Assembly (NCBI RefSeq): GCF_015644585.1
Contig: NZ_JADOBI010000001.1
Location: forward strand, 310,001 to 374,000
Direction of reading: 5' to 3'
Length of the DNA: 64,000 nt
Source of the DNA: Rahnella laticis
GTDB lineage: Bacteria > Pseudomonadota > Gammaproteobacteria > Enterobacterales > Enterobacteriaceae
Part shown: in pieces, positions 1 to 64,000 of the stretch
Position numbering within the stretch: position 1 is the first letter of the stretch
Layout: each line of letters begins with the position of its first letter
Position numbers and translations under genes: made by a program
Notes under the pieces: generated by a model
Told to the model about the DNA's origin: nothing
What the model saw: only the letters and a program-made list of their open reading frames with translations
Database searches by the model: none

Positions 1-1685
1 ATCCCCCGCGCAACGTTGAAGGCACAGTGTTTGATTTCGTCTCTGAAGGCGTTTTTGAGCAGGCGGAACACCTGAAAGCGTATCACGCGATTTCGCATCT
101 GGTTGAAACCGACCCGAGCGAAAAGAACATGAACAAACTGGCGCAGGTGATGGAGATCCTCGATCATCAGGGCCTGTGGCAGCTCGACAGCCGCATCAAT
201 GAAGTGCTGCTGAAACTGGGTCTGGACGCGGATACCGAGCTTAAATCGCTGTCCGGCGGCTGGTTGCGTAAAGCTGCGCTGGGCCGTGCGCTGGTCAGCG
301 CGCCGCACATTTTGCTGCTCGACGAACCGACCAACCACCTGGACATCGAAAGTATTGCCTGGCTGGAAGATTTCTTGAAAGAGTTCCAGGGCAGCATTAT
401 CTTCATTTCCCATGACCGTTCTTTCATCCGTAACATGGCGACCCGTATTGTCGATCTCGATCGCGGCAAACTGGTTTCTTATCCGGGTAACTACGAAGAA
501 TATCTGCTGGCGAAAGAAGAAGCGCTACGCGTTGAAGAATTGCAGAACGCAGAATTCGACAAAAAACTGGCGCAGGAAGAAGTGTGGATCCGCCAGGGCA
601 TCAAGGCACGCCGTACCCGTAACGAAGGCCGCGTTCGCGCATTGAAAGCCTTACGTCAGGAGCGTTCTGAACGTCGTGAAGTCATGGGCACCGCCAAAAT
701 GCAGGTCGTTGAAGCTTCGACTTCCGGCAAGATTGTCTTCGAAATGGAAGATGTCAGCTACGCGATTGCCGGTAAGCAACTGGTGAGCCACTTCTCTGCG
801 CAGGTGATGCGCGGCGATAAAATTGCGCTGGTTGGCCCGAACGGCTGTGGTAAAACCACCTTGCTTAAACTGATGTTAAGTCAAATTAAGGCCGACAGCG
901 GTCGCGTTCACTGCGGCACCAAGCTGGAAGTGGCGTACTTCGACCAGCACCGCGCCGAGCTTGATCCGGAACGTACTGTGATGGACAACCTTGCCGAAGG
1001 TAAGCAGGAAGTGATGGTGAACGGCCGCGCACGCCACGTGCTGGGCTATCTGCAAGACTTCCTGTTCCATCCGAAACGTGCGATGACGCCGGTGAAAGCG
1101 TTGTCTGGCGGCGAACGTAACCGTCTGCTGCTGGCAAAACTGTTCCTGCGTCCAAGTAACCTGTTGATTCTCGATGAACCGACCAACGACCTGGATGTGG
1201 AAACGCTGGAACTGCTGGAAGAGATGATCGACAGCTATCAGGGCACCGTAATGCTGGTAAGCCATGACCGTGAATTTGTTGATAATTCGGCCACCGAATG
1301 CTGGATTTATGAAGGCAACGGCGTGATTAACAGCTATGTGGGCGGTTACTTTGACGCACAGCATCAGCGTCGTAACCAGAAGCCAATTCGTCAGGCTGCT
1401 GTTACGGAAAATAAACCGGTGGCGCAACCGAAAGCAGAACCGGCCAAACGCACGGCGAATAAGCTCAGCTATAATCAACAGCGTGAACTGGAACAATTGC
1501 CTCTGCAAATCAGCGCACTGGAAGAAAAAATTGAAGCCCTGCAACAGAAGATGAGTGATGCTGATTTCTTCACACTTCCTCATGAAGAAACTCAGAAAGT
1601 GCTCACCGCTTTTGCTGCTGCAGAGCTGGAATTAGAGCAGGCGTTTGAACGTTGGGAAGCGCTGGAAGCGCAGAAAAACGGCTAA
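1..1685 (+). CDS. uup: ABC-F ATPase Uup (5' end missing)
   Basis: The reading frame is open from base 3 to the stop, so the gene starts before the window; about 560 of roughly 635 residues are present. Uup is a soluble ABC-F ATPase without membrane segments, linked to ribosome function and to suppressing precise excision of transposons. Visible are the first-domain signature LSGGW and Walker B LLLDEPTNHLD, a charged linker, a complete second domain with Walker A GPNGCGKTT, signature LSGGERNR and LILDEPTNDLD, and a C-terminal charged coiled coil. The first Walker A is outside the window. It lies directly upstream of pqiA, as in E. coli. Confidence 0.96.
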   Translation, partial: PPRNVEGTVFDFVSEGVFEQAEHLKAYHAISHLVETDPSEKNMNKLAQVMEILDHQGLWQLDSRINEVLLKLGLDADTELKSLSGGWLRKAALGRALVSAPHILLLDEPTNHLDIESIAWLEDFLKEFQGSIIFISHDRSFIRNMATRIVDLDRGKLVSYPGNYEEYLLAKEEALRVEELQNAEFDKKLAQEEVWIRQGIKARRTRNEGRVRALKALRQERSERREVMGTAKMQVVEASTSGKIVFEMEDVSYAIAGKQLVSHFSAQVMRGDKIALVGPNGCGKTTLLKLMLSQIKADSGRVHCGTKLEVAYFDQHRAELDPERTVMDNLAEGKQEVMVNGRARHVLGYLQDFLFHPKRAMTPVKALSGGERNRLLLAKLFLRPSNLLILDEPTNDLDVETLELLEEMIDSYQGTVMLVSHDREFVDNSATECWIYEGNGVINSYVGGYFDAQHQRRNQKPIRQAAVTENKPVAQPKAEPAKRTANKLSYNQQRELEQLPLQISALEEKIEALQQKMSDADFFTLPHEETQKVLTAFAAAELELEQAFERWEALEAQKNG

Positions 1686-1766
1686 CACTGCATTACGATT
1701 GGCAACCGGCGCAATGGAAATCCGGTTGCCAATATCCTTTGTCTTTGCGCTGTTGAGGAGTCGATA

Positions 1767-3038
1767 GTGTGTTCTGACGCCCATGACAATGACCCGCACA
1801 TCCTGTGCCCCCAATGCGACATTCTGGTGGCCATACCTGGTCTGAAAATAGGGCAAAAAGCCGTTTGTCCCCGTTGCCATACGACGCTGACAACCCGCTG
1901 GAATGAGCCACGCAGACGTCCTGTCGGTTATGCAATCAGCGCGTTATTCATGCTGTTGCTGGCCAACCTTTTTCCTTTCGTCAATATGAACGTTGCCGGG
2001 CTGAGCAGTGAAGTGACACTGGTCCAGATCCCGCAGGTTTTAGTTTCTGAAGATTACGCCAGTATGGCGTCTCTGTTTATGATCGTGGTGCAGCTGCTTC
2101 CGGCAGTTTGCATGCTCTCGATTATCCTTCTTTGCTACGGCAACAAAATTCCTGTTCACTGGAAAGTGAGCATCGCGCGTACGCTGTTTCGGCTGAAAAG
2201 CTGGTGCATGGTGGAGATTTTTCTTGCCGGTGTACTGGTGAGTTTCGTCAAACTGATGGCGTATGGTGATGTGGGGATTGGCACCAGCTTTATCCCTTAC
2301 GTTCTGTTTTGCCTGCTGCAACTGCGCGCTTTTCAATGCACCGATCGCTTCTGGATGTGGGAACACATCGAACCTGCACCTGAACTGGTTCAGCCGTTAC
2401 GGGTCGGCGAGAGCGGTTTGCGCCAGGGGCTGCGCTCCTGCCACTGCTGCATGGCGATTTTGCCTGCGGAGCAGGAAGTGTGCGGGCGCTGTAAAAGCAA
2501 AGGTCACGCGCGACGTAAAAACAGTCTGCAATGGACGATGGCCCTGCTGGTGACGTCCATTTTGTTATATCTGCCGGCCAATATGCTGCCGATTATGATC
2601 ACGCAGGTTCTCGGGAATCCGATGCCTTCAACGATCATGGCCGGTGTTGTGCTGCTGTGGAGTGACGGCTCGTACCCTGTGGCAATGGTGATTTTCATCG
2701 CCAGTATTATGGTGCCGACATTAAAAATGATCGCCATTGCCTGGCTCTGCTGGGATGCCAACAGCAATAAGCAAATTGACAGGGAAAGGTTGCATGTCAT
2801 TTATGAAGTTGTTGAGTTTGTTGGCCGCTGGTCAATGATTGACGTATTTGTCATTGCGGTGCTGTCAGCCCTGGTCAGAATGGGGCAACTGATGAGTATA
2901 TATCCGGACATCGGCGCGCTGCTGTTTGCAGGCGTTGTCATTCTTACGATGTTCGCCGCCATGACGTTTGACCCAAGGCTCATTTGGGATCGCGCTGGAA
3001 TGAAGTCTGCAAAGGAGCCACAAGATGGCAGGAAATAA
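1767..3038 (+). CDS. pqiA: Intermembrane transport protein PqiA
   Basis: Inner-membrane partner of the MCE protein PqiB in the Pqi envelope lipid-transport system, which supports membrane integrity and is induced by paraquat. The 423-residue protein has two similar halves, each opening with a zinc-ribbon (C14/C17 with C34/C37, and a second cysteine cluster near residues 225-245) followed by about four membrane segments. The start is GTG at 1767 with GAGGAG six bases upstream. It overlaps pqiB by 14 bases, so the two are translationally coupled. Confidence 0.95.
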   Translation: MCSDAHDNDPHILCPQCDILVAIPGLKIGQKAVCPRCHTTLTTRWNEPRRRPVGYAISALFMLLLANLFPFVNMNVAGLSSEVTLVQIPQVLVSEDYASMASLFMIVVQLLPAVCMLSIILLCYGNKIPVHWKVSIARTLFRLKSWCMVEIFLAGVLVSFVKLMAYGDVGIGTSFIPYVLFCLLQLRAFQCTDRFWMWEHIEPAPELVQPLRVGESGLRQGLRSCHCCMAILPAEQEVCGRCKSKGHARRKNSLQWTMALLVTSILLYLPANMLPIMITQVLGNPMPSTIMAGVVLLWSDGSYPVAMVIFIASIMVPTLKMIAIAWLCWDANSNKQIDRERLHVIYEVVEFVGRWSMIDVFVIAVLSALVRMGQLMSIYPDIGALLFAGVVILTMFAAMTFDPRLIWDRAGMKSAKEPQDGRK

Positions 3039-4677
3039 CATGGCAGAACACGACGGAACTGCCAAAGTCGAAAAAATTAAACGCTGGTCTCCGGTGTGGA
3101 TTGTGCCGATTGTCACTGCACTGATCGGGGCCTGGATCCTGTTTTATCACTACAGCCATCAGGGCCCGGAAGTCACGCTCATCACCACGACCGCGGAAGG
3201 CATTGAAGGTGGAAAGACCACGATCAAAAGCCGCAATGTGGACGTCGGCAAAGTAGAAACTGTCACGCTCAGCGACGACCTTCAGCAGGTCATCATTAAA
3301 GCCCGTCTGAATACCGGCATGGAAAAAATGCTGCGTGGCGATTCCGTATTTTGGGTGGTCAAACCGCAGATCGGACGCGAGGGTGTCTCCGGCCTTGGTA
3401 CACTGCTGTCCGGCGCATATATTCAGCTACAGCCCGGTAGTAAAGGTGGCGAGAAAGAAGAATATAAGCTGGATGATTCACCACCGCTGGCGTCACCGGA
3501 TGCGAAAGGCGTACGTGTTATTCTGGAAAGCGAGCGTTCAGGGCAACTGAATCCGGGCGATCCGGTGCTGTTCCGTGGTTATCAGGTCGGGACAGTTGAA
3601 ACCAGCCACTTTGATCCTAAAGCCCGCAACATCAAATATCAGCTCTTTGTCCGTGCGCCATACGACACGCTGGTGACCGACAATGTGCGCTTCTGGAAAG
3701 ACAGCGGAGTGAATTTCGACATGTCCGCCGCCGGTATGCGTGTGGAGATGGGGTCACTGACGACGCTGTTCAGCGGAGGCGTAAGCTTCGATATTCCGAA
3801 CGGCTGGGCGCAGGGCGCTGAAGCGAAAAATGGCGATAACTATCAGCTGTTTGACGATCAGAAAAGTATTCAGGAATCACTGTATACGCGTCATATGGAC
3901 TACGTGATGTTCTTCTCGGATTCCATCCGCGGGCTGCAAAAAGGCGCACCAGTGGAATTCCGCGGTATTCGTCTCGGAACCGTGGCCGAAGTGCCGTTCC
4001 CGATGAATGTGCTTAATCAGCAAATGTCAGATGATTACCGCATTCCGATCCTGATACGTATCGAACCAGACCGCTTCGCTCAGTTGCTGGGCAGCAATTT
4101 CAATATTGACGATCATATCCGTGATGGTATCGCACATGGTCTGCGCGCCTCCATGAAATCAGCCAACCTGCTGACCGGGGCGATGTATATCGATCTGGAT
4201 TTCTATCCGAACGAGAAACCGTGGAAAGGACCGCTTGAAATAGCCGGGCATAAACTGCTGCCGACCGTGAGCGGCGGGTTTGCGCAAATCCAGCAGAAAC
4301 TGATGACGACGCTGGATAAAATCAACAATCTGCCGATTGAGCCAATGATGCGTGAAGCGACCAGCACGCTGGCTGAAAGCCAGAGAACGATGAAATCTAC
4401 GCAGAAAACCATTGAGTCTCTGAACGCGATTGTCTCGAGTAAAGAGATGAAAAATCTGCCTGCGGATATGCAGCAGACGCTCATTCAGCTTAACCGTAGC
4501 CTGAAAGGCTTCCAGCCCGGCTCACCGGCTTACGGCAATCTGGTTGGCGATATGCAGAGTCTGGATAAAACGCTGCGTGAGCTTCAGCCGGTATTGAAAA
4601 CGCTGAATCAGAAAAGCAATGCACTGATTTTCGCCGCCCCTGGGCAAGATGATCCTCAGCCGAAGAAGGCCAAATAA
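3025..4677 (+). CDS. pqiB: Intermembrane transport protein PqiB (MCE family)
   Basis: Periplasm-spanning MCE protein that forms a hexameric tube carrying lipids between inner and outer membranes. There is one membrane anchor at about residues 20-42, then three MCE domains and a C-terminal helical region forming the needle. The ATG at 3025 has AAAGGAG seven bases upstream; an in-frame ATG at 3040 would match the E. coli N-terminus better (MAEHDGTAKVEK against MESKNGEAKIQK), so the start is uncertain by five codons. The stop overlaps the start of pqiC by one base. Confidence 0.96.
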   Translation: MAGNNMAEHDGTAKVEKIKRWSPVWIVPIVTALIGAWILFYHYSHQGPEVTLITTTAEGIEGGKTTIKSRNVDVGKVETVTLSDDLQQVIIKARLNTGMEKMLRGDSVFWVVKPQIGREGVSGLGTLLSGAYIQLQPGSKGGEKEEYKLDDSPPLASPDAKGVRVILESERSGQLNPGDPVLFRGYQVGTVETSHFDPKARNIKYQLFVRAPYDTLVTDNVRFWKDSGVNFDMSAAGMRVEMGSLTTLFSGGVSFDIPNGWAQGAEAKNGDNYQLFDDQKSIQESLYTRHMDYVMFFSDSIRGLQKGAPVEFRGIRLGTVAEVPFPMNVLNQQMSDDYRIPILIRIEPDRFAQLLGSNFNIDDHIRDGIAHGLRASMKSANLLTGAMYIDLDFYPNEKPWKGPLEIAGHKLLPTVSGGFAQIQQKLMTTLDKINNLPIEPMMREATSTLAESQRTMKSTQKTIESLNAIVSSKEMKNLPADMQQTLIQLNRSLKGFQPGSPAYGNLVGDMQSLDKTLRELQPVLKTLNQKSNALIFAAPGQDDPQPKKAK

Positions 4678-5246
4678 TGATGAAATGGATACCTGTCGTC
4701 TTAGCATTATTCCTGTCTGCATGCAGCAGCAGTAACGAGAAAACGTATTACCAGTTGCCGGTACTTAGCAGCACGCCAGTGGCGGGCAGTACGATGACAT
4801 CCGGTTCAACCGCGCAGCGTCACTTGTGGGTTGAGCGGGTCAGCGTGGCTGATTATCTGGCGGGCACTGGTTTGGTTTATCAGACTAATGATGTGCAATA
4901 TACACTGACTCAGAATAACCTCTGGGCCAGCCCGCTGGATCAGCAGCTCCAGCAATCACTGGTGACCTATCTGCGCCGTGATTTGCCGGGCTTCCTGGTT
5001 TCTTCGCAGGCGGGAGGCTCAGACGATCAGGATGTGCTGAACGTCAATGTCACCGGTTTCCATGGTCGCTACGACGGTATCGTCGTGGTTAGCGGAAGCT
5101 GGACGCTGACGCATGGCGGACAGACGGTTCAGCGTGATTTCGCGCTGAACCTTAAACAAAACGAAGACGGTTACGATGCGCTGGTCAGAACGTTAGCCAC
5201 GGGCTGGCAGCAAGAAGCAGGCCAGATTGCATCGCAGATAAGATGA
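4677..5246 (+). CDS. pqiC: Outer-membrane lipoprotein PqiC
   Basis: Small lipoprotein of the ABC-transport-auxiliary (DUF330) family; it completes the Pqi system by docking the PqiB tube to the outer membrane. The N-terminus MMKWIPVVLALFLSAC is a lipoprotein signal with lipobox LSAC. The start codon overlaps the pqiB stop, so pqiABC is one operon, and a strong hairpin terminator follows. Confidence 0.94.
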   Translation: MMKWIPVVLALFLSACSSSNEKTYYQLPVLSSTPVAGSTMTSGSTAQRHLWVERVSVADYLAGTGLVYQTNDVQYTLTQNNLWASPLDQQLQQSLVTYLRRDLPGFLVSSQAGGSDDQDVLNVNVTGFHGRYDGIVVVSGSWTLTHGGQTVQRDFALNLKQNEDGYDALVRTLATGWQQEAGQIASQIR

Positions 5247-5282
5247 CAATTTTTTAAGCTTAATATTTTTTAAGTTAAAGAC

Positions 5283-5326
5283 AAAAAATCCCGGTTTCTG
5301 ATTTTTCAGACACCGGGATTTTTTTA
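5283..5326 (+). terminator. Rho-independent terminator after pqiC
   Basis: Inverted repeat AAAATCCCGGT / ACCGGGATTTT around a loop of about 20 bases, followed by a run of T. It ends the pqiABC operon before rmf. The rest of the gap to rmf (5327-5521) probably carries the rmf promoter; no convincing element could be fixed by eye. Confidence 0.85.
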
Positions 5327-5521
5327 GGGCGATCAGCCAGATGAGTTTTTTGATGGCGCGATTAGTTCGCGGGCAATCGAATAAAATAGCTCACTAATAT
5401 GACATTGGCGTGAATTTTGCGCATTGACCTCTCCCTCTATTACAGCTATTTGTTAGGTGTGGACGCAGAAGCGTACCACTGTTTTCTTTCCACCTGACCT
5501 GAATAATGAGGGATACAAGGC

Positions 5522-5689
5522 ATGAAGAGACAAAAACGCGATCGCCTGGAACGGGCACAATCACGTGGATATCAAGCAGGTATTGGCGGACGCTCTAAGG
5601 AGATTTGTCCGTACCAATCATTAGATGCCCGATCACACTGGCTCGGGGGTTGGCGACAAGCCATGGAGGACAGGGCCGTTACCGCTTAA
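5522..5689 (+). CDS. rmf: Ribosome modulation factor Rmf
   Basis: A 55-residue basic protein that pairs 70S ribosomes into inactive 100S dimers in stationary phase. The translation starts MKRQKRDRLERAQSRGYQAG, contains GGRSKEICPYQ and LGGWRQAMEDR, and has exactly the E. coli length. It sits between pqiC and fabA, as in E. coli, and is followed by a hairpin terminator. Confidence 0.96.
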   Translation: MKRQKRDRLERAQSRGYQAGIGGRSKEICPYQSLDARSHWLGGWRQAMEDRAVTA

Positions 5690-5716
5690 GCGGCTCCCCT
5701 GTCAGAATAAGGAACG

Positions 5717-5743
5717 ACCTCCGCTGCGCGCGGAGGTTTTTGT
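5717..5743 (+). terminator. Rho-independent terminator after rmf
   Basis: Stem ACCTCCGC / GCGGAGGT with a short loop followed by TTTTTGTTT, 27 bases after the rmf stop. Confidence 0.85.
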
Positions 5744-5774
5744 TTATGGTTCTCTCAATGTTGCTCAAAAAACC

Positions 5775-5805
5775 ATAAAAAACGGCGAGCATCAGGCTCA
5801 CCGTT
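5775..5805 (-). terminator. Terminator after fabA
   Basis: Read on the minus strand, stem AACGGTGAGC / GCTCGCCGTT (one G-T type mismatch) with loop CTGAT is followed by a T-rich run. It lies about 25 bases beyond the fabA stop and faces the rmf terminator. Confidence 0.7.
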
Positions 5806-5830
5806 TGTCTGGCACGAACTGAAAAGGCTC

Positions 5831-6349
5831 TTAGAACGCGGCAGCGTCTTTGAATAGGCCGACTTTCAGATCCGTTGCCGTGTAGATAACTACGCCATCA
5901 ACCAGAACTTCGCCATCTGCAACGCCCATGATCAGTTTACGGTTGATCACGCGTTTGAAGTTCAGGCGGTAAGTGACAAGTTTAGCCGTCGGCAATACCT
6001 GACCGGTAAATTTCACTTCACCTACACCCAGTGCGCGGCCTTTGCCTTCGCCACCGAGCCAGCCCAGATAGAAACCTACCAGCTGCCACATTGCATCCAG
6101 ACCCAGACAACCCGGCATGACCGGATCGCCGATGAAGTGGCAACCAAAGAACCACAGATCAGGATTGATATCTAATTCAGCTTCAACATAGCCTTTGCCA
6201 TGGGTGCCGCCATCTTCCTGCATCTTCACGATGCGGTCCATCATCAGCATGTTGCCTGATGGTAATGGAGGGCCGCCTGCGCCGAACAGTTCACTGCGGC
6301 CAGAAGCTACGAGGTCTTCTTTCGTATAGGAATCGCGTTTATCTACCAT
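5831..6349 (-). CDS. fabA: 3-hydroxydecanoyl-ACP dehydratase/isomerase FabA
   Basis: Cytosolic enzyme that dehydrates 3-hydroxydecanoyl-ACP and isomerises trans-2- to cis-3-decenoyl-ACP, the branch point to unsaturated fatty acids. It has 172 residues, the same as E. coli. The active-site His lies in [19 protein letters not shown] near residue 70, with the catalytic Asp 14 residues later in the same motif. A likely FadR/FabR control region lies upstream. It is transcribed away from lonH, which lies on the same strand upstream. Confidence 0.97.
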
Positions 6350-6387
6350 GTTCTATGTAAGCCTTATTTTATTGAAGGGCGGAGCTT

Positions 6388-6423
6388 AGCTTACAGCTGT
6401 AAGCTGAACAACTCCGATCAGCT
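6388..6423 (-). promoter_or_regulatory. fabA control region: FabR palindrome with adjoining FadR-like site
   Basis: AGCTTACAGCTGTAAGCT at 6388-6405 is a perfect 18-base palindrome of the FabR operator type. Directly next to it, read on the minus strand, CTGATCGGAGTTGTTCAG (about 6404-6421) resembles the FadR site that activates fabA in E. coli. The lonH stop codon overlaps the FadR-like site. The palindrome is seen directly; the protein assignments rest on the known E. coli fabA arrangement. Confidence 0.75.
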
Positions 6424-8184
6424 GTGGTTGAACCAGTTCAACCAGCGAAGAGGCCACGGATAGCGCGGGCCGCCCTGAGACGTGACCAGCGCAATACGCT
6501 GCTGAATTAATCCCAGCAAACTCGCACGCTCTTCTTCAGCTTCTCCTTCGTTGGAGTAAATCAGTCCGGTCAGGATAGGCAGCGCTTCGTCTGCGCTATC
6601 AACTGCCCATAAGTGAAACTGGCCTTCACGAACGGCGTCAATCACCTGCGGATGCAGGCATAAATTACGCACGTTGCTGGTTGGCAGAATGACCCCTTGT
6701 TTACCGGTCAAACCGCGACGCTGACAAACCTCGAAGAAACCTTCGATTTTTTCGTTCACGCCACCAATAGGTTGCACATTCCCAAACTGATCGACAGAAC
6801 CGGTCACCGCAATTTGCTGGTTAATCGGCTGCATCGACAGCGCACTGATCAGCGCACAGAGTTCAGCAAGGGAAGCGCTGTCGCCGTCCACTTCACCGTA
6901 AGACTGCTCAAACACAATCGAAGCGGAGAAGGGCAGAGGCTGGTCGAGTTCTAACTCGGATATCAGGAAGGCCTGCATAATCATCATGCCTTTCGCATGA
7001 AGATTGCCGCCTAATTCTGCTTTGCGCTCAACGTCGGTAAATTCGCCGTCGCCGGTGTGTACGACACAACTAATGCGTGAAGGTTCACCCAACGCGCGCG
7101 GGTGGCCGGGGTATTCCAGCACCGACAGCCCGTTAATTTGCCCGACCACTTCACCTTCGGTTTCGATGCGGATCTGGCCCAGCTCAATTTCATCCTGCAT
7201 GCGTTCCTGAAGATAACTCTCGCGCCACGCACGTGCGCTGGACGCGGCTTCCAGTGCTTTGGCGCTCAGCAGCTCATCTTCATTATAGAGGGCAGCTTCG
7301 CTGAGTTGCGTGTTCAGCCAGACCGGATCGAGCGTCAGACTGCCCTGATCGGTGCTCTGGCGGATTGCCAGCTTAAAGAATTCAGGCCATGCATCGGCAG
7401 CAAGGCGGGGAATTTCCAGCTCATCGGCCAGCGTGTTGACATATCCGCACCAGGTTTCCATATCGCTTTCTTCTGTCAGCGGCAGGTCAGCTTCAAATTC
7501 GCCATAAATGGCAGAATCCATCAGCTCCGGTTCCATGTCACTCAGATCGCCCAAAGAGAGGCGGTCGCCAACCAGAATCAGACGGAGATCCAGTGGCATG
7601 GGGGGAATGGTAACCGGTAAAGGTTTGGTTTCATCCGGGGAAACCCAGTGATACATGCCTTCGGTGATCATCTGTTTCAGGCGAAGCCACATCAGCGGTT
7701 GAGCGATGAGTGTGCGGATAGACAGCACCAGAACACCGCCATTAACCTGATGAACCAGACCAGGTTCGAGCTGGATGAGATCTTTATGCACACGAACACA
7801 GCCAAACAGCTGCTCCGGCTCAAGCCACTCGCGATACTGGCAGGTGAACTTCGCGGCAAAGGCATCTTCCGCCGATTTTGCTGCGAGCAGGGTGACCTTA
7901 CTGCCTTCGATATGATAGCGGTTGCCAGTCACTTCAGTGGGTTCAGGCAACAGATCGTTAACCGCCTGAGCAATGCGTGACAGATACTCACGGTTTTCCT
8001 GCGCCTTAAGCGTCATAAAGCGAGGGCGGGAGCGGGGATGACAAAACAGCGTTAAACCATTTTCCAGCCGGGGCTGTGTTCCAGCGAAATCGACAGGGGC
8101 TAACTGGGCTGCCGTTGCAAATATTGCCTCATAAGGCGCGGAGTCAGGCAGTAAAAGCTGCCAGTCAAGTCGGTTATTGGTCAA
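6418..8184 (-). CDS. lonH: Lon-like protease LonH/YcbZ
   Basis: A 588-residue protein with a degenerate AAA-like N-terminal part and a C-terminal Lon (S16) protease domain. The catalytic Ser is in GDSASLAELCAL (about residue 435) and the catalytic Lys in GGVNEKIEGF (about residue 478). No intact Walker A is visible, which fits the family: an ATP-independent Lon homologue of poorly known substrate range. It lies between fabA and divergently transcribed matP, as in E. coli (ycbZ). Confidence 0.93.
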   Translation of the reverse strand: MTNNRLDWQLLLPDSAPYEAIFATAAQLAPVDFAGTQPRLENGLTLFCHPRSRPRFMTLKAQENREYLSRIAQAVNDLLPEPTEVTGNRYHIEGSKVTLLAAKSAEDAFAAKFTCQYREWLEPEQLFGCVRVHKDLIQLEPGLVHQVNGGVLVLSIRTLIAQPLMWLRLKQMITEGMYHWVSPDETKPLPVTIPPMPLDLRLILVGDRLSLGDLSDMEPELMDSAIYGEFEADLPLTEESDMETWCGYVNTLADELEIPRLAADAWPEFFKLAIRQSTDQGSLTLDPVWLNTQLSEAALYNEDELLSAKALEAASSARAWRESYLQERMQDEIELGQIRIETEGEVVGQINGLSVLEYPGHPRALGEPSRISCVVHTGDGEFTDVERKAELGGNLHAKGMMIMQAFLISELELDQPLPFSASIVFEQSYGEVDGDSASLAELCALISALSMQPINQQIAVTGSVDQFGNVQPIGGVNEKIEGFFEVCQRRGLTGKQGVILPTSNVRNLCLHPQVIDAVREGQFHLWAVDSADEALPILTGLIYSNEGEAEEERASLLGLIQQRIALVTSQGGPRYPWPLRWLNWFNHS

Positions 8185-8394
8185 TGTGTTAGCTGTTTTC
8201 TATAAAAAGGGAAAGAGCGATTATACAAGAATAAATCCGGCTGCATACAATGAGAGTCGCGACTGAACATGGCTTAGTGCACATTGCTGACCAGGTGCGC
8301 AAAAAATGGTCGATATATGCAGGTTTATTTGGGGTGAAAATTGAAATAAAGCTGTTATGCTTAGTAAAGTTACGGGGTCACCGAAGAGTTCACG

Positions 8395-8853
8395 ATGAAA
8401 TATCAGCAACTAGAAAATCTTGAAAGCGGTTGGAAATGGAAGTACCTAGTGAAGAAACACCGGGAAGGTGAGCGGATCACCCGTCATTTAGAGAACAGTG
8501 CCGCACAGGAATCCGTGAACCAACTTCTCAGTCTGGAAAATGAGCCAGTGAAGGTCACGGACTGGATTGTGAATAACATGAATCCGGCGCTGGAAAACCG
8601 GCTTAAACAAACTATCCGTGCGCGCAGAAAACGTCATTTTAATGCTGAGCATCAACATACCCGTAAGAAATCCATCGATTTAGAATTCCTCGTCTGGCAG
8701 CGGCTGGCAGGCCTTGCACAGCGTCGTGGTGCAACGTTATCTGACACCATCATTCAACTGCTTGAAGACGCAGAACGAAAAGAGAAATATGCCAACCAGA
8801 TGTCTTCGCTCAAAGAAGACTTACAGCAAATCCTTGGTAAACAAGATCTCTGA
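8395..8853 (+). CDS. matP: Macrodomain Ter organiser MatP
   Basis: DNA-binding protein that recognises matS sites and condenses the Ter macrodomain. The 152-residue sequence is almost colinear with E. coli MatP (150 residues), starting [18 protein letters not shown]. It has an N-terminal helical bundle, a ribbon-helix-helix containing [17 protein letters not shown] at about residues 75-91, and a C-terminal coiled coil. It is transcribed divergently from lonH and convergently with ompA. Confidence 0.96.
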
Positions 8854-8916
8854 GCCTTTTCTATCTCTGGTTGAAAGCCTTCTCCCGTTGTATTCGAATT
8901 GCTGAATGCAAAGCAT

Positions 8917-8945
8917 AAAAAAACCCCGCCGAAGCGGGGTTTTTA
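8917..8945. terminator. Bidirectional terminator between matP and ompA
   Basis: AAAACCCCGC / GCGGGGTTTT with loop CGAA and A/T tracts on both sides. It can serve matP on the plus strand and ompA on the minus strand. Confidence 0.9.
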
Positions 8946-8974
8946 GTATCTGTCGTTAAAGCTAAAGAGTGTTA

Positions 8975-10051
8975 TTAAGCCTGTGGCTGAGTAACAGTAT
9001 CTTTGTAGCCTTTAACTTCGATTTCTACACGACGGTCTGGTGCCAGGCAGTCGATCAGAGCAGCACGGCCTTTAACGGAGTCACAGGTAGAACCAGTAAC
9101 TGGGTTAGATTTACCTTGACCTTGTGCAGAGATTTTGTTCGCAGGGATACCTTTAGATACCAGGTAATCCACTACGCTCTGTGCACGTTGCTCAGACAGT
9201 TTCTGGTTGTATTGTTCTGAACCGATACGGTCGGTGTAACCCAGAACGATAACTGAACCGTCTTTAGGATCGATTGAACTCAACTGGCTGTACAGCTGAT
9301 CCAGAGCCTGTTGGCCTTCTGGTTTCAGAGTTGCTTTGTTGAAGTTGAACAGAACGTCAGACTTCAGAGTGAATTTCTTAGTTTCCACAACTGGAGCTGG
9401 TGCTGGAGCTGGTGCAACAACTGGTGCTGCAACATCATCCTGACCGAAACGGTAAGAAACACCTACAGACAGCATGCCGTTGTCTGGACGTGCGCCAACA
9501 GTCTGCGCGTCGCCGATGTTGTTAACCCACTGGTAATCCAGACGGGTAGCCCAGTTTTTGGTCACTGCGTATTCAACACCAACTGCTGCCAGTGGAGAAA
9601 CACCAGTGTCGTGATCGCTTACGCGGCCAGCAGCACCGTTGTCGAATGCACCTTTAGAATCTGCACGCCAAACCATACCACCCAGACGGGTGTACAGGTC
9701 CAGATCGTCAGTCAGCGGGTAGCTCAGTTTAGCAGCCAGCTGAACGCCTTGTGCTTTGAACGCGCCGTTGTTTACGCTGCCTTTAGAAGGCATACGGCCA
9801 AGCCAGTCATATCCCATTTCAAAGCCCAGGTATTGGTTCGCTTGGTAACCCAAGAACGCACCTGCACCCAGTTGGCTTTCGTGGGTAGGGCCGTTGCCGA
9901 TACCTTCGTAAGCATTTGCGAAACCAGTGTCATGGTATTGGGACCAGCCCAATTTACCACCGGTATACCAGGTGTTATCTTTAGGGGCGGCTTGCGCTAC
10001 GGTAGCGAAACCTGCCAGTGCCACTGCTAATGCGATAGCTGTCTTTTTCAT
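8975..10051 (-). CDS. ompA: Outer-membrane protein A
   Basis: Abundant 358-residue outer-membrane porin and peptidoglycan tether. There is a signal peptide [21 protein letters not shown], an eight-strand beta barrel (about residues 22-195), an Ala-Pro repeat linker [11 protein letters not shown], and a C-terminal OmpA/MotB domain with [20 protein letters not shown] and a disulfide-type Cys pair. I start at 10051 rather than the longer in-frame ATG at 10081, because the signal peptide and the GAGGC ribosome site place it there. Codon use looks highly biased, as expected for a strongly expressed gene. Confidence 0.97.
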
Positions 10052-10192
10052 TTTGCGCCTCGTTATCATCCAAATAGGCAATTGAGCTTTAAGCTTTAAG
10101 CCCTTGGTTAAAATCCTTACGCCAAGATTCTTGCTTCAATTAAGAACTTGCCACTTTACGTTGGCATTATAGAGCAACCTTGGCGTTGTAAA
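10052..10192 (-). promoter_or_regulatory. ompA promoter and long leader
   Basis: On the minus strand a perfect TATAAT (10166-10171) is preceded by TTTACA (10187-10192) with a short 15-base spacer, predicting a leader of about 110 bases. The leader ends in ACGAGGCGCAAAATG, the same ribosome-site stretch that small RNA MicA pairs with in E. coli. The remainder of the gap to sulA (10193-10406) shows no gene. Confidence 0.65.
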
Positions 10193-10406
10193 GTCTACAA
10201 CGTGGCGCGAAACTTACAAGCTTGAAGTGTTAACACCGTGGAAAAAAAGGGAAAAACGTACACATTTCTTAACGGCTTTGACTAATTGTTGACAAAAACT
10301 GGAGATAATCTGAGGCCGGAATACCCATTTTTACTGGGTTTGAAGCCGGTTTCAGCACAAATCACTAAGTTCCGTACTATTTTCGTAGGAACATTCCTAT
10401 TTTGAA

Positions 10407-10913
10407 CTAATGGTATACAGAAGAGTGAATTTTTACGGTGGAGTGATGTCTACTAGCTGAATTCTGTTCATTTGTTGGCTTCATAATGAACCCGTAGGAC
10501 CCTCCCTGACGTGCTGCAATTTGCAGTCTTTCTCTTTCTGAATCATTCAAATCGGGTAACCACCCAAGCACAACACTGTAATTCCCCGTGAGCAACGCTT
10601 TTTCCATTGCATCAACTGTCGACATCGCGGTGATCTGATTTACCTGCACCATTTTATCGACCGGCAAACCCGATTGGGATAACCAGTGACGGCTCAGTTT
10701 CTGCTGGGGCGTGAGCCACAACAGCCAGCGGGATTGCATACCCAAATGCTGAAGCAATGGCAGAAGCAACTGCGCAAATGCTGGCTGGCTCGCACTATAA
10801 ACGAACTCCGTGATCAGACCATTATTCAAGGACGCAGACGAATTTACCTGTGTGTGACTGACGGGCAAAGCAGACTGACTAAAATGATGATTTGTAAGAT
10901 GTTGAGTGCGCAT
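10407..10913 (-). CDS. sulA: SOS cell-division inhibitor SulA
   Basis: Binds FtsZ and blocks septation during the SOS response; normally degraded by Lon. The protein has 168 residues against 169 in E. coli, with the FtsZ-binding core (SRWLLWLTPQQKLSRHWL and LTGNYSVVLGWL) and the C-terminal KIHSSVYH recognised by Lon. The ATG at 10913 is chosen because the LexA box lies just upstream of it; an ORF start at 10976 would lie outside the transcript. Confidence 0.94.
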   Translation of the reverse strand: MRTQHLTNHHFSQSALPVSHTQVNSSASLNNGLITEFVYSASQPAFAQLLLPLLQHLGMQSRWLLWLTPQQKLSRHWLSQSGLPVDKMVQVNQITAMSTVDAMEKALLTGNYSVVLGWLPDLNDSERERLQIAARQGGSYGFIMKPTNEQNSASRHHSTVKIHSSVYH

Positions 10914-10933
10914 AGTGATATACCCCAGTAGGT

Positions 10934-10953
10934 TACTGTATGAATGTACAGTA
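10934..10953 (-). promoter_or_regulatory. LexA (SOS) box of sulA
   Basis: TACTGTATGAATGTACAGTA matches the LexA operator (CTGT-N8-ACAG) with symmetric flanks, 20 bases upstream of the sulA start. Strong repression with induction by DNA damage is expected. Confidence 0.93.
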
Positions 10954-11129
10954 CTCTGGCGATGAGCAAAGATCAACCCAATTTTTCCAAGACATCTCGC
11001 AAATTTTGAAGGGAATATCCTCTGGCTGCATTTTATGTTTGTTGCCCATCTCTACATTGCGTATTTTGCTTTTAGCAGTACAGGTAACTTACATGGGATA
11101 TATGGAATGAACATGAAAAGGATAACGCA

Positions 11130-11762
11130 ATGATAAATCAATCAAAAAAAAGAGTGCTGGAGTGTCTGGAAATTTTTGCTTCTCTGGGGGATGTGCGTGC
11201 CCGAACCCAGTTTGGCGGCTTCAGTTTATCTGCTAATGGAGCCATGTTTGCACTGGTTTCAGACGGCGATTTATATCTGCGAGCCAGTGCTGAAACTGAG
11301 GCACATTTTTGCCGGAAGAAGATGGAGAGATTGATTTATCGTAAGCGCGGGATGGATGTGAGGTTACGTTATTTTAAGGTGAATCCTTCGCAGTGGGAAG
11401 ATTCAGACGTTGTGCGAAAGCTGGGCAAATATTCACTTAAAGGAATGCTTCGTGAAATCGAATTACGCAAAAATAATGAAGCCGGGCGGCTTAAAGATTT
11501 ACCGAATCTTTCTCTGGCTCTGGAGCGGTTGCTCTGGCAGGTGGGGATAGCAAATTCGGGCGATCTGCGTACACAAGGCGCGTGTAAGACCTACCTGAAA
11601 CTCTGCGCGGTGAAAAAGAAGAGTCTGGGTATTAACTTGTTAATGGCGCTGGAGGGCGCCATTTTGGGATATCACGAGGCCGCTTTGCCGGTGGCTTCCA
11701 GAGAAATACTGACTCAATGGTTTAACCACCAGCAAGAACAACCATCCGACACAATGCACTAA
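11130..11762 (+). CDS. sxy: Competence/CRP-S regulator Sxy (TfoX)
   Basis: Co-activator that lets CRP act at CRP-S promoters of DNA-uptake genes. The 210-residue protein has a TfoX N-terminal domain (TQFGGFSLSANGAMFALVSDGDLYLRA) and a C-terminal TfoX domain containing KDLPNLSLALERLL and LEGAILGYHEAALP. It is divergent from sulA. An eight-codon reading frame (11107-11133, MNMKRITQ) ends in an ATGA overlap with the chosen start. Confidence 0.92.
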   Translation: MINQSKKRVLECLEIFASLGDVRARTQFGGFSLSANGAMFALVSDGDLYLRASAETEAHFCRKKMERLIYRKRGMDVRLRYFKVNPSQWEDSDVVRKLGKYSLKGMLREIELRKNNEAGRLKDLPNLSLALERLLWQVGIANSGDLRTQGACKTYLKLCAVKKKSLGINLLMALEGAILGYHEAALPVASREILTQWFNHQQEQPSDTMH

Positions 11763-11786
11763 GTTTCACCGGATCCGGACAGGCTG

Positions 11787-13928
11787 TCAGTCATGGCTCT
11801 GAACGGGCAGAATTCTACTGTTAAGACTGGTGAGCTCTGGAAGATGGGCCACCAGCAATCCGATTTGCTGCAAGACAAGCTGTTCCTTGCTGTCTGAATC
11901 TGTCGTCCGCATCTGGATCTTTGCCGTCAGTTGATCCAGGGCTTTTTGTATCCGCCCGGCTTCAGAAGGCAAATGGTGCAATGCACCGTCAACACAGCAG
12001 ACCGCGTCATCAAGCAGCCTCAGTGTTTCGGTATCACTGAGTTTTTCGCGATGCGCCCCCAGCGCTGAAATATAGCTCAGCATGGTGTGATTCAGGCACA
12101 ACAAGCGAAACGCCGCTTCCAGCGTGGCAGGATCGTTATTCTTCTCCGAACTCATGTTCGAAACCACCGACGCCAGTTCAGCATCGCAGTTGTGTGCGTC
12201 ACGGCGAGCCAGACGGTAATCCAGACTGTTATCTTTGCCCTGATGGTATTGCACTAATATCGCATCTAGATACCGGCAGTTTGCGTCGAACGTTTTGCTG
12301 ACGACTTTATCAATCTGCCTGAATTTCCAGTCCGGCCAGATGAACGTCACGGCGGCCCACGCAATAGCACAGCCAATCAGCGTATCGATGATTCGGGGTA
12401 TCGCAATCTCAAAACCTTCGCCCAGCAAGTTGAAGCACAGCAACACCAGCAGGGTGATGAACATCGTTGCCTGCGCGTATTGCACGGTGCGGAAGGCAAA
12501 GAACAATAATCCGCTGATCACAATCAGGATCATTTGCCCTTCAACCGACGGTACGAAGTACAAAATCGGAATGCCGATCGCGATCCCGGCCAGTGTCCCG
12601 ATGATCCTCAACGCCAGCCTGCGGCGGGTCGCGCTGTAGTTCGGCTGACAGACAAACAGGCTGGTCAGCAAAATCCAGTAACCGTGGCTCAGGCCGCTGA
12701 CCTGTATGAATACGTAGCCGATAAACAGCACCACCGACATGCGCACCGCATGACGAAACAGGACGGACTGTGGCGTGAAATGCCGGGAAATGCGCAGCCA
12801 GATATCATCCAGCCCGGTGAGCTTATCGTCGACGAACGGACTTTTTCCTGTCTGATTTTCCGGTAATGATTGCTCTGATTCGATATTTGCCAGTTGCGCG
12901 TCAATCGCGTGCAAATTTCTCAGAAGGTGGCGCAGTGCCTGGAGCATTTCCCTATGTTCGCCCTGAGACTCCAGTCGTTTCAGCGCTTCTTCAAGGCGGG
13001 AAAACGCCCGCTCGAACTGGCTGTTATGCGTATATTGCTGGCGATACAGGATGCACTGGGAAAGCTGCAAACAGGCGCGGGCCTGCATACTCATCAGACG
13101 CTGGAAACGGAAAAGGATATCGCTGTGATGAAACTGCTCGCTGAGTTTGAGGTATTTCACATGTGACGAACTGGCGCGCTCATGAATATCCTGCACCACA
13201 AAATAATAGTGCAGGGTCCGGCGCGTACCTTTCTGTCCGCGGTCGCCTTTCAGGCGGGTTTGCAATGTGTTTTTGGTCTGATTCAGCGTAGAAACCAGCT
13301 GGCCGTTAGCCATGGCCAGTTCCACCAGTTGCTGATTATTGTCTTCCTGATCAGGGTCAAAAAGCGTCGCTTTAGCTTCCAGATAAGCCGCGAGCTGCGT
13401 GAAACAGCGGGAAATCTGATCCTGAAGCGGCCGGATGGGGAAAATAATATGCCCGGCCAGCGTCAGCAGGTTATACCAGATGGCGCCGGCGAGCAGGATC
13501 AGAGGCTGCTGATACCAGATGTGATACATACTGGTGCCGAGCATCGTATAGATTGCGATGAGCAACGCACCGAACGCAATCGTGGCGTAACGTTGTCCAA
13601 GCGCGCCCAGCAGGATAAAACCGCAGGTTGAAATCATCAGCCCGGGCGCGAATAACCAGGGGTAGGGAAACAGCAGTTCGATAGACGCCGAAGCGATAAA
13701 AAAGCAGACCAGAGTGATGAGCAAATTGCGTAAGCGCCCTGCCAGACGATCGTCCAGATCTGCCAGCGCAGCCGCCACCACGCCGAGCGTCAGAGGAATG
13801 GTCAGCGTTATCTGACCCAGCCACCAGGGCATTGCGGCGGCACCCGCCAGCGCAATGAAAATCCTGATGTGGTAAAGCACATTGCTGTTATAGGCATAAC
13901 GCCTCAAACCCGGTGCAATAGAAAGCAC
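11787..13928 (-). CDS. yccS: FUSC-family inner-membrane protein YccS
   Basis: A 713-residue protein of the FUSC/YccS family (aromatic-acid exporter-like; role unproven). It has two blocks of hydrophobic helices (about residues 20-165 and 395-520), each followed by a cytoplasmic region. It starts at GTG with MLSIAPGLRRYAYNSNVLYHIRIFIAL, very like E. coli YccS. It follows yccF by 35 bases and is probably co-transcribed with it. Confidence 0.92.
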   Translation of the reverse strand: MLSIAPGLRRYAYNSNVLYHIRIFIALAGAAAMPWWLGQITLTIPLTLGVVAAALADLDDRLAGRLRNLLITLVCFFIASASIELLFPYPWLFAPGLMISTCGFILLGALGQRYATIAFGALLIAIYTMLGTSMYHIWYQQPLILLAGAIWYNLLTLAGHIIFPIRPLQDQISRCFTQLAAYLEAKATLFDPDQEDNNQQLVELAMANGQLVSTLNQTKNTLQTRLKGDRGQKGTRRTLHYYFVVQDIHERASSSHVKYLKLSEQFHHSDILFRFQRLMSMQARACLQLSQCILYRQQYTHNSQFERAFSRLEEALKRLESQGEHREMLQALRHLLRNLHAIDAQLANIESEQSLPENQTGKSPFVDDKLTGLDDIWLRISRHFTPQSVLFRHAVRMSVVLFIGYVFIQVSGLSHGYWILLTSLFVCQPNYSATRRRLALRIIGTLAGIAIGIPILYFVPSVEGQMILIVISGLLFFAFRTVQYAQATMFITLLVLLCFNLLGEGFEIAIPRIIDTLIGCAIAWAAVTFIWPDWKFRQIDKVVSKTFDANCRYLDAILVQYHQGKDNSLDYRLARRDAHNCDAELASVVSNMSSEKNNDPATLEAAFRLLCLNHTMLSYISALGAHREKLSDTETLRLLDDAVCCVDGALHHLPSEAGRIQKALDQLTAKIQMRTTDSDSKEQLVLQQIGLLVAHLPELTSLNSRILPVQSHD

Positions 13929-13963
13929 GGAAAAACCCCACGGTTAACTTCAAAAATGAAAAA

Positions 13964-14425
13964 TCAGCGAATGCGTCCGTTTTTTAGCTGACGGCTGGCA
14001 TTGGCTTCACGAACTTGTTTTGCCAGTTCGACGGAGACCACTCTTCGTCCTACCGGCCAGAGTGCGATGGCGGCGATTTTAAAGTTCGCGATCCCCACCG
14101 GAATACCGATAATGCTGATACATTGAGCGATGCCAGCCAAAATGTGTGACAAGCATAACCACCAGCCGAAAAAAATAAACCAGAAGATATTCAACAGGGT
14201 TCCGCCACCGGACATCAGCGCGCTGCGTTTTTCCGGGTACAATTCGTCAACATGCACCGCTTCGTTGCCAAAAGGCATCAGTGAAAGACGGGTGATTTCC
14301 CAGCAAGAGCGGGTCAGCGGCAAGGTGAATATCAGCACAATGCTCACCAGCGTAGCGAATAACCAGGCGAGAGTGGTGAAGAAACCGCCTAAAACGAAGT
14401 TAAGAATATTGAGTACAGTGCGCAT
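13964..14425 (-). CDS. yccF: YccF-family inner-membrane protein
   Basis: A 153-residue membrane protein with two YccF domains. Nearly identical to E. coli YccF over MRTVLNILNFVLGGF, PLTRSCWEIT, LNIFWFIFFGWWLCL and IIGIPVGIANFKIAAIALWP. It is first in the yccF-yccS operon and divergent from helD. The function is unknown. Confidence 0.93.
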   Translation of the reverse strand: MRTVLNILNFVLGGFFTTLAWLFATLVSIVLIFTLPLTRSCWEITRLSLMPFGNEAVHVDELYPEKRSALMSGGGTLLNIFWFIFFGWWLCLSHILAGIAQCISIIGIPVGIANFKIAAIALWPVGRRVVSVELAKQVREANASRQLKNGRIR

Positions 14426-14619
14426 ATCGACTCTTCCCGAAGATATTAATAAGTTGAAAAATTTCAGGTTAACTAAAAAGAAACACCGTCTTATTCTACC
14501 CTGTTTTGGAATGTGGATCGCCTCTGCAAATCAAAGGTAAACTCTTAAAACGACTTGCATGTAAAATAAGAAATATTACTTTTCCGTCAGGAATTAAAGA
14601 GAAAAAACGGTGTGATGAT

Positions 14620-16674
14620 ATGGAATTGAAATCGACCTCTTTCGGGAAACATCTGGCGCAGCATCCCTATAACCGGGTGCGTCTGCTTAATGCAGGCGTA
14701 GAAGTCAGCGGCGACAAACATCACTACCTGATCCCTTTTAATCAGCTTATCCAGATCCGCTGTAAACGCGGCATTGTCTGGGGCGAGCTTGAATTTGAAT
14801 TGCCCGAGGCAAAAGTTGTCCGCCTTCACGGCACTGAGTGGCAGGAAACGCAGCGTTTTTATCAGCACCTTCTCAAAATCTGGCAGGCCTGGAGTGAGGA
14901 GATGAGTGGCGTCAGCGCAGGCGTTCTGCACGGGCAAATTGAAAAAATCACGCACATTGAAGAGCAGGATAAGTGGTTTAAAAGCGCCGATTTGGCTGAC
15001 GTCCAGAAAGACATCACCGGGGCATTTTCCGCCATTCCTGTCCCCGTCGGGCGTCTCAATGATTTCGATAATTGCCGCGAAGATTATCACACCTGCTTAC
15101 GCTGGCTTGAGCAGGGAAAACGCAGCGTCGATAAACGCAATCTGGCCTGGACTGACCGGGTGATTGCGCAAAATCAGGACTTCTTTGATACCGTCGAAGT
15201 TTCTCCGCTAAACGAAAGTCAGTGTCGCGCGGTGGTGAATGGCGAAGACGCGGTCCTGGTGCTGGCCGGTGCTGGCAGCGGCAAAACCTCGGTGCTGGTG
15301 GCGCGCGCAGGCTGGTTGCTGCGCCGTCAGGAAGCGGTACCGGAGCAAATTCTGTTGCTGGCGTTTGGACGTCAGGCTGCGGAAGAAATGAACACGCGTA
15401 TAAAAGAACGTCTGCATACCGACGGGATCAAAGCCAAAACGTTCCACGCGCTGGCTTTGCAGATTATTCAGGAAGGCAGCAAGAAAGCGCCAAAAATTAG
15501 CAAACTGGAAACTGATGCTAAAGCGCGCCGCAGCCTGCTTATCAAAACCTGGCAGGAACAATGCGCTGGCAAGAAAGTGCAGGCCAGCGGCTGGCGGCAG
15601 TGGATGACCGATGAGCTTGAATGGGATGTGCCGGAAGGGGATTACTGGAAAAATAAATCGCTGGCCGAACGTCTGGGCAGCCGTCTTGAACGCTGGCTGA
15701 GTCTGATGCGCACGCACGGCGGAAGCCAGGCCGAAATGATTGAGAGCGCACACGAAGACGTGAAAGACCTGTTTTCTAAGCGCATCCGCCTTATGGCTCC
15801 GTTTCTGAAAGCCTGGAAAACGGCGCTGAAAGAAGAGGGCGCGGTGGATTTTTCCGGGCTTATTCATCAGGCCGTGAACATTCTGGAGAAAGGCCGCTTT
15901 GTCAGCCCGTGGAAACACATTCTCGTCGATGAATTTCAGGACATCTCCCCGCAGCGCGCGCTGTTGTTGTCGGCATTGCGCAAGCTGAATAAGCGCACCA
16001 GCCTGTTTGCGGTGGGCGATGACTGGCAGGCGATTTACCGTTTCAGCGGTGCAGAGCTTTCCCTGACCACCGCTTTTGCAACACACTTTGGCGAAGGGGC
16101 CCAGTGCGCGCTCGATACCACTTACCGCTTCAACGACCGCATCGGTGAAATCGCCAATAAATTTGTTCAGCAGAATCCTTATCAGCTGAAAAAACCGCTG
16201 AACAGCCTGACGAAGGGCAACAAGAAAAACGTGGTGATCTTGCCGGATGAACAGCTGGAAAAGCTGCTGGATAAGCTCAGTGGTTATGTCACTGCCGATG
16301 AAAAAATTCTGGTGCTGGCGCGTTATCATCATTTACGGCCACAGATTCTGGAAAAGGCCGTTACCCGCTGGCCTAAGCTGAATCTTGAATTTATGACGAT
16401 CCACGCCAGTAAAGGTCAGCAGGCGGAATACGTCATTATTGTCGGGCTGCATGAAGGCAACGACGGCTTCCCGGCTCCGGCGCGTGAATCGGTGCTGGAG
16501 CAGGTCTTATTACCGGAACCTGAAAACTTCATGGGTGCCGAGGAACGGCGGTTGCTGTATGTGGCGATGACCCGCGCGAAGCATCAGGTCTGGTTAATGC
16601 AGGATAAAGCATGTCCTTCCATTTTTGTGGAGCAGCTGGAAGATATCGGCGTTCCGGTGCAAAGAAAACCCTGA
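14620..16674 (+). CDS. helD: DNA helicase IV HelD
   Basis: Superfamily-1 3'-5' DNA helicase of the UvrD/Rep type. It has 684 residues, exactly the E. coli length when started at MELKSTSFGKHLAQHPYNR; the open frame extends upstream to 14506 but that part has no homology. Walker A GAGSGKTS lies near residue 216, motif II VDEFQD near 436, then GDDWQAIYRFSGA and the C-terminal VAMTRAKHQVW. A bidirectional terminator separates it from mgsA. Confidence 0.96.
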   Translation: MELKSTSFGKHLAQHPYNRVRLLNAGVEVSGDKHHYLIPFNQLIQIRCKRGIVWGELEFELPEAKVVRLHGTEWQETQRFYQHLLKIWQAWSEEMSGVSAGVLHGQIEKITHIEEQDKWFKSADLADVQKDITGAFSAIPVPVGRLNDFDNCREDYHTCLRWLEQGKRSVDKRNLAWTDRVIAQNQDFFDTVEVSPLNESQCRAVVNGEDAVLVLAGAGSGKTSVLVARAGWLLRRQEAVPEQILLLAFGRQAAEEMNTRIKERLHTDGIKAKTFHALALQIIQEGSKKAPKISKLETDAKARRSLLIKTWQEQCAGKKVQASGWRQWMTDELEWDVPEGDYWKNKSLAERLGSRLERWLSLMRTHGGSQAEMIESAHEDVKDLFSKRIRLMAPFLKAWKTALKEEGAVDFSGLIHQAVNILEKGRFVSPWKHILVDEFQDISPQRALLLSALRKLNKRTSLFAVGDDWQAIYRFSGAELSLTTAFATHFGEGAQCALDTTYRFNDRIGEIANKFVQQNPYQLKKPLNSLTKGNKKNVVILPDEQLEKLLDKLSGYVTADEKILVLARYHHLRPQILEKAVTRWPKLNLEFMTIHASKGQQAEYVIIVGLHEGNDGFPAPARESVLEQVLLPEPENFMGAEERRLLYVAMTRAKHQVWLMQDKACPSIFVEQLEDIGVPVQRKP

Positions 16675-16675
16675 T

Positions 16676-16709
16676 AACAAAACGCCCGGTCAATGCCGGG
16701 CGTTTTGTT
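16676..16709. terminator. Bidirectional terminator between helD and mgsA
   Basis: Near-perfect inverted repeat AACAAAACGCCCGG / CCGGGCGTTTTGTT with loop TCAATG. Stable on both strands, it serves both convergent genes. Confidence 0.92.
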
Positions 16710-16742
16710 AATGAAAGCATGACAAATACGCAGTTGCGCGTA

Positions 16743-17204
16743 TCACTCTTTCAGGCGTGCCCATAAATAACGCTGATAATCAGGGATAGTAATATCCACT
16801 TCTGACTGGAACAGTGGAGAGGCAATCAGGAAATCCGCCGTCGCCACATTGGTGGCGACCGGAATATTCCACACGGTTGCCAGACGCAGCAGGGCCTTCA
16901 CATCCGGGTCGTGAGGAACGGCATTGAGCGGATCCCACAGGAAAATCAGCAGATCAATTTTTCCTTCCGCAATCAGGGCACCAACCTGCTGGTCACCGCC
17001 CATCGGGCCACTCAGCATACTTTTTACCGTAATTCCGGTGCTGCGCTGAACCATATTCCCGGTGGTGCCGGTGGCATAGAGAACGTGTTGCGACAGTTCA
17101 GCAACGTTTTTATCCACCCATTTCATCAGGGTATTTTTGCAGTGGTCATGCGCGACCAGGGCAATGTGTTTTTGTTTGGCGATCGTACGGGTCGTGTATT
17201 CCAT
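16743..17204 (-). CDS. mgsA: Methylglyoxal synthase MgsA
   Basis: Converts dihydroxyacetone phosphate to methylglyoxal and phosphate, a bypass that relieves sugar-phosphate stress. The 153-residue protein carries the phosphate-binding GTTGN, the catalytic Asp in [13 protein letters not shown] (about residue 71), and the His of VPHDPDV. It ends convergently with helD. Confidence 0.96.
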
Positions 17205-17322
17205 CTAATTCCCTTCAACGCGAAAGTAAGAGTGGAACACAGAATACTGAAACTCTGTTTTACTGCATAGCGCGGGGGGAACAATTCGGCATTAAGAAAG
17301 AGAATGCGTGATGCAGATTAAG

Positions 17323-17982
17323 TTACGAGGCGCGTTCTTGTTTTTCCGGCAGTTTAAACCAGAGCAACAATTGTTCGATACCCGCATTGGCGGCCAGACG
17401 CGTCCAGAGCGGATGAAGATAAGCGATGGAAATTTGCGAAGGAACATCACTCGCCAGCGCCGATTTTCTGTCGGTATTCCCTCTGGCAAAAGAAGGTACA
17501 GCAGCCCGTGCGCCGGATAAGTTATACGTCATCATGAGCTTTTCAGCGGCAGCCGTATTGCCCGGATTAAAGAGGCTCAGGACATCGCGTTGGGTTACCA
17601 GAGTTTTTCCCTGATCATCCACCAGCTGATAATTCATTTGCTGACTGAACTGGGCGGTGTCTTTTTCATTGCTCAGTGAAGGCAGGACGAAGGAAACTGA
17701 GCGGCTTCCTTTGGCATTGAATGTGACAATCAGCGCCGGAGAGTGATAAATCAGCGCGTTTTGCGCGGCAGCAGGGTGCAGATTTTTGCTGACCTGAAAC
17801 AAAATCTGATGCTGCCCGCCATCCAGCTCAAGGCTGTCTGCTCCTTTCAGGATCGCGCCAGACATCTGTTTGCCGTCGATAACCAGCACATCCACATCCG
17901 CAGACAGTTTGAGTGAGGTCGCAGAAGCTGACGCCATCAGGCTGAAGCTCGCTAATGCGACCAGCGCACGACAGACTTTCAT
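17323..17982 (-). CDS. yccT: DUF2057 periplasmic protein YccT
   Basis: A 219-residue secreted protein of the DUF2057 family with an N-terminal signal (MKVCRALVALASFSLMASA, cut before TSLKL). The family core LSADVDVLVIDGK is present. The start at 17982 has GAGGAG seven bases upstream and gives the E. coli length; an upstream ATG at 18012 is unlikely. In E. coli YccT has been linked to curli regulation; the role here is not shown. Confidence 0.88.
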   Translation of the reverse strand: MKVCRALVALASFSLMASASATSLKLSADVDVLVIDGKQMSGAILKGADSLELDGGQHQILFQVSKNLHPAAAQNALIYHSPALIVTFNAKGSRSVSFVLPSLSNEKDTAQFSQQMNYQLVDDQGKTLVTQRDVLSLFNPGNTAAAEKLMMTYNLSGARAAVPSFARGNTDRKSALASDVPSQISIAYLHPLWTRLAANAGIEQLLLWFKLPEKQERAS

Positions 17983-18172
17983 TCTTCTCTCCTCAGACAC
18001 ATCATTGCTCATCCTCCATTATTCAGTAACGGCGATTGTGTGTCAAAGTTTTACAAAATGTTTTAATTTCACATAAGGCAATTCCGCACACCGATCCTTT
18101 TTGCGCCAGGCCCTGTCGAAACGGTCAGGCTGCGTTACACTTAGCGGAGACTGGTCAAAAGGAGATAACCCC

Positions 18173-18586
18173 GTGCAAGACAATGATATTCGCAAAATTC
18201 TTGAGGACGTAAAAACGATCGCTCTGGTGGGTGCCAGCGATAATCCTGGCCGCCCGAGTTATGGCGTCATGGCCTATCTGCTTTCTCAGGGATATAAGGT
18301 CATTCCGGTCAGTCCAAAACTGGCAGGGCAGGAACTGCTGGGGCAAAAAGCGGTGGGATCGCTGGCTGAAATCGCAGAACCGGTGGATATGGTCGATGTT
18401 TTCCGTAATGCGGAAGCCGCTTACGGTGTAGCGCAGGAAGCCATCGCAATTAAAGCAAAAGTGCTGTGGCTGCAACTGGGCGTGATCAACGAACAGGCCG
18501 CTGTGCTAGCAAAAGATGGCGGGCTGAAAGTGGTGATGGATCGCTGTCCGAAAATTGAAATCCCACGTCTGGGCATGGAAAAGTAA
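18173..18586 (+). CDS. yccU: CoA-binding protein YccU
   Basis: A 137-residue Rossmann-fold protein of the CoA-binding/YccU family, with TIALVGASDNPGRPSYGVM at the nucleotide loop and VVMDRCPKIEIPRL at the C-terminus. The start is GTG at 18173, eight bases after AAAAGGAG, giving exactly the E. coli length; the frame is open upstream to 18101 but lacks homology there. The function is unknown. Confidence 0.92.
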   Translation: MQDNDIRKILEDVKTIALVGASDNPGRPSYGVMAYLLSQGYKVIPVSPKLAGQELLGQKAVGSLAEIAEPVDMVDVFRNAEAAYGVAQEAIAIKAKVLWLQLGVINEQAAVLAKDGGLKVVMDRCPKIEIPRLGMEK

Positions 18587-18610
18587 CCGTCTCAAGTAGT
18601 GGTAAGACGA

Positions 18611-18640
18611 AAAAAAACCGGCCCAAATAGCCGGTTTTTC
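18611..18640. terminator. Terminator between yccU and hspQ
   Basis: AAAAACCGGC / GCCGGTTTTT with a seven-base loop and flanking A and T tracts; usable by both convergent genes. Confidence 0.9.
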
Positions 18641-18660
18641 ATTATACGTGCGCGGCACGA

Positions 18661-18978
18661 TCAGTTGCGCAGACGCGGTGCCTGTAACTGACTGCGGATA
18701 GAAGCGGCCAGGTCATCCAGAGACGTTTGTTCCGGGTGCGAGCGGGCAGCTTCATGGTCAATCTGAATTTCTGCCAGATACGTGTGAACCGGCTGGCCTT
18801 CTTCATCTTCCATTACCACGTGATACCAGGGCGCGGCACGCATTGAATCGTCAGCGGCAACGTCATCGACGCCGGGTTTTTCGAGTGAATATTCCGCGTC
18901 GACGTCAATTACCACGCCTAAATAGCCTAACAGTCTGTGGCGAACTTGCTGGCCGATACCGTATTTGCTGGCAATCAT
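18661..18978 (-). CDS. hspQ: Heat-shock protein HspQ
   Basis: Small heat-shock protein that stimulates Lon and serves as its specificity factor. It has 105 residues starting [20 protein letters not shown], matching E. coli in length and at the C-terminus QLQAPRLRN. The start at 18978 lies six bases after GGAG; the ATG at 18984 is too close to that site. A sigma-32-type promoter is visible upstream. Confidence 0.95.
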
Positions 18979-19008
18979 AGTCATCTCCCAAAATCATCAT
19001 TAATCTCT

Positions 19009-19036
19009 ATATGGAGATAAAATGTGCTATTTCAAG
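19009..19036 (-). promoter_or_regulatory. Sigma-32 type heat-shock promoter of hspQ
   Basis: On the minus strand CTTGAAA (19030-19036), a 13-base spacer and CTCCATAT (19009-19016) match the heat-shock consensus CTTGAAA / CCCCATnT, about 30 bases upstream of hspQ. Confidence 0.8.
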
Positions 19037-19103
19037 TTTTGACCGCTTAATCTGCTAAAAATTCTGCGACGCGCTGCCGGAACAGCACGTCGAGATCATC
19101 GGA

Positions 19104-20297
19104 TTAATTCATCACCAGGCAGGCGAAGCCCTTCAGGTATAAACCTTCCGGATACGCGCCGGTCACCGGGTGATCGGCAGCCTGACGGAATTGTTCCACG
19201 AACTGAATTTCGCGACCGGCATCCAGTGCGGCGTCAGCGAGGATTTTCTGGAACAAATCGGTTGGCAGCAGACCGGAGCAGGAGAAGCTCAGCAGAATTC
19301 CGCCCGGACGCAGCAGCTGAATCGCCAGCATATTGATATCTTTGTAGCCACGACAGGCGCTCGCCAGCTGGTTTTTGTTCTCAACAAATTTCGGCGGATC
19401 CATCACAATCATGTCGAACTGCTGGCCTTCCGCGCGGTATTTACGCAGCAGCTGGAAAACGTCTTCGCGAACGAATTCGGCTTTCGACAGATCCAGTTTG
19501 TTCAGCTCAACGTTCTGACGCGCAACGTCCAGCGCGGCCTGAGAAGTATCCACGTTGGTGACTTTGGTGCAGCCGCCCATCAGCGCAGACACGGCGAACG
19601 CGCCGGTGTAGGAGAAACAGTTCAGCACATTGCGGTCTGCGGCATAGCTGCGTGCGGCAAAGCGGCTGTCACGCTGATCAAGATAGAAACCGGTTTTATG
19701 GCCTTCTTTGATATCAACCAGAAGGCTCATGCCGTGTTCCTGAATCGGCAGCAGGGCAGGCGGTTCTTCACCGACAACATGGCCCTGAACCAGTTCCAGG
19801 CCTTCTTTTTTACGCACCGCAACGTCGGAACGATCCCAGATTGCGCATTCCGGATAGCAGTGTTGTAAGGCGGCAATCAGCGGCGCGCGCTGGTATTCAG
19901 CACCGGCAGACAGCAATTGCAGCACAAGGAAATTCTGGAAACGGTCAATGGTGATGCCCGGCAGACAGTCGGATTCACCGGCAATCAGGCGGTAACCGTC
20001 CAGCCCGTCGCGTTTGGCGATATAATCACGCCAGCTTTGCGCCTGCTGTAAACGGCGGATGAAAAAATCAATATCGATATCTTCATCTTGCTTGAAAGTC
20101 CAGACACGGGCACGGATCTGGGATGACGGTGAATAAGCACCGCGCGCCAGCCATTTCCCCTGACTGTCTACAATATCAATAGTATCGCCGGAATTGGCTT
20201 TACCCTCGACGCGCTGAACAGCGCCGGAAAACACCCACGGGTGGCGGCGTAAAAGTGATTTTTCGCGGCCTTTGGCCAGAATTAAACGTGCAGTCAT
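19104..20297 (-). CDS. rlmI: 23S rRNA m5C1962 methyltransferase RlmI
   Basis: SAM-dependent methyltransferase that makes m5C1962 in 23S rRNA. The 397-residue protein has an N-terminal PUA domain ([20 protein letters not shown]), a central region with YYLDQRDSR-like [14 protein letters not shown], the SAM motif [17 protein letters not shown], and the catalytic IVMDPPKF near residue 298. The start at 20297 matches the family; the longer frame to 20366 overlaps the acyP leader. Confidence 0.95.
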
Positions 20298-20396
20298 AAA
20301 ATTAGGTTCTGTCGGTTCGGAGACAAAAAAGAGCGACATTGTCCGGTCATGCAGGTGAAATTGCAACGAACCATACCGCTAACGGAGAGAAAAATT

Positions 20397-20675
20397 ATGG
20401 CAAAAGTCAGTATAGCCGCCTATGTCTACGGCATGGTGCAGGGTGTCGGTTTTCGTTTTGCGACACAACATCAGGCTACCGGATTAGGGCTGACCGGTTA
20501 TGCAAAAAATCTTGATGACGGCAGCGTCGAAGTGGTGGCGTGCGGCGAACAGGAGAAAGTGGATCAGCTGCTAGCCTGGCTGAAACAGGGCGGCCCGAAA
20601 CATGCGCGGGTTGATCGTGTGCTGAGTGAGCCCGCCGCTCCCGGTCATTACACCGATTTCAAAATCAAATACTGA
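20397..20675 (+). CDS. yccX: Acylphosphatase
   Basis: A 92-residue acylphosphatase that hydrolyses carboxyl-phosphate bonds. The active-site loop [11 protein letters not shown] holds the catalytic Arg, and [17 protein letters not shown] holds the catalytic Asn. The start at 20397 lies eight bases after CGGAGAG and gives the E. coli YccX length. It is divergent from rlmI and convergent with tusE. Confidence 0.95.
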
Positions 20676-20678
20676 GCA

Positions 20679-21008
20679 TTACAGGCATTTTACCGGTTTT
20701 GGCAGGCCTGCGATTTTGGTCGCCTGTTTGGCCGGGCCTTTCGGGAACAGCCTGAACAGATAGCGGCTGTTGCCTTTCTCTTCACCGTATTTCTGGGCCA
20801 TCGCTTTCACCAGCATGCGCACGGCCGGTGATGTATTGAATTCGAGATAAAACTCGCGCACGAAACGCACCACTTCCCAGTGCGCATCGGTAAGCAGAAT
20901 GCCTTCTTCTTCTGCCAGCAGCGGCGCCATGCCTTCCTGCCAGTCATTACTGTTTTTCAGGTAACCCTGAGCGTCTGTTTCTATTACCTGACCGTCAAAC
21001 TCCAGCAT
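20679..21008 (-). CDS. tusE: tRNA 2-thiouridine sulfurtransferase TusE
   Basis: Last carrier of the Tus sulfur relay; it takes persulfide from TusD and passes it to MnmA for s2U34 of tRNA. It has 109 residues with the DsrC fold ([20 protein letters not shown]-like segment) and the acceptor Cys next to last in PKPVKCL. The start at 21008 is six bases after AGAGG and gives the E. coli length. Confidence 0.95.
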
Positions 21009-21066
21009 ACAACCTCTGACCTGTAAAAATGCAGCCGACAGTTTATCAAAAAGCCCCGTCTGACAA

Positions 21067-21095
21067 AATAAAAAGCCCCGCACGGTGGCGGGGCT
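21067..21095 (-). terminator. Terminator after yccA
   Basis: Minus-strand stem AGCCCCGC / GCGGGGCT, loop CACCGT, then TTTTTA; located between yccA and tusE and overlapping the region just upstream of tusE. Confidence 0.85.
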
Positions 21096-21115
21096 GGAAC
21101 GAATTACTTGTGTAA

Positions 21116-21778
21116 TCAGTTACGTGATGACATCCCGAGAATGCTCAGCAGGCTGACAAACACGTTGTAGAGCGACACATACAGGCTGACCGTGGCGCGA
21201 ATATAGTTGGTTTCGCCGCCGTGAATAATATTACTGGTCTCCCACAGGATCGCGCCCGCTGAGAATAGAATAAACAGGCAACTGATCGCCAGCGACAGCG
21301 CCGGAATTTGCAGGAACAGGTTCGCGATAACCGCGACCAGCAGCACGACAAAGCCCGCCATCATCATGCCCGACAGGAACGACATGTCTTTTCGCGTGGT
21401 CAGCACGTAAGCAGAACAACAGAAGAAGACCAGAGCCGTACCGCCAAGCGCCAGCATAATAATGTCACCGGCACCCACGGAAAGCAGGGAACTCAGCAAC
21501 GGTCCGAGCGTATAGCCCATGAAACCGGTCAGCGCGAAGGCTGACAAAATACCCGCCGGGCTGTTCGCCGTGCGGTAAGTCAGGAACATCAGGCCATAGA
21601 AACCGACGATAGTCAGCAGGAAGCCTGGTGCAGGTAAGCGGAGAACTGTACTCGCCGTCGCAGTGATCGCCGAAACGCCGAGCGTCAGTGCTAACAGGAA
21701 ATAAGTATTACGCAACACCCGGTGTGTGCTTAACAACGAGCCTGCGCGTGATGACGTAGAGGCAGCGTAACGATCCAT
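21116..21778 (-). CDS. yccA: Bax-inhibitor-1 family membrane protein YccA
   Basis: A 220-residue inner-membrane protein with seven hydrophobic helices, modulator and substrate of the FtsH protease. It is nearly identical to E. coli YccA over [38 protein letters not shown] and the C-terminal [17 protein letters not shown]. It is the last conserved gene before the tRNA-Ser pair. Confidence 0.95.
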
Positions 21779-21997
21779 AATAAAATTCTCACTTTTAACA
21801 AAACGTTGGAGTCGGTGAAAATACAGTCAGACTGGAGTGTAAGTAGTTGCGTGACGTCATTAAAGACGTTTTACCCTTCTTTACCTCCCTAAGCGCCGCC
21901 AGACGGGGTTTCCTGATGCCAAAATCGCCGTAATGATGCTTAAATCGCCGCTTGAGAACCGAATGCCTGTTTTTCAGGCAATTGAATGCAATCAGGC

Positions 21998-22026
21998 TTT
22001 ACAACCCGATCGGCTATGTTTATAGT
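21998..22026 (+). promoter_or_regulatory. Promoter of the first tRNA-Ser
   Basis: TTTACA, 17-base spacer, TATAGT; the -10 box ends 12 bases before the tRNA, so the leader is only a few bases. Confidence 0.8.
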
Positions 22027-22038
22027 TCGCTTCGTTGC

Positions 22039-22126
22039 GGAGGGGTGGCCGAGCGGCTGAAGGCACCGGTCTTGAAAACCGGCGATGGGAAACCATTCAA
22101 GAGTTCGAATCTCTTCTCCTCCGCCA
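22039..22126 (+). tRNA. serT: tRNA-Ser (anticodon UGA)
   Basis: An 88-base class-II tRNA with acceptor GGAGGGG paired to CTCCTCC, D-arm GCCGAGCGG, anticodon TGA at 22073-22075, a long variable arm, TTCGAAT in the T loop and an encoded CCA. It lies downstream of yccA on the opposite strand, the place of serT in E. coli. Confidence 0.96.
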
Positions 22127-22140
22127 TATACAACACAAGA

Positions 22141-22170
22141 AAGCTGCTAAGAAATTAGCGGCTTTTTTTG
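22141..22170 (+). terminator. Terminator after the first tRNA-Ser
   Basis: GCTGCTAA / TTAGCGGC with loop GAAA, followed by TTTTTTT. Confidence 0.88.
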
Positions 22171-22235
22171 TGTCTGAAATTTGTGAAGCTGATTTAAATG
22201 CTCATTAAATCAACAAAATAGACTGAAAATAATGT

Positions 22236-22263
22236 TTGCATCTTTTTTCCGGTCTTGTATACT
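22236..22263 (+). promoter_or_regulatory. Promoter of the second tRNA-Ser
   Basis: TTGCAT, 16-base spacer, TATACT, followed by the GC-rich discriminator ACGCCCCG typical of stringently controlled stable-RNA promoters. Confidence 0.82.
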
Positions 22264-22309
22264 ACGCCCCGTACTGAACGACTGATGTCGCAAAGTGCTT
22301 GTTGTTTAC

Positions 22310-22397
22310 GGAGGGGTGGCCGAGCGGCTGAAGGCACCGGTCTTGAAAACCGGCGATGGGAAACCATTCGAGAGTTCGAATCTCTCCTCCTCCGCCA
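22310..22397 (+). tRNA. tRNA-Ser (anticodon UGA), second copy
   Basis: An 88-base copy of the preceding tRNA, differing only at two positions in the variable/T-arm region; anticodon TGA at 22344-22346, encoded CCA. It has its own promoter and terminator, so the pair is not one transcript by necessity. Confidence 0.96.
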
Positions 22398-22411
22398 TAA
22401 ACAACACATTA

Positions 22412-22441
22412 AAGCTGCTAAGCAATTAGCGGCTTTTTTTG
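22412..22441 (+). terminator. Terminator after the second tRNA-Ser
   Basis: GCTGCTAA / TTAGCGGC with loop GCAA, followed by TTTTTTT; a duplicate of the first tRNA terminator with one base change in the loop. Confidence 0.88.
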
Positions 22442-22525
22442 TGTCTCAAATTCGGGAGTTTGCGCGAAGACGTGCTGTTGTGCGGGCACGAAACGCCCGC
22501 AGTGGGTGAATAAAACGGCTAAAAA

Positions 22526-23572
22526 CTACGGTAAGAAAACGTGCGCATGACCTTCCACGCAGATATCTACTGCGGATCCCACTGAAATATCCCTCTGGCT
22601 GACCATCCTGATATCGAGTATCTGCTTGCTGTCAGTAAGCTCAAGGCTGAGCGTCGAGATGAATCCGGCAAAATCAATGCTGACCACTTTTGCCAGACAG
22701 TGCGCCGCGCCGGTCAGTTTTTCTGCGGGCGTAACGTGGATTTGCTCAGGGCGCAGCATGATGCGGGTGTTGCCTGTACGAAAAGCATTATCCACCGCGA
22801 TATTTCCCAGCGCGCAGTGCGCCCGGCCGCGTTCAAGGCGTGCGTCCAGCAGTAACGTTTCCCCTAAAAATGTGGCAGTCAGCTCGTCTGCCGGACGCAG
22901 ATATATTTCCTGCGGCGCACCGACATGCGCCAGTTTGCCATTTCGCATGACCGCAACCTGATCGGCAAATGACAGCGCTTCGGTCTGATCGTGCGTCACC
23001 AAAACGGATGCGATCCGCGTTTCCGCCAGCAATTCCGCCACTACTTTTCGCGTTGATGCGCGCAGGGCGGTGTCGAGTGCCGAGAACGGTTCATCGAGTA
23101 ACATCAGCACCGGTTTTTGCGCCAGAGCTCGTGCCAGCGCAACGCGTTGTTGCTGACCGCCGGAAAGTTCGTGCGGCCAGAGTGTAGCCAGACGCCGGTC
23201 CAGCGCCACCATGTCCATCAGCTCGTCGATGCGGGTTTGTTTCTCACGTTTTCCCCCCGTCAGTCCGTACGCAATGTTCCCGGCCACCGTGAAATGCGGA
23301 AACAGCGCGCCATCCTGCGGAACAAATCCGATACCTCTTTTATGCGCCGGCACGTGTAATCCGGTGCCGTGCAGCAGATTTCCCTGCAAAAAGACTTTGC
23401 CGTGATCGGGATTTTCAAACCCGGCGATAATGCGCAGTAATGTGGTTTTTCCTGAGCCAGAAGGGCCGACAATCGCCGTCCGGCTGCCCGGGCTGACGCG
23501 CAGGTCGATATTCTCCAGGACTTTGACGCCCGTGTAAGATTTGCTGATTCCACGCAGTTCGAGCGTACTCAT
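22526..23572 (-). CDS. sfuC: Ferric iron ABC importer, ATPase SfuC/FbpC
   Basis: A 348-residue import ATPase that energises Fe(III) uptake across the inner membrane. Walker [10 protein letters not shown] lies near residue 37, signature [15 protein letters not shown] near 138, Walker [14 protein letters not shown] near 157, and a C-terminal TOBE-like regulatory domain. It overlaps the permease stop by an ATGA, so the three genes form one operon sfuA-sfuB-sfuC read on the minus strand. Confidence 0.88.
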
Positions 23573-25152
23573 AGTCCGGCCTTACGTTGAGATTGTGAAT
23601 AAAGGATCCAGGTCAGCGGCAGCGACAGCAAAACGATCAGCAGCGCATAAGGTGAGGCCGCAACATAATCAATTTCACTGGTCAGCGCCCAGAACGCCGT
23701 CGCCAGCGTGCGCGTGCCGTTGGGTGCCAGCAATAATGTCGCGGTCAGCTCATTGGTGACCGCAAGGAAAACCAGCGCCGCACCGGCGGCGGCACCCGGC
23801 GCGGCAAGGCGCATCGTCGTGCTCCACAATGCCTGAAAAGGGGAACGCCCCAGACTTCGGGCGGCGTTTTCCAGTTCAACCGGTGCCTGGGCGATCCCTG
23901 CCCGCAGATTGATTAATGCTCGCGGCATAAACATCAGCAGATAGGCGAACAAAATCGTAATTTCCGTCTGATAAAGCGGGCGTGCGATGCGGATGGTAAT
24001 GGTGACCAGCGCCAGCGCAACGACAATACCGGGCAGGGAACTGGTGATGTAATTACAGCTTTCCAGAAAGCGGTATAACCGCCCCGGATAACGCACCGAA
24101 ATCCAGGCCATCGGTACCGCGCAGACCGTGGTGATTGCCGCACCGGCCAGCGCGTACAGCAGCGTTTGTTTTAGCGCGGGCCACAGTTGCGGGTTAAGCC
24201 AGACATCGGTGCCGCCAAGATAAAGCCAGCGCGCCAGCGTAACAAAGGGAACACCGAGCGAAAGGCCGGTCAGCAGGGCAGGCAGGCATAAACTCAGTGC
24301 AGTCATACCGGCGCTCATCGGGCGCAAAGTCTGGCGTCTGGCGCTGCCGGAGCCGACGCGGGCGTAGCGCGCTTTCCCGCGGCTGGCGGTTTCCACCAGC
24401 AAAACGGCAAGGCAGCACAGCGCCAGCACACCGGCCAGCATATTGGCGGCGGGGCCGTTAAAGGTGGACTGAAACTGATCGAAAATCGCGGTTGTAAACG
24501 TATCAAAGCGGATCATCGCGTAAAGGCCGTATTCCGCCAGCAGGTGCAGGGCAATCAGCAGCGAACCGCCCCAGACGGCCAGTTTCAGCTGCGGGAGGAA
24601 CACACGAAAAAAGACCGCGACGGGTGGTGAACCGGATGACGCTGCGGCATCTTCCAACCCGGGATCGAGCCGTCGTAAAACCGCCGCTGCGGGTAAATAA
24701 ATAAAGGGGAAATAAGCAATCAGGGAGATAAATACGCCTGCGCCCAGGCCGTGCATTGACGGAACCAGGCTAATCCACGCGTAGCTTTGTACAAAAGCCG
24801 GAACGGCCAGCGGCGCGGTAGCCAGTAAAGACCAGATCCGGCGGCCGGGCAGACGGGTTCTTTCAGTCAGCCACGCCAGCCCAATGCCGGTGACGGCGCA
24901 AAGCGGCAGCGTGATGACCACGAGCAGCACGGTATTGGTCAGTAATTCGCCCACCCGCGGGCGAAAAACCAGTGCCTTAACCGTTTGCCAGCCGGTATCG
25001 AAGGTAATACCAACCACGAATCCCAGCGGCAGCAAAGACAGCAGGGACAGCAGCACCGCCGCCAGCACAATACCGGTTCCTGCCCGGCGGGAGGAACCGT
25101 TGCGGCGGATACGCCATCTGGCGCGGACACCTTCGAGACTCATATTCGACAT
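23569..25152 (-). CDS. sfuB: Ferric iron ABC importer, fused permease SfuB/FbpB
   Basis: A 527-residue permease with two binding-protein-dependent transport domains in tandem (about residues 70-260 and 335-520) and about twelve membrane segments. Each half carries the EAA loop that contacts the ATPase (for example [17 protein letters not shown]). No strong ribosome site precedes the ATG at 25152; a second ATG at 25143 is possible. Confidence 0.88.
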
Positions 25153-25189
25153 GATGATTAAGGCACGCTGCTCGTGAAAATTACTGCTG

Positions 25190-26200
25190 TTACAGCAGAC
25201 CGGCTTCAGTCATTAAATCGACCACTTTCTTGCTGTTCAGCTTAGACGCATCGACTTTCGGCGCATCCAGATCTTTGAGCTGAACCAGTTTCGGGTTAGA
25301 CGCGGCGTTCACGCCAACGGCATATTCAAACGCATCGTTAGTGCGCAGAATTTCCTGCCCTTGCTTGCCGGTGATCCACTTAACAAATTCCTGCGCTTCT
25401 TTCTGATGCTTGCTGGAAGCCAGAACGCCGCCGCCGGAGATGCTCACAAACGCGCCCGGATCTTTATGTTTGAAGTAATACAGTTGGGTATTTTTGCTGT
25501 TTTCACCGGTTTTGGCCTGATCCACAAAGCGGTAGTAGTGATAGATAATCCCGCCGTCGATCTGCCCGGCGTTCACGGCTTTCATTACGGTGCTGTTGCC
25601 TTTATAGGCGGTGAAATTGGTTTTCATCGCTTTCAGCCATTCCAGCGTGGCTTTTTCGCCTTTCAGCTCCAGCAATGCGCTCACGATAGCCTGGAAATCC
25701 GCGCCGGAAGGTGAAGCCGCCCAGCGGCCTTTCCATTCCGGTTTTGCCAGATCCATCAGTGATTTTGGTAACTGTGCTTCGCTGATTTTTTCCGGGTTAT
25801 AGACAAAAACGGTAGTGCGGGCGGCGATACCAATCCAGCGGCCGTGCGCCGGGCGGTAAGCGGAGTCCACCTGTTGCTGAGTGGCGGAATCGAGCGGGGC
25901 GAACAATTTGGCGTTATCCACCAGTACCATTGCCGGTGAGTTCTCGGTCAGAAACACGTCGGCCGGAGAGGCGCTGCCTTCCTGCACCAACTGGTTGCCG
26001 AGTTCGCTGTCGCCGCCGTTACGCAGCGTGACTTTGATACCGGTGTCTTTGGTGAATCCGTCGACCCAGGATTGCACCAGATTTTCGTGCTGAGCGTTGT
26101 AAATGACGATGCCTTCATCGGCGGCGCGGGCAGTGAAAGCCAGCATCAGTGAGGAAGCGAGTAAAGCGACTGGCCCGAGTGAGGAAAAACGTAACTTCAT
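25190..26200 (-). CDS. sfuA: Ferric iron-binding periplasmic protein SfuA/FbpA
   Basis: A 336-residue periplasmic Fe(III)-binding protein. It has a signal peptide [19 protein letters not shown]..., then the ligand motifs of the FbpA class: His in [10 protein letters not shown], Glu in FLTENSPA, and a Tyr pair in IIYHYYRF. The sequence closely resembles SfuA of Serratia marcescens. The start at 26200 follows AAAGGA; the upstream ATG at 26245 lacks a signal peptide at the right place. Control by Fur is expected, but only a weak candidate box is visible (see findings). Confidence 0.91.
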
Positions 26201-26377
26201 AAGAAAATCCTTTAGAAAGAAAAAAGAAGAAGATAACGACGTCACTACATGTGCAAAGCGTGAAAATGCAAAAAGTTACACTGCAAACCATTCTGAAATT
26301 GATTCGTATTTAATTATGTAAAAACATCTCATCATCTTTCAGCCCCGCTTTATGACACATCCAAGATTAAGAAAACC

Positions 26378-27319
26378 TTAGGGACGTGATTCCTCTTCAA
26401 AAACCGTTTCTACTTTCTGCCCGTATTGCCGTGGCGAACAGCCGAGCGTGCGTTTAAACGCCGTGCTGAATGCACTTTCAGACTCATAACCCAATGACAA
26501 TGCCACGCTGGAAACCGGTTCGTTACCGTTTGCCAGCCGGTCTCCGGCCAGCAACATACGCCAGCGCGTCAGATATTCCAGCGGTGCGCTGCCGACGGCC
26601 TGCTTGAATTTCAGTGAGAAGACCGAGCGCGACATGCCTGCGCGTTCCGCCAGCGTCTGAACCGTCCACCGGTGTGCGGGATTTTCATGCATCGCGTTCA
26701 GCGCTTTCGCTAATTGCTTATCCGCCAGTGCGGCAAACCATCCGCTGGCCCCGCGATCCGGCGCGTTATCGACGTGCATCCGCAGCGCCTGCACCAGCAT
26801 CATGTGCGCCATATGCTGCGCGATAAGCAAACCGCCGGGGCGTTCGTCGCGCAGTTCCTGCATCATCTGTTCCACCGCCCAGCGCAAACTGTCTTTGTCG
26901 GATTCTTTTGAGATATGCACAACTGGCGGCAGCATCGCCAGCAGGGTAGGGGCGTTGGTTCCGCTGACGGCAAAACGGCTGCCGGTCAGGAAGAAATCTT
27001 TGCCGCCATTACACGACACCGTGCCACCGCCGCGCGCCTGTTCAAAAATCGGCCCGGCATCGACCGGTGAAATACTCAGATCGCTGGCGAGCCGGAAAGG
27101 GCGGCCGCTGGGCAACACGAAACAGTCTCCGGCTTTGAGATGAACCGGTTCAGGCACCGATTCGACGGCCAGCCAGCATTCGCCGGTAATAATCGCATTG
27201 CATTTAATCGACTGATAATGAGAGGGAAATTGCACGGACCAGTCTCCGCCAGCTTCAAAGCCTTTGGACATATAGCTGCGCGGTTTGAGCAGCGACAACA
27301 CATCAGAAAGAGGATCCAT
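26378..27319 (-). CDS. AraC-family transcriptional regulator (cupin-type)
   Basis: A 313-residue regulator with an N-terminal Cupin_6-type sensor (ITGECWLAVESVPEPVHLKAG, then GDCFVLPSGRPF) and a C-terminal AraC double helix-turn-helix with WTVQTLAERAGMSRSVFSLKF and ALSLGYESESAFSTAFKRTLG. It is divergent from the epimerase gene, 120 bases away, which is the usual layout for regulator and target. The ligand is unknown. Confidence 0.9.
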   Translation of the reverse strand: MDPLSDVLSLLKPRSYMSKGFEAGGDWSVQFPSHYQSIKCNAIITGECWLAVESVPEPVHLKAGDCFVLPSGRPFRLASDLSISPVDAGPIFEQARGGGTVSCNGGKDFFLTGSRFAVSGTNAPTLLAMLPPVVHISKESDKDSLRWAVEQMMQELRDERPGGLLIAQHMAHMMLVQALRMHVDNAPDRGASGWFAALADKQLAKALNAMHENPAHRWTVQTLAERAGMSRSVFSLKFKQAVGSAPLEYLTRWRMLLAGDRLANGNEPVSSVALSLGYESESAFSTAFKRTLGCSPRQYGQKVETVFEEESRP

Positions 27320-27439
27320 CAGCGACTCCGGACGATTGCAAAGATATTACGGACATTAGCGCATAGATCGTCTTTTCTCCAGCCCCTATATTTCATGGCG
27401 TAGTCTTTCATTTTTTCAGAGAACACAGAGGAAATTGCC

Positions 27440-28330
27440 ATGCGTGTATTTGTAACAGGAGCAACAGGTTTTGTCGGTTCTGTGGTCGTGGAGGAATTGC
27501 TGCGCGCGGGCCATCAGGTGCTCGGGCTGGCCCGTTCCGATGCGTCAGCGCAGGCGCTGAAAGCAGCCGGAGCCGGTGTGCTTCGTGGCAGTATTGAAGA
27601 TCTGCATAGCCTGAAAGCAGGCGCGGCGCAGGCCGATGGCGTGATCCACACCGCGTTCATTCATGATTTTTCTAAATTTATGGAGAACTGCGAAAAAGAC
27701 CGGCTGGCGATAGGCGCGTTGGGCGAGGCGCTGGCGGGAACGGAAAAACCGCTGATCGTGACGTCCGGCACAGCGCTGGTGAATAACGGCCAGCGGGTGA
27801 CGGAAAAGGATTTGCCGGATCCGCAGGGCGGAAATCCGCGCGTGGCGTCCGATCTGGCCGTCGCCGCGCTGGCAGAACAGGGCGTGCGGGTTTCGCTGGT
27901 GCGCCTGCCGCCGTCCGTGCATGGCGCGGGTGACCACGGTTTCGTGCCGATGATCATTGCGATGGCGCGGGAGAAAGGCGTGTCGGCGTACATTGGCGAA
28001 GGCGAAAATCTCTGGCCTGCGGTTCACCGGCTGGATGCGGCGAAAGTGTTCCGGCTGGCGCTGGAAAAGGGCGCGCATAACGCGGTTTATCACGCGAATG
28101 CCGAGGAAGGCGTGCCGTTCCGCGAGATTGCGCAGATGATCGGCAGACACCTGAATATCCCGGTTGAAAGCAAAACGGCAGAAGCCGCCGCGACGCATTT
28201 TGGCTGGTTTACCCACTTCGCGGGGCTGAATAATCCGACGTCCAGCGAGCTGACCCGCAAGGTTTTGGGCTGGAAACCCGGGCATCAGGGCTTACTGAAG
28301 GATATCGATACCGCCGGATACTTTGATTAA
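27440..28330 (+). CDS. NAD(P)-dependent epimerase/dehydratase (extended SDR)
   Basis: A 296-residue extended short-chain dehydrogenase. The N-terminal Rossmann motif VFVTGATGFVGSVVVEELL is the TGxxGxxG of the family. The usual YxxxK pair is not obvious, as in many SDR_a proteins of this type. The ATG follows AGAGGAAA. It is divergent from the AraC regulator and followed by a hairpin terminator. The substrate is unknown. Confidence 0.85.
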   Translation: MRVFVTGATGFVGSVVVEELLRAGHQVLGLARSDASAQALKAAGAGVLRGSIEDLHSLKAGAAQADGVIHTAFIHDFSKFMENCEKDRLAIGALGEALAGTEKPLIVTSGTALVNNGQRVTEKDLPDPQGGNPRVASDLAVAALAEQGVRVSLVRLPPSVHGAGDHGFVPMIIAMAREKGVSAYIGEGENLWPAVHRLDAAKVFRLALEKGAHNAVYHANAEEGVPFREIAQMIGRHLNIPVESKTAEAAATHFGWFTHFAGLNNPTSSELTRKVLGWKPGHQGLLKDIDTAGYFD

Positions 28331-28339
28331 TTCCTCACG

Positions 28340-28370
28340 AAAATCAGGCTGCGTTTGTGGCCTGATTTTA
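28340..28370 (+). terminator. Terminator after the epimerase gene
   Basis: AAAATCAGGC / GCCTGATTTT, loop of ten bases, then TTTTAA. Confidence 0.8.
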
Positions 28371-28519
28371 ACTTCTCGCCGTGGTTTTAATGGTGTTAAT
28401 TGCCTAAAAAACGCCCCGACTCACAAATCGGGAAGATAAAAACAATCCCTCATTGCCAGTCTGACGTTATGCGTTATGTTGATTTTTAGTTTCCCAAATG
28501 TAACTAGAGGTTAACAATA

Positions 28520-29608
28520 ATGTCTAAAAAATTACGTCTGTCTCTGATTGCTGCTTCTGTACTGATCTCTTCCTCCGCAATGTCTGCCCTGCCGCAGGGC
28601 TATCCTGCGGATTACCAAAAAGTTGTTGATGCCGCGACCAAAGAAGGCAAAGTGGTCGTGTATTCCACCACCGACACCAAAGCCGCCGGCCCGCTGATCC
28701 AGGGGTTTGAGGCCACTTATCCGGGCATTAAAGTGGAATATAACGACATGAACAGCACCGAGCTGTACAACCGTTATATCAGCGAACAGGCGGCGGGCGG
28801 CACCAGCGGCGACGTGGTCTGGAGCTCTTCCATGGATACCGCGCTGAAGCTGGCGACCGATTACGCGCAGGAATACAAATCGCCTGAACAAGGCCAGTTG
28901 CCGAAATGGGCGGTGTGGAAAGACAAAGCCTACGGCACGACCTACGAACCGGTGGTGTTTATTTATAACAAACGCCTGATCCCGGCCGGTGATGTACCGG
29001 ATTCCCACGCCGCGCTGGCAAAACTCATCGCCAGCCAGACCGATAAATTCAACAAAAAAGTTACCACTTACGATATCGAGAAATCCGGCCTCGGCTTCAT
29101 GCTTTCCGTGCAGGATTTCAAAGCCGATCCGAACTATTTCAAAACGCTGGCTGACGTCGCCAAAGGCGGTTTAGCCGTGCAGTCTTCCACCGGCACCATG
29201 ATGGAAAGGGTGTCTTCCGGTGAAAACCTGATTGGTTTTAACATTCTCGGTTCCTACGCCGAAGCCCGCGCAAAAACCGATCCGTCGCTCGGCATTTCCT
29301 ATCCGAAGGATTACACCCTGGTGCTTTCGCGCGTTTCCTTCATCAGCCAGCAAGCCCAACACGGGAACGCCGCCAAACTGTGGCTGGATTACGTGCTGTC
29401 TGAAAAAGGGCAAACCATTCTGGCAAATCAGGCCGACATTCCGTCAATCCGCAACGATATCGAAGGTAAAAACGACATTGACGGTCTGACCAAACTGCTA
29501 GGCAATGCGCTCAAGCCAATCCCGGTCGATGAAACCCTGCTCGAATACCTGCAACAGAAAAAGCGTCTGGATTACATCAAAGAGTGGCGCGCCGCAGCAC
29601 AAAAATAA
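28520..29608 (+). CDS. Periplasmic binding protein of a second FbpA-like ABC importer
   Basis: A 362-residue secreted solute-binding protein (signal peptide MSKKLRLSLIAASVLISSS, cut near AMSA). It belongs to the extracellular solute-binding class that holds iron, sugar-phosphate (AfuA-like) and organophosphate binders. The Tyr-Tyr iron pair of SfuA is absent at the corresponding place (GSYAEARAK), so iron is not the obvious ligand; a phosphorylated substrate is an inference. It is first in a three-gene importer operon. Confidence 0.8.
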   Translation: MSKKLRLSLIAASVLISSSAMSALPQGYPADYQKVVDAATKEGKVVVYSTTDTKAAGPLIQGFEATYPGIKVEYNDMNSTELYNRYISEQAAGGTSGDVVWSSSMDTALKLATDYAQEYKSPEQGQLPKWAVWKDKAYGTTYEPVVFIYNKRLIPAGDVPDSHAALAKLIASQTDKFNKKVTTYDIEKSGLGFMLSVQDFKADPNYFKTLADVAKGGLAVQSSTGTMMERVSSGENLIGFNILGSYAEARAKTDPSLGISYPKDYTLVLSRVSFISQQAQHGNAAKLWLDYVLSEKGQTILANQADIPSIRNDIEGKNDIDGLTKLLGNALKPIPVDETLLEYLQQKKRLDYIKEWRAAAQK

Positions 29609-29685
29609 GACTCACGGAGGCGTCCGCGCCTCCTGTTCTCTTGCCTGATTTCGTTGTTCAGGGTTCCTAACCGAAGGGAAGTAAC

Positions 29686-31455
29686 ATGAATGCATTGCGC
29701 AGAAAGTGGCAAAGCTTGCCGCGTGGCATTGTGGTGCTGATAACCGCGCTGGTTATCTACATTCCGTTGTCGTTCATCGTGATACAAAGTTTTCTCTCCG
29801 CTCCGTTCTTCTCCCCGTCAAAAGAGTGGAGCCTCGAGTCTTTCGGATTTATTTTCACCGATCCGGATTTTTATAAGGCGCTGAGAAGCGGCTTCATTCT
29901 GGCCTTCGGGCTGGTGGTGATCGCCATTCCGCTGGGCGGTATTCTGGCGTTCCTGATGGTGCGCACCGATTTGCCGGGCCGCCGCGTGATTGAACCGCTG
30001 ATCCTGGTGCCGATTTTCGTCTCGCCGATGGTGTTGGGTTTCGGTTACGTCGTCGCCGCCGGGCCGGTCGGGTTCTTCTCGCTGTGGGCGCAGTCGCTGA
30101 TCGGGTTTGTGCCGTGGAACATCTACGACATGTCGAGCATCGTGGTGATTGCCGGGCTGACGCACGTTCCGCACGCTTATCTGTACATCTCCTCGGCGCT
30201 GCGCAGCGTGGGTTCGGATGTGGAAGAAGCCGCGCGAACCGCCGGTGCCTCGCCGCTTCAGGTCATGACCGCCGTCAGTTTGCCGATGGTGCGTCCTTCC
30301 ATTTTATACGCCACCGTGTTGCTGTTTTTCCTCGGGCTGGAAGTCTTCGGGCTGATGCTGGTTCTCGGCGACCCGGAAGGCAACATGGTGCTGGCAACTT
30401 ACCTGTATCAACTGACCAACAAACTCGGAACGCCGTCTTATCATCTGATGGCCGCCGTTGCGGTGGTGCTGATTTGCATCACCATTCCGCTGGTGATGTT
30501 GCAGCGCCGCCTGATGCGCACGGCGAACCGCTTCGTGACCGTAAAAGGCAAAGCCTCGCAGGCACGGGCGTTGCCGCTCGGGAAATGGCGCTGGGTGGCC
30601 GGTGCGGTGGTGGCGTTCTGGCTGACCGTCACGATTGGCGTGCCGCTGCTCGGCGTAATGCTGCGCGCGTTTATTTCTAACTGGGGCGTCGGTGTTTCCC
30701 TGTGGGATGAGCTGTCGTTCAACACCTTCCGCACGATCTGGGAACAGCCGAACCTGCTGCGCGCGATCGTCAACTCGATGGCAATTGGTGTCATCGGTGG
30801 CGCGCTGGCGGTGGCCTGTTATCTGTTTATCGGCATTGCGATGCACCGCAAACCGGACGGTGTCACGCGTTTCCTCGATTACAGCGTACTGGTACCGCGT
30901 GCGGTGCCGGGCTTGCTGGCCGGTCTGGCATTTTTGTGGGTATTTCTGTTCCTGCCGATGTGGCTGGATAACGCGCTCAAATCCGGCTGGCTTTCCGGGA
31001 TGCCGTGGTCGCAATGGTTACGTGACAACCTGGTGGTCTGGCTGCGTTCCCTGCGCAGTACCATTTTCAGCGTCTGGCTGGCGTACACCGTGGTGTGGAT
31101 GGCGTACGGTCTGCGGCTGATTTCCTCCACGCTGTTGCAGGTCGGCCCTGAGCTGGAAGAAGCGGCGCGCAGCACCGGCGCAACGCGCGGGCAGATTACC
31201 CGCCACGTCACCATTCCGTTATCGCGCTACGGCCTGATTGGCTCGTGGTTGCTGATGTTCCTGATTTTCGAGCGCGAATATTCCACCGGTGTGTACCTGT
31301 TATCGCCGGGGACGGAAACCATCGGCTCAATGCTGGTTTCCCTGTGGGCGGCGGGTGCGATCGACATCGTTGCCGCGCTCTCCTTTATTAACATCCTGCT
31401 GGTGGTGTTAGGTCTGGGTATTGCCCTTCGTTTTGGAGTCAAATTACATGATTGA
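29686..31455 (+). CDS. Fused permease of the second FbpB-like ABC importer
   Basis: A 589-residue inner-membrane protein with two binding-protein-dependent permease domains, each with an EAA loop (VEEAARTAGASPLQVM near residue 180 and LEEAARSTGATRGQIT near residue 490) and about six membrane helices. It overlaps the ATPase start by eight bases. Confidence 0.86.
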   Translation: MNALRRKWQSLPRGIVVLITALVIYIPLSFIVIQSFLSAPFFSPSKEWSLESFGFIFTDPDFYKALRSGFILAFGLVVIAIPLGGILAFLMVRTDLPGRRVIEPLILVPIFVSPMVLGFGYVVAAGPVGFFSLWAQSLIGFVPWNIYDMSSIVVIAGLTHVPHAYLYISSALRSVGSDVEEAARTAGASPLQVMTAVSLPMVRPSILYATVLLFFLGLEVFGLMLVLGDPEGNMVLATYLYQLTNKLGTPSYHLMAAVAVVLICITIPLVMLQRRLMRTANRFVTVKGKASQARALPLGKWRWVAGAVVAFWLTVTIGVPLLGVMLRAFISNWGVGVSLWDELSFNTFRTIWEQPNLLRAIVNSMAIGVIGGALAVACYLFIGIAMHRKPDGVTRFLDYSVLVPRAVPGLLAGLAFLWVFLFLPMWLDNALKSGWLSGMPWSQWLRDNLVVWLRSLRSTIFSVWLAYTVVWMAYGLRLISSTLLQVGPELEEAARSTGATRGQITRHVTIPLSRYGLIGSWLLMFLIFEREYSTGVYLLSPGTETIGSMLVSLWAAGAIDIVAALSFINILLVVLGLGIALRFGVKLHD

Positions 31456-32539
31456 ATTATCGGTCGAGAATCTGCACTTAACCTACGGCGACAACCCGGT
31501 GCTCAAAGGCGTGTCGATGGATCTCAAACGCGGGGAAGTGGTGTCGTTGCTCGGGCCTTCCGGCAGTGGCAAAACCACGTTATTGCGCGCCGTCGCCGGG
31601 CTGGAAAAACCGACGCAGGGCACCATTATCATCGGCAAAAACAAAGTCTACGACGGCACGCCGCGCAGCGAAATTCCGGCAGAAGAGCGCAACCTCGGGC
31701 TGGTGTTCCAGTCTTATGCGCTGTGGCCGCATAAAACCGTGTTCGAGAACGTGGCGTATCCGCTGAAACTGCGCAAAATCGCAGCGGGTGAAATCACTCA
31801 GCGCGTGCAGGATGTGCTGAATCAGCTCGGGCTGGGACATCTGGGTAAACGCCATCCGCATCAGCTTTCCGGCGGACAGCAGCAACGCGTGGCGATTGGC
31901 CGGGCGCTGGTCTACAACCCGCCGGTGATTTTGCTCGATGAGCCGCTCTCCAACCTGGATGCCAAACTGCGTGAGGAAGCCCGCGTGTTCCTGCGTGAGC
32001 TGATCATCAAACTGGGGCTGTCGGCGCTGATGGTCACGCACGATCAGAACGAAGCGATGGCGATTTCCGACCGCATTCTGCTGCTCAATAACGGCAAAAT
32101 TGAGCAACAGGGCACGCCGCAGGAAATGTACGGTTCGCCAAAAACCTTGTTTACCGCGGAATTTATGGGCAGCAATAACCGCCTGCACGGGAAAATCACC
32201 GAAGTCCGCGACGGCAAAGCGCGGATCGAAGGCAACGGCTGGACGCTGTGGGGGCAGGCGGGCGACGGCGTGCAAGCCGGGCAGGAAGGCACTGCGGTGA
32301 TCCGCGTTGAGCGCGTGGTGCTGGCAGACGGGCCGGGCGATAATCAGCTGGAATTACCGCTGCTCACCAGCATGTATCTCGGCGACCGCTGGGAATATCT
32401 GTTCCGCACGTCCGGCGATGATTTTGTGATCCGTGCGTACGGCTCTGATGTGCGCGATCCGCAGCATTGTCATCTGTCTTTGCCGGAGCAACATGTGTGG
32501 ATCTTCCCTAAACAACAGGGAAGCACTCAGGGCGCTTGA
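31448..32539 (+). CDS. ATPase of the second FbpC-like ABC importer
   Basis: A 363-residue import ATPase: Walker [10 protein letters not shown] near residue 37, signature [15 protein letters not shown] near 137, Walker B VILLDEPLSNLDAKL, H-loop MVTHDQNEAMA, and a C-terminal TOBE domain. The start is MIELSVENLHLTYGDNP at 31448, preceded by GGAG; the frame is open upstream to 31421 inside the permease gene. A terminator follows. Confidence 0.86.
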   Translation: MIELSVENLHLTYGDNPVLKGVSMDLKRGEVVSLLGPSGSGKTTLLRAVAGLEKPTQGTIIIGKNKVYDGTPRSEIPAEERNLGLVFQSYALWPHKTVFENVAYPLKLRKIAAGEITQRVQDVLNQLGLGHLGKRHPHQLSGGQQQRVAIGRALVYNPPVILLDEPLSNLDAKLREEARVFLRELIIKLGLSALMVTHDQNEAMAISDRILLLNNGKIEQQGTPQEMYGSPKTLFTAEFMGSNNRLHGKITEVRDGKARIEGNGWTLWGQAGDGVQAGQEGTAVIRVERVVLADGPGDNQLELPLLTSMYLGDRWEYLFRTSGDDFVIRAYGSDVRDPQHCHLSLPEQHVWIFPKQQGSTQGA

Positions 32540-32541
32540 CA

Positions 32542-32581
32542 CAAACAAGGGGAATCGACAGATTGGTTCCCCTTGTTTGTT
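32542..32581 (+). terminator. Terminator after the second ABC importer operon
   Basis: CAAACAAGGGGAA / TTCCCCTTGTTTG inverted repeat, 12-base loop, followed by TTTAAAA. Confidence 0.85.
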
Positions 32582-32596
32582 TAAAACGGTTTTTCC

Positions 32597-33097
32597 ATGA
32601 CTCAGATTTCATCTTCCACCGCTAACAGCACCTTAAAAATTGTCAGCCTGGCCGACGTTCCTCAGTATCTGGACGTCGTGACCGAATACCTTCACGGCGA
32701 ATGGTCTGACTTTCCTCACTGGGCCCAGAAAGAGTATATCCGCCAGCGGCTTATACAGCGGATGAACAGCCGCGGACGCCAGTGTGTGCTGATTGCGCTT
32801 GATGAAGATGAGCAGGTTGTGGGCACGGCGGGTGTGATGCGTTACGAACTCAGCGATTTTGCGGAACGCAAATACTGGCTGGGCGAAGTTTTTACGCCGC
32901 GTCATCTGCGCGGAAAAGGGATTGGTACGGCGCTGGTCAAAGCCTGTATCAGCCGCTCGCGCGATGCCGGGCTGGAAACGCTCTGGCTGTACACGCCGGA
33001 TCAGCAGGGGCTGTACGGACGTCTTGGCTGGCAGGAAGTGGAAAACCGCGAAGTCGATAATGAACAGGTCACCGTGATGCAGCGTTCGCTCCGCTGA
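32597..33097 (+). CDS. GNAT-family N-acetyltransferase
   Basis: A 166-residue acetyltransferase of the GNAT superfamily. Motif A for acetyl-CoA is GEVFTPRHLRGKGIGTALVK (RGKGIG at about residues 113-118), followed by GLETLWLYTPDQQGLYGRLGW. The acceptor is unknown. Confidence 0.85.
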   Translation: MTQISSSTANSTLKIVSLADVPQYLDVVTEYLHGEWSDFPHWAQKEYIRQRLIQRMNSRGRQCVLIALDEDEQVVGTAGVMRYELSDFAERKYWLGEVFTPRHLRGKGIGTALVKACISRSRDAGLETLWLYTPDQQGLYGRLGWQEVENREVDNEQVTVMQRSLR

Positions 33098-33209
33098 AGC
33101 TATTCATGCTCTTCCATTCAGGGGAACCGCGTCCTGCGGTTTCCTGAAATATTTCTGTCATTTCCTGCGCGTAAAATTCTGCTTCTTATCCAAATAATGC
33201 AGAATAATC

Positions 33210-34835
33210 ATGATTTTAACTTCTCATTCACGTATTGGTAAAATACCTTTCAACAGATTATTTCGATATGTTTTCACAAAGCGTCCACGGGGAATACTTT
33301 TCGGGGTAATTTGCGTTATCGCCCTGTTTTCTGCTTTACAGATTTTCTCCACCGTTGTGCTCACTAATATTCTTCAGGACGCGCGCAACAACGTCATTGC
33401 GACGGAAAACCTGCGTCAGCAACAGGCGGTGATGGATAAAGCCCGCATGGAACTGCTGATGGCCAGCGACAAACTCAACCGCGCAGGCATTTATTACATG
33501 CAGGATAAAGAAACCGGTTCCGACGGCAGCTGGCATAGCCTGATGCAGGAATCGCTGGATTCCCTGACCGCCTCGCAAAAAGCGTTTGCCCGTTTCGACG
33601 GCATGACGAAGAACGCCGACAAAGCCACCGCCGAGCTTAAAGCCAGCTACCAGATGTTCTTTGACGGGCTGCGCGAACAGTCGGATGGACTGCAAAAAAA
33701 CAACACCATTGATTCCTTCTTTGAAGTACCGGTTCAGGCATTTCAGGATGATTTCAGCCAGAAGTATTACGCCTATCTGGACGTCAACGAACACACGGCG
33801 GTGTCGCTCAGCGACCGTTTGCTCAGCTCGCTGACGCAGGCGAAAACGTTATTTATGGGCGCGCTGGTGATTCTGGCGGTGATCGCCGTTCTGGTCTGGC
33901 GCGGGGTCACGGCGTGGATAATCCGCCCGCTGCAACGGATGATCGGGCATATCAGTGTGCTGGCCGCAGGAGATTTATCCCGCGACGTCGAAGACGATCA
34001 TTCACGTGTGATTGAAATGCGTGAACTGGGCGTGAGTCTGCGCAACATGCAGCGCGGCCTGCAAAAGCTGGTCAGCGAAGTGCGCGATGCGTCCTCGCAT
34101 ATCATGCTCAACATCAACCAGATGGCGAAAGGCAACGAAGAGCTTTCCGCGCAGGCGGCCATTCAGAGCGAAGAACTGAAAGCGGCGACCGAACACATCA
34201 CCCATCTGAATGAGCGGGTCAAAGAAAATGCCCTGCACGCGCAGCAGGCCAGCAAACGAGCCGAACAGGCCAAAGGCGTGGCGACGCGCGGCGGCGAAGT
34301 GATGGGGCAGGTGGATACGGCGATGAAAGAGATTGTCAGTCAGTCGACGGAAATGAGCAGCATCGTGTCGATGATCGACAGCGTGGCGTTTCAGACCAAT
34401 ATTCTGGCGCTGAATGCGGCCATCGAAGCGGCGCATGCCGGGCAGCACGGGCGCGGCTTTGCGGTGGTGGCAAAAGAAATCGGCCTGCTGGCGCAAAAAA
34501 GCAGCCATTCCACACGCGGCATTCATCAGCTGATTGACGATTCCGTAGAGCAGATCGGACGCGGATCGGCGTCTGTCAGCGTGCTGAGCCAGAGCCTGGA
34601 GGAAATCATCAACATCTTCAACGGCCTGAGCGCGCTGGTGAATGAAATTTCAGAAGCGACGTTGTATCAGGGGCAAAGTGTTCACGATGTCTCCGAACGG
34701 ATCACCGCGCTCAACCATGTGACGCTGCAAAACGGCAAACTGGCCGATCACGCGGCGGCATCTTCCCAGCAATTGCTCGACCAGTCACAGCGGCTGGAAA
34801 GGGCGGTGGCGCGTTTCGGGCTGGCAGCGGCGTAA
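33210..34835 (+). CDS. Methyl-accepting chemotaxis protein
   Basis: A 541-residue chemoreceptor: membrane helix at about residues 27-50, a periplasmic four-helix sensor of the Tar type (about 50-210), second membrane helix at about 212-230, HAMP domain and long signalling coiled coil with hairpin tip [20 protein letters not shown]. The tip is slightly divergent ([20 protein letters not shown]), and the C-terminus RFGLAAA lacks the NWETF-type CheR/CheB tether. The ligand is unknown. Confidence 0.92.
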   Translation: [541 protein letters not shown]

Positions 34836-34849
34836 GTAAAGATTAAGGA

Positions 34850-35449
34850 TTAGCTTTTATGCCAGACCAGCATGCTGCCTTCGCTGTGCCCGGTGACCGG
34901 ATCGGTCGCCGGCAGCGGCACGGCTTTGACCGCTTTAGTGCGCGCGGCCAGCAGCGGCAGTTCGTCATGACACAAATCGGCTTTGATGTCCGGCGGGTAA
35001 GCGCCGACCAGCATAAAATCCTCGTCGGCGGAAATCTGTTTATGGCCGATACCGGCGGGCAGTAACAGGACGTCGCCGACTTTCACGTCAATAATCTTGC
35101 CGTGTTCGCCGCCGAGTTGCAGCTTGGCCGTGCCGGAAAAAACGCCCAGCGCTTCATGCGTATTTGAGTGGAAATGCGTGAATGTATAAACCGGATAACG
35201 CCACTGCGGCGGCCAGCCGTTGGAGCGGAAAAGGTGTTCGAGATAATCGGCGTTATCGACGGCATCGGGCGGGATCACGCGGTGGTAAATCAGCACCGGT
35301 AAAAGGTTATTGGGTACGCCGCCATCGGGTTTATCAATCAGCAAAGTGTCCATCGCGACCTCTCTGGGATCCGCAAAGCCCAAACGGGGGATCGGCAACA
35401 GGGCCATCACACCCAGCAAAGTCACAAACCGGCGTCGGTCCAAATGCAT
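34850..35449 (-). CDS. Cupin-domain protein with Tat-type signal
   Basis: A 199-residue protein with an N-terminal [16 protein letters not shown] signal (MHLDRRRFVTLLGVMALLP) followed by a single cupin domain; metal-type motifs are HFHSNTHEALGVFSG and VLLLPAGIGHKQI. The start at 35449 has AGGAG at suitable spacing; the upstream ATG at 35473 does not. Probably exported folded with a bound metal (inference). Confidence 0.78.
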   Translation of the reverse strand: MHLDRRRFVTLLGVMALLPIPRLGFADPREVAMDTLLIDKPDGGVPNNLLPVLIYHRVIPPDAVDNADYLEHLFRSNGWPPQWRYPVYTFTHFHSNTHEALGVFSGTAKLQLGGEHGKIIDVKVGDVLLLPAGIGHKQISADEDFMLVGAYPPDIKADLCHDELPLLAARTKAVKAVPLPATDPVTGHSEGSMLVWHKS

Positions 35450-35693
35450 CAGGAATAGCTCCTTGTCGCGCAATCAAAGGCTTACATCATTCATGTATAG
35501 ATCATAAATGGCGGGCTGGCCTCTTTTTAACGGGCATTTTTTTGCCCGCCGGAAACCGGTTAAATTCGCAACAACAGTTATCAGAAAAAACTTAAAAACT
35601 GTAGCAATCAACAAATATAAGTCATATTGGCTGGCTATATCGGCTATCTCTTCTAGTCTTAACAATACAAAAAAGACCTCAGGAGGAGATGTT

Positions 35694-36026
35694 ATGAATA
35701 AGAAAATGTTAATTATGGTTGCTACAGCAGTTTCTGTACTGGCAGGGTGTCAGACTTACGATCGTGCAGCGAGTTACGTGAAAGAACCTGTCGTCAGCGA
35801 CGTTAAAGTCGGTATGACCAAATCTCAGGTTCGTGCTATTGCAGGGCCACCGTCAACGGAAGCGACGCTGGTACACGCGAAAGGGACTTGTCAGACTTAC
35901 GCTGTCGCCCCGCGTGACGGCAAAGCGCAGACTTACTTCGTCAGCTTTAACGACACCGGTCATGTCATGAATAAAGGTTATCAGTCTTGTTCAGACTACG
36001 ATAAAGATCCTCAGGCCGCTCAGTAA
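35694..36026 (+). CDS. osmE: Osmotically induced lipoprotein OsmE
   Basis: A 110-residue SmpA/OmlA-type lipoprotein. The signal MNKKMLIMVATAVSVLAGC has lipobox LAGC (Cys19); conserved VVSDVKVGMTKSQVRAIAG, GTCQTYAV and the C-terminal DYDKDPQAAQ match E. coli OsmE. A perfect AGGAGGAG lies five bases before the ATG. E. coli osmE is induced by high osmolarity. Confidence 0.92.
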   Translation: MNKKMLIMVATAVSVLAGCQTYDRAASYVKEPVVSDVKVGMTKSQVRAIAGPPSTEATLVHAKGTCQTYAVAPRDGKAQTYFVSFNDTGHVMNKGYQSCSDYDKDPQAAQ

Positions 36027-36033
36027 TACGGCC

Positions 36034-36064
36034 TGGCTTCTCCCCCGGCGAAGGGGGAGAAGCC
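36034..36064. terminator. Hairpin between osmE and nhaP2
   Basis: GGCTTCTCCCCC / GGGGGAGAAGCC around loop GGCGA between two convergent genes. No good T run follows on either strand directly, so it may be a weak terminator or an mRNA 3' stabiliser. Confidence 0.6.
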
Positions 36065-36070
36065 CCATTC

Positions 36071-37798
<1,728 letters not shown>

Positions 37799-37993
37799 GA
37801 GAGATCTCCTTGTAAAGCTTTAAGGGCGCGGGGGAAGTGCGGTTGAGTCATCAATGACAACAGGTCTAATTTATCAGGAAAATGAGCGTCTTGCTGAGGT
37901 CATTTAGGATTTTTATTAGTTGCACTTAAGAATAAAAAACTATGCTTAAAGATGAGTAATGTCCATGAGCAGTGAACATAAAAGGAGCTAAAC

Positions 37994-38188
37994 ATGAGTG
38001 AATATACCGGTGTACGCCGTGAGGTGCTGAAAGACGGCGCGATAAAACATGTGGTTATCCGCGATGCTGGCGGTACTGAACAGGCGATCGCGGCAAAAGA
38101 TTACATTTCGCAAGGGATCCTGCCCGATCTGAATGAGTTGCCCGAAGTCAGTACGGATAGTGAATTTCCGGTCGCCGGAAAAGGGTAA
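37994..38188 (+). CDS. Small hypothetical protein
   Basis: A 64-residue acidic protein, MSEYTGVRREVLKDGAIKH..., not recognised. It has a good ribosome site (AAAGGAG, seven bases before ATG), its own hairpin terminator and a 195-base upstream gap, so it looks like a real single gene. It has no signal peptide or membrane segment. Confidence 0.65.
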   Translation: MSEYTGVRREVLKDGAIKHVVIRDAGGTEQAIAAKDYISQGILPDLNELPEVSTDSEFPVAGKG

Positions 38189-38189
38189 G

Positions 38190-38213
38190 CCCCCGCAGGG
38201 TGCCTGCGGGGAA
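38190..38213 (+). terminator. Hairpin after the 64-residue gene
   Basis: CCCCGCAGG / CCTGCGGGG with a GTG loop directly after the stop codon; no T tract. Confidence 0.55.
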
Positions 38214-38227
38214 AGGGCTGTAGCCGG

Positions 38228-39541
38228 TTAAACGCCTAACCGGTCGCGCAGTGAATAATAAGCGGCGCCGAGCATGGTAAACGGCACCTGGAAGTTGCGG
38301 CCACCGAAGAACGGCATGTGCGGCAGGCGGGCAAATGCGTCAAAACGTTCTGCATCGCCGCGCAGCACTTCGGTAATCAGCTTTCCGGCCAGATGCGTGA
38401 GCGTCACGCCGTGGCCGCTGTCGCCCTGCATATAGTAGATATTTTTTTCCAGTCGCCCGAACTGCGGCAGGCGCGAGAGCGTCAGCAGGAAATTGCCGCC
38501 CCAGCGGTAATCAATCTTCACGCCCTTGAGCTGCGGGAACGTGCGGTTGAGTTTTGGCAGGATCACCGAATCAATGTTCGGTGGATTCTTCCCGCCATAG
38601 GTCACGCCACCGCCGTACAGCATGCGGTTATCGGCAGTAAGACGGAAATAGTCGAGCAGATAGTTGCAGTCTTCCACGCAATAATTATTCGGCAGCAGCG
38701 ACAGTGCCATGTCATCGGACAACGGCTCAGTGGCAACAATCTGCGAACCGCACGGCATGCTCAGGCGTGTCAGGCGCGGCGCGAGTTGCTGGCTAAGATA
38801 CGCATTGCCCGCCAGAATCACATATTTCGCTTTAACCGTGCCTTTTGCCGTATGCGCGATGGCCGGTTCGCCGTGCTCGATGCGCGTGACCGCCGAGCCT
38901 TCAAAAATGCGCCCGCCGTGACGGCGTATCGCTTCGGCCTCGCCCAGCACCAGATTCAGCGGATGAATATGCCCGCCATTTTTATCCAGCAGACCCCCGA
39001 CATAACGGTCGGTGGCGATTTCACGGCGAACCGCGCTTTCATCAAGCAGTGTCAGTTCGGTATGGCCGTATCGGTTCCAGAGTTTTTGCTGGTCACGCAA
39101 TTTATTGAGCTGTCTTGTGCTCAGCGCCGCAAAAATGCAGCCGGGGCGGTAATCGCAGTCAATCGCGTACTGATCAATGCGCTGGCGGATGATATTTGCG
39201 CCTTCAAACATCATGCTGCCGAGCATGTCGGCGGTCTGGCGGCCATAACGGTCTTCAATCACATCGATATCGCGGCTGTAAGAATTGACCACCTGGCCGC
39301 CGTTGCGCCCGCTGGCGCCCCAGCCGACGCGCGCGGCTTCCAGCACCACCACGTCGTAACCGGCTTCGCACAGATATAACGCTGAAGAGATGCCGGTATA
39401 ACCGGCACCGACAATACAAACGTCGCACTCAATATTGTCATTAAGCTCAGGCCACGGCGCGTGAGCGTTGACAGAACTGGCGTAATAGCTGTCGGTGTGA
39501 GGCGCACCGGCAGCGCGGGGACTTCCTGTTTGAGCACTCAT
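38228..39541 (-). CDS. puuB: Gamma-glutamylputrescine oxidase PuuB
   Basis: FAD-dependent oxidase that converts gamma-glutamylputrescine to gamma-glutamyl-gamma-aminobutyraldehyde, step 2 of the Puu pathway. The 437-residue DAO-family protein has the dinucleotide motif CDVCIVGAGYTGISSALYL near residue 40, ASGRNGGQVVNSYSRD, and the C-terminal GDSGHGVTLTHLAGKLI. It is last in puuD-puuR-puuB on the minus strand. Confidence 0.94.
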   Translation of the reverse strand: MSAQTGSPRAAGAPHTDSYYASSVNAHAPWPELNDNIECDVCIVGAGYTGISSALYLCEAGYDVVVLEAARVGWGASGRNGGQVVNSYSRDIDVIEDRYGRQTADMLGSMMFEGANIIRQRIDQYAIDCDYRPGCIFAALSTRQLNKLRDQQKLWNRYGHTELTLLDESAVRREIATDRYVGGLLDKNGGHIHPLNLVLGEAEAIRRHGGRIFEGSAVTRIEHGEPAIAHTAKGTVKAKYVILAGNAYLSQQLAPRLTRLSMPCGSQIVATEPLSDDMALSLLPNNYCVEDCNYLLDYFRLTADNRMLYGGGVTYGGKNPPNIDSVILPKLNRTFPQLKGVKIDYRWGGNFLLTLSRLPQFGRLEKNIYYMQGDSGHGVTLTHLAGKLITEVLRGDAERFDAFARLPHMPFFGGRNFQVPFTMLGAAYYSLRDRLGV

Positions 39542-39590
39542 GATGACATCCTTCTTTGGGTTCCCGTCGTCAGGCCCAGAACGCTGACAA

Positions 39591-40148
39591 CTAGAAGGTA
39601 TTAGGGGTATGTGCGCTGACTATCCTGCAAATCCGCGTCGAAATATTACTGAAACTGTGAGGGTTCGCGGTGTTAATGGCATAGCTTTGGCCTGCCCGCA
39701 GCGGGTAGCTCTGACCGTTGATGGTTAAGATGATTTCTCCTTCGAGCAGGGTGCCGACTTCCTCTCCCTGATGTTTAATTTTGTCGCCCGTTGTGCTGCC
39801 GGGTTGATAGGTTTCCAGCAGCATGGCGACCGCGTGGTTTGGCGTGCCGTTATGCACCATTCGCATGGAAACACCCCGGCTGCCGATCTCAATCAAATCT
39901 GCCGCATTAATGACGATTCTCGGTTCGTCACTTTTGCGCTCTTCGGCGAAAAACTCCGATAACGACAGCCCGTAAACCCGCAATAACTTTTGCAACGTAC
40001 TGACGGCGGGGCTGACTTTGTCCTGTTCGATGGTACTGATGGCGCTGTGCGTCAGGCCAGACAACTCGGCGGCTTTACGTTGTGACATGCCCAGTTGCTG
40101 ACGAATTTCAGAAAGCCGGCGACCAGGCGCCAGACTGACTTCGCTCAT
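39591..40148 (-). CDS. puuR: Putrescine operon repressor PuuR
   Basis: A 185-residue repressor with an N-terminal XRE helix-turn-helix (QLGMSQRKAAELSGLTHSAI) and a C-terminal cupin sensor (HQGEEVGTLLEGEIILTING). In E. coli PuuR represses both puu arms and is relieved by putrescine. It lies four bases after puuD. Confidence 0.94.
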   Translation of the reverse strand: MSEVSLAPGRRLSEIRQQLGMSQRKAAELSGLTHSAISTIEQDKVSPAVSTLQKLLRVYGLSLSEFFAEERKSDEPRIVINAADLIEIGSRGVSMRMVHNGTPNHAVAMLLETYQPGSTTGDKIKHQGEEVGTLLEGEIILTINGQSYPLRAGQSYAINTANPHSFSNISTRICRIVSAHTPNTF

Positions 40149-40152
40149 CCCT

Positions 40153-40956
40153 TTATTCCTCTTGTGCGCTCCGGGCCTGATGGCCTTTGCGACACGCCGC
40201 GATAAAAGCGTTAAACAGCTGACGGGAAACGGGATCCGTCAGGCTGTGCCATTCCGGATGCCACTGCACACCCAATGCAAACGGGTGACCGCGGACACTC
40301 ACGGCTTCCACCAGATTGTCCGGCGCACGGGCTTCGACAGCCAGTTCTGCGCCCAGACGATTCGCTCCCTGGCCGTGCAGGGAATTCACCTGAAACTGCT
40401 GATAGTCGGGTAATAATTCTGAAAGTAAGCCGCCCGGTTCGATAAACACCGGATGCGCAGGATCGTACTGCGCGTCATGCGGCAACGACGTGTCTTCGCG
40501 GTGATCCATAAAGCCGGGTTCTTCCTGCACCTTGCGGTACAAACTGCCGCCGGTCGCGACCACCAGCTCCTGCAAACCACGGCACGCGGCAAACAGCGGA
40601 ATTTTTTTATCCAGCGTGGCGCGGATAAGCTGCAAACTCAGACGGTCGCGGCCCGGATCGGCCAGCGCTTCGACGCCTTCTTCACCGTACTGATGCGGCT
40701 CAATATTGCTCGGGCTGCCGGTGAGGAAAATGCCGTCCAGACCGCGCAGGATCTGGTCTATCGCCCCGTCGCGTGCCGCCAGTTCGTGTGGCAGGCAAAC
40801 GGGCAGGGCGTCGGCGTTAAAAATAGCGTCCAGATACTTCTCGTGGACGGTGAGCGCCGGGTTTTCATCCACCGTGTTTTCGCACATCACAACCCCAATG
40901 ACCGGTCTGTAGCTTGTCTGTTTTCCTGCGGATGCCGTGGAAAATATATTGCCCAT
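40153..40956 (-). CDS. puuD: Gamma-glutamyl-GABA hydrolase PuuD
   Basis: Class-I glutamine-amidotransferase-like hydrolase that releases GABA from gamma-glutamyl-GABA. The nucleophile Cys is in FAACRGLQELVVATGG and the His/Glu pair in GVQWHPEWHS. The start at 40956 follows GAGG by seven bases and gives 267 residues; the longer frame to 41082 is unsupported. Confidence 0.93.
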   Translation of the reverse strand: MGNIFSTASAGKQTSYRPVIGVVMCENTVDENPALTVHEKYLDAIFNADALPVCLPHELAARDGAIDQILRGLDGIFLTGSPSNIEPHQYGEEGVEALADPGRDRLSLQLIRATLDKKIPLFAACRGLQELVVATGGSLYRKVQEEPGFMDHREDTSLPHDAQYDPAHPVFIEPGGLLSELLPDYQQFQVNSLHGQGANRLGAELAVEARAPDNLVEAVSVRGHPFALGVQWHPEWHSLTDPVSRQLFNAFIAACRKGHQARSAQEE

Positions 40957-41287
40957 AATACCGCCTCTTTGAGTTGATGAATGTGTCGCCAGCGCGTGCC
41001 TCCCCGCACGCAAAGGGTCGTTATCTGTCAATAATAATGAACTCCTGTTGAACAATTTAGCAGCGCACTGATGGCTTTTCAAACTGATATGTTGCGTGAT
41101 TGTAGGTGTTGCAAATAATTAATGTTACAGCTAGGGTTAATCATATGGCCTATATTTTGAGCACGCCCGTGAGGATCCCGACTAATGAGAAGACTGCGTT
41201 GAACAGCACAATGAAACGGTAACGCATAACCGGCAGGCATCATGGTGGTGCCATTGACGCCGGAAACCAGCAAATGGCGGAAAACCT
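40957..41287. promoter_or_regulatory. puuD-puuA divergent control region with a candidate PuuR site
   Basis: The 331-base gap between the two puu arms has no gene. AATAATAATGAACT at 41030-41043 shares ATAATGAAC with the PuuR recognition sequence of E. coli. A second, weaker TTGAACA lies about 15 bases on. Promoter boxes could not be fixed by eye. Confidence 0.45.
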
Positions 41288-42730
41288 ATGCAAACGACTG
41301 AACTGATGAACGATATTAAGAAAGAGATTAGCGAGAATGAGCCCCTTGCTAAGCCGGTGGAAGAGCGAAGTAGCGCGTTCCAGGATGAAGTGTCTCAATA
41401 CCTGGAGCGTCACCCGCTTACCCTGCACGTCGACGTCCTGCTCACCGATCTCAATGGTTCCTTCCGCGGCAAACGCATTCCTGTCTCCGCCCTGCGCAAA
41501 CTCGAAAAAGGCTGTTATTTCCCGGCATCGGTCTTCGCCATGGACATTCTCGGTAATGTCGTGGAAGAAGCTGGTTTAGGCCAGGAACTGGGCGAACCCG
41601 ACCGCACCTGTATTCCCGTTCCCGGCACGTTAACGCCTTCGGCTTCCGACCCCGAACACATCGGCCAGCTGCTTCTCACCATGCTTGACGAAGATGGCAC
41701 TCCCTTTAACGTTGAACCACGCAATGTGCTGAACCATATCTGGCAAACATTGCGCCAGCGGGGCTTATTCCCGGTGGTAGCGGTAGAGCTGGAGTTCTAT
41801 CTGCTCGACAGGCAGCGGGACGCGGAAGGCTATATTCAGCCGCCGTGTACGCCCGGCACGCAGGAGCGCAGCCTGCATACGCAGGTTTATTCCGTCGATA
41901 ATCTGGATCACTTTGCCGATGTGCTCAGTGATATTGACCGTCTGGCGCACATCCAGGGTTTACCGGCGGATGGCGCGGTGGCGGAGTCCTCTCCGGGACA
42001 ATTCGAAATCAATTTGCACCACAGCGAAAATATTCTGCGCGCCTGTGACCATGCCCTGATGCTCAAACGTCTGGTGCGGCTGGTGGCGGAAAATCATGAA
42101 ATGGACGCCACTTTTATGGCGAAGCCGTATGACGAATATGCGGGCAGCGGGATGCACATTCATCTCAGCGTGCTCGATGACAACGGCAAAAACCTGTTCG
42201 CCGATGCGAACGGTAAAGATTCCGCGCTGATGAAACGTTCGCTCGCCGGGATGATTGCCCTGATGCCCGCGTCGATGGCCGTTTTAGCGCCCAACGTGAA
42301 TGCTTTCCGCCGCTTCCAGTCGGGCATGTATGTTCCGACGCAGGCGTCGTGGGGGCACAATAACCGCACTGTCGCACTGCGCGTGCCGTGCAGCGGAACC
42401 GCCGATCATCGTGTGGAATACCGCGTGGCCGGCGCTGATGCCAACCCGTATTTAGTGGTCGCTACCGTACTGGCCGGGATGCTCTACGGGCTGGATAACG
42501 ATCTGGCGCTGCCCGAACCGGTGACCGGAAACGGTCTGGAGCAGGAAGGGATCCCGCTGCCAATCCGCCAGAGCGATGCGTTGTATGATTTTGATGACCA
42601 GCCAGCGCTGAAGAAAATCCTCGGTGAACGTTTCTCGCAGGTCTATCACGCCTGTAAATCTGACGAACTGTTGCAGTTCGAACGGCGCGTGACAGAAACA
42701 GAGATCGACTGGATGCTCAAAAACGCCTGA
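41288..42730 (+). CDS. puuA: Gamma-glutamylputrescine synthetase PuuA
   Basis: ATP-dependent ligase joining glutamate to putrescine, step 1 of the Puu pathway; glutamine-synthetase fold. The 480-residue sequence is colinear with E. coli PuuA (472) from about residue 25: VVAVELEFYLLDRQ, the catalytic EINLHHSENIL, GSGMHIHLSVLDDNG and the C-terminal RRVTETEIDWMLKNA. The N-terminal 25 residues differ, and an ATG six codons downstream (41306) is an alternative start. Confidence 0.95.
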   Translation: MQTTELMNDIKKEISENEPLAKPVEERSSAFQDEVSQYLERHPLTLHVDVLLTDLNGSFRGKRIPVSALRKLEKGCYFPASVFAMDILGNVVEEAGLGQELGEPDRTCIPVPGTLTPSASDPEHIGQLLLTMLDEDGTPFNVEPRNVLNHIWQTLRQRGLFPVVAVELEFYLLDRQRDAEGYIQPPCTPGTQERSLHTQVYSVDNLDHFADVLSDIDRLAHIQGLPADGAVAESSPGQFEINLHHSENILRACDHALMLKRLVRLVAENHEMDATFMAKPYDEYAGSGMHIHLSVLDDNGKNLFADANGKDSALMKRSLAGMIALMPASMAVLAPNVNAFRRFQSGMYVPTQASWGHNNRTVALRVPCSGTADHRVEYRVAGADANPYLVVATVLAGMLYGLDNDLALPEPVTGNGLEQEGIPLPIRQSDALYDFDDQPALKKILGERFSQVYHACKSDELLQFERRVTETEIDWMLKNA

Positions 42731-42859
42731 TCCCCATCATCCCAGGCGTTGTACCGGCACTGGCCGGGCAAGATGTTTAAAATCGGAAAAGATTTTGTAA
42801 CTCACCGCCTCTGAATGTTGTCATTTATGCGTGATTTGTGCAAAATACGCAGCACTGCA

Positions 42860-42897
42860 GATAACCGACGCTTAAAGGCGCCGGTTATTTTTTTTGT
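42860..42897 (+). terminator. Terminator after puuA
   Basis: ATAACCGACGC / GGCGCCGGTTAT with one mismatch and loop TTAAA, followed by eight T. Since it precedes puuP, puuP probably has its own promoter in 42900-43200 or is partly attenuated. Confidence 0.8.
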
Positions 42898-43210
42898 ATG
42901 TGCAGTACCCAAACTAATTCAACAGAGGCCGGACCCAGATCCGGATAGATAACAAGGTTCGTGTGCGACCCCAAATTAACAACGGTCGCCACTATGAGGA
43001 AATGTAACATGGGGCAATACTTCAAACCTGTACCGGTGCCCGCCGGTGCTTCTTTCAGCTGCGGCCAAATTCGCACAGCCTTCACCTCCGTCATCAGCGA
43101 TGTGAAGATCACCCCCCCGTTTACTGGTAATAACTCACGAAGTTTTCCCTGTACGTTGCTTTCAGAGGCGTTTAAACGCCCGGTGTCTGCAATTCAGGGA
43201 GGACTGAGCC
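42898..43210. other. Leader region of puuP
   Basis: No recognised gene. An open frame (42961 GTG, or ATG at 43009; about 70-86 residues, containing FKPVPVPAGASFSCGQ) runs through and overlaps the puuP start by 11 bases, but has no clear ribosome site or homologue that I know. It may be a translated leader or chance. Confidence 0.35.
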
Positions 43211-44587
43211 ATGTCTGCTAAACCTTCTGCCGCTCCGGCGACTCAGCGCGTACAACTGCGTAAAACCCTGACGCTGGTCCAGGTTGTGATGATGGGTCTA
43301 GCCTATCTGCAACCGATGACCATCTTCGATACGTTCGGCATTGTGTCCGGCCTGACCGATGGTCACGTCGCGACGGCGTACATCTTTGCGCTGATCGCCG
43401 TGCTGTTTACCGCCGTCAGCTACGGCAAACTGGTGCAGCGTTTCCCGTCTGCCGGTTCTGCTTACACTTACGCGCAAAAAGCCATCAGCCCGCACGTCGG
43501 CTTTATGGTCGGGTGGTCATCATTGCTGGACTACCTGTTCATGCCGATGATCAACATCCTGCTGGCAAAAATTTACCTGGAAGCCATCTTCCCGGGTGTC
43601 CCGTCGTGGATCTTCGTGACCGCGCTGGTCGCGATGATGACCGCGTTCAACCTGCGTGGCATCAAAGTGGTGGCTAACCTCAACAGCATTATTGTTGTGG
43701 TTCAGGTCGCGATCATGGTGGTCTTCCTGGGGCTGCTGGTCCGTGGCGTTTACATGGGCGAGGGCATGGGCACACTGGCGACAACGAAACCGTTCTTCAG
43801 TGAAAACGCGCATGTGGTGCCGATGATTACCGGTGCGACCATCCTGTGCTTCTCGTTCCTCGGCTTCGACGGCATCAGCTCGTTGTCTGAAGAAACGCCA
43901 AACGCGGGTAAAGTCATCCCGAAAGCGATTTTCCTGACCGCACTGATTGGCGGCGTGATCTTCGTGGTGGTGTCGTACTTCCTGCAACTGTACTTCCCGG
44001 ACATCTCGCGCTTTAAAGATCCGGACGCTTCACAGCCTGAAATCATGTTGTACGTGGCCGGTAAATTCTTCCAGTCCGTCATCCTGTGCTTCAGCTGCGT
44101 CACCGTTCTGGCATCCGGCATGGCCGCGCACGCGGGCGTTTCCCGTCTGCTGTACGTGATGGGCCGCGACGGCGTATTCCCGGAGAAAGTGTTCGGTTAC
44201 GTGCATCCGAAATGGCGCACCCCGACGTTCAACGTTCTGCTGGTCGGTGTTGTGGCGATGTCTGCTGTGACCTTTGATCTGGTGACCGCCACGGCGCTGA
44301 TTAACTTCGGTGCATTAGTGGCCTTTACCTTCGTGAACCTGTCGGTGATTTCCCAGTTCTACATCCGTGAGAAGCGTAACCGTACGCTGAAAGACCACAT
44401 CAACTATCTGGTCCTGCCGGTGATCGGTGCGCTGACCGTCGGTGCGCTGTGGCTGAACCTCGAAGCCAGTTCGATGACGCTCGGTCTGGTGTGGGGCGCG
44501 ATTGGCCTGGGGTATCTGGCGTTTATCACCAATGCGTTTCGTAAGCAGCCGCCGCAGATGAGCGGGGAGATAGCGCCGGAAGCTTGA
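43211..44587 (+). CDS. puuP: Putrescine importer PuuP
   Basis: Twelve-helix APC-family proton symporter for putrescine. The 458-residue sequence has [19 protein letters not shown] at the first helix, [19 protein letters not shown] and [19 protein letters not shown], all as in E. coli PuuP. The ATG follows GGGAGGA. Its stop overlaps the left end of the palindromic element. Confidence 0.95.
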
Positions 44588-45266
44588 TTGCAGGAGGCCG
44601 CTGTAAATTGGCGGCTTAAAAATAAAATTCAAAGTCGTGGGCGTCGGCCCACACCGCAAAACCTTGGGCTCGCCGCCCAAACTGGCCCAAAGGGCGCGTT
44701 AACGCGCGCGCCCTCTGGACACCCGCGCTTTTTAACTGCGCGCTATCGCTCGCTGGCTATTTTCCAGCGGCTCCGGAAAATGCCGCAAAATCCCGCCGCT
44801 GCGCGGTTCCTTCCAGTCGGATTACAAACCGCGCGAAAAAATACGCGGTTTTCCACCTCTCCTTTCAGCGTGATTTTTGAAAGCGGCCAGAGGCTTTTTA
44901 GTTCACAACCTCGCCATGACATTCATAATTTTGAAAAACAAAGAAGCCTCAAAATCGATTCTTTCAAAGTTGAGATGGCGCGCTCAGAAATTTTGCTGAC
45001 CGAGGGTTCGAGACCGCAAGGCTCGAAGCCCTCGAGGAAGGAACCGCGCAGCGGCAATATTTCGCGCCATACGCAGGAGGAACAGAACATGTCCGTCGTC
45101 CCAGCGGTAGCGCGTGTTGGAAAAAAGCGTGGGAGATCAAAGAGGGAGGCGCTTTCCTCCCTCTTTGGCGGTTTCGGCGCAGCGCGTTAAGTGATCACTG
45201 CTATTGAGAAACCGAAACTTTCTCGGTCAGTGTTGAAAAGCCGCCGTTGCAGCGGCCTCCTGCAAT
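44587..45266. repeat. 680-bp imperfect palindromic (foldback) element
   Basis: The two halves are inverted copies around a centre near 44925. Outer ends: ATTGCAGGAGGCCGCTG (44587-44603) and its exact complement (45250-45266). Middle: GCCGCTGCGCGGTTCCTTCC (44795-44814) and its exact complement (45036-45055). Inner: GAGGCTT (44890-44896) and AAGCCTC (44944-44950). Between these, both arms share further imperfect matches, and each arm has local hairpins, such as AAAGAGGGAGG / CCTCCCTCTTT near 45139-45166. The outer ends also form the terminator hairpins of puuP and sbcB. It holds an open frame 44588-45190 that I regard as incidental. Confidence 0.8.
45089..45190 (+). CDS. Possible 33-residue basic peptide inside the palindrome
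   Basis: ATG at 45089 lies eight bases after a perfect AGGAGG; the frame gives a very basic N-terminal half (VARVGKKRGRSKREA) and ends SLFGGFGAAR. Nothing else supports it, and the palindrome makes chance frames likely. Function unknown. Confidence 0.3.
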   Translation: MSVVPAVARVGKKRGRSKREALSSLFGGFGAAR

Positions 45267-46696
45267 TAAGAAACCAATTTCTTCCCGTATTCAAACAGCG
45301 CCCCGAGAAGCGCTATTTTCTCAGAATCACCCTCATACAAGTTATAGAGCGATTCAAGCTCTAAAATGTACGCCTGAACACGCTCATCGGTGAGCTTCGT
45401 CTGGCGATGCTGGATCCAGCGCTTTTGCTCGGCGTCGGTCAGCGTTGCGGGGTAATTGCGTGCGCGGAAGCGGAACAACAGCGGTTCGATGCGCGAATCA
45501 TTAAACGTCAGATCCAGTGCCGGAAGGTTTTCCGGGCGTGTCTCAAGGATAATCCGCATTGCGGCGCGATCGGCGTCGCTGAAGAAACCGTCGTACAGAC
45601 GGGCATCGACATCGTCGGAAGCGGTGAACGGCTCGGCTTCGGCAAACATCGTCACCACTTTTTCACGCACCTGCGGGTTCTGGCGCAATATCTGAAGATT
45701 CTCCAGACAGCGCTGGCGGTCAATGCCCAGACGTTCGGCGTTTTCCGGCAACAACGTTTTGGCCGGAGCCAGCACCGGACATTTATTGATGTGAACCAGT
45801 TTGACCGGCAGCGGAGATTGCCCGGCCTGCAAACTGTCGCGGCGACTGTACAGGCGCTCACGCATCTGGTCGGGGTCGAGATCTAACAGCGTGGACATAT
45901 CGCCCGCCAGATCGCACATGATCACGGCGTTTTTGTTTTCAGGATGCCAGGCCAGCGGCGCGACCCACGCGGTATTGCCGCGCGCAGCACCAAACATGCC
46001 GGAGACATGCACCAGCGTCGCCATCGCCGGAATATCAATCAGCGTATTGAGTTTGTGTTTGCTGCGGTGTTCGAGCAGGAAACTGAACAGACGCGGTTGC
46101 GCCTGTTTAACCAGTTTTGCCATCGCAATCGTGGCGTAAACGTCGGCCATCGCGTCGTGGGCATTTTCATGTTCGATGCCATTAGCTTTGGTCAGATGTT
46201 CAAGACGAAAACTCGGGAAACCGTCGTCGTTTTCCGGCCAGTTGATGCCTTCCGGGCGCAGCGCGTAACAGGCACGCATCACATCCAGCAAATCCCAGCG
46301 GGAATTACCGTTCTGCCAGCTGTAGGCGTACGGGTCGTAAAAGTTGCGATAAAGGATATTACGGCTGACTTCGTCGTCGAAACGGATGTTGTTGTAGCCC
46401 ACAATACAGGTGCCCGGCACGCTAAACGCTTTATGGATTTGCGCGGTGAACTCCGCTTCGATCACGCCACGTTCCAGCGCAATCTGCGGAGTAATTCCGG
46501 TGATCATCACCGCTTCCGGTTCTGGCAGATAATCATCAGAAGGGCGGCAATAAATCACTAACGGTTCTTCGATGATATTGAAATCTTCGTCAGTTCTCAC
46601 CCCGGCAAACTGCGCCGGGCGGTCCAGCGCCGGATTTTTACCGAATGTCTCGTAATCATGAAAGTAGAAAGTAGGTTGTACTGGTTTGTCTGACAT
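45266..46696 (-). CDS. sbcB: Exodeoxyribonuclease I SbcB
   Basis: 3'-5' single-strand DNA exonuclease used in mismatch repair and recombination. The 476-residue sequence has the DEDDh nuclease motif HDYETFG (Asp14, Glu16), CIVGYNNIRFDDEVSRN, HDAMADVYATIAMA, then SH3-like and C-terminal helical domains. It is the last host gene before the prophage. Confidence 0.96.
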   Translation of the reverse strand: MSDKPVQPTFYFHDYETFGKNPALDRPAQFAGVRTDEDFNIIEEPLVIYCRPSDDYLPEPEAVMITGITPQIALERGVIEAEFTAQIHKAFSVPGTCIVGYNNIRFDDEVSRNILYRNFYDPYAYSWQNGNSRWDLLDVMRACYALRPEGINWPENDDGFPSFRLEHLTKANGIEHENAHDAMADVYATIAMAKLVKQAQPRLFSFLLEHRSKHKLNTLIDIPAMATLVHVSGMFGAARGNTAWVAPLAWHPENKNAVIMCDLAGDMSTLLDLDPDQMRERLYSRRDSLQAGQSPLPVKLVHINKCPVLAPAKTLLPENAERLGIDRQRCLENLQILRQNPQVREKVVTMFAEAEPFTASDDVDARLYDGFFSDADRAAMRIILETRPENLPALDLTFNDSRIEPLLFRFRARNYPATLTDAEQKRWIQHRQTKLTDERVQAYILELESLYNLYEGDSEKIALLGALFEYGKKLVS

Positions 46697-46875
46697 TGCT
46701 TTATTGCGCCTATATTCGTATGTATTTGTCTATTCAAACCAACGTGTTAACTACATTCTTTGTCTTATTTCGTCCTATCCTGTCTTATAAATCCCAAATA
46801 AAACTAAGCTAGTCCAGTTGATCAATGGTACACATTGGGTACAAAATTCATTTTTCTCTGTGTACAGAATATATC

Positions 46876-48057
46876 ATGGCTCTCAGCGATACTAAATTAC
46901 GTTCACTTCATGGCAAGCCGTACACAGGGAGCCCAGAGCTTTCTGATGGTGACGGGCTTGGTGTAAGAATATCACCTCTCGGCGCTATGGCCTTCCAGTT
47001 TCGATATCGCTGGGAGGGTAAGGCTCAGCGCATATCTCTTGGCAAGTATCCCGCAATGGGACTGAAAGATGCCAGAGCCCTTGTTGGCGAACTCCGCCTG
47101 TTATACGACAAGGGAATAAATCCCCGCACTCACTTTGACACAAAACATGCTTCATCCGATCTGACAGTCGGCGATTGCCTGGAGCATTGGATGAATGGTT
47201 ATGTACGCACTCAGTTGCGTACAAACACCATTAATCTGTACGAGGCAGTTGTGGTAAAGCACATGAAAGATTCGTTTAAAGGCCGCTCGGTAAGTTCAAT
47301 CTCCGTTAAAGATTGGATCGGCTTCTTCGGCGCTCAAGAAAAGGAAGGCCAGAAGCGTGCACGCATGATGTTTATTCAGGCTAAGTCGGCGTTTAGTTGG
47401 TGCCTGCGTCGTCAGTTGATAGACAGATGCGAGATGATGCGCATTGAGCCCAAGGACGTTGGTCAGCGGTCTGAGACTGGCGAGCGCGTTCTGACATTTA
47501 ACGAGTTGGCCCAAATCTGGATCGCCATCGAGAAAACCCGTGCATCACCCGCCAACAAATATCTTCACCAGCTCGTCATGCTGTGGGGGTGTCGTCTGTC
47601 TGAGCTTCGCCTGTCGCTCAAGCAGGAGTTCGACCTGACGGATCTGATTTGGACTGTGCCGAAAGAACATAGCAAGATGGGAAATATTATTCGCAGGCCT
47701 ATTTTCTCACAAGCTCAGCCCATAATAGAAAGATTAATGGATGCATATGACAACGTTATGTTCCCCGGGCATGACATTAATCAGCCGATCAGCATAGCCG
47801 CTGCCAACCGGTACATTGGTCGTATTCGAGATGAAATGGATGGGATGGGTTACTGGAGGGCGCACGACTTCCGACGCACCGTTGTTACCAGATTGTCGGA
47901 AGAAGGCGTAGCCCCACACGTCACTGAGAAGATGATGGGGCATGATTTGGGTGGAGTGATGGCAGTTTATAACAAACACGATTGGCTGGATGAGCAGAGG
48001 CGGGGATATGAAATCTTTGCTGATAAGCTGCTCTGGCACATTAAGAATGTGAAGTGA
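46876..48057 (+). CDS. int: Prophage integrase (P4-type tyrosine recombinase)
   Basis: A 393-residue tyrosine recombinase: DUF4102 arm-binding N-terminus (LSDGDGLGVRISPLGAMAFQF), core-binding domain, and catalytic domain with Arg in LWGCRLSELRLS, HDFRRTVVTRLSEEG, and the nucleophile Tyr in GGVMAVYNKHDW. The ATG at 46876 is chosen because MALSDTKLRSLHGKPY is the family start; the frame is open to 46825. There is no tRNA beside it. Confidence 0.94.
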   Translation: MALSDTKLRSLHGKPYTGSPELSDGDGLGVRISPLGAMAFQFRYRWEGKAQRISLGKYPAMGLKDARALVGELRLLYDKGINPRTHFDTKHASSDLTVGDCLEHWMNGYVRTQLRTNTINLYEAVVVKHMKDSFKGRSVSSISVKDWIGFFGAQEKEGQKRARMMFIQAKSAFSWCLRRQLIDRCEMMRIEPKDVGQRSETGERVLTFNELAQIWIAIEKTRASPANKYLHQLVMLWGCRLSELRLSLKQEFDLTDLIWTVPKEHSKMGNIIRRPIFSQAQPIIERLMDAYDNVMFPGHDINQPISIAAANRYIGRIRDEMDGMGYWRAHDFRRTVVTRLSEEGVAPHVTEKMMGHDLGGVMAVYNKHDWLDEQRRGYEIFADKLLWHIKNVK

Positions 48058-48059
48058 GT

Positions 48060-48239
48060 TCATGCAGCCTTAGGCTCTGAGCGCCGGATTACCCATGCCT
48101 CTACCGCCGATTTAAGGTAGAGGGTTGGGTGGGTCTTAATGGGGTGAGGGAAGCCGCTATCACGCTCGTAGCGATAAAGCGTGTCACGAGATTTAACCTG
48201 TAAAAAATCCATTACTTCTTCTTTCGTCATTACGTTCAT
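48060..48239 (-). CDS. AlpA-like excisionase
   Basis: A 59-residue protein, MNVMTKEEVMDFLQVKSRDT..., with the MerR/AlpA-type helix-turn-helix (LQVKSRDTLYRYERDSGFPHP) and SAVEAWVIRR at the end. AlpA proteins control P4-type integrases and excision. It ends two bases from the int stop on the opposite strand and is last in the leftward phage operon, the place of xis. Confidence 0.85.
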   Translation of the reverse strand: MNVMTKEEVMDFLQVKSRDTLYRYERDSGFPHPIKTHPTLYLKSAVEAWVIRRSEPKAA

Positions 48240-48250
48240 GCTTACCTCTG

Positions 48251-48454
48251 CTATTTACCCTCCGCCACTCTCTTTACCCAACAAGCAAGCCACATCCATA
48301 CCCGTTTGCGATATTTAGCAGGGCAGAATGGATAAGCGGTAGGTGAGTGTTTATCGAGAAGTTGGCGGTAGGTGAGTTGGTTTGTTTTACTGCGGCGTTC
48401 GGTGAGTATTTGTTTGGCTATTGCCCGGGATGCAATCTCTTGCTCGGGAGTCAT
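48251..48454 (-). CDS. Small phage protein, unknown
   Basis: A 67-residue basic protein, MTPEQEIASRAIAKQILTER..., with GGAG six bases before the ATG. Not recognised. It starts three bases beyond the stop of the preceding gene and belongs to the leftward operon. Confidence 0.65.
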   Translation of the reverse strand: MTPEQEIASRAIAKQILTERRSKTNQLTYRQLLDKHSPTAYPFCPAKYRKRVWMWLACWVKRVAEGK

Positions 48455-48457
48455 GGG

Positions 48458-48754
48458 CTACTCCATCTTGCGATAACCTGCGTCGTAAAGAGCTGTCATG
48501 AGGTCGTAGGGTTGATAAGAGTCAGGCATTTCACTTTCGATGGATAACATCTTCTCAATTTCAGAATCCTTTATTTTCTCTCTGTTCTCGGCAGCAATCT
48601 CACCAAGCAACTCAGCACATTTAATGCAGATATTTTTGTCTTCGGGTACGGTTATTAGGTGAGAGGGGGCGCAGGATTCTTTGCAGAGACAGCAGAGTGT
48701 TTTTGGGTCTGGTTCATACTTGGAGAATTCATAATTTGTTGTCGATATGCTCAT
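48458..48754 (-). CDS. Small phage protein with ClpX-type zinc finger
   Basis: A 98-residue protein with a four-cysteine finger, TLCCLCKESCAPSHLITVPEDKNICIKCAELLGEI in outline (CxxC ... ICIKC, with CAELLGEI following), resembling the N-terminal zinc-binding domain of ClpX. The remainder is charged and helical. The start at 48754 follows AAGGGA by six bases; the ATG at 48772 overlaps the upstream gene. The role is unknown; see findings. Confidence 0.7.
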   Translation of the reverse strand: MSISTTNYEFSKYEPDPKTLCCLCKESCAPSHLITVPEDKNICIKCAELLGEIAAENREKIKDSEIEKMLSIESEMPDSYQPYDLMTALYDAGYRKME

Positions 48755-48764
48755 GTTGATTCCC

Positions 48765-49016
48765 TTAATCAAAGAACCTGATGGTTGAGCCTTTCATCCA
48801 CGCAGAGCAGACGACGCCGCTTACTTGCTTACCAGCCGGTGAAGTTGCATTGAACTCAGTAGCGTAATCGTCACCCTTAGCGCATCCTGCCCACGAGTAA
48901 CCACCGATGTGAATATTGGTGAATCCGTTATCAGATAACACTTTTGCCGCCCGTTCCGGGTCAGTACATCCGGCCAGAGCAAAGCAAATCACAGCCATCC
49001 CGATAATCTTTTTCAT
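48765..49016 (-). CDS. Small phage lipoprotein
   Basis: An 83-residue protein with signal MKKIIGMAVICFALAGC (lipobox LAGC, Cys17) and a short exported domain with two further Cys. Not recognised; a lipoprotein made from the early operon could act at the host envelope, for example against superinfection (inference). It overlaps the next gene upstream by an ATGA. Confidence 0.7.
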   Translation of the reverse strand: MKKIIGMAVICFALAGCTDPERAAKVLSDNGFTNIHIGGYSWAGCAKGDDYATEFNATSPAGKQVSGVVCSAWMKGSTIRFFD

Positions 49017-49222
49017 GCTGCATATCTCCGCTGTGCTTTCTGTCTCTTCTCAAGCTCGTAATCATCCCTGCATCCTGAATCACAGAAGTTACCCCGTAAT
49101 AGTGGATGCTCGCAGTAGTGACACTTGCCGGTAAATTTGAGGAAATCGCGTGAACGGTTGAGAAGGGCAATCTCGCGCTCCAGTTCTTCTAATGCTGCTG
49201 CGTTATCAATTTCATCGGCCAT
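49013..49222 (-). CDS. Small phage zinc-finger protein
   Basis: A 69-residue protein with an N-terminal coiled coil (NAAALEELEREIALLNRSRD) and a four-Cys finger CHYCEHPLLRGNFCDSGC. Not recognised beyond a zinc-finger of the DksA/TraR-like size class. The ATG directly abuts the upstream gene's stop. Confidence 0.7.
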   Translation of the reverse strand: MADEIDNAAALEELEREIALLNRSRDFLKFTGKCHYCEHPLLRGNFCDSGCRDDYELEKRQKAQRRYAA

Positions 49223-49477
49223 TTATGCCACCTCATAAAGTTTGGCGGGAACCATGCTCAGCATCACGTAGCCGGGCGCGGCAAAATCTACCGGGGTGAC
49301 ACAAGTCACTTCCCGCATAACAAAACTTCCTGTGTATTCACCATCAGAAAACTCACGCAAATGAAGCAGGTCACCGACTTGGTAGCCCCGGTCATTCTTG
49401 CGGAGTTCCGCTGTTTTCTTCCCTGAATGGACTGGGTGAAAGTGCTCGGGTGCGATTTTCAAATCGTGAGTTTTCAT
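49223..49477 (-). CDS. DUF3850 (ASCH/PUA-like) phage protein
   Basis: An 84-residue protein with the DUF3850 pattern HDLKIAPEHFHPVHSGKKTA, ELRKNDRGYQVGDLLHLREF and a beta-strand end. DUF3850 is an ASCH/PUA-like fold thought to bind RNA; function unproven. Confidence 0.8.
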   Translation of the reverse strand: MKTHDLKIAPEHFHPVHSGKKTAELRKNDRGYQVGDLLHLREFSDGEYTGSFVMREVTCVTPVDFAAPGYVMLSMVPAKLYEVA

Positions 49478-49517
49478 GGCTTTCTCCAGATATAAAAATA
49501 CCGCTCAAGGCGGCTGG

Positions 49518-49718
49518 TTAATTCATGGATTTGTAGAGCTTAGGGCTGTCTGTCGTGGCTTCACGAAGCTGTCTGATATCAGTCCGGCGCGGGAATGATT
49601 CGCCATCCCACAATATGATTGCTTCAGTTAAAAGGTCATCAATGGGGACGATATCCATAACGGTGCCCACGGCTTTACCTGACTTCATTGTTACCAATGA
49701 GCCGTTTGTGATTGGCAT
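49518..49718 (-). CDS. Small phage protein, YodC/DUF2158-like
   Basis: A 66-residue protein opening with GSLVTMKSGKAVGTVMDI, reminiscent of DUF2158 (YodC) small beta proteins. The likeness is weak. It lies between DUF3850 and a 50-residue gene in the leftward operon. Confidence 0.55.
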   Translation of the reverse strand: MPITNGSLVTMKSGKAVGTVMDIVPIDDLLTEAIILWDGESFPRRTDIRQLREATTDSPKLYKSMN

Positions 49719-49777
49719 GGGGATACCTCATGTAGCAGGCAATAAAAAACCGCGTTAAGCGGCTATTTGTTTGATGG

Positions 49778-49930
49778 TTATTTCCACCACAGCTCAATGC
49801 AGAGATGGCCTAACCATAAAGAACGCATCGGGCCATCATTCCAGAAGTAGAAGTATTTCCAGTTGCTCTTCTTCTGCCAAGAAACTGCCAGCCACCATCC
49901 ACCGTTTGGGCTAGGTATTGGGATTTTCAT
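49778..49930 (-). CDS. 50-residue Trp-rich phage protein
   Basis: MKIPIPSPNGGWWLAVSWQK..., with nine Trp and four aromatic clusters (WKYFYFW). ATG preceded by a GGAAGGTGAGTG ribosome site. Not recognised; the composition suggests membrane or protein-interface binding. Confidence 0.55.
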   Translation of the reverse strand: MKIPIPSPNGGWWLAVSWQKKSNWKYFYFWNDGPMRSLWLGHLCIELWWK

Positions 49931-49942
49931 CACTCACCTTCC

Positions 49943-50065
49943 TTATCGAAACTTGGATGGAAAATTAACTAATACCAAGAAGCCAGCAACTGCGCAGATA
50001 ACGCCACCAATTCCAGCCAGGATTATCAGCGCCCAAACAAGAATTGTTCCAATGAAAGCTATCAT
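49943..50065 (-). CDS. 40-residue single-helix membrane protein
   Basis: MIAFIGTILVWALIILAGIG..., almost wholly one or two hydrophobic helices with a basic C-terminus FPSKFR. Start and stop overlap neighbours (ATGA with the Ea22-like gene), so it is probably translated. Function unknown. Confidence 0.55.
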   Translation of the reverse strand: MIAFIGTILVWALIILAGIGGVICAVAGFLVLVNFPSKFR

Positions 50066-50625
50066 CACTCACCATCCTTCACGATGCCGCCTGCGGCCCC
50101 GATTGCTGCTTTAACATCATTCACACGGTAGACCTCTATCGCCCGATGGCTCTCATTAAATCCGGCTCGATACAACGCGCTGAGTATTTCAGGCAGCACT
50201 ACCGGCTTTTGCGGGTTGGTGAATAGCGGCACTCGATAAACTCCAACGGGAGCACCCCAAATGTGTCCCTCATGGCCGCCCTTGATAGCTGCCAATGAAC
50301 CAGAGTCTGTGAAAGCAACCGGCACCTGATCGCCTTTCAGCTCTGCAATTTCCTCCTGAGCCGCCAGAAATTTACGTTCCGCTGCTTTCTCGCGATGCAA
50401 TGCTTTGTGCAACTCTTCCTCTGAACCAGCAGCCCGCTGGCGTTCTGATTCGAGCTGGTCTCGCAGTGAAATTAGCTCATCGATTATCAACTGAGCACCA
50501 CGCATAGCCTCGTAGTTTTCCTTATCATCTACCGTATCATAACCTTCCTCAAATCCGCTGAGGATGCTCTTAACTTCTTGAAGGCGCTCATTGCTCAGCG
50601 CCTTGATATCTGTTGTATCAGTCAT
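50065..50625 (-). CDS. Ead/Ea22-like phage protein
   Basis: A 186-residue protein: N-terminal LSNERLQEVKSILSGFEEGY, a central coiled coil (SERQRAAGSEEELHKALHRE), then PVAFTDSGSLAAIKGGHEGHI and VYRVPLFTNP, the pattern of Ead/Ea22 proteins in lambdoid phages. It sits between exo and xis, as ea22 does in lambda. Function unknown. Confidence 0.75.
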   Translation of the reverse strand: MTDTTDIKALSNERLQEVKSILSGFEEGYDTVDDKENYEAMRGAQLIIDELISLRDQLESERQRAAGSEEELHKALHREKAAERKFLAAQEEIAELKGDQVPVAFTDSGSLAAIKGGHEGHIWGAPVGVYRVPLFTNPQKPVVLPEILSALYRAGFNESHRAIEVYRVNDVKAAIGAAGGIVKDGE

Positions 50626-50875
50626 GAGGTTGCTCCTCGAATTTTGCCATCAATCGCTGAGATACTGTTTCTCTTGCTGGAGGCTCATTATCAGCAATGA
50701 TCTCGATGATAACTTGTCGAACAAACCCAATGGCCTCACCTTCGTTGTTAGCCTCTATTTCCAGGCGGCGAGCTAACTCGGTAACAAAGTAATCATCCTT
50801 GCCGATGATCTGGCCTAGAACTGCATGTAATGGCATATCATTGCCTGCATATCTAACGTAGTGTCGTTTATTCAT
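50618..50875 (-). CDS. Small phage protein, unknown
   Basis: An 85-residue protein, MNKRHYVRYAGNDMPLHAVL..., mixed alpha/beta, overlapping both neighbours by eight bases. Not recognised. Confidence 0.6.
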   Translation of the reverse strand: MNKRHYVRYAGNDMPLHAVLGQIIGKDDYFVTELARRLEIEANNEGEAIGFVRQVIIEIIADNEPPARETVSQRLMAKFEEQPHD

Positions 50876-51116
50876 GAGGTTGCTCCTTCACTAATACCTT
50901 CCGAACACCTTTGAAGTCATGCGGACTAACAATGCCTTCTTCCTCCATGCTCTTGATTAGCCGCGCCGCTCTGCCATATCCAATTTTGAATTCCCTTTCT
51001 AGGAAGCTGATATTTGGGTTCCCACTCTCGATAACCCGACTTTCTGCCTGCGGATAAAGCTCATCTCGGCAAGCGGGACATGTGCAATATTCATCTTGAT
51101 CGCAAATCGTCTTCAT
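50868..51116 (-). CDS. Small protein with zinc knuckle and FtsK-gamma-like winged helix
   Basis: An 82-residue protein: N-terminal CTCPAC, then SFLEREFKIGYGRAARLIKS and EEEGIVSPHDFKGVRKVLV. This reproduces the gamma domain of FtsK/SpoIIIE (QRKFRIGYNRAARLM...LEAEGIVGP...), the winged helix that reads KOPS sequences and touches XerD. No motor domain is present. Binding to KOPS-like DNA is an inference. Confidence 0.78.
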   Translation of the reverse strand: MKTICDQDEYCTCPACRDELYPQAESRVIESGNPNISFLEREFKIGYGRAARLIKSMEEEGIVSPHDFKGVRKVLVKEQPHE

Positions 51117-51637
51117 CCCTTCCTCCCAGCGCGCAGATTGGCGGCGAACTCGCCATGTAGTTTTTCCTCAGCCTCAGAATATGCATTCCCTGCGTCTTCT
51201 TTCGTGGCAAAAAGGCCAAGATGATATCTCTCATTATTTGCCTGTATGTTAGCCTGCCACTTTCCCGCTAATTTGTTGTAACAGACGCCTTTAATTCCAC
51301 TTGTATTGGCCTTTGTGCGTAGGACATTCATTTGATTTTCACACCGACTTACTAAGCGAAGATTCGATATTCTGTTATCTATTCTGTCGCCATTCACATG
51401 ATCTATCTCTGTGTCGGGAAGAAATCCATAACACCAAAGCCATGCCATTCTGTGGGCTAGGACTTTTCTGTTAGAAATGTTCATCATGATGTATCCATTG
51501 GCATGCAACCCTCCAGCCGGAGAGCCTATGGCAACGCCACCCTTCGATGACGCCCTGATAAACAGCCCCGTCTTTTCGTCATAAGTGACTGAGGATACCA
51601 ACTGCTCGTATGTCACATTGTTTACCGGCTTTTTCAT
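51113..51637 (-). CDS. HNH homing-type endonuclease with AP2-like domain
   Basis: A 174-residue protein: NUMOD/HNH part with AHRMAWLWCYGFLPDTEIDH and GDRIDNRISNLR, then an AP2-like DNA-binding end (GVCYNKLAGKWQANIQA, LGLFATKEDAGNAYSEAEE). It is probably a free-standing homing endonuclease inserted in the operon; start and stop overlap neighbours by 4 bases. Confidence 0.85.
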   Translation of the reverse strand: MKKPVNNVTYEQLVSSVTYDEKTGLFIRASSKGGVAIGSPAGGLHANGYIMMNISNRKVLAHRMAWLWCYGFLPDTEIDHVNGDRIDNRISNLRLVSRCENQMNVLRTKANTSGIKGVCYNKLAGKWQANIQANNERYHLGLFATKEDAGNAYSEAEEKLHGEFAANLRAGRKG

Positions 51638-51957
51638 AACCCACCCCGAATAGCACGCTCAGCCACCAGGGCATCACGCTCAGCCACCAGCCCGCTCACA
51701 TACTCAATGACCAGCTTGCTGTGTGCGCCTTCACCTTTGATGCCGAAAGCGTTGATGATGTTTTGCTCGGAGATTGTTTTGGCTGAGAGTTGCTGGTTGA
51801 GGCTGGCGATGTCTTCTTTTTGTTGCTTGAGAAGGAGAAGCACACCGACCAGGGAGCTTTGCTGCATTGGTCTGCCGCCATATACATAGCCTGAGAGAAT
51901 AGAAATTAAGTTCTCTTCAGGCGTAACTAATCCGTACACGCTTTTATCTGTGCTCAT
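51634..51957 (-). CDS. Phage protein, unknown
   Basis: A 107-residue helical protein, MSTDKSVYGLVTPEENLISI..., with a coiled-coil-like stretch LKQQKEDIASLNQQLSAKT and a C-terminal helix ERDALVAERA. Similar coiled-coil proteins occur beside ea22 genes. Function not assigned. Confidence 0.6.
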   Translation of the reverse strand: MSTDKSVYGLVTPEENLISILSGYVYGGRPMQQSSLVGVLLLLKQQKEDIASLNQQLSAKTISEQNIINAFGIKGEGAHSKLVIEYVSGLVAERDALVAERAIRGGL

Positions 51958-51978
51958 GATGTGTTCCTTGAAAGAGGG

Positions 51979-52275
51979 TTAGGCTGCTCTGGCGTGAATT
52001 CTGATGTTGTAGCGCTTAGTGGCTACTGCACGTAGAGAGCGGCCTGTAATGAGGGATATTTCTTTATCTGAATGAGAGCTGAATAGGGCGGTGTGCTCTG
52101 GAGTCCATGACTGCCATCCTTTGGCAGAGAAGAGGGTGATACCGAGATACATGGCTTTGTTTTTAACTGAGCCTTGAGTCCTTTCAAGTTTCTCAGCCAC
52201 CTCTTTAAGCGTCATGGTTCCGGCTACTTCTGCGAGGAAATCCAGTTCGTATCGCTCCCAAGGTTGCTGTGACAT
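51979..52275 (-). CDS. Phage protein with two HTH/SANT-like repeats
   Basis: A 98-residue protein with two repeats of a W...L.....T.KE(V/I)...........V pattern (RYELDFLAEVAGTMTLKEVA and WTPEHTALFSSHSDKEISLI), each ending in R/N-rich helices; likely DNA binding. The start at 52275 has GGAGG five bases upstream; the ATG at 52287 overlaps exo. It follows exo. Confidence 0.65.
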   Translation of the reverse strand: MSQQPWERYELDFLAEVAGTMTLKEVAEKLERTQGSVKNKAMYLGITLFSAKGWQSWTPEHTALFSSHSDKEISLITGRSLRAVATKRYNIRIHARAA

Positions 52276-52277
52276 GG

Positions 52278-52958
52278 CTACCTCCATTGCTCTCCGAACT
52301 CGAAGCCAATCTCTGCCAGTGCTTCATCCATTTTACTGATGAACTCGGGCACCATTTCGTCGAATTCATCCATGAACTTCTGGTCACGCTCGACAACTAC
52401 GTGATGCAGGCCTTCACGCTTCATGCGCGGGTCGTAGTTTGCGAAGTACCAGGCATCCTTTCCTGTGACCCATAGGCTGTACTGAATCTGTGCCATGTAC
52501 TCGGCTTTGATAGCGTCGAAACCGCCGAGCCGGAATTTCATGAATACCGCACTGGTGTACGGGCTTTTCAATTCCAGACCTTTCCCGTCACTACAATCAC
52601 CATCAGGTGAGCAGGCACAGCGAAGAGTTTCGTCTTTGAAGATGATCGGCACATCGGTAACTTTCACGTCCGTTGTGAACTCAAACAGCGACCTTGCTGA
52701 TGCTTCGTATTCTTTCCCCCATGCCAGAGGCTTTGCATTTACCTCAACCACATTCCCTGTGCAAACCTCGCCTAAAAGCGTGTAGAAATAGGTGAGTTTG
52801 GTATCTGTCCATTTGGTACCGCTGCGAGGCTTTGAGATGACTTTTCCTGCTTCCGAGGCCGTGATGACGCCGAGCCGAAGTTTGAGCCAATCTATGCTTC
52901 CCTGCTGTGTGGTGCGGACGTCAATCCCTGTCCGCTGCAAGATGATTTCAGGTGTCAT
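52278..52958 (-). CDS. exo: Lambda-type exonuclease (Red alpha)
   Basis: A 226-residue toroidal 5'-3' double-strand exonuclease, same length as lambda Exo and clearly homologous throughout ([58 protein letters not shown]). The metal-binding residues are in [17 protein letters not shown] (Asp, Glu, Lys of the YqaJ/PD-ExK core). It overlaps recT by an ATGA. Confidence 0.95.
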
Positions 52959-53884
52959 GCGGCTGCCTTCTTCTTAAGAAAATCTACCGTCTTCAATGCT
53001 TCTGGCTCGGTGAGTTGTTCAGGGGAGGTGATAGGGCGCTTGAATATCTGTGAGCAAATAGGGAGCAAGTCTGCATCCCATGTTTTGTCCATTTGCAGGA
53101 GCAAGTCATTAATCGCCTGAATGGTGTCGTCGCTGGAAGGCGAAATATCCTTTTCCTGTCCGCGTTCCTGGCTAAAGTTGATGCCTTCGCCGCCTTCGGT
53201 ATTCACGTAATCAACAGCTGCATCCAGACGCTCACGGCGAGGCCAGTATTTGGTGGCCTGCTTCACGACTGTCTTCAAGATCATCTGCTCTTCATCAGTG
53301 ACCCAAGGGCAGCGCTTGGTGTTATCAGAGAGATATTTCTTCCATGCTTCTGACCGGTCGCGAATTGAGAAAATATATTCTGCTCGCATGGTGTGCGTCA
53401 GGTAGTCGCCTTCATCTGTCTTAACTACCGTGTAAGCGCCTACCACTTCGCCGCGCTGCTCAATGGTGTCGAATTCATTGAATTCATGCGTTGGCGGGCG
53501 GTCAATGCTGGTACGCATGAAGCGGTCGTTCTTCCTGACTATCGCTGATTGGCACCATTTGATAGCTCCTGACTGCTGAGCAATATGCATCAGACCCATA
53601 TAGCTGATGTCCAGACATATAGCGCCTTTCCGTGGCACTAAATACGCGAGCTTTTGAGCCGGGTTTAGAGAAATGCCAATCGCTGCAACGTTCATTATCG
53701 CGCTGCGGGTCGATACGCCATTTTTGGCTGCCACGCCTGCCAGATAGTCATTGTTTGCGAATATCTGCATGGCAAACTCTGACTCACGTTTAAAGGTCAG
53801 GCTCGGCTCAGAACACACCTGCTCGAAATCTAACTTCAGCGGGTTGATGATGTCGTGAACCTGATTTACCAGAAGCTGGTTCAT
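52955..53884 (-). CDS. recT: RecT-family single-strand annealing protein
   Basis: A 309-residue RecT-family recombinase that anneals complementary strands resected by the exonuclease. The RecT core has [39 protein letters not shown], and [20 protein letters not shown]. It is not Red beta. Its stop overlaps the exo start, so they are coupled. Confidence 0.93.
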
Positions 53885-54156
53885 GCTGCGCTCTCCATTT
53901 TTGATATTCTTCCGTGTGCTTCATGGCTGCTGATTGCATCAATGAACTTTGCGTACTCGTCCTGAGCCCATTCATTGTCCAGAGCGTGAATCTGCTGTGC
54001 GGTGAGTTTCGATTTGTCGGTAAATTCCAGAGGCGTTTCGGGGTAGGTTTCTGCAATCTTCATCGTGCGCTGGCGAAGGTTTTCTTCCACCCGTTCGATT
54101 GCAGCATCCAAATCTTCATGCTGGTCTCTGATGTAGTCGTAGCTGCTGTGTCTCAT
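53881..54156 (-). CDS. Small phage protein, unknown
   Basis: A 91-residue acidic, helical protein, MRHSSYDYIRDQHEDLDAAI..., coupled to recT by an ATGA. It is not Gam (no similarity to the 138-residue Gam fold). Function unknown. Confidence 0.65.
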   Translation of the reverse strand: MRHSSYDYIRDQHEDLDAAIERVEENLRQRTMKIAETYPETPLEFTDKSKLTAQQIHALDNEWAQDEYAKFIDAISSHEAHGRISKMESAA

Positions 54157-54356
54157 GCTGCATCCTCCCGTCTCATCACCACCAAATGGCCGCGAGACTC
54201 CATATATTCGCGAATGTTTTCCTCATCCATGAAGGACAACATTTCTTTGTCTGGTAGCGTGTAGTGCAGTTCAGCACCTTCAACTTCAAGCTTGATTCCG
54301 CACCCCAAGGTGCCGCCGGAAACCTTCACGGCGGCGCATTCAAAAGTGATATTCAT
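54153..54356 (-). CDS. Small phage protein, unknown
   Basis: A 67-residue beta-rich protein, MNITFECAAVKVSGGTLGCG..., coupled to both neighbours by ATGA overlaps. Not recognised. Confidence 0.6.
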   Translation of the reverse strand: MNITFECAAVKVSGGTLGCGIKLEVEGAELHYTLPDKEMLSFMDEENIREYMESRGHLVVMRREDAA

Positions 54357-54481
54357 ACGAGCCCCTTACTCTTGCAGAACGCCCGAGCCATCAACTTGTA
54401 GCCGAGCGGGTTATTCGGGAATGACTGTTCGCTGCCGTCTATGAGGATGTGCAGCAGGGTGCCGATGATTTGAAATCTCAT
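54353..54481 (-). CDS. 42-residue phage protein
   Basis: MRFQIIGTLLHILIDGSEQS..., C-terminal basic KLMARAFCKSKGLV. The start overlaps the stop of the 46-residue gene and the stop overlaps the next start (ATGA both times), which argues for a real coupled gene. Function unknown. Confidence 0.55.
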   Translation of the reverse strand: MRFQIIGTLLHILIDGSEQSFPNNPLGYKLMARAFCKSKGLV

Positions 54482-54618
54482 AGCGGGTTACCCGGTTGGT
54501 TTAAGATTTCAATGAAGCGCTTTGCAGCGTTCTTCGCGTTACGGCAGATACGGTCGAGAAGTGATTCGGTGTTTTGGGTGACGCCCACGGTGACGCCACC
54601 CGCGAATGCATAGTTCAT
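54478..54618 (-). CDS. 46-residue phage protein
   Basis: MNYAFAGGVTVGVTQNTESL..., with a basic helix CRNAKNAAKRFIEIL. It is in an ATGA chain with the next gene and preceded by a GGAGTAACCC ribosome site. Function unknown. Confidence 0.55.
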   Translation of the reverse strand: MNYAFAGGVTVGVTQNTESLLDRICRNAKNAAKRFIEILNQPGNPL

Positions 54619-54638
54619 CGTGGGTTACTCCGGTTTAA

Positions 54639-55640
54639 TTAGTAGGTGATTGCGATTGCTGAGACTTGGCCTTTGGCAATGGCTTTGACGCATTGCACAG
54701 CACATTCTTCAGTGATGCCGGCAGCGACTAAATCAGCCACGGCCTGTTGATTGATAGCGCGTTTATGTTCGACGCTTGCAGCGCGGGCAGCGGCTTCCTC
54801 AGCGATGCGCTTCTCTTCTGCCAGGCGAGCATCTTCTTTCTGCTTGGCTTTGAGTTGCTCAGCTGCGATAGCTTCCTGCTTCTCGCGTTCTGCTTGCTGT
54901 GCTGCTGCTAACCGGTCGGCTTCAGCCTTGTTTGCTGCATCGATACGGTCTTGTTCGGCCTTCTTCTCAGCAGCAATTAGGTTGGCTTCAGCCAGCGCCG
55001 CCTGTGCTTTCAGGTCGGCTTCGCGTTGTATCGCCGCTTCACGTTCACGCTGCGCAGTTGCCGCGGCTTCACGCTGCGCTTGCTCGACTGCCTGCCGCTT
55101 TAACTCTTCTTCATGAGCAATGCGCTGGCGTTCTGCTTCTGCTTTAGCGTCGGCGGCATCTCGGTCGTGCTGGGTATTCATCAGCACCGCCAGTTCGTGA
55201 TCAGCTTCGAAGCGTTCAATGCGTGCTTGGTCAAATGCTTCGTTGTCGGCCAGTGCCTGTTCGTGCCATTCCTGCATCTGTTTTTCGGCAGCTAGCTTTT
55301 CTTGCTCTGCCTCCCACTCAGTCAGCGGCAGGCGAACCTTGTCACGCAACGTGTCGCATTCAGTAATGAATCGGCGTAACTCAGCTTCAATAATTTTTGG
55401 CTGCTCTTTAATTTTCTTAAGCAACTCGCGCCCAGGCTTTTCAATAGCCGTTTTGCTGCGTGAAACAGAGGCTGAAAGTGAAGCTATTCGTGCTCGACCT
55501 TTAGCAGTGCTTAAATCTGGGACTTCATTCACTGAACTACGGATTTGGTCAAGAAAGCCATCAAGGCCATTTGCTACGTAGAGCGCCGGAGCCTGTTCCG
55601 GTTTAATCTCGATAACGGATAATTCGGTTGTTTCGCTCAC
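54639..55640 (-). CDS. Coiled-coil phage protein upstream of recT
   Basis: A 333-residue protein starting at GTG 55640, six bases after AAGGAG. N-terminal 110 residues are globular (GLDGFLDQIRSSVNEVPD, KGRARIASLSASVSRSKTAI); residues 130-300 are a long charged, Ala/Glu/Lys-rich coiled coil; the end is a UBA-like turn (AVADLVAAGITEECAVQCVK). Such proteins accompany phage recombination genes and are often misnamed TolA. The role is unproven. The frame continues upstream to 55739, unsupported. Confidence 0.75.
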   Translation of the reverse strand: MSETTELSVIEIKPEQAPALYVANGLDGFLDQIRSSVNEVPDLSTAKGRARIASLSASVSRSKTAIEKPGRELLKKIKEQPKIIEAELRRFITECDTLRDKVRLPLTEWEAEQEKLAAEKQMQEWHEQALADNEAFDQARIERFEADHELAVLMNTQHDRDAADAKAEAERQRIAHEEELKRQAVEQAQREAAATAQREREAAIQREADLKAQAALAEANLIAAEKKAEQDRIDAANKAEADRLAAAQQAEREKQEAIAAEQLKAKQKEDARLAEEKRIAEEAAARAASVEHKRAINQQAVADLVAAGITEECAVQCVKAIAKGQVSAIAITY

Positions 55641-55765
55641 GGCGATCTCCTTATTCGGGGCAAAAAAATGGCCCCCAGATTTGGAGGCCGAATAGCTACA
55701 CAGCTTTAGTTGATAAGGGGCGCTTATCATGCTGAGCACTCAGTGAATGCGCAGCAGGAAGTGGC

Positions 55766-55930
55766 TCAGTCTTTCAGAAACTCTTCGGTTTTCACTACGC
55801 ATTCACTCATAAACAACTCTGCGTCAGTGCTGGTAACTACGGCTGAATGATGTGGGTGAACATTTTCAGCAAGCCACTGAATCAAAGGCTTTGCTGCAAC
55901 TTCGAAGCTTTCATATTGTTCTTTGGTCAT
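55766..55930 (-). CDS. 54-residue phage protein
   Basis: MTKEQYESFEVAAKPLIQWL..., acidic, ends CVVKTEEFLKD. Overlaps the next gene by 20 bases, with a GAGGAAGTTGACC ribosome site. Small acidic proteins at this place exist in many lambdoid phages; function unknown. Confidence 0.55.
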   Translation of the reverse strand: MTKEQYESFEVAAKPLIQWLAENVHPHHSAVVTSTDAELFMSECVVKTEEFLKD

Positions 55931-56093
55931 GGTCAACTTCCTCAATTTCAGGTTTCAAACGATAAGCCGCATATTGCTCATGGTTCATGCGCAACTTATT
56001 TCGTGTGCCTATCTCTTTAATGACGTATTCGTACTGGTTAGCCATCCTCAAGACGAGAAAGTGCTCACCGGTTAAAGTGTTTGTTAATCGCAT
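55911..56093 (-). CDS. 60-residue phage protein
   Basis: MRLTNTLTGEHFLVLRMANQ..., short mixed sequence after a GGAGTCATCCCC ribosome site. Not recognised. Confidence 0.5.
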   Translation of the reverse strand: MRLTNTLTGEHFLVLRMANQYEYVIKEIGTRNKLRMNHEQYAAYRLKPEIEEVDHDQRTI

Positions 56094-56114
56094 GGGGATG
56101 ACTCCGGTGGGGGG

Positions 56115-56435
56115 TTAGTAGAATCCGTCTGGAAGGTCAGTGGCTTCTTGCAGTTGCTTGATTTTATTTTTCAGGGTCTGTATCTGCTTTTCATTTTTGT
56201 CAATGTCTGGCTGAAGCTTTTCCCTAATAAATTCAGCCATTGCGTCAGGGTAATTATCATAAAATTTGCAGACTGAAGGTCGCTCGGGCATTGCGTATGA
56301 GCCATAGCGCTTAATTTGAATCTGTGGTGCTGTAACTTTCTCTACAGTCCCTTTGTAGAACTCAGGAAACTGAACGCCCAGCTTGACGACATACACCACA
56401 TCGTCAGGCTTAAATTGTGAAATCGGCTTACTCAT
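56115..56435 (-). CDS. Phage protein with C-terminal coiled coil
   Basis: A 106-residue protein: N-terminal beta barrel-like PDDVVYVVKLGVQFPEFYKG and a C-terminal helix DKNEKQIQTLKNKIKQLQEA. Not recognised. Confidence 0.6.
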   Translation of the reverse strand: MSKPISQFKPDDVVYVVKLGVQFPEFYKGTVEKVTAPQIQIKRYGSYAMPERPSVCKFYDNYPDAMAEFIREKLQPDIDKNEKQIQTLKNKIKQLQEATDLPDGFY

Positions 56436-56475
56436 ATCGGTAGTCTCAGTTAGTTATGTGATGCGGAGTGGGGGG

Positions 56476-56961
56476 TTAGACTGGCAGGTTTTCAGGAACT
56501 TCAGGTTTTTCAAACTCAGACCATGCCAAAAGCACCCATTCAGGCTGATTATCTGTCCAATTGTTTGTGGTTTGATATTTCCCATCAGCACCCAACTTGA
56601 ACTCCTCGTAATACATTCGGCCTTCTTCTGGGTACTGGTTGTAATAGCCAGTGAACCCGATGAATTCACCGTCTTCGTTAGTCCAGTAATCAAGCCCGCT
56701 CGGAGTCCCTTCTGGGAAATCCCCATTTTCCTCAAAGTAAGCCAACTCATCATCGGTGACTTCTGCATACACGTAATTCAATTCAACAACGCGACGATTA
56801 ACCTTCTTCACTGTAGCAATGCGCTTGGCCTTACCATCACCTCCTAACTCGCCAAACCTCATGTCGTATTGGTACATATCAACAACAGCCCAAATCTTCA
56901 CGTCTTCGCCGCGAGTTACTACCGGTAATTCGGAAGGTTTTTTCCAGATTATTTCTTTCAT
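56476..56961 (-). CDS. Acidic phage protein, unknown
   Basis: A 161-residue acidic protein starting MKEIIWKKPSELPVVTRGED and rich in Trp/Tyr/Glu. Its first 12 residues look like the W-x-x-P-S-E-x-P leader of DUF551-type phage proteins. Function unknown. Confidence 0.6.
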   Translation of the reverse strand: MKEIIWKKPSELPVVTRGEDVKIWAVVDMYQYDMRFGELGGDGKAKRIATVKKVNRRVVELNYVYAEVTDDELAYFEENGDFPEGTPSGLDYWTNEDGEFIGFTGYYNQYPEEGRMYYEEFKLGADGKYQTTNNWTDNQPEWVLLAWSEFEKPEVPENLPV

Positions 56962-57002
56962 CTCTCACCTCATAGTGCAGTTACTGTTTGAACTTGTAAG
57001 GT

Positions 57003-57314
57003 TTACTTACAGGTTGGGAATGGCTCGCGGGGCTTGTATTTGAACTCTCTCCAGCCGTCTGAGAGGATTACTTCGTCGTAGCTTTCTCGCTTGTCTGCCA
57101 ACTCAATTTCTACAGCAAGCGCGTGAAGGTCATGACTCCATTTTATTAGTGTCATTGCGCGGAAATCCAAGTCAGCCTTTCGCTTGCCATTCTGTTTTGG
57201 GCTGAACCCATCCGTGCTTTTATCGCGGATATCGTGGTATTTCTTGAGTTCGCGCCGTACGCCCTTCAGGGCGGAAATCATCCGATCTATTTTTTCAATA
57301 TCGACTCGTAACAT
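57003..57314 (-). CDS. Phage protein, unknown
   Basis: A 103-residue basic helical protein, MLRVDIEKIDRMISALKGVR..., second in the leftward operon after N. Not recognised. Confidence 0.6.
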   Translation of the reverse strand: MLRVDIEKIDRMISALKGVRRELKKYHDIRDKSTDGFSPKQNGKRKADLDFRAMTLIKWSHDLHALAVEIELADKRESYDEVILSDGWREFKYKPREPFPTCK

Positions 57315-57381
57315 TCTCTCAACCCCTCATAACGTGATATGGATGCTCGTATTTATCGCTGCGATGACCGGCTGCGACGGT

Positions 57382-57675
57382 TTAAATCAGTGGAATGCTT
57401 TTGCCGCGAATCTTCTGGCGAGCGTTTATGAGTTGCCCAAACGGGTTCTTCACATTGTTGTGCTGCTTGGCTACCCATTCTTTCTGCTGCTTAGGCAAGC
57501 GAAGAGAAGCTTTGTAGTCGGTCAGGCTTAATGCTTTTGCTACCCGACTAGAACCTCCTGCAAGCGCCGTGGCGACGTTTTTGGAAAGAGCCAGTTCACT
57601 GTTCGCCTCAGCTGCTTTCGCTGCGTTGTGAGCCGTCATGCGACGTGCGTTATACCTTTGCTTTGAGTTCATCAT
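57382..57675 (-). CDS. N: Antitermination protein N
   Basis: A 97-residue basic protein whose C-terminus INARQKIRGKSIPLI is nearly the same as the last residues of lambda N (RQKIKGKSIPLI). The N-terminus MMNSKQRYNARRMTAHNAAK is an arginine-rich RNA-binding helix suited to a boxB hairpin. It is the first gene of the leftward operon, downstream of nutL. Start 57675 or 57672 (two adjacent ATG), after GAGG. Confidence 0.86.
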   Translation of the reverse strand: MMNSKQRYNARRMTAHNAAKAAEANSELALSKNVATALAGGSSRVAKALSLTDYKASLRLPKQQKEWVAKQHNNVKNPFGQLINARQKIRGKSIPLI

Positions 57676-57920
57676 GTGTTCCTCGGTAAGTGCTTGGGTG
57701 ATGTGGTGGCCGGTGCTGATCTCCGGCTTGTCTATGCGACTTGCTAGTTGACACCGGGGTTTCACCGGGGCGAAGGTTTCGCATGTCGTTTATTGGGTCG
57801 GTGCTGGATTAGCAACGCGCTTACTCAACCGATTACATCCAGCGATATCTACCACCCATCAGGTCTTACACTTGCGCATCAGCCTGCGCATTCACCACAT
57901 CCCGAAGCACTTTCCTTCGG

Positions 57921-57959
57921 TCTCCTGAGTTCAGGAGAAATCATATTGTTAAAGAAGCA
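57921..57959 (-). promoter_or_regulatory. nutL site (boxA and boxB)
   Basis: Read on the minus strand: boxA TGCTTCTTTAACAAT (57945-57959), then boxB TCTCCTGAACTCAGGAGA (57921-57938), a stem of six pairs with loop GAACTC. The same loop recurs in nutR. Confidence 0.82.
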
Positions 57960-58027
57960 GTCGGACTTCCTGTCCAACACGGCTGATAGTTCCTTCTGCC
58001 GTATCGATGTTTCGTTTCGATGGAATA

Positions 58028-58095
58028 ACTGTACAGGCAAAACTGTATTGAGTAAACAGTCAAAACTGTAAAAAGTGGCTGTAAATCTGTATTTG
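58028..58095 (-). promoter_or_regulatory. Left operator and PL region
   Basis: CTGTATTGAGTAAACAG (58043-58059) is a half-site pair CTGT-N9-ACAG, like OR; further CTGTA half-sites flank it (58029, 58065, 58079). On the minus strand TTTACT, 17 bases, TACAGT is a candidate PL. With nutL, N and the cI terminator this fills the 57676-58177 gap. Confidence 0.65.
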
Positions 58096-58130
58096 CTTGT
58101 TTTTGCATGAATTAAAGTTTTCTCCAGACG

Positions 58131-58156
58131 TAAAAAAACCCGCCGGAGCGGGTTTG
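58131..58156 (-). terminator. Terminator after cI
   Basis: Minus-strand AAACCCGC / GCGGGTTT with loop TCCG, followed by TTTTTTT, 22 bases after the cI stop. Confidence 0.88.
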
Positions 58157-58177
58157 ATGTTTAGCAATTGGTGATTG

Positions 58178-58858
58178 TTATCTGATAGTTACGCCATACC
58201 AGAACACTGCACCGACAACTCTAATCTTATTACTGTCTTCACCGAGATAAATTTCGTCAGGATATTCGTCAGTATTGAACGAACGAAGGCGAATCCCACC
58301 ACCTGGCAACCGATACATCATCTTGACGCGTGCCATTCCTTCGTGATCGAGAGCGTATATCTTGCCGTCCTTGATTTCAGTGCTTCCTGTATTGATCGCG
58401 ACAGTAGCGCCGTCCGGCAATACCGGCTCCATGCTATTACCCCAAACTGACATGCAGGCCGCCTCTTCAGGCTTAACGCCTAGCTTCTTGAGGCTACGCA
58501 GCGAGAACTTCAACTTCTTCCCATCACAGTCCAGTTCAACCACTCGTCCGTCACCCGCAGCAAGTTGTGCCTCTTTAAAGAAAGGAAGATAGACATCATC
58601 GTCTTCATCTTCGCTGTCTTCTTCCCAGAGCGAAATCCCTTCAAGCTGCGTGGCATTTGATTCTTGCTGACCGGTCTTCAACCAATGTGCAGAACACTTA
58701 AGCGCCTGAGCTAGCTCAAAAATCTTACGAGGGTTTTTCGTCTCTCCGTTTTCGATACTAGCAATAGATTGCTGCTTAATTCCAACCTTATCGGCAAGTT
58801 CTGTTTGTGTGATGCCTAGTACATCGCGCCTTTCTTTAACCCGATCGGCAAGGCTCAT
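58178..58858 (-). CDS. cI: Phage repressor CI (LexA-like)
   Basis: A 226-residue repressor: N-terminal helix-turn-helix (LGITQTELADKVGIKQQSIA at about residues 17-36), acidic linker EEDSEDEDDD, and S24 peptidase domain with cleavage site Ala-Gly in QLAAGDGR, catalytic Ser in VWGNSMEPVLPDG and Lys in GMARVKMMYR. RecA-stimulated self-cleavage is expected. The start at 58858 follows GGAG; the frame runs on to 58987 through the operator and cro start. Confidence 0.94.
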   Translation of the reverse strand: MSLADRVKERRDVLGITQTELADKVGIKQQSIASIENGETKNPRKIFELAQALKCSAHWLKTGQQESNATQLEGISLWEEDSEDEDDDVYLPFFKEAQLAAGDGRVVELDCDGKKLKFSLRSLKKLGVKPEEAACMSVWGNSMEPVLPDGATVAINTGSTEIKDGKIYALDHEGMARVKMMYRLPGGGIRLRSFNTDEYPDEIYLGEDSNKIRVVGAVFWYGVTIR

Positions 58859-58906
58859 GACCTTCTCCTGATGAATAAATAAACCGACCAAATTCTCACA
58901 GCAAAT

Positions 58907-58947
58907 ACTGTATTTGACAAACAGGTCTTCCTGTAGAACAATACAGA
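58907..58947 (+). promoter_or_regulatory. Right operator and PR
   Basis: ACTGTATTTGACAAACAGG (58907-58925, CTGT-N9-ACAG) and CTGTAGAACAATACAG (58931-58946) are two inverted-repeat operators. They bracket a -35 TTGACA (58914-58919) with a weak -10 AACAAT 17 bases later. The first repeats the left-operator sequence in half-sites and spacing. Confidence 0.7.
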
Positions 58948-58967
58948 TAAAACTGTAGGAGAACGGA

Positions 58968-59192
58968 ATGGATACAAGTAAAACCATCTCCCAGCGTGCA
59001 AAACAGCGTCGCTCAGAACTTGGACTGACCCAAGCTGAAGTCGCAGAGCAAGCCGGGATTGCACAACAGTCGTATCAGCAGCTCGAAGCTGGAGAAACAA
59101 AGCGCCCGCGCAATCTCCTTGAAATCGCAAGTGCTTTGAAATGTACAGCTCAGTGGTTGATGTACGGAACTACCTCTAAAAAAGCAGCATAG
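58968..59192 (+). CDS. cro: Cro-type repressor
   Basis: A 74-residue helix-turn-helix protein (LGLTQAEVAEQAGIAQQSYQ at about residues 19-38), very close to the CI reading head (LGITQTELADKVGIKQQSIA). AGGAG lies six bases before the ATG. It is divergent from cI, as cro is in lambdoid phages. Confidence 0.9.
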   Translation: MDTSKTISQRAKQRRSELGLTQAEVAEQAGIAQQSYQQLEAGETKRPRNLLEIASALKCTAQWLMYGTTSKKAA

Positions 59193-59198
59193 AACAAC

Positions 59199-59238
59199 CG
59201 CTCTTTAAACAATTTGGCCGCTCTCTGAACTCAGGAGC
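59199..59238 (+). promoter_or_regulatory. nutR site (boxA and boxB)
   Basis: boxA CGCTCTTTAAACAATT (59199-59214) followed by boxB GCTCTCTGAACTCAGGAGC (59220-59238), a stem with one bulged T and loop GAACTC. It lies between cro and cII as in lambda. Confidence 0.82.
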
Positions 59239-59308
59239 AAAACCTAAGTGGCAACTCCACGGAGTAGTCACGCAAACACACAACTAACCAACAACGGAAG
59301 TATGTCGT

Positions 59309-59587
59309 ATGGAACACGCAACCCAAAGCAAGAAAGCGATGCAAATCGAAACGAAGTTACTGAATAAGTTAGCAATGATTGGGCAGAACAACTTCGCCAA
59401 AGCCATGAAGGTTCCCGAGTACACGGTGAGCCGCTGGAAGGCCGGTTTGTTTAAGCAGGTGAGCATGATGCTTGCTGTGCTGGAGTATGGAGTAGAGGAC
59501 GAGGATTTAGCGAGACTGGCAAAAACGGTAGCGCAGATGCTTACAAAAGAAAAAGCCCCAAGCTGCGTCAACAGCTTTGAGGCCTAA
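59309..59587 (+). CDS. cII: CII-type transcription activator
   Basis: A 92-residue CII-family protein (LLNKLAMIGQNNFAKAMKVP and SRWKAGLFKQVSMMLAVLEY) that sets lysogeny by activating the repressor promoter. It stands right of cro and left of the replication genes. Confidence 0.88.
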   Translation: MEHATQSKKAMQIETKLLNKLAMIGQNNFAKAMKVPEYTVSRWKAGLFKQVSMMLAVLEYGVEDEDLARLAKTVAQMLTKEKAPSCVNSFEA

Positions 59588-59619
59588 GCGAATTACTGGA
59601 TCAATTCACAGGAGTAATT

Positions 59620-60447
59620 ATGTCATCCCTTTCCCTTTTGTACAAATCGAAAGATAAAAACGGTACCGAGACGACGGTAAAGAAAACGTTTCTGGTTCCG
59701 CTGAGTGAGCTGTATGTCGAGCCGGGCTTTAACGTCCGGGATATCGACCAAGCGCACGTTGAAGAATTCCGTGATGCGTTTGTCGACGGTGAATACCTAC
59801 CTCCTCTGGCTGTTCAAGTGACACAGCAGGGCATCAAGATTATCGACGGCCATCACCGCTATTACGGCGCGAAGCTGGCTACTGAATCCGGGCATGAAAT
59901 CCCTCGCCTTGAGTGCAAAGACTTTGTAGGCAGTGAAGCCGATCGCATTGCCTTCATGGTCACCAGTTCTCAGGGTAAGCCACTGGCACCACTTGAACGC
60001 GCAGCTGCTTATCAACGCCTCAGCAACCAAGGATGGGAATCAGCGGAGATCGCCAAGAAGGTAAAGCGTTCTGTTGCTGATGTTGAGCATCACCTGGCAC
60101 TGCTGGAAGTAGGTGATGGCCTGATTGAAATGGTGAAGTCTGGCGAGGTTGCAGCGACCACCGCTGTCGCTCTCTCACGTGAGCATGGCGTGAATGCTTC
60201 ATCAGTCGCAGCCGGTCAGATGGTGAAGGCTAAAGCGGCTGGCAAAACGAAGCTCACGCGTTCTGATGCTATTCCGTTGTTCAGCGCGTTGAAGGCTCGC
60301 CGCTTGGTTGAGCTTCTTTGTGACTCAAAAATTACGAGTGTTATCGACGGTAAGTTTCTCTCGATTGCTGATGAAGCAAGCGAAGAAATAGAACGGATCA
60401 TTGCCGACTATCGCAGTGGAATTAAATCTGGCACGGAGGCCTCATGA
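59620..60447 (+). CDS. ParB-like N-terminal domain protein
   Basis: A 275-residue protein with a ParB/sulfiredoxin fold: PLSELYVEPGFNVRDI (box I), QGIKIIDGHHRYYGAKLAT (box II, GHHR in place of GERR), a KorB-like helix-turn-helix (NQGWESAEIAKKVKRSVADV) and a C-terminal dimer region. No ParA partner is near. It overlaps the O gene by four bases. Function unknown; see findings. Confidence 0.82.
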   Translation: MSSLSLLYKSKDKNGTETTVKKTFLVPLSELYVEPGFNVRDIDQAHVEEFRDAFVDGEYLPPLAVQVTQQGIKIIDGHHRYYGAKLATESGHEIPRLECKDFVGSEADRIAFMVTSSQGKPLAPLERAAAYQRLSNQGWESAEIAKKVKRSVADVEHHLALLEVGDGLIEMVKSGEVAATTAVALSREHGVNASSVAAGQMVKAKAAGKTKLTRSDAIPLFSALKARRLVELLCDSKITSVIDGKFLSIADEASEEIERIIADYRSGIKSGTEAS

Positions 60448-61370
60448 ATCTTGCATATGACGAAAACGTAATACCAATAAGGCCTCCACTGGAGGTCGTG
60501 GAGCAGCGTGTGGCCGATACAGACGATGGATTCACCCGTCTGGCAAACGAGCTGTACGAGGAGCTTATCGGCGCAAACCTGACGAGGAATCAGGCCAAGG
60601 TAGCTCATGCCGTTTGTCGGAAAACATATGGCTTCAACAAGAAGATGGATCGGATTGCTGATAGCCAGATAGCTCTGTTAACCAGATTGCCCCGGCAAAA
60701 AGTTAACAAGGCTAAAAATGAGTTATTAATCATGAAGGTTTTGCTCAGGGACGGGCAACTAATAGGGCCAAATAAAGCCTTATCAGAATGGCAAATTCCA
60801 GAGTGTCACTTAAACAATGTCAGTGTCACTACCGTAGTGACAAAAGATGTCACTAAAACGGTGACAGAGGTGTCACTACCTCAGGGACACACAAAAGACA
60901 CTAATACAAAACACAAGAAAGACATTAAAAAACCTCCCTCAAAGAATTCTCGCGAATTCCGTGAGAAGGCAGTCGAATCATTTCTTGCTAAGCATCCTGA
61001 GGCGATCGGCGGAATTTACACACCATCAGGTGAGCAGTGGGGAACGGCGAATGACCTGATCGCCGCCAAGTGGATTTTCTCAGCTGTCCTGACTGTTAGT
61101 CCTACTGCCAAAGAGCCTAACTGGACGGCATGGGCAAACACAATCCGGCTGATGAGACTACAGGACAACCGTACTCACAAAGAAATCTGCTCACTCTTCA
61201 AGTGGGCGAACAAAAATACTTTCTGGTCTTCAAACGTTTTATCCCCTGCAAAGCTGCGTGAAAAGTGGGACACGCTGGCTGCCAAATCCATCCAGAAACA
61301 ATCAACGCCTGCCGGACGTGGAAGCATTGACTTCGACAATCAGGACTGGGCTGAAGGGCTTCAGATATGA
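60444..61370 (+). CDS. O: Phage replication initiator O
   Basis: A 308-residue O-type initiator: N-terminal winged helix (FTRLANELYEELIGANLTRN, KVAHAVCRKTYGFNKKMDRI), a low-complexity Thr/Lys linker in which the origin lies, and a C-terminal helical domain. The origin iterons are inside the gene at 60803-60878. Confidence 0.9.
   Translation: MNLAYDENVIPIRPPLEVVEQRVADTDDGFTRLANELYEELIGANLTRNQAKVAHAVCRKTYGFNKKMDRIADSQIALLTRLPRQKVNKAKNELLIMKVLLRDGQLIGPNKALSEWQIPECHLNNVSVTTVVTKDVTKTVTEVSLPQGHTKDTNTKHKKDIKKPPSKNSREFREKAVESFLAKHPEAIGGIYTPSGEQWGTANDLIAAKWIFSAVLTVSPTAKEPNWTAWANTIRLMRLQDNRTHKEICSLFKWANKNTFWSSNVLSPAKLREKWDTLAAKSIQKQSTPAGRGSIDFDNQDWAEGLQI
60803..60935 (+). other. Phage replication origin (iterons in O)
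   Basis: Six copies of TGTCAC or its complement GTGACA at about 60804, 60824, 60837, 60848, 60861 and 60871; from the second on the copies alternate orientation every 11-13 bases. An A-rich stretch (60888-60935) follows, as in lambda ori. The repeats encode the Val/Thr-rich linker of O. Confidence 0.78.
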
Positions 61371-62071
61371 AAAATATTATGACCGCAATTCAGCAGCGCG
61401 ACGGAGTAGCTCTGCAACGTATGGCAGGGAGTGTTGATCAAGCCAATCCAGCCGCAATATCTGAGCAGGCAATCAAGTTATTCAACGAGTTGTTCCGTCA
61501 GCTTACAGCGGCGTTCCCGGCTGCGATGGCAAATATCAAATCTCAGGAGGATTTGAACGAGCTTCGGCGTCAATGGGTACTGGCATTTTCGGAGAACGGA
61601 ATTAACAACGTTTTTCAGGTAAACGCTGGAATGGCTATCGCTCGCAAGCAGGAGTCACCTTATCTGCCTTCCCCTGGTCAATTCATCGCATGGTGCAAAC
61701 AGGGCGCTCTCAAGGCCGCTGGCCTGCCTGACGAAGATGAGCTTTACGTGATGACCATGACCTACTCCCGCCGCCGTGGTGGCTACGTCAGTGCAGAAGC
61801 CTATCCGTGGACGAGTTCAGCCGCTTACTGGATGGTGACCAACCTGTGTGATCACATGCGTCATGAGAACTGGTCAGAGGCTCAACTCCGAAAGGGTTGT
61901 GGTACTGAGCTGAAACTGATGGCTAAGCGTATCGAATCAGGGGAGAAGATTCCCGCGCCGGTCGCACGCATTCCACAGATGAGCGTCAAGAGCGCGATGA
62001 GCAAAGGCGATGGTTTGCGCAAATGCGCAGAACTCCGCGAGAAGCTCGGACTCAAGAAGGCTAACCCATGA
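61367..62071 (+). CDS. P: Phage replication protein P
   Basis: A 234-residue P-type helicase loader (ELFRQLTAAFPAAMANIKSQ, ESPYLPSPGQFIAWCKQGAL), which brings host DnaB to the O-origin complex. It overlaps O by an ATGA. Confidence 0.9.
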   Translation: MKNIMTAIQQRDGVALQRMAGSVDQANPAAISEQAIKLFNELFRQLTAAFPAAMANIKSQEDLNELRRQWVLAFSENGINNVFQVNAGMAIARKQESPYLPSPGQFIAWCKQGALKAAGLPDEDELYVMTMTYSRRRGGYVSAEAYPWTSSAAYWMVTNLCDHMRHENWSEAQLRKGCGTELKLMAKRIESGEKIPAPVARIPQMSVKSAMSKGDGLRKCAELREKLGLKKANP

Positions 62072-62241
62072 TTATCACACCAGACGACTACACCGTAATA
62101 GCCGGCTACGCAGCTGATGACTACGACTGGTTACAGGACATAAGCACACCAGCCAAGCGAGCCAACATGCTTGAATTCAGCGAGAAGGTTGCTGAGATAT
62201 TCGTGCAGATGTGTGCCGGGCAAGTGAAAGGGGAATTCTGA
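62068..62241 (+). CDS. 57-residue phage protein
   Basis: MIITPDDYTVIAGYAADDYD..., acidic, coupled to P and to the next gene by ATGA/TGATG overlaps. Not recognised. Confidence 0.6.
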   Translation: MIITPDDYTVIAGYAADDYDWLQDISTPAKRANMLEFSEKVAEIFVQMCAGQVKGEF

Positions 62242-62588
62242 TGAGCAACGAATTAGCAATGAAAGTTATTCAATGGCAAGCAGACGGTAGCGTGGGAATT
62301 AGTTCAGCGACAATGGCTTCTATAGCGCTTGGTTTGAAAAAGCCATTTTACGGCAGCTACTTCAGTCCGCCTAGTGACCCATCTGACTTAACTCGCTGCA
62401 TGAAGCTTGTGAAGGCCATTCCAGAGATACGCGATCACTTCCCAGTCATAGCAGAAATATGCCCTAATTTTGCGCCAATCCTCGCTCATTGGGACGAGCT
62501 AATTTCCATGGTCAAACGTGAATGGGCGGCAGGGGATAGCGCACCGGAAACCTATGCACGAATGAAGCAACTACTGGGAGAGGGGTAA
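62241..62588 (+). CDS. Phage protein, unknown
   Basis: A 115-residue protein, MSNELAMKVIQWQADGSVGI..., starting in the stop codon of the preceding gene (TGATG). The segment SSATMASIALGLKKPFYGSY is shared by some lambdoid ninX-neighbour proteins in outline. Function unknown. Confidence 0.62.
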   Translation: MSNELAMKVIQWQADGSVGISSATMASIALGLKKPFYGSYFSPPSDPSDLTRCMKLVKAIPEIRDHFPVIAEICPNFAPILAHWDELISMVKREWAAGDSAPETYARMKQLLGEG

Positions 62589-62902
62589 TGGACACTAAGG
62601 CAACATTTGACAGAGAAGCGTTTGAAAAGTCAGCAGCAGAGCTAACTGGCTATAAGCCTGAATTCATTCTTAGCCAGAGAGCCGGCGATGACTATGAGTT
62701 TGGATCTGGCTTGAATGCATATTGGCATTTCTGGAAAGAATCCCGCGCGGCAATCGAAATTGAGTTTCCTGAAGAGAAGCCATACAAGCACAACAGTTAC
62801 CCGGAGGCCAGGGCGCAAGACGATGGATTTAATGATGCACTGTCTGAATGCAGCGCAATCATCACCTCCCACGGAATCATAATTAAGGGGAAGACGGAAT
62901 GA
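62588..62902 (+). CDS. Phage protein, unknown
   Basis: A 104-residue acidic protein, MDTKATFDREAFEKSAAELT..., overlapping both neighbours. Not recognised. Confidence 0.6.
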   Translation: MDTKATFDREAFEKSAAELTGYKPEFILSQRAGDDYEFGSGLNAYWHFWKESRAAIEIEFPEEKPYKHNSYPEARAQDDGFNDALSECSAIITSHGIIIKGKTE

Positions 62903-63081
62903 AGACTCACATGAGGTCAATATTCACTGAAAACGGCATGCCGGGATACCTAAAAGAGAAGGATCACCGAGATGGTTACTTCGGAGCAGTTTGCGGGTAC
63001 ATGAGAAGAAATACCACAACTAATGCTGAAAAAGTTGATTGCATGGCATGCAAGAAGGCGATGAAGAAAGGTATGAAATGA
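62899..63081 (+). CDS. Small Cys-containing phage protein
   Basis: A 60-residue basic protein with a CMAC pair and a downstream lysine tail (KKAMKKGMK); overlaps the next start by an ATGA. Possible zinc ligand set with Cys near residue 32. Function unknown. Confidence 0.55.
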   Translation: MKTHMRSIFTENGMPGYLKEKDHRDGYFGAVCGYMRRNTTTNAEKVDCMACKKAMKKGMK

Positions 63082-63725
63082 ATAACGATTTAGAGAAGTT
63101 CAGCGAGGAAAGGCTGATGGAGATTCAGAAAAAACTTTCAGCAGGAGTGCTCATCGATACGACAGAGGCGTCTCTTGTTCGAGATGCAATAGAAATAGCC
63201 GTAGCAGCAAACGGAAGTAACTATGACATCACGGTGTATCAGTTGAGGGATTATCTTCATTACGATCCAGTTACTGGAATATTCACGCGCCGTTCCGATG
63301 GCTTGCAGATTGGAAGTAAAAACGACGAAGGTTATTTGTATATAACTTGCTTTGGTCATGTCAGGCCTGCACACAGAATGGCCTATTACTATATGACAGG
63401 CCGACTTCCAAAAACTGTTGATCATATCGACAGAGTAAAAACCAATAACGAATGGAAGAATTTACGCGAAGCAACTAATGCAGAAAACCAATGGAATAAG
63501 GCCATGAAGCGCAATAACACAAGTGGAGTAAAGGGCGTCTATTGGAGTAAGAAGGATAATCGATGGATTGCAGAAATACGCTTAAATGGTGCGCGTCATT
63601 ATGTGGGCTCATATCGTGACATGGAGGATGCAAAACTAGCGATAAGCGAGAAAAGGAAAGTGCTTCATGGAGCATTCTTCGTCGAAGATGGGCAAGTCGC
63701 CGCCCCTAAACCGGAGAGTGAATGA
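63078..63725 (+). CDS. HNH endonuclease with Ead-like N-terminus
   Basis: A 215-residue protein. Residues 1-45 ([20 protein letters not shown]) resemble the start of the Ead/Ea22-like protein of the leftward operon; the rest is an HNH/AP2-type endonuclease: [40 protein letters not shown] and [19 protein letters not shown]. The start at 63078 is coupled (ATGA); the frame is open to 63039. Confidence 0.8.
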
Positions 63726-63886
63726 TGCAGAAAATGGAATCATGCTACCGGTGCGGAGAGCGGAAAGAAGCTGATAAGTTTCGACCCGGGCAACCATACT
63801 GGCATCGATGGTGCATTCGCTGTGAAGCAACTCCCATAGGCTCCATGCCTATCAGGGAAACCTCAGAACATCGGAGGCAAGAATGA
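63722..63886 (+). CDS. Small zinc-finger phage protein
   Basis: A 54-residue protein, [20 protein letters not shown]..., with a four-Cys finger (CYRC ... CIRC). Start 63722 or 63725 (two ATG, coupled with the preceding stop). It overlaps ninB by an ATGA. It resembles small zinc proteins before ninB in lambdoid phages. Confidence 0.65.
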
Positions 63887-64000
63887 CCAAACAAACCTAC
63901 CAATTACGCAACGAACAAATCCTCAGTAACGCAATAAACCACCTCCGCAACACTCCGCTTAATCCAGATAAACCTTACTTCGTCACAATTCAGGAAGCCA
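63883..64000 (+). CDS. ninB: Recombination protein NinB (3' end missing)
   Basis: Thirty-nine residues are visible ([20 protein letters not shown] ... [12 protein letters not shown]), fitting the N-terminus of lambda NinB/Orf, which loads annealing proteins on SSB-covered DNA. The gene runs off the window. Confidence is limited by the short piece. Confidence 0.72.

Follow-up and report, generated by a model that had tools for sequence, protein, structure and literature searches.

Results

An imperfect palindrome between puuP and sbcB

Within the window (the whole stretch of 64,000 nucleotides of Rahnella laticis DNA analysed here), a puuP-like amino-acid permease gene with a Pfam AA_permease_2 match (43211-44587, plus strand) is followed by sbcB, which has an NCBIfam exodeoxyribonuclease I match (45266-46696, minus strand). 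An imperfect palindrome with its centre near 44925 occupies the gap from the end of puuP (last base 44587) to the end of sbcB (last base 45266). The inverted symmetry claimed for this gap in the initial annotation was confirmed by a repeat search and by alignment of the arms. The repeat search found a 44-nt inverted pair at 80% (44771-44814 / 45036-45079, centre 44925) and, overlapping the two stop codons, a 24-nt pair at 92% (44583-44606 / 45247-45270, centre 44926.5). These two pairs bear out the symmetric blocks described in register around about 44925, and the 24-nt pair the proposed overlap of the element ends with the puuP and sbcB stop codons. The aligned arms are indeed inverted copies, but not of about 340 bases each as first described: the repeated unit is a core of 206-218 bp, or about 240 bp with its outer part, and the outermost 80 bp or so on each side consist of other small hairpin modules and gene-adjacent terminator-like hairpins that lie outside the arm core. 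The two arm cores share 62% identity, whereas 200 mononucleotide shuffles of one arm give a mean of 45% and a maximum of 53.6%. The RNA fold of the element reaches -334 kcal/mol, and 20 shuffles average -232 (z -19). The features are as follows.

44583-44606: left outer inverted end, with the puuP stop and a GGCCGC-type hairpin (24-nt inverted pair)
44637-44652: outer module B, small hairpin GTGGGC..GCCCAC (sequence); recurs at other copies (by eye)
44664-44681: outer module A, small hairpin TTGGG..CCCAA (sequence); recurs at other copies, also in tandem (by eye)
44670-44887, minus strand: left arm core, class GCb, running centre to outside (profile match; class by pattern)
44686-44717, minus strand: left arm hairpin 2 (P5), from the fold; columns about 186-224 of alignment A1
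44782-44887, minus strand: left arm P1-P2-P3 domain (structure on alignment A2)
44888-44976: central spacer, AT-rich, 89 bp
44977-45182, plus strand: right arm core, class GGa (profile match; class by pattern)
44977-45068, plus strand: right arm P1-P2-P3 domain (structure on alignment A2)
45138-45167, plus strand: right arm hairpin 2 (P5), a perfect 12-bp stem
45170-45213, plus strand: outer module C, GGTTTC..GAAACC hairpin (sequence); recurs in other copies
45247-45270: right outer inverted end, overlapping the sbcB stop (24-nt inverted pair)

Outer module A and the outer margin of the left arm core overlap, and a hairpin like that of the left outer end was also seen by eye behind puuP in other genomes of the genus. 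Protein coding was considered for a 200-aa open reading frame (44588-45190) and rejected, as neither Pfam nor NCBIfam matched the frame with an E of 0.001 or less. Just past sbcB lies a tyrosine integrase gene (Arm-DNA-bind_3, Phage_integrase; 46825-48057), and alignments of the window with five other genomes stop near 46.7 kb, so an island may begin there.

A dispersed family of head-to-head arms

A first profile was built from seven arms and then iterated; it finds mostly a minus arm, a spacer and a plus arm. Alignment A1 holds 96 of 99 arms, three with inserts being omitted, and alignment A2 holds 59 of those 96. The covariance model R1, made from 59 arms, matches the left arm of the window at 44732-44887 (137.1 bits) and the right arm at 44977-45121 (127.4 bits). 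With 150 candidates scored per genome (150 of 2906 here), R1 finds at least 117 arms in the same Rahnella genome, and BLAST with the element gives at least 117 matches there (40 of 91 candidates scored), in both query orientations; the element is multi-copy, not a single copy. Paired by position within 1.5 kb, the R1 arms form 48 head-to-head pairs, no pair in any other orientation, and 21 single arms, nine of which lie within about 700 bp of a contig end. The initial annotation had asked why so large a palindrome persists beside sbcB; the element occupies one of 69 arm places in the genome (48 pairs and 21 single arms), and its nearness to sbcB looks coincidental, the address being the sole tie in the data.

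Element matches were found in all 14 genomes of the genus that were searched, this one included, with R1 arms numbering at least 101 (G009), 57 (G011), 32 (G002), 12 and 11 in other genomes. Outside the genus, one genome of genus g25 has at least 71 arms and one of genus g115 at least 26. In the family-wide sample, for which 10 candidates per genome were scored, matches at E up to 0.001 occurred in 15 of 295 genomes and 7 of 154 genera. The head-to-head pair recurs at four of the five g25 loci searched (L071, L072, L073 and L086; L087 has one arm). In g115 arm units also stand in tandem (L075, L076), with three minus-strand units in a row at L076, and at both loci the arms adjoin short tandem repeats of AAATTC and AAGGTC type. 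Extra same-strand arm fragments occur at four named Rahnella loci (L106, L107, L116, L126). Weak R1 matches appear in four more genera (g2, g23, g114, g151), and those in g151 and g23 look related by eye. Three weakly matching loci (L078, L079, L081) have a common GAAGGCACCGCGTAGCGGC core with a different, longer P2 region, and are possibly a distant branch of the arm family.

Plasmid matches to the element come from Rahnella in 11 of 11 records, and a 24-base arm pattern searched in contigs of one genome per species hit 58 stretches, 55 in Rahnella, two in Hafnia psychrotolerans and one in another member of the Enterobacterales. E. coli genomes gave no match to the right arm at E values of up to 1. 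A phage or P4-type origin was considered and rejected: the whole element has no match in phage records, the right arm alone matched there only 59 Mycobacterium phage records, over 32 bases and at a best E of 0.2, and the arm 24-mer has no exact match in viral contigs. As evidence against a mobile element, the lack of whole-element phage matches and of the 24-mer in viral contigs has little weight where the element is chromosomal. At the gathering score, Rfam 15 recognises only two tRNAs in the window, and its best match to the element has an E of 2.9, so that no Rfam family covers the element.

Conserved pairing in the arms

In a hand-set structure on 59 arms, each arm folds into a long stem in two parts (P1), a junction from which hairpins P2 and P3 extend, and a short P4. 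The structure has 27 pairs, with 93.0% of cells paired and 16 of the 27 pairs changed on both sides. Its covariation score of 0.278 compares with 0.117 for shuffles (0 of 500) and no more than 0.086 on sliding, controls that leave the relatedness among arms in. P2 takes three different hairpin forms (classes a, b and c), and hairpin 2 (P5) is very variable in sequence with its pairing kept. The complementarity between the hairpin-2 loop and an upstream arm segment is 4.13, against 3.64 after re-pairing (300 permutations, maximum 3.79; 116 unique combinations, 186 of 194 arms parsed), relatedness again being left in; the match is only three bases long in some arm classes and may be a loop or pseudoknot contact. 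Of the putative long structured RNA suggested at the outset, the conserved pairing is supported.

Could each arm encode a structured non-coding RNA, transcribed outwards from the centre, so that every element held two such genes? The conserved branched pairing with its covariation and the loop pairing of hairpin 2 would fit this reading, as would the excess of G-U over A-C on the centre-to-outside strand (31 against 7) at 22 well-paired positions. Over all 27 pairs, however, the counts are 49 and 25, and column composition by itself would give 106 and 79. Folding energy also favours the centre-to-outside strand, but composition accounts for -4.4 of -6.9 kcal/mol in P1-P3 and -9.8 of -13.1 in the core (32 of 96 arms tested); the strand argument, strong when the difference first appeared large, was dropped after these shuffles, and the sense strand is not fixed by energy because the difference is mostly base composition. 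No convincing promoter was seen by eye in the varied spacers. We regard RNA genes as an unlikely account of the arms. Read from the gene inwards, hairpin 2 is followed after about 10 nt by T5 (by eye), an arrangement looser than that of a textbook terminator, in which the T run comes straight after a G+C-rich hairpin.

Placement behind gene ends and towards the terminus

Two-arm elements span 509-714 bp from arm to arm. Among the 35 elements with both neighbours, out of 41 at the first set of loci examined, 20 lie between convergent genes, 15 between tandem genes and none between divergent genes. Background gaps longer than 60 bp were 51 convergent, 115 tandem and 58 divergent (224 gaps, taken from six mutually orthologous regions of 64-74 kb, which are not independent, with gene calls by simple longest ORF). 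Single arms turn their outer end to the 3' end of a gene in six of seven inspected, the seventh being ambiguous, and in the 15 tandem cases one arm of the element faces a gene start. In three genomes, elements are commoner towards the replication terminus among the matches listed on the main chromosome. In G009 (dif at C1:1331723, dnaA at 3618928; 86 of 101 arms typed), 29 of 49 listed elements fall within an eighth of the chromosome length of dif, where 12.25 would be expected. The same distance holds 12 of 21 listed elements in G011 (5.25 expected; 31 of 57 arms typed) and 6 of 11 in G002 (2.75 expected; 14 of 32 typed). Family, head-to-head order, conserved pairing and placement are all patterns observed in the data.

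Sites are kept while arms differ

At the puuP-sbcB site, eight of 14 genomes carry two arms of at least about 190 profile positions, two (G004, G009) one full and one partial arm, one (G013) only the outer remnants of both arms, and three (G002, G006, G012) no arms. It is the sole arm site in 64-74 kb of synteny from five other genomes, four of which have it occupied. In the gap of two arm-free genomes (L058 of G012, L065 of G002), REP/BIME-like CCTCCCC..GGGGAGG hairpins stand where others have arms, and similar hairpins occur inside the spacers of several arm elements. Such spacer hairpins, and the three of 14 genomes with hairpins of this kind only, are what would be expected if the symmetry were a heap of ordinary terminators, REP/BIME hairpins and chance between convergent genes. 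That reading is contradicted by a dispersed family with at least 117 covariance-model matches in the genome, and likewise by the fixed head-to-head order and the covariation in the arms, and we consider it highly improbable.

Many other element sites recur in named species. At 14 sites of the genome that are shared with others, the flanks are 88.7% identical and same-site arms 74.4% (36 arm comparisons, some sharing sites; one of 37 arms had no counterpart and was left out of the means). A closer arm exists elsewhere in the genome itself in 30 of the 36 comparisons, at a mean of 89.4%; this contrast with 74.4% is overstated, because the own-genome best is a maximum over about 65 arms. The left arm of the window shares 69.2% identity with the arm at the corresponding site of Rahnella sp. 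AA and 97.7% with an arm elsewhere in its own genome; for the right arm the two values are 77.9% and 84.7%. Some sites preserve one arm next to a partner that belongs to another class (L014/L121, 98.0 and 63.0%; L029/L104, 95.7 and 62.4%; L023/L089, 93.5 and 75.5%); at L015/L119 both arms are kept (95.4 and 87.1%), and at L033, L035, L044 and the window site both differ. Five comparisons show same-site arms kept at 95-99%.

These site comparisons bear on the initial suggestion of a MITE-like mobile palindrome. On such a reading the element would be non-autonomous, its arms would be very long terminal inverted repeats acted on by a transposase encoded at another place in the genome, and any central genes would be cargo. 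Many copies in both query orientations, presence or absence at a site across species, and the PemK, Peptidase_C92 and HTH_35 genes found between arms speak for it. However, the two arms within a copy resemble each other less than re-paired arms do, contrary to what fresh terminal repeats would show; the ends are not uniform, modules A, B and C alternating between copies (by eye); sites are common to, and often occupied in, several species; and at the one site read out neither a target-site duplication nor a clean empty site was seen by eye. In excerpts from PMC2229807, bacterial MITEs measure about 100-200 bp and have uniform-ended terminal inverted repeats, against 509-714 bp and the alternating modules of the Rahnella elements. 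MITE-like transposition is not supported by these results, and we hold it to be rather improbable.

Unlike arms and spacer length

Among the 28 of 41 placed own-genome elements in which both arms are full length, the arms within an element are 0.649 identical (maximum 0.72), against 0.694 when re-paired (p_low 0.0002, 5000 permutations). Pairs of the same subfamily class, as set by hand-written patterns, number 13 of 74, against 28.3 expected and a minimum of 15 in 5000 permutations. In 98 elements pooled from several genomes, longer spacers go with greater arm likeness (rho 0.30, p 0.003). Spacers measure 594-1022 bp in the four most alike pairs (0.73-0.80), the fourth of which (0.732) lies barely above the top short-spacer pair (0.729). 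The six long-spacer elements come from four sites, three of the six from a single one. As stated in portions of PMC7999016, the risk from a palindrome is higher with longer, more similar repeats and with shorter or no spacers. Unlike arms, and likeness that rises with the spacer, are as palindrome instability predicts. In E. coli, SbcCD cuts a 246-bp interrupted palindrome in lacZ, with hairpin cutting and recombination repair described in parts of PMC4125073; its arms are on a similar size scale, but it is an engineered insert, whereas the Rahnella arms are natural and about 65% identical. SbcD scored above the family cut-off in all five genomes tested. The unlike arms could also arise if an element must have two different halves in order to function.

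Centres lost and filled

Collapsed forms with only the outer modules occur at puuP-sbcB in G013 and at another site in G004 and G005. Genes lie between the arms at three sites, each between convergent outer genes; they encode a PemK-like protein, a Peptidase_C92-type protein, and an HTH_35 regulator together with a 130-aa protein without a Pfam family. A fourth long-spacer element is L070. At the PemK site, three of 14 genomes have arms and gene (G000, G009, G010), two arms without the gene (G003, G011), three remnants (G004, G005, G008), five neither, and one the gene without detected arms (G013). Target-site duplications were not seen by eye at this site in nine genomes, and arm-free sites carry other sequence that blurs the junctions. 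PemK/MazF-like genes stand between arms at L168:2289-2774 and L167:2327-2809; inspection of their surroundings by eye revealed no antitoxin gene. Further patterns that can be read directly from the comparisons are the unlikeness of paired arms, the presence of other subfamilies at shared sites, the remnants and the central genes.

Discussion

Gene conversion in REP evolution was raised by Higgins in 1988, going by the title as cited in PMC2267715. The BIME/REP mosaics of enterobacteria resemble the Rahnella elements in being intergenic mosaics of inverted hairpin modules. The family unit, however, is about 240 bp with several helices and a branched fold, compared with 20-40 bp for the REP unit in passages of PMC3733652. 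In addition, the family consists of head-to-head pairs of unlike arms, and the REP-like hairpins are a separate repeat in the spacers. ERIC (RU-1) is likewise an imperfect intergenic palindrome with a strong RNA fold; as described in the abstract of PMC2759123 and in PMC2229807 it measures about 127 bp and has terminal inverted repeats, target-site duplications and TA ends, whereas the Rahnella two-arm elements measure 509-714 bp and their ends are not uniform. The judgement that the element is too large for a REP or ERIC has held, given a foldback of about 240-bp arms with conserved pairing. YPAL (RU-2) of Yersinia and Erwinia carotovora, also multi-copy and folding as RNA, differs in its published size of about 168 bp. 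The arm family works like a giant BIME, beyond the size of REP units and of MITEs and without the uniform ends of the latter. A literature survey by titles and abstract openings, with most subscription journals outside its scope, returned no description of this arm family.

The reading that we favour, with moderate confidence, is that of dispersed BIME-like two-armed elements at gene 3' ends, evolving by arm exchange under palindrome instability. Each arm of about 240 bp drifts in sequence while its base pairing stays. The head-to-head arms, mostly behind gene ends, would most probably act as a boundary, or transcript end, that faces both ways, and the pattern of arm likeness suggests that elements renew mainly by recombination between copies. 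Where arms become too alike and lie close, the palindrome would form hairpins that may be cut by SbcCD; the cut element would then be repaired from another copy, replacing one arm, or its centre would be lost. The expected outcome is stable pairs of unlike arms, persistent sites, collapsed remnants and occasional central genes.

More tentatively, and with considerable doubt as to the whole of it, the arms may constitute an undescribed family of large structured RNAs or DNA hairpins, numbering as many as about 100 in a genome and more frequent towards the terminus. Its head-to-head pairs would be self-renewing gene-end sites that exchange arms by palindrome-triggered recombination and are able to take up genes, such as the PemK-like one, in their centres. 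With dozens of quasi-palindromes per genome, Rahnella lets palindrome stability be studied as a natural experiment: close arms seem limited in how alike they can be, and arms far apart seem to reach a higher likeness. The family also makes concerted evolution testable in steps of half an element, and it presents a conserved fold without an Rfam family and a spot for genes to settle between convergent genes.
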